Assembly (NCBI GenBank): GCA_018400335.1
Contig: JAGYMT010000019.1
Location: 1 to 12,394 of the forward strand
DNA from: Kiritimatiellia bacterium
GTDB taxonomy: Bacteria > Verrucomicrobiota > Kiritimatiellia > JAAZAB01
DNA: 12,394 bases
Direction: 5' to 3'
In this document: one piece after another, positions 1-12,394 of the stretch
How the letters are laid out: every line of letters starts with the position of its first letter
Position numbering within the stretch: position 1 is the stretch's first letter
Notes under the pieces: model-generated
What the model saw: the letters and a program-made list of their open reading frames with translations, nothing else
What the model was told of the DNA's origin: nothing
Database searches by the model: none
Translations under genes and position numbers: made by a program

Positions 1-1
1 C

Positions 2-1690
2 TCCGTTTTCGCCGCGCGCGGACTCTACGGGATCATAGGACCCGTTCCCGCCTTTCTCGGGCTGGCGCTGGTCTCCGCCTGCTGCATGGCTCTTTCGGCG
101 CTGTATAATAGTCAGGCCATCGCGCTCGGCGCGCTGCTCGGCGCATTCTTCGTGCCGCCCCTGACCGGAAGCGAAACGCAGAACGGGCTTTTCTTCCTGG
201 GCTACATCGCGGTTCTGAACATCCCGGCGATAGGGCTTGGACTTAAACGACGCTGGCAGACGCTTTACACCGTAGCCGCCGCGCTCACGTGGGTCGCGTA
301 TTTCTGGTCCACGCTGGAAGAGATGGACGGCCTCGGCGACTATGACTGGCAGGCTCGGCTGGCATTCGCTCTGGTCTTCTTCGCGCAGTTCACCTCGCTC
401 AGCATGATCAAGTTGTGGAAGGAAGAGGCGATCAGGCGTCCCCTGGATTTCGCCCGGCAGGCGGTCAACTCCGCACTGCTGCTCGCTGCCGTCTACATGA
501 GCCTGAAGGGCGCAGAGCTGAACGACTGGATGGGCGGCGCGATGCTCGCCTGCGCCGCCGGTCACTTGTGCCTGTCCGCCGCCGCGCGAAAGCGGCTGCC
601 GCGTTTCGCGAACGACGCTATGATCTACCTGCTCGGCGCGGCCACGTTCGCCGTCTTCGCCGTGCCCCTGCAGTTTGACGGGCCATGGGTGTCCGCGGCG
701 TGGGCGGTGGAAGGGCTCCTCCTCGCGTGGTTCGCGGCGCGCATCGGGTCGCCGCTGTTGAGAATTATTGCGCTGGCGCTGACCGGCTTGGGCTGGTTCA
801 AGGCGCTGCTGTTCGACGGAACGCTGTATGATGTGAAGCCCGCGCTGTTTCTTAACGGCCGCTTCGCCGCCGGTCTGGTCGCGGCTTTTTCCTTCCTCGT
901 TCAAGGCCGGCTGGCGCGCGGCGCGGATGATTATGAGGCCGGGGCGGACCGGCCCGAAGCGATATGGCCGGAGATCATCGTGGCTATCGCCCTGTTCGGC
1001 TCGGCGATAGTCCTGGCCGCGGAGTGCTGGTTCATAATGGGATTCGAAAGCGCAATGGGCGCGGCAATGGGTACTTTCGGCATGACGGCGGCGGCTCTGT
1101 TCGCCCTGTGGAAGAGTGAGGAATCCGGGGAACGCGGAATCCTGCACGGCGCGGCATGGGCGCTTGCGCTTCTTACCGTTATCAAGATCATCACGATAGA
1201 CAGGTGGGGCCTCTCGCGCGCGGCGGTGGACGATATTCCGGTGCTGGTCAACATGCCGGTCTTCTTCTTCCTCCTCTCCTGCGGGGCGATAACGCTGCTG
1301 GGCGGCGGTGGCCGCGGCGGGCAGTCGGCCGTTATGCACATCATCGCGCCGCTGGCCGCCATTATTACGGTGACGACGGAAATCGGACGGGCGGCGTGGC
1401 CGTGGCGCGAGGCGGCAATCACGATATTCTGGGCCTGCTCGGCCATGGCACTTGTGTGGTTCGGATTGCGGCTCGGGCGCAGGCATCTGCGGTGGTTTGG
1501 ATTGATTGTCTTCGCAGCCGCGGCATTGAAGGCGTTGCTGGTGGATCTGAGCGGGTTGAGCGGAATGCCGCGCATCATCTCTTTTTTTGTGGCAGGCCTG
1601 CTCTTCCTGGTGCTGTCGTTCGTCTACCAGAAGCTGCTGAAACATGCCGCAGAACCGGGGAAGACGGAGGAGGAACAGGGCTCAGCCTGA
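2..1690 (+). CDS. DUF2339 family multi-pass membrane protein (5' truncated by window edge)
   Basis: The reading frame is open from base 2 with no stop, and the residues before the first ATG (position 86) continue the family pattern: ARGLYGIIGPVPAFLGLAL is typical of DUF2339 proteins. The real start therefore lies outside the window, and 562 residues are visible. The protein is a run of hydrophobic helices joined by very short, often arginine-rich loops, with the small-residue-rich helices of this family (for example AWAVEGLLLAWFAARIG around position 700, and WFGLRLGRRHLRWFGLIVF near 1450). It ends with a short charged tail, EPGKTEEEQGSA. DUF2339 proteins are large bacterial inner-membrane proteins of unknown function; a DUF3999 gene often lies next to them, as it does here. 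No catalytic motif is visible. Family assignment is firm; function is unknown. Confidence 0.85.
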   Translation, partial: SVFAARGLYGIIGPVPAFLGLALVSACCMALSALYNSQAIALGALLGAFFVPPLTGSETQNGLFFLGYIAVLNIPAIGLGLKRRWQTLYTVAAALTWVAYFWSTLEEMDGLGDYDWQARLAFALVFFAQFTSLSMIKLWKEEAIRRPLDFARQAVNSALLLAAVYMSLKGAELNDWMGGAMLACAAGHLCLSAAARKRLPRFANDAMIYLLGAATFAVFAVPLQFDGPWVSAAWAVEGLLLAWFAARIGSPLLRIIALALTGLGWFKALLFDGTLYDVKPALFLNGRFAAGLVAAFSFLVQGRLARGADDYEAGADRPEAIWPEIIVAIALFGSAIVLAAECWFIMGFESAMGAAMGTFGMTAAALFALWKSEESGERGILHGAAWALALLTVIKIITIDRWGLSRAAVDDIPVLVNMPVFFFLLSCGAITLLGGGGRGGQSAVMHIIAPLAAIITVTTEIGRAAWPWREAAITIFWACSAMALVWFGLRLGRRHLRWFGLIVFAAAALKALLVDLSGLSGMPRIISFFVAGLLFLVLSFVYQKLLKHAAEPGKTEEEQGSA

Positions 1691-1767
1691 ATCCGGCAGT
1701 GCGGCGCTACGAGGACAAAGCTGAACGGCAAAGAATGATAGAACAGCCGCCACACCGGGACTTGCAG

Positions 1768-1855
1768 CAGAGGCTCGGAGGCGCAGAGATCGAGATGGAT
1801 CAACCTTATCATCTTATTCATAAATAATTTACACCTCTGCGCCTCCGCGCCTCTG
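1768..1855. repeat. Long inverted repeat of CTCTGCG type in the DUF2339-DUF3999 gap
   Basis: The arms are 1768-1788 and 1835-1855. They are 21 bases each and complementary at 20 of 21 positions (the mismatch involves 1775), separated by a 46-base AT-richer spacer. The right arm contains CTCTGCGCCTC followed by CGCGCCTCTG, a near-tandem duplication of a CTCTGCG-like unit. Short dispersed repeats built from this unit are familiar from many environmental bacterial genomes, where the opposite strand is often mis-called as a protein containing a string like SRRGAEAQR; exactly that string occurs here on the minus strand around 1830-1860. The element sits in a 292-base gap in which I see no real gene. 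It could form a stem-loop in the transcript and reduce read-through into the DUF3999 gene. There is no T-run, so it is not a canonical terminator. Confidence 0.75.
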
Positions 1856-1982
1856 CGCGAGATAATTCCTGTTTTCCATGGGATGCTAGTGACTAAGCTA
1901 TTAAACTTGCCATGCGGATGAAATAGTGCCAAATTCTGCTGTCGGATCTTTGAGAGGCTAAGGACCGTGCGGAAGCATAATA

Positions 1983-3239
1983 ATGAAGATGAAGCTGTTA
2001 TTCACCTTGTTGTTATCGGTGCTGTCGGCGGCGTCCGCCGCGGCGGCGCCCTCCGACTTTTCATGGCGGCAGGAAATCCTTGATCGCCCCGTGTCCGGCA
2101 GGATGGCGCGGGCGCAGGTGACGGCCGAAACGTGGGACGGCTGTGAATGGGCGCCGGAAAGGGACTTGCGCATTTACGACGCGAACGGCACGGAGTGGCC
2201 CTTCTTCATGTGGATCGAGCCGGGCGATGCGAAAGAAGTCGCCATTCCGGCGACGCGGATCAACGAGGTGGAGGTGCAGGGCATGCGTCAGTTCGAGCTG
2301 GAGCTGGGCGACGCGGCGGCGAAGGGGCACGACAAGATTCGCGTGGTCTTTGACGGCAAGGACTACATGAGGAGGACTGAGATATTCGGACGCGAAAGCG
2401 AGGCCGACGCCTGGGGCCTGCTCGGCGCCGGCTTTCTGGTCAGAATTCCGAAGGCGCCGCCGGTGAAGGAGGATATCGTCGCTTATTCGCGATCCACCTT
2501 CAAACACCTGATGGTGCGCGTCCACCCGGACCCGCGCAGGCCGGAAGAAATCGTGCCTTCGCCCGCCTCGGAAACCATGCCGGTCCGGTCTGAGGGCAGG
2601 CCGGAGCCGCGCGACGAGATAGCGCTGTCACCCTGCGACGGAAGCGGCGGGAAGGAAAAGCAGAAGGGCATTCAGTTGCTGGAATTCGATTCCGGCTTGG
2701 CCGTGCCGCTTCGCGAAATCGAGATCAGGGCGGACGGCGAGTATTCGAGGGACGTCCGGATCTACTGCAAGAGACATCAGACTAATGGCTGGCAATGGGC
2801 GGGCTCCGGCAGGATAAGCAGGATCGGGGATGCCGAGTTCGCGCGGATACCCGTTGACAGCGCACCGGCTGTCCGCTGGCGGGTTGACGTGGAGCAGCTC
2901 GACGACGCGCCGCTCGAAAACGTACGGGCGACAGGGCGCGCGGCGAGAACATGGCTCGTGTTCGAGGCGAAGTCGGCCGCCCCCGCGCACGTTTATTTCG
3001 GCGATAGCGAAGCGACAAGGCCAAGGTATGACATTTCGAGGCGCGTGAAGGATGCCGGAGCGGTCGGGGCCGTCAAGCTCGGTCCGCGCGAGCCGAACCC
3101 GGAGCAGCGGACAAGGCGGTCCGCACCGAAATGGCTCATTCCGGCGGGGATCGGCCTGGCCGCCGTGATAATGCTCCTCGTTATCGTGAACATGCTGCGT
3201 GACATGTCGGGAAAGAAAGCGGCGGCAAAGCCGACTTGA
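1983..3239 (+). CDS. DUF3999 family exported, C-terminally anchored protein
   Basis: The 418-residue product begins with a signal peptide (MKMK, a leucine-rich core, then ASAAAA to about residue 22). The mature N-terminus, DFSWRQEILDRPVSG, followed by LRIYDANGTEWPFFMW, matches the start of DUF3999 proteins. The middle is a polar, probably beta-rich region (roughly residues 25-360) with sandwich-like strands and conserved-looking DVRIYCKR and WRVDVEQLDDAPL. A single transmembrane helix follows at about 385-407, with a short basic tail (SGKKAAAKPT). The predicted topology is therefore a periplasmic domain tethered to the inner membrane. The start at 1983 has GGAAG seven bases upstream. Position behind a DUF2339 gene supports the call, since the two families commonly pair and may form one envelope complex (inference). 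No enzymatic motif was seen and the function is unknown. Confidence 0.85.
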   Translation: MKMKLLFTLLLSVLSAASAAAAPSDFSWRQEILDRPVSGRMARAQVTAETWDGCEWAPERDLRIYDANGTEWPFFMWIEPGDAKEVAIPATRINEVEVQGMRQFELELGDAAAKGHDKIRVVFDGKDYMRRTEIFGRESEADAWGLLGAGFLVRIPKAPPVKEDIVAYSRSTFKHLMVRVHPDPRRPEEIVPSPASETMPVRSEGRPEPRDEIALSPCDGSGGKEKQKGIQLLEFDSGLAVPLREIEIRADGEYSRDVRIYCKRHQTNGWQWAGSGRISRIGDAEFARIPVDSAPAVRWRVDVEQLDDAPLENVRATGRAARTWLVFEAKSAAPAHVYFGDSEATRPRYDISRRVKDAGAVGAVKLGPREPNPEQRTRRSAPKWLIPAGIGLAAVIMLLVIVNMLRDMSGKKAAAKPT

Positions 3240-3281
3240 TCGGTGCTGTGATTTCAGGAACCTCTACTGGAGTGCCAACTA

Positions 3282-5597
3282 ATGGTCAGGGACTGGATAT
3301 TTGAAAACGAAGATGCGGTTGCGGCCCGATTTCTGGCGGCCGGGCTGCCGGCAAAGGTGTTTGACATCCATGCGCATCTCTACCGCAAAGACACATTGTC
3401 CGTTGCGCGCGATAATCTGTTTGCGACTGGACCGGACGAGGTGACACCGGAGATATGGCGGGAACATATCGGACGCCAGATAGGGAGCGACCGGCCGGCG
3501 GGCGCGCTTTTCATACCCGTCCCGTTTGCGGCGCGGGAACAGATTCCAGCCATCAATGCCTGGATGATGAAGGCGACCGGCGGACTTGCCGAGGCCAAGG
3601 CCCTCGCGCTTGTGGCGCCGGACATGACGACCGCGGACGTGGCGCCCCTGCTCAAGCACGGGTGCTTCGCCGGGTTCAAGCCCTATCACACCTACAGCCT
3701 CACGCATCCGACTTTCGAGGCGCTCCCGAGCGACTACATTCCGGAGTGGATGTGGCCCCTTGCGCACGAACATGGACTGGTCATCACTTTGCACCTGGTG
3801 CGGGGCGGTGCGATGGCCGATCCCGGCAACCTGCGCTACCTGCGGGAGCGTTGCGAACGGTTTCCCGGCGCGCGCCTGATCCTGGCGCACTGCGGACGGT
3901 CGTTCCATGCGCCCAACGCGACGGCCGGTATCGCCAGCCTGAGCTATCTGCCAAATGTTTGGTTCGATACCGCCGCGATCTGCGAGGCTGAGCCGATCCG
4001 TGTTCTATTGGAGGCCTGCGGTCCGCGCCGCCTGTTGTGGGGCAGCGATTTCCCCGTATCCGAACAACGAGGGCGGTGCGTGACTGCCGGCGACGGCTTC
4101 TTCTGGCTGACCCCCGCTCATCTTAACGCGGCTCAACCGGAATGCCGACTGCTGCCAGTCGGCCTGGAGAGCCTGCGGGCGCTCCGGGAAGCCGCAAGGG
4201 AGTTCGGCCTCAACGCGGATGATCTCCAGGACGTGTTCGCCGAAAATGCCCGGCGCCTGCTGGGGTTGGCGCCCGAAACCCTTACTTGCACCCAGGCCCT
4301 TTATGGCCATGCCAGACAGCGCATGCCCGGCGGCACCCAGTTGCTGAGCAAGCGCCCGGAAATGCTGGCTCCGGATCAATGGCCGGCCTATTTCCGCGAA
4401 GCACGCGGGTGTGAGACCTGGGATCTCGACGGGCGGCGCTATTTTGATTTATCCACCAACGGCATCGGTTCCTGCCTGCTCGGTTTCCGCGATCCCGACG
4501 TGACCCGCGCTGTGAAAAGGCGAATCAGTCTCGGCAGCATGTGCACGCTGAACCCGCCGGAGGAGGTGGAATTGGCTGATCTGCTGTGCGAGATTCATCC
4601 ATGGGCTGAACAGGTGCGCTTCGCCCGCTGCGGCGGGGAAGCCTGCGCCGTGGCGGTGCGCATTGCCCGCGCCACGACCGACCGTTCTCTCGTTGCAATA
4701 TGCGGCTACAACGGCTGGCAGGATTGGTATCTGGCGGCAAACCTTGGCGAAAGCGACTCGCTGCGCGGCCACCTGTTGCCCGGCTTGAGCCCCTTGGGTG
4801 TGCCCAGCGAGCTGCGCGGCACGGCCGCCACCTTCGCGTTCAATGACCGCGCCGCGTTCCAGGAACTGCTCGACAAACACGGCAGCAGGCTCGCCGCGGT
4901 AATTATGGAGCCGTGCCGATCGCAGGATCCGGCTCCCGGTTTTCTCGAGTTCGTCCGTGACGGCGCCCACCGGGTCGGCGCGTTGCTGATTATTGACGAA
5001 ATCACCATTGGCTGGCGCCTGCATTTTGGTGGCGCGCATCTCAAGTTCGGAGTTTTTCCTGATCTGGCGGTCTTCGCGAAAGCCATTGGCAACGGCCATC
5101 CCATGGCCGCCATAATCGGAACCCGCGCCGCCATGGCCGGCGCCCACGGGTCTTTTATCAGCAGCACCTACTGGACGGAGAGCATCGGCCCGGTCGCGGC
5201 CCTGGCGACTATACGGAAGATGCAGGCCGTAAATGTGCCGGCCCACATTACCCGTGTCGGCGCCCGCGTGCAGAGGCAATGGGCGGAGAGCGGTCGCCGC
5301 CTTGGCTTACCCATACACGTCGGCGGTTATCCCTGCCTGGCTCACTTCCGATTCGACCACGAGAAGGCGGATATATTGCGCACTCTCTATACCCAGTATA
5401 TGCTTGCTCGCGGGTTCCTGGCCGGAACCGGGCTCTACCCAACTCTGGCCCATACCGATGCCATCGCGGAGCGATATTGCGAAGCCATTGACATGGTGTT
5501 CAAAGACATTGCCGATATCCTGGCAGATGGAGGCGATATCTCCAAAAACCTCCGCGGCCCCGTCGCGCACAGCGGTTTCCGGCGGTTGGCGGATTGA
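3282..5597 (+). CDS. Fusion protein: amidohydrolase (Amidohydrolase_2 type) plus class III PLP-dependent aminotransferase
   Basis: A 771-residue single reading frame joins two full enzymes. Residues about 1-330 are a TIM-barrel metal-dependent hydrolase of the Amidohydrolase_2 family: FDIHAH supplies H30 and H32, TLHL supplies H171, LAHCGR supplies H203 and GSDFP supplies D256. The domain ends with the usual ENARRLLGL helix (321-329). After a linker of about ten residues, residues 341-771 form a complete class III aminotransferase most like glutamate-1-semialdehyde aminomutase: YGHARQRMPGG, DLDGRRYFDL, the phosphate-loop segment RCGGEA (449-454), YNGWQDWYL, IIDE with D572, and FAKAIGNGHP with the PLP lysine K600. 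The usual SGTEA loop reads CGGEA. The start at 3282 has GGAG nine bases upstream. Substrates are unknown; hydrolysis, lactone opening or decarboxylation coupled to amino transfer is inferred. The adjacent YhcH gene hints at a sugar acid or amino sugar. It is not a haem-pathway hemL by architecture. Confidence 0.88.
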   Translation: MVRDWIFENEDAVAARFLAAGLPAKVFDIHAHLYRKDTLSVARDNLFATGPDEVTPEIWREHIGRQIGSDRPAGALFIPVPFAAREQIPAINAWMMKATGGLAEAKALALVAPDMTTADVAPLLKHGCFAGFKPYHTYSLTHPTFEALPSDYIPEWMWPLAHEHGLVITLHLVRGGAMADPGNLRYLRERCERFPGARLILAHCGRSFHAPNATAGIASLSYLPNVWFDTAAICEAEPIRVLLEACGPRRLLWGSDFPVSEQRGRCVTAGDGFFWLTPAHLNAAQPECRLLPVGLESLRALREAAREFGLNADDLQDVFAENARRLLGLAPETLTCTQALYGHARQRMPGGTQLLSKRPEMLAPDQWPAYFREARGCETWDLDGRRYFDLSTNGIGSCLLGFRDPDVTRAVKRRISLGSMCTLNPPEEVELADLLCEIHPWAEQVRFARCGGEACAVAVRIARATTDRSLVAICGYNGWQDWYLAANLGESDSLRGHLLPGLSPLGVPSELRGTAATFAFNDRAAFQELLDKHGSRLAAVIMEPCRSQDPAPGFLEFVRDGAHRVGALLIIDEITIGWRLHFGGAHLKFGVFPDLAVFAKAIGNGHPMAAIIGTRAAMAGAHGSFISSTYWTESIGPVAALATIRKMQAVNVPAHITRVGARVQRQWAESGRRLGLPIHVGGYPCLAHFRFDHEKADILRTLYTQYMLARGFLAGTGLYPTLAHTDAIAERYCEAIDMVFKDIADILADGGDISKNLRGPVAHSGFRRLAD

Positions 5598-5642
5598 GCG
5601 GGAGAAGAAACGTGAAGCGTAATACGCAAGGAGAAAACAGAT

Positions 5643-6095
5643 ATGATCATTGACAACATCAAAAACGCCTCAAGCTATCACGGGATCGGCACGGGGATTC
5701 AGACGGCCCTTGAGTACCTGGCGAAGACGGACTTTGCGGAGACGGCGCCGGGTCGTTACGATATTAGTGGCGACAAAGTATATGTGTTGGTACAGCAGTA
5801 TGAGACCAAGCCCCGGGAAAAAGGCGTGTGGGAAGCGCATCGGCGCTATATTGACGTCCAATACGTGGCGAAGGGTATGGAGAACATGGGGTATGCTCCC
5901 GTAGACAACCTGACGGTGACCCAGACGTATTCAGCGGAGAATGATTGCGCGCTGTTTACCGGAAAAGGGGACTTCTTGACGGCGCGCGCCGGAATGTTTA
6001 TCGTTTTCTTCCCTACAGACGCCCACATGCCCTGCCTGGCAAGCGAAGCGCCCATGCCAGTGCGCAAGGTCGTGGTCAAGGTGGCGGTGGCATAG
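5643..6095 (+). CDS. YhcH/YjgK/YiaL family protein (DUF386), probable sugar anomerase-like
   Basis: The 150-residue product matches the full usual length of this cupin-like metalloprotein family. The signature residues are visible: WEAHRRYIDVQYVAKGMENMGYAPV in the centre (metal-ligand E and H, then Y, D and Q) and FFPTDAHMPC near the C-terminus (second histidine). E. coli YhcH (NanQ) has been described as a metalloprotein that speeds opening and anomerisation of N-acetylneuraminate, and EbgC is the small subunit of a beta-galactosidase; other members are uncharacterised. The start at 5643 is well supported by AAGGAGA at 5628-5634, eight bases upstream. It follows the fusion gene after 45 bases with no obvious promoter or terminator between, so co-transcription is likely. 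A role in processing a sugar or sugar acid used by the fusion enzyme is inferred. There is no signal peptide, so it is cytoplasmic. Confidence 0.9.
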   Translation: MIIDNIKNASSYHGIGTGIQTALEYLAKTDFAETAPGRYDISGDKVYVLVQQYETKPREKGVWEAHRRYIDVQYVAKGMENMGYAPVDNLTVTQTYSAENDCALFTGKGDFLTARAGMFIVFFPTDAHMPCLASEAPMPVRKVVVKVAVA

Positions 6096-6115
6096 CTTCG
6101 TTCCTGATCTTTACC

Positions 6116-6143
6116 TTGATCAATAAAGATTCATCACGATAAT
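6116..6143 (+). promoter_or_regulatory. Candidate sigma-70-type promoter for the TIM-barrel gene
   Basis: TTGATC (6116-6121) is followed after 16 bases by GATAAT (6138-6143), which match the -35 consensus at four of six positions and the -10 consensus at five of six. The stretch is AT-rich in an otherwise GC-rich window and lies in the 115-base gap before the gene starting at 6211. A transcript would have a leader of about 60 bases. The assignment rests on pattern only. Confidence 0.45.
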
Positions 6144-6168
6144 ATTGAATGGCGCGATATCCGTGTCG

Positions 6169-6183
6169 CCGGGGCTTCCCCGG
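6169..6183 (+). other. Short perfect hairpin in the leader of the TIM-barrel gene
   Basis: CCGGGG (6169-6174) and CCCCGG (6178-6183) form a perfect six-pair G+C stem with a three-base CTT loop. No T-run follows; the next bases are AAGAAAC and then the ribosome binding site. It may be a leader structure, an mRNA-stabilising hairpin, or a weak terminator of the upstream operon. Its role is not determinable from sequence alone. Confidence 0.45.
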
Positions 6184-6210
6184 AAGAAACAATTTGGAAG
6201 GTGAAGGGGA

Positions 6211-7215
6211 ATGATGACCGGGACAAGGGATTTCGATTTCGCGTTCAACCACGACGGGTTCGGAATGCTGGCCGAACTGGCCGGAACCGAAATGACGGAA
6301 GATGACGCTTCGCGCGTGCTGGTTGACCCGCTCCGCGATTCCTGCGTCACCGTTATTGACTGGAGCATCCTCACTACCGGCCAGCATAATTGCCGGACGA
6401 GGCATGGCAGGGGATTTGTCGGCGACGGGCAGGGCCGGGAGATAGACGAACTTGTCGGCAGGGTGGTCTCTCACTACAACGCGCAGCCGCGCGATCTCCT
6501 GGATGTCGTGCTGAGACGCGGGCACGCGGCGGGACTCCGCGTTTTCGGCAACATCAGACTCAACCACGGCGCTCTCAATACGGACAGGCTTCTCTCTTGC
6601 CCTGGACGGAACGCAGGCGGAAAAAAAGATTTTAGGGATCCTGCATTCCACGCTTACCTCTGCGAGCTGGTCGAAGATCTGCTGGCAAAGGGTGTTGACG
6701 GCATCAGCCTGGATTTCGAGCGCAAGGCTCCGTTCTTTCCCGACGGGACAGCGCTTAATGAACGCATGGCGGCATGCTCCGCTTTCCTCAGGCGCGTACG
6801 AGCCATGACGGCTAAGCCGGTTATCGCGCGTGTTTGCCACGATGCGGGCAAGGGTATCGTCCAGGGTCAGGATCCCGAGCGGTGGATGGCCGAGGGGCTG
6901 GTCGACGTGGTCGTGCCGGCAACGCATAACCATGAGCCGGATTCGCTGGACTGGTCCTTCGACCGCTTTCTTGAGGCGGCGCGCGGGTCGCCGCGGCCGT
7001 GCAGGGTGTGGCCGCAGATCTGGCCTACGCCCGTCGCGTGGAAGGAGAGGGATACACTCCTGCACAGCGATGATGCGATATTGAAGAGGATAGAAGAGAT
7101 TAAGAGACGCGGTGCGCACGGCGTGTACTTCTTCAACTTCTGCTGCTTCGGCAGCCGTTCGCCGTTCTTCAGCCTGTTCAGGACCTTGCCGGCCCGTAAG
7201 AGCTCATGTGCATAG
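6211..7215 (+). CDS. TIM-barrel glycoside-hydrolase-like protein (family uncertain)
   Basis: The 334-residue product has the order of elements seen in GH10-like (GHL) and related TIM-barrel glycosidase-like proteins. VLRRGHAAGLRVFGNIRLNH (about 100-119) resembles the helix-strand where an aromatic or polar residue lines the substrate cleft. AKGVDGISLDFERKAPFF (about 160-178) gives a strand-end acidic pair, D168 and E170, that would be the candidate active site. ERWMAEGLVDVVVPATHNHE (about 226-245) is the phrase, rotated by one barrel repeat, that in this group precedes the last strands. There is no signal peptide, so an intracellular role or a missed export route is implied. ATG codons at 6211 and 6214 are both possible; GGAAGGTGAAGGGG immediately upstream supports translation here. 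It has its own promoter candidate and converges on the URO-D-like gene. Glycosidase activity is inferred from fold resemblance, not demonstrated. The last 15 or so residues are serine- and arginine-rich and unlike the family core. Confidence 0.6.
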   Translation: MMTGTRDFDFAFNHDGFGMLAELAGTEMTEDDASRVLVDPLRDSCVTVIDWSILTTGQHNCRTRHGRGFVGDGQGREIDELVGRVVSHYNAQPRDLLDVVLRRGHAAGLRVFGNIRLNHGALNTDRLLSCPGRNAGGKKDFRDPAFHAYLCELVEDLLAKGVDGISLDFERKAPFFPDGTALNERMAACSAFLRRVRAMTAKPVIARVCHDAGKGIVQGQDPERWMAEGLVDVVVPATHNHEPDSLDWSFDRFLEAARGSPRPCRVWPQIWPTPVAWKERDTLLHSDDAILKRIEEIKRRGAHGVYFFNFCCFGSRSPFFSLFRTLPARKSSCA

Positions 7216-7217
7216 GA

Positions 7218-7234
7218 GCTGATGAGAAATCAGC
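7218..7234. terminator. Possible small hairpin between convergent genes
   Basis: GCTGAT (7218-7223) and ATCAGC (7229-7234) form a perfect six-pair stem with a GAGAA loop, starting two bases after the stop codon of the TIM-barrel gene. Convergent genes need termination here, but no T-run follows on either strand, so a Rho-independent terminator is not established. The remaining bases to 7282 contain GATGAACAGGATG (7252-7264) and nothing else I can name. Confidence 0.3.
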
Positions 7235-7282
7235 CCGGAAAGAGCAGGTCGATGAACAGGATGAATATCTTCCCGGAACACT

Positions 7283-8350
7283 CTACCCGCGAAGCTCACG
7301 CAGGCGCTCGGCTATTGCCGCCGCGCTCGATGCGTCCTTCGCCTGCACTTCGAACACCACGCGCGCCTCTTCCGGAAACTGCGAGGGCCAGGTTTCCGGT
7401 TCGCCTTGGGGTTGCCAACCGATGGGCATTTGGGCGAGCGATTGCGCGGCATAGAAACTCAGTGAGTCAAACACGTACTCGCGCGGATCGCTAGTGGGCG
7501 GCACGTTGTGGTTGATGACCTTCAGGCCGGGCAGCGCCCTGAAATTACCCCACTGGTGCCGCGCGTCGGCGCAGCAGTGTACGCCGAGTCCGCCGAAATG
7601 CCTGGAAATTGCGACCAGCTCGTCGGTGAAGAACTCGCGGAACATATCCTCGCTGACCGCTCCCACCTCGTCCACCGACATCGTGATCCCGCCGTGCATG
7701 ACGTAGTCCGGATAGTGCGCCACGAAAGTGGTGCCGTAGCGGCGGAACCACTCATCGAGAAACGCGGTGAGCAGGTTCCGGACCTTTTTCGCCAGCGCCT
7801 TGACGGAATCGGGGCTCTCGACCATGGCGCAGAAGAGATCGGACTTATCCCAGATCAGAGCCACTATGTCCATCGGGCTCTGGATATCCACCGGCTTCAT
7901 GATCGCCGAGGGCCCCCCGCGCCGGCGCAGTTCGTCGGCTATATCGAAAAGAGGCGCCAGAGAGGACACGCTGATCTCCGGTATCTCCAGAGCATCCGCC
8001 TCCGCCGCGCCGTTAACGAATGGTATTGCAAAGGGAAGGTTGTCGGCGGGGCGATGCACCTCGCATCCGAATGCCTCGGCGAATATCTCGGTTCCTGTTA
8101 TGTTGCTGATGAAGGGAATCCTGTCGTCGTCCACCAGCGCCGCCTTCTTGAGCATCAACTGATATTCAGCCCAGCGTCTTGCGATGCGCTCCTTCTCCAG
8201 CCCGGGCCAGAGCGGGGGCATCGGCGGAAGGCGCTTTTCGTCGTCGGGCAATGGGAAGTTGACGTGGAACATGAACTTGCCGGAACGCTTCTCAACGAAC
8301 GAATGCCAGTCGGCAAGCCTTGCTTCAATGGAACGAATATTGTCTTTCAT
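7283..8350 (-). CDS. Uroporphyrinogen decarboxylase-like (URO-D/MtaA superfamily) protein
   Basis: The 355-residue product has the superfamily's C-terminal half. MSVDEVGAVSEDMFREFFTDEL is the helix leading to the active-site face, and GGLGVHCCADARHQWGNFRALPGLKVINHN is the diverged form of the segment that in MtaA-type methyltransferases contains the His-x-Cys zinc ligands (here H258 and C260). The usual arginine-rich N-terminal motif of true haem-pathway HemE is absent, so this is not a HemE. No C-terminal cysteine is present, so the third zinc ligand of MtaA-type enzymes is not recognisable. Relatives are abundant in PVC bacteria and archaea, and include corrinoid methyltransferases; many have unknown substrates. 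The start at 8350 is supported only by a weak GAAAGAG about nine bases upstream. A small gene lies 56 bases upstream on the same strand. Methyl transfer is inferred; decarboxylation is an alternative. Confidence 0.82.
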   Translation of the reverse strand: MKDNIRSIEARLADWHSFVEKRSGKFMFHVNFPLPDDEKRLPPMPPLWPGLEKERIARRWAEYQLMLKKAALVDDDRIPFISNITGTEIFAEAFGCEVHRPADNLPFAIPFVNGAAEADALEIPEISVSSLAPLFDIADELRRRGGPSAIMKPVDIQSPMDIVALIWDKSDLFCAMVESPDSVKALAKKVRNLLTAFLDEWFRRYGTTFVAHYPDYVMHGGITMSVDEVGAVSEDMFREFFTDELVAISRHFGGLGVHCCADARHQWGNFRALPGLKVINHNVPPTSDPREYVFDSLSFYAAQSLAQMPIGWQPQGEPETWPSQFPEEARVVFEVQAKDASSAAAIAERLRELRG

Positions 8351-8387
8351 AATAGGACTCTTTCTGAATCGTTGCGGGTTGCAGATA

Positions 8388-8401
8388 AGGGTTCAGGGTT
8401 C
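8388..8401. repeat. Tandem 7-base duplication AGGGTTC
   Basis: AGGGTTC occurs twice without a gap (8388-8394 and 8395-8401) in the 56-base space between the small open frame and the URO-D-like gene. GTTGC also occurs twice just before it (8371-8375 and 8378-8382). This looks like a remnant of a short tandem or dispersed repeat. No function can be assigned. Confidence 0.4.
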
Positions 8402-8406
8402 GGAAT

Positions 8407-8574
8407 CTACGCGTCTTCCGGACCGCTGATCAGCCCGGCGATTGCTCCGAACACGTCCAACTGCTGGCCGGTTCCTACCAGGTCGCTCTCCGGAAGAGCC
8501 GGAGCGATATCATACATATTGAGCCGCGTTATGCAATGCTCCACGTGAAAACTGAAAGTATCACGATCGAACAT
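8407..8574 (-). CDS. Small hypothetical protein, 55 residues, upstream of the URO-D-like gene
   Basis: The minus-strand frame starts with ATG at 8574 and ends with TAG at 8407-8409. The product begins MFDRDTFSFHVEHCITRLNM and ends AGLISGPEDA, with a balanced, globular-looking composition and one histidine-cysteine pair (VEHC). A purine-rich GGAAAGAGAG lies about eight bases upstream of the ATG, a believable ribosome binding site, and a TGA closes the frame further upstream. It points the same way as the URO-D-like gene with 56 bases between, so one transcript for both is plausible. No family was recognised. The alternative is a decayed fragment of a larger gene, or chance: a frame this long is not rare in GC-rich DNA. 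Amino-acid composition and the ribosome binding site favour a real gene only moderately. Confidence 0.45.
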   Translation of the reverse strand: MFDRDTFSFHVEHCITRLNMYDIAPALPESDLVGTGQQLDVFGAIAGLISGPEDA

Positions 8575-8727
8575 CTGATCAACTCTCTTTCCGTTTCTTC
8601 AGTCAGTCGTGCATGTTATCCGGTGATCTCATCCACGAAAAGCCTTTTTTCTTGAAATGTTATTCAGTAGTTTCGAATTGCCATGCGAATAGCAACTGCT
8701 AAACTGCATCCGACCATTGGAGATGTA
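8575..8727. promoter_or_regulatory. Divergent intergenic region between the URO-D-like and sulfatase transcripts
   Basis: The genes on either side point away from each other, so promoters for both should be here. The stretch 8640-8680 is clearly richer in A and T than its surroundings and contains TTGAAA (8652-8657), a possible -35 element for the sulfatase, but I cannot place a convincing -10 at 16-18 bases. No clear operator palindrome was found. The ATG at 8683 within this stretch is in frame with the sulfatase but is not preferred as its start. Confidence 0.35.
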
Positions 8728-10206
8728 ATGAAAAGAAAACCGAACTTGGTAATATTCGTGCCCGACTCCTACAGGGGCGACGTGCTTAGCCACCAGGGCA
8801 ACGCGGGCGCGCTCACGCCCGCGCTCGACAGTCTGGTCTCGCGCGGGGGCGTGTCGTATTCAAATGCGTTTGCCCAGAATCCCGTATGCACGCCGAGCCG
8901 ATGTTCGTTCATGACCGGCTGGTATCCGCATGTGCACGGGCACCGCTCGATGAGAAACCTGCTGAAGCCGTGGGAGCCGAACCTCATGGGCGTGCTGCGC
9001 GAGAACGGCTACCACGCCTGGTGGGGCGGAAAAAACGATCTCCTGAAGGTAGACGGACCGCAAGGTTATCTCAGCTATTGTGACGAGAAATTCACCGGCG
9101 CCGGACAATACGACGAGTTCATGACCCACTTCCTCCCCGCAGCGCTTGCGTCCGACGACCCGCGCAGGGGCGCTTACTATGGCGGGGTGTTGACCAAGGA
9201 CGGGCAGGGCAAGCCGGTCAGGGATCAGGATGAAGTATGGGTCCGTGGCGCCGTTGATTTCTTCGGCAATAGGCCGGAAAACCAGCCCTTTTTCTGTTAC
9301 TTGCCGCTGGGCAAGCCGCATCCCGCGTACTTTGCTGAAGAGGGCTATTACAACGCAATTGACCCGGCCAAGCTTCCGCCGCGGATTCCGACACCGCCCG
9401 CGGAGGCAAACCTGCCGCCGGTCCTTGACGCGCTGAGAAAGGAATACCGTGCATCGGGGATCAGCGAGGAAACCTGGCGCGACGTAAAGAGGATCTACTA
9501 TGCCATGTGCGCCAAGGTGGACGCCCTTTTCGGAATGGTGGTCGAGGGGCTGATCGAGCAGGGCATTTACGACGACACGCTGATCGTGTTCATGTCGGAC
9601 CACGGCGACTTTACGGGCGACTATTCGCTGCCGGAGAAGACGCACAGCACTCTCCAGGATTGCCTGTTGCGCGTTCCCCTAATCATCAAGCCGCCGGCGG
9701 GAACGCCGGTTCAGGCCGGCAACCGTTCGCACCTCACCGAGCTTGTTGACGTGCCCGCCACGATCTACGATCTTCTTGATATCAACCCCGGCTACGACTG
9801 CCAGGGCATTTCGTTGAGATCATCCATCGCGGGGGACGAGACCGCCATCCACGATGCGGTTTTCGCCGAGGTCGGATCGAGGAAAGGCGAGACGGCCTTC
9901 TTCAATACGGAAGTCAACAAGATGCCCGCGGAGAGCTTCTACGGCATGCAGTCGCGCGCGGCGCGTCCTTTCGCGGCTGCCGGCACGCACGCCGTGACCT
10001 GCCGGACCCTGCGCCACAAGTACGTCCGCCGGCATTACACGAAACATCACGAGCTGTTCGATCTTGAAAAGGATCCTGGTGAAACGCTCAATCTCAGCGG
10101 GGACCCGCGTTACGCCGATGTCGAAAGGGCGATGGAAACGCGTCTGCTCGATTTCTTTATGGACACGGGCGATGTCCTGCCTTTCACGCAGGACAACAGG
10201 CAGTAA
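8728..10206 (+). CDS. Type I sulfatase (alkaline-phosphatase superfamily), formylglycine-dependent
   Basis: The 492-residue product contains the sulfatase signature C54-T-P-S-R58, whose cysteine is converted to formylglycine, followed by TGWYPHVHGHR. Further active-site elements are PD13 in the first strand (metal ligand), GGKNDL, D291-H292 in MSDHGD (metal ligands) and K304 in PEKTHS, then RVPLIIKPP. The C-terminal part has LFDLEKDPGETLNLSGDP, typical of the family. Where many sulfatases have two adjacent acidic residues in the first strand, this one has Asp-Ser. I chose the ATG at 8728 over 8683 because GGAG lies five bases upstream and the protein then begins MKRKPNLVIFVPD like its relatives; the earlier ATG would add 15 poorly conserved residues. 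No signal peptide is visible from either start, so it is probably cytoplasmic. Its stop codon overlaps the next gene by one base. Substrate unknown; some relatives act on other esters. Confidence 0.9.
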   Translation: MKRKPNLVIFVPDSYRGDVLSHQGNAGALTPALDSLVSRGGVSYSNAFAQNPVCTPSRCSFMTGWYPHVHGHRSMRNLLKPWEPNLMGVLRENGYHAWWGGKNDLLKVDGPQGYLSYCDEKFTGAGQYDEFMTHFLPAALASDDPRRGAYYGGVLTKDGQGKPVRDQDEVWVRGAVDFFGNRPENQPFFCYLPLGKPHPAYFAEEGYYNAIDPAKLPPRIPTPPAEANLPPVLDALRKEYRASGISEETWRDVKRIYYAMCAKVDALFGMVVEGLIEQGIYDDTLIVFMSDHGDFTGDYSLPEKTHSTLQDCLLRVPLIIKPPAGTPVQAGNRSHLTELVDVPATIYDLLDINPGYDCQGISLRSSIAGDETAIHDAVFAEVGSRKGETAFFNTEVNKMPAESFYGMQSRAARPFAAAGTHAVTCRTLRHKYVRRHYTKHHELFDLEKDPGETLNLSGDPRYADVERAMETRLLDFFMDTGDVLPFTQDNRQ

Positions 10207-12359
10207 TGATTCACGACAGCACATTCTACGAGATAGCGGCCATCCTGCTGCTGGCGACCGTGTGCGGGATGCTGGGCCAGAAACTGCGCCAGCCGCTGCT
10301 CATCATGTTCCTGGTGGCGGGTGTGGTGGCGGGGCCCGCGGGGCTCGGGATCATAGGGAGCTATGAACAGATAGAGCTGCTTGCCCACATGGGGATAGCG
10401 CTGCTGCTGTTCATCGTGGGGCTGAAGCTCGACCTGAATCTCATCCGCGCCACGGGCCCGGTTGCGCTCGCGACCGGGCTGGGCCAGATCATCTTCACGT
10501 CCGCATTCGGTCTGCTCATAGCCCTCGCGCTCGGCATGAGTTTCGTCCACGCGGTCTACGTGGCGGTGGCGCTCACTTTCTCCAGCACCATCATCATCGT
10601 GAAACTGCTCTCAGACAAGAAGGAGATAGACTCGCTGCACGGGCAGATTGCCGTCGGTTTTTTGATCGTCCAGGATATAGCCGCGATCCTGGCGCTCGTC
10701 GCGCTGACCACGCTCGGCGACGCGAAGGCCGGGGACCATCCGCTTCTTTTGTCGCTGGTGATAGCCGCCAAGGGGCTCGGCCTGCTCGGCGCCGTCGCGC
10801 TGCTGATGAAGTATGTCCTGCCGCTCCTCACGCGGTTGCTCGCTCATTCGATTGAGCTGCTTATCATCTTCGCCATTGCGTGGGCCGTATCGCTTGGCGC
10901 GGTCAGCGAGATGCTGGGGTTCAGCAAGGAAGTCGGCGCGTTCCTTGCCGGGGTATCTCTCGCCTCAACTGACTACCGCGACGCGATAGGCGCGCGGCTC
11001 ACAACCCTGCGCGATTTCCTGCTGCTTTTCTTCTTCATTGATCTCGGCGCCCGCCTGCAATGGACATCCGTGGCGCCGCAGTTCGGGTCGGCCATGCTGC
11101 TTTCCCTCTTCGTTCTCATAGGCAATCCCCTCATCGTGCTGGCGATAATGGGGTTCATGGGCTACAGGCGCCGCACGGGGTTCCTCGCGGGCCTGACCGT
11201 GGCGCAGATAAGCGAGTTCTCGCTCATCCTGGCCGCGCTCGGTCTGGGCCTCGGCCACATAACGGACGAGATAATGGGGCTGATCACCCTTGTCGGGGTG
11301 GTTACCATTCTGGCCTCAACTTACATGATCCTTTATTCGGAACAGTTGTACAAATTTCTGTCGCGTCCGCTGAAGGTATTCGAGCGCCGCAACCCGTATC
11401 GCGAAGCGGCAAGCGACGCGATCAGGGAATCCCCGTTCGTGGACGTGATCCTCCTCGGGCTCGGAAACTACGGGGGCGGACTGGCGGAATATCTCCTGCG
11501 CCGGAACAAGACGATCATAGGCGTGGATTTTGATCCGGGCATCCTGGAGCGCTGGCGCGCTCGGGGCGTCTACGTGCTGTACGGCGACATGGCCGACCCG
11601 GAGATACACAAGCAGTTGCCGCTTGCCAAGGCTCGCTGGGTGGTGAGCTCCATCCGTTCCGAGAAGCTGAATCTCGCGCTCGTGCGCCGCCTCAGGCACC
11701 TGGGCTACAAGGGTAAGGTGGCGCTCACCGCCGTGCGACAGAGGGAGGCCGAAAAATTCGAGAAGGCGGGCGCCCAACTAGTGTTCAGGCCGTTCACCGA
11801 CGCGGCCGAACAGGCGACCGACGCTCTCGCATACGCCATGGATTTCATGCCGGAGGATGTGAACTGGCCCATTGCCTTTCGCGAGGTGAGGGTGCGGTCC
11901 GACGCCGCCGTTGCCGGTCTGAACATCAGGGATATCCCGCTGAGGGCGGCAACGGGCGCCTCGATACTCGCTGTCAGCCGCGCGGGACACGTTCATTACG
12001 AACCGGGCCCCGATTTCCGAATCTATCCGGAGGATCGGCTGATAATCATGGGCGCGCCCGAGGAGCTGCACGACGCCGAAGAGGCGCTGAACCAGATTGC
12101 CGCCAGGGATGGCGTGGAATCGGGCGACAGGTTTGAACTTGCCGAAATCCGGCTGGCGGAGGATTCAAAGCTTGCCGGAAGCAACCTCGCAGATACAGGC
12201 TTCCGTCAGGCTCATAGGGTGACGGTGGTCGGGATACGCAGGGGCGATGAACAGATAACCAAGGTTCGTCCCGCCGAGCCGCTGCTGGCCGGGGATGCGC
12301 TGATAGTCGTTGGAACAGTCAATGCCGTGGAGGAGTTGAAAGGAAGGGAGCCGCTTTGA
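10206..12359 (+). CDS. Kef-type CPA2 cation:proton antiporter with RCK_N and two RCK_C domains
   Basis: The 717-residue product starts with about 12-13 membrane helices (residues 5-385) of the Na+/H+ exchanger fold. Q156-D157 in IVQDIAAI is the Gln-Asp pair typical of Kef-like members, and FSKEVGAFLAGVSLAS and ISEFSLILAALGLGLG match conserved helices. A cytoplasmic RCK_N (TrkA_N) domain follows from about 412 to 530, with the nucleotide-binding G418-x-G420-x-x-G423 and acidic D441 in IIGVDFDP. Two RCK_C-like ligand-sensing domains follow, at about 554-632 and 643-716. It should exchange K+ or Na+ for protons under control of nucleotide or another ligand. E. coli KefB and KefC lack the tandem RCK_C part. 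The ATG overlaps the sulfatase stop (TAATG), and ACAGG lies five bases upstream, so translational coupling is likely. No KefF/KefG-like partner is in the window. Confidence 0.92.
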   Translation: MIHDSTFYEIAAILLLATVCGMLGQKLRQPLLIMFLVAGVVAGPAGLGIIGSYEQIELLAHMGIALLLFIVGLKLDLNLIRATGPVALATGLGQIIFTSAFGLLIALALGMSFVHAVYVAVALTFSSTIIIVKLLSDKKEIDSLHGQIAVGFLIVQDIAAILALVALTTLGDAKAGDHPLLLSLVIAAKGLGLLGAVALLMKYVLPLLTRLLAHSIELLIIFAIAWAVSLGAVSEMLGFSKEVGAFLAGVSLASTDYRDAIGARLTTLRDFLLLFFFIDLGARLQWTSVAPQFGSAMLLSLFVLIGNPLIVLAIMGFMGYRRRTGFLAGLTVAQISEFSLILAALGLGLGHITDEIMGLITLVGVVTILASTYMILYSEQLYKFLSRPLKVFERRNPYREAASDAIRESPFVDVILLGLGNYGGGLAEYLLRRNKTIIGVDFDPGILERWRARGVYVLYGDMADPEIHKQLPLAKARWVVSSIRSEKLNLALVRRLRHLGYKGKVALTAVRQREAEKFEKAGAQLVFRPFTDAAEQATDALAYAMDFMPEDVNWPIAFREVRVRSDAAVAGLNIRDIPLRAATGASILAVSRAGHVHYEPGPDFRIYPEDRLIIMGAPEELHDAEEALNQIAARDGVESGDRFELAEIRLAEDSKLAGSNLADTGFRQAHRVTVVGIRRGDEQITKVRPAEPLLAGDALIVVGTVNAVEELKGREPL

Positions 12360-12383
12360 GGGCCGCACAGGCTGTGCAGCCCT
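12359..12383. terminator. Near-perfect 25-base palindrome at the end of the antiporter gene
   Basis: Bases 12359-12370 and 12372-12383 are complementary at 11 of 12 positions (the odd pair is 12364 with 12378). The first base is also the last base of the TGA stop codon. The stem would be very stable, with the centre opening into a small loop. The following bases are ACCAGGAATTC up to the window edge, with no T-run, so it may be a Rho-independent-like stop without a tail, a dispersed palindromic repeat, or both. Confidence 0.55.
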
Positions 12384-12394
12384 ACCAGGAATTC

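Follow-up and report, generated by a model that had tools for sequence, protein, structure and literature searches.

An amidohydrolase-aminotransferase fusion shared by many bacterial phyla, with a possible role in the breakdown of nitrogen-containing sugars

Are two enzymes truly joined in the protein encoded at positions 3282 to 5597 of a 12,394-nucleotide stretch of Kiritimatiellia bacterium DNA (assembly GCA_018400335.1, contig JAGYMT010000019.1), and, if they are, what might their two active sites do together? An earlier note on this stretch, hereafter the window, had described an amidohydrolase and a class III aminotransferase sharing a single uninterrupted frame. The frame is as described, running for 771 aa on the forward strand, and its parts are as follows.

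3282..5597, + strand: the fusion gene, 771 aa with an ATG start (open reading frame list, Pfam, and codon-usage model)
3345..4268, + strand: the amidohydrolase half, residues ~22-329, a (beta/alpha)8 metal-dependent hydrolase fold, PF04909 (Pfam, model, and structure search)
4269..4283, + strand: a short linker, residues 330-334, the border being placed by us between the domains, where identity profiles of mosaic relatives shift nearby
4284..5594, + strand: the class III (fold type I) PLP aminotransferase half, residues 335-771, PF00202 (Pfam, model, and PDB comparison)

Pfam profile searches recognize both halves, with 73.1 bits for Amidohydro_2 (PF04909) over residues 91-329 against a cut-off of 26.4, and 118.2 bits for Aminotran_3 (PF00202) over residues 368-666 against a cut-off of 30.5; a codon-usage model trained on the fusion gene itself recovers the window genes as coding. 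An AlphaFold2 model of the whole fusion has a mean pLDDT of 92.6 and a pTM of 0.89, and most of both halves are confident, the weak parts being ten-residue blocks around residues 481-510 (pLDDT 56-70) and the C-terminal tail (46-68). Because the aminotransferase half fills the structure search of the whole model, we predicted and searched the hydrolase half separately, and modeled alone it reaches a pLDDT of 96.7.

The fusion is common. A protein search returned 5781 relatives among 8000 candidates scored, and checking their domain architecture, as the earlier note had proposed, found both domains in 120/120 homologues among the matches listed (down to 59% identity). At least 542 stretches encoding a relative were found in a scan of species genomes, and 80 loci were kept. 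Of these 80, 74 encode both halves in a single gene (72 assigned by script, and L024 and L048 by hand, their frames holding parts of both halves and being broken once), four have the aminotransferase by itself, preceded by an in-frame stop codon (L046, L067, L069, and L071), and two are cut by a contig end (L036 and L077). A named phylum is available for 69 of the 74 fused loci, and eleven phyla are represented: Planctomycetota (23), Verrucomicrobiota (13), Bacteroidota (8), Bacillota (6), Spirochaetota (5), Armatimonadota (4), Lentisphaerota (4), Hydrogenedentota (3), and Kiritimatiellota, Chloroflexota, and Omnitrophota (1 each), the single-locus phyla being less firm because many genomes are metagenome-assembled. 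Although the window may itself be a metagenome record, the idea that an assembly or read error joined two separate genes is for all practical purposes ruled out, as the identical join recurs in 74/80 loci from independent assemblies, including named isolates of Paenibacillus, Cyclobacterium, Lunatimonas, and Mariniphaga; the earlier note's worry, that homologues might occur only as separate genes, did not hold. The protein is a real two-enzyme fusion, consisting of two known folds in a conserved pairing.

In the hydrolase half, the earlier note had singled out H30, H32, H171, H203, and D256. All five are present, and each is invariant in the 105/105 rows of alignment A2, which holds fused proteins, some at only 45-50% identity. 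A second alignment, A4, has 76 hydrolase rows and takes in stand-alone hydrolases down to 26% identity.

3369..3377, + strand: H30-A-H32, the HxH metal motif in strand beta-1 (both histidines in 105/105 rows of A2 and 76/76 of A4)
3678..3680, + strand: K133, in strand beta-4 (105/105 rows of A2 and 76/76 of A4)
3792..3794, + strand: H171, just past beta-5, a predicted metal ligand (model and alignments)
3888..3890, + strand: H203, just past beta-6, a predicted metal ligand (model and alignments)
4047..4049, + strand: D256, past the short beta-8, a predicted metal ligand or general base (model and alignments)

K133, together with D28, R206, N225, and D229, was absent from the earlier list, and all of these are likewise invariant in both alignments. 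K133 occupies what we take to be the position of the carboxylated bridging lysine of binuclear amidohydrolases. Those enzymes have an HxH motif in beta-1, a lysine in beta-4, histidines in beta-5 and beta-6, and an aspartate in beta-8, and in our models H30, H32, K133, H171, H203, and D256 lie in or just after the corresponding strands. The N-terminal barrel is most likely a divalent-metal hydrolase, its metal content being a prediction. The best alignment by Z is with the COG3618 amidohydrolase 4dlf/4do7 of Burkholderia multivorans (Z 23.8, rmsd 2.9, 254 aligned residues), which is presumably an L-fucono-1,5-lactonase; it has the same fold, but is a single-domain chain of 284-287 residues, and at 17% identity the fused half resembles it in fold only. 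When matches are ranked by Foldseek E-value rather than Z, the first are IDCase decarboxylase and 2-pyrone-4,6-dicarboxylate hydrolase, which counts against the reading preferred below.

The aminotransferase half retains the D572 and K600 reported earlier, which we take to be the binder of the PLP pyridine nitrogen and the Schiff-base lysine, respectively.

4632..4640, + strand: G451-G452-E453, the PLP phosphate loop signature in the fusion relatives (105, 105, and 104 of 105 rows)
4995..4997, + strand: D572 (105/105 rows of A2)
5079..5081, + strand: K600 (105/105 rows of A2)

The loop had been described as CGGEA. Its G-G-E core, which replaces G-T-E, stands, whereas the flanks are not conserved, position 450 being Cys in 35/105 rows and position 454 Ala in 55/105. 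The closest PDB sequence match of the PLP half (145 bits) is PctV, a 3-aminobenzoate synthase (4zm3/4zm4) that we assume to be biosynthetic; the 4zm4 structure contains 3-dehydroshikimate, and, unlike the fusion, PctV is a single domain with an ordinary SGTEA loop. Because the phosphate loop holds the PLP phosphate, and because PctV keeps SGTEA, the earlier argument from the altered loop to a non-haem substrate is unsupported.

That the enzyme is not the haem aminomutase is nonetheless supported. HemL/GSAM (glutamate-1-semialdehyde 2,1-aminomutase) and the fusion half have the class III fold and the PLP-site Asp and Lys in common, but three findings speak against HemL, which we reject. The fusion scores 165.7 bits on the HemL/GSAM profile TIGR00713 against an equivalog cut-off of 527.3. 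In an alignment with the Pseudomonas GSAM, the Ser and Arg that we take to bind the substrate carboxylate are replaced by Leu354 and Lys357, each in 105/105 rows. Finally, 8 of 12 genomes with the fusion also have a separate gene that clears the HemL cut-off, the best scores in the other four, whose completeness is unstated, being 466.8 bits (G012) and 188-249 bits (G001, G004, and G011). Homologues among the matches listed mostly have no database name, and otherwise are called 'class III aminotransferase' or 'GSAM'; this last, haem-enzyme label is unsupported because the curated HemL cut-off is not reached. The top curated profile is PRK06209, an NCBIfam profile of class III aminotransferases, with 215.9 bits over residues 335-770 against a cut-off of 486; it has 450 positions and so, unlike the fusion, lacks a hydrolase domain. 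FumI, an aminopentol aminotransferase (6hbs/6hbv), is 24% identical to the PLP half. Its partner FumD is a carboxylesterase rather than an amidohydrolase, and the natural FumD and FumI genes are separate, the known fusion having been made by linking both.

How might the two sites work together? The earlier note envisaged a coupled reaction in which a lactone, amide, or carboxyl group is processed and an amino group is then moved, and this is plausible. The simplest reading is that a sugar derivative bearing nitrogen is processed in two consecutive steps, because neighbours in related loci are of sugar- and sugar-acid-breakdown types, because the nearest folds include an amino-polyol aminotransferase for the PLP half and what is presumably a sugar lactonase type for the hydrolase half, and because the pairing persists, whether fused, side by side, or co-occurring. 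We therefore propose, tentatively and with somewhat less than even confidence, that the fusion is a catabolic enzyme with two activities: a compound derived from an amino sugar or aminopolyol would be unmasked at the metal site and would lose its amino group at the PLP site. The metal site would open a lactone or lactam, or strip an N-acyl group, probably by hydrolysis rather than by decarboxylation or hydration. The PLP site would then convert the exposed amine to a ketone, the amino group presumably passing from the substrate to a 2-oxo acid, and the substrate itself would belong to the amino-sugar or aminopolyol derivatives. Gfo/Idh- and SDR-type dehydrogenases, with a sugar isomerase, FGGY kinase, and aldolase in some loci, could feed the carbon skeleton into central metabolism.

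The order of the steps could also be the reverse, with the PLP half acting first to give a beta-keto or vinylogous acid that an ACMSD-like metal half decarboxylates or hydrates. We consider this unlikely: amidohydrolase-type decarboxylases are usually mononuclear, so that the invariant beta-4 K133 fits a binuclear hydrolase better, and COG3618 members give the best alignments by Z. It is unlikely, too, that the PLP half is an intramolecular aminomutase like its GSAM relatives, shifting an amino group without a co-substrate. The fusion scores far below the cut-offs of all three profiles (486, 525, and 527.3), the presumed carboxylate-binding Ser and Arg of GSAM are those aligned with Leu354 and Lys357, and FumI and PctV are equally near.

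For the preferred reading, hydrolysis followed by transamination of a nitrogen-bearing sugar derivative, gene neighbourhoods offer evidence on both sides. Two genes follow the fusion in the window.

5643..6095, + strand: a YhcH/YjgK/YiaL (DUF386) gene, 45 bases past the fusion on the same strand, a possible co-transcribed partner
6211..7215, + strand: a 334-aa protein without a Pfam match, an uncertain partner with weak similarity (26-28%) to stretches in L004, L067, and L012

The first of these scores 136.1 bits on TIGR00022 (cut-off 45.5) and 114.9 bits on the N-acetylneuraminate anomerase profile acetylneur_anom, below the equivalog cut-off of 160, and tblastn at E ≤ 1e-4 turned up no YhcH relative around the remaining 80 loci. 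The window's own neighbours back the sugar reading only through YhcH.

More broadly, we scanned 100 of 180 co-directional neighbours, from 56 of 61 loci including the window, using gene calls by the codon-usage model; the 100 were chosen by hand, mostly at offsets 1 and 2 and with the longest proteins left out, and some loci are close kin and not independent. They include 16 BNR_2 sialidase-like propellers, 10 Gfo/Idh proteins, five xylose-isomerase-like barrels, three SSF proteins, and three SDR proteins. Against a background of 243 BNR_2 matches in the 72 Mb of 13 carrier genomes (~0.4% of genes at an assumed 0.9 genes/kb), the BNR_2 enrichment has a binomial p of 1e-21, shared ancestry being ignored. 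The contexts are varied, with 70 Pfam families among the 100 neighbours, and this counts against the preferred reading. So does the richness of the carrier genomes in sugar-type genes.

L005 has a fucose-isomerase-like protein, a class II aldolase, and an FGGY kinase beside the fusion, and L082, where both enzymes are encoded separately and are distant relatives, combines an FGGY kinase with a DeoC aldolase and an arabinose-isomerase-like protein; such an isomerase, kinase, and aldolase set is found only in these two loci, which weighs against the preferred reading. The L082 and L081 aminotransferases score best with other class III profiles, so that hydrolases of this kind have teamed up with class III aminotransferases more than once. 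In 5/5 Cyclobacteriaceae loci, two 3HCDH genes surround a second GSAM-like aminotransferase, followed by PhyH, SSF, BNR, and the fusion; further on are AKR, Gfo/Idh, and SDR genes in four, an HpcH aldolase and RidA in three, and an M19 dipeptidase and a ceramidase-like gene in two.

These neighbourhoods bear on the direction of metabolism as well. Biosynthesis of an aminated surface sugar of the nonulosonate type, rather than catabolism, would be in keeping with the DegT aminotransferase upstream of the fusion in L005, and with a class III 'GSAM' aminotransferase, possibly akin to the fusion half, that adjoins PseG and an acylneuraminate cytidylyltransferase in an O-antigen cluster of Legionella (PMC3694923). 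We regard it as improbable, however, since the neighbours met most often are propellers of the sialidase type, dehydrogenases, barrels resembling isomerases, and transporters, and neither a glycosyltransferase nor a CMP-sugar synthase is among the best 25 of the 70 neighbour families.

Three named pathways were considered separately. BNR_2, YhcH, and a NanA-like DHDPS in L067 prompted a sialic-acid pathway, and ceramidase-like neighbours and the FumI-like fold a sphingolipid pathway; DHDPS genes lie near 5 loci only and ceramidase-like genes near 9, a minority, both counts coming from longest-ORF gene calls with shadow ORFs in GC-rich loci. Both pathways were rejected, the sialic-acid one also because the anomerase and lyase profiles are below cut-off (220.6 bits against 281 for the L067 protein) and because no signal peptide was seen by eye in the BNR_2 protein of L007. 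The third is a methylated-amine pathway, which URO-D and MTTB neighbours make possible.

One candidate partner is a Gfo/Idh-type dehydrogenase (8530-9465 in L067), which follows or adjoins the fusion or the aminotransferase in several phyla. The L067 protein has a match at E ≤ 1e-20 in 11/13 carrier genomes, a single one in 10 of them, and the matches in four carrier genomes are at 30-36% identity. Among 68 Hydrogenedentota genomes, a match at ≥60% identity is present in 17 of the 20 with the system and in 4 of the 48 without it (Fisher p 1e-9, shared ancestry ignored). Six of 199 Planctomycetota genomes carry the fusion, with the partner in G001 only (E ≤ 1e-40), the absences being less firm because these searches scored part of each genome's candidates. 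Most of the planctomycete branch thus does not have the partner, and the pairing is not a general one.

The trees are compatible with an ancient fusion that would later have been split several times, the two halves persisting as separate genes in Hydrogenedentota. On the aminotransferase tree of 120 rows, 6 changes account for the 79 fused rows, against a shuffled mean of 34.3. Nested among them are hydrolase-less rows, namely a clade of 15 Hydrogenedentota (including the contig-cut L077), L046 (Kiritimatiellae), L039 (Paenibacillus contaminans), and L121 (a planctomycete), and there are also earlier-branching stand-alone rows. The hydrolase tree places six stand-alone hydrolases of Hydrogenedentota in a single clade inside the fused hydrolases, and 6/6 genomes with that hydrolase have the aminotransferase (hypergeometric p 0.0004, shared ancestry ignored). 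Given nested stand-alone clades in both trees, Hydrogenedentota appear to have cut the fused gene and kept both pieces. The trees are of the 'quick' kind, with SH-aLRT only, midpoint rooting, and long branches. Eight duplicate or cut loci (L090, L091, L092, L094, L096, L097, L101, and L115) were left out of the aminotransferase tree and three (L091, L092, and L115) out of the hydrolase tree. Rows interrupted by a stop or N within the aligned region, and matches spanning <250 query residues, were excluded as well; L036 is labeled unknown, and L077 stand-alone, though ambiguous because its contig ends two codons upstream.

In the other Hydrogenedentota genomes with a stand-alone aminotransferase, no close hydrolase was found. 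The only hydrolase in several of them is distant (about 28-33%); it lies directly upstream of the aminotransferase gene in G043, adjoins or lies near the Gfo/Idh gene in G048 and G047, and is within 16 kb of both Gfo/Idh and aminotransferase in G046. Split versions of the same pair thus still co-occur or adjoin, in agreement with the functional coupling that had been suggested for the two halves. Three aminotransferase carriers (G006, G050, and G056) have no hydrolase at E ≤ 1e-15, and nine Hydrogenedentota without the aminotransferase (G032, G052, G054, G055, G058, G059, G060, G063, and G077) have distant hydrolases (25-32%); both observations count against the preferred reading. Several lineages have the aminotransferase without a fused hydrolase, as might be expected if a single half were catalytic in each organism and the other kept as a scaffold or for regulation, but this is very improbable, as all 105 fused rows, those at 45-50% identity included, keep every predicted metal and PLP residue.

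Some relatives seem to pair the hydrolase of one lineage with the aminotransferase of another, as though the halves were inherited partly independently and yet fused. P0008, a single 3.1-kb metagenome contig and possibly an assembly chimera, shares 80% identity with the window over the hydrolase and 74% over the aminotransferase, and 46% and 90%, respectively, with P0120, its identity profile shifting near residues 300-360, at the domain border. P0019 is 53% and 87% identical to the window in the two halves, and P0025 73% and 65%; the locus closest to the window itself is L003 by hydrolase (71%) and L002 by aminotransferase (87%). Two separate MAGs (L078 and L080) have a hydrolase outside the main fused group and an aminotransferase inside it; the tool warns of long branches there, and their grouping with L114 among the hydrolases might be spurious. 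Unequal rates explain part of the spread in identity, as divergence is mostly greater in the hydrolase. Because it varies more and seems to be swapped, the hydrolase half may face the more variable part of the substrate.

No paper on an amidohydrolase-aminotransferase fusion was found in our searches of the open-licence literature; the string 'aminotransferase-amidohydrolase' appears, in a lysine riboswitch study, as an operon listing (PMC5584792). The architecture is already in sequence databases and each half is of a well-known kind, the pairing being undescribed in the literature searched. A wider picture, possible if doubtful, is a new pathway, present in at least 11 phyla, for breaking down aminopolyols or sugars that contain nitrogen. 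Its key enzyme would be modular, with various metal-hydrolase halves having been attached to, exchanged on, or detached from a conserved aminotransferase half over evolution; the hydrolase would set the conjugate (lactone, lactam, or N-acyl) and the aminotransferase would perform the common step. The natural split, swapped, and fused forms are ready constructs for asking when fusing successive enzymes helps, and the Gfo/Idh partner is a concrete entry point to the pathway.

The nearest relatives of the hydrolase half and of the aminotransferase half differ in three homologous proteins carrying both domains (P0008, P0019 and P0025) and at loci L078 and L080, and the identity profile of P0008 switches kin near the domain border. 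These mosaic sequences suggest that modules have been swapped within a conserved fusion.

The fusion has the following neighbors in the window:
86-1690 (+), DUF2339 protein, and 1983-3239 (+), DUF3999 protein, directly upstream of the fusion
7283-8350 (-), opposite to the fusion, member of the URO-D family (27.4 bits against a cut-off of 23.9)
8683-10206 (+), arylsulfatase-type sulfatase
10206-12359 (+), KefC/YbaL-like cation:proton antiporter with TrkA domains

The DUF2339 and DUF3999 genes are probably unrelated to the fusion, because a tblastn search with both proteins found nothing related to them at any of the other 80 loci. The sulfatase and antiporter genes overlap by one base.

Locus L002, whose aminotransferase half is closest to that of the window, carries two further genes besides its fusion:
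309-1412, alanine racemase, upstream
6568-7605, another Amidohydro_2 gene, distinct from the fusion and immediately downstream of it

Five Cyclobacteriaceae loci (L019, L021, L025, L026 and L027) encode, besides the fusion, a second, stand-alone GSAM-like aminotransferase (29-32% identity). Its gene is flanked by two 3HCDH genes a few kilobases upstream of the fusion, and these genes belong to a conserved cluster that also includes PhyH, SSF and a regulator of the AraC type.

Three loci encode pairs of paralogous proteins of 149-178 aa (clusters c26/c27); the three of these proteins that were compared with Pfam had no match:
L069, 6144-7527
L057, 1449-2358
L005, 14330-15318

URO-D or MTTB proteins recur at L002, L036, L037, L057, L063, L081, L082, L084 and L089, a set covering fusion loci and related loci, and their repeated presence hints at methyl transfer.
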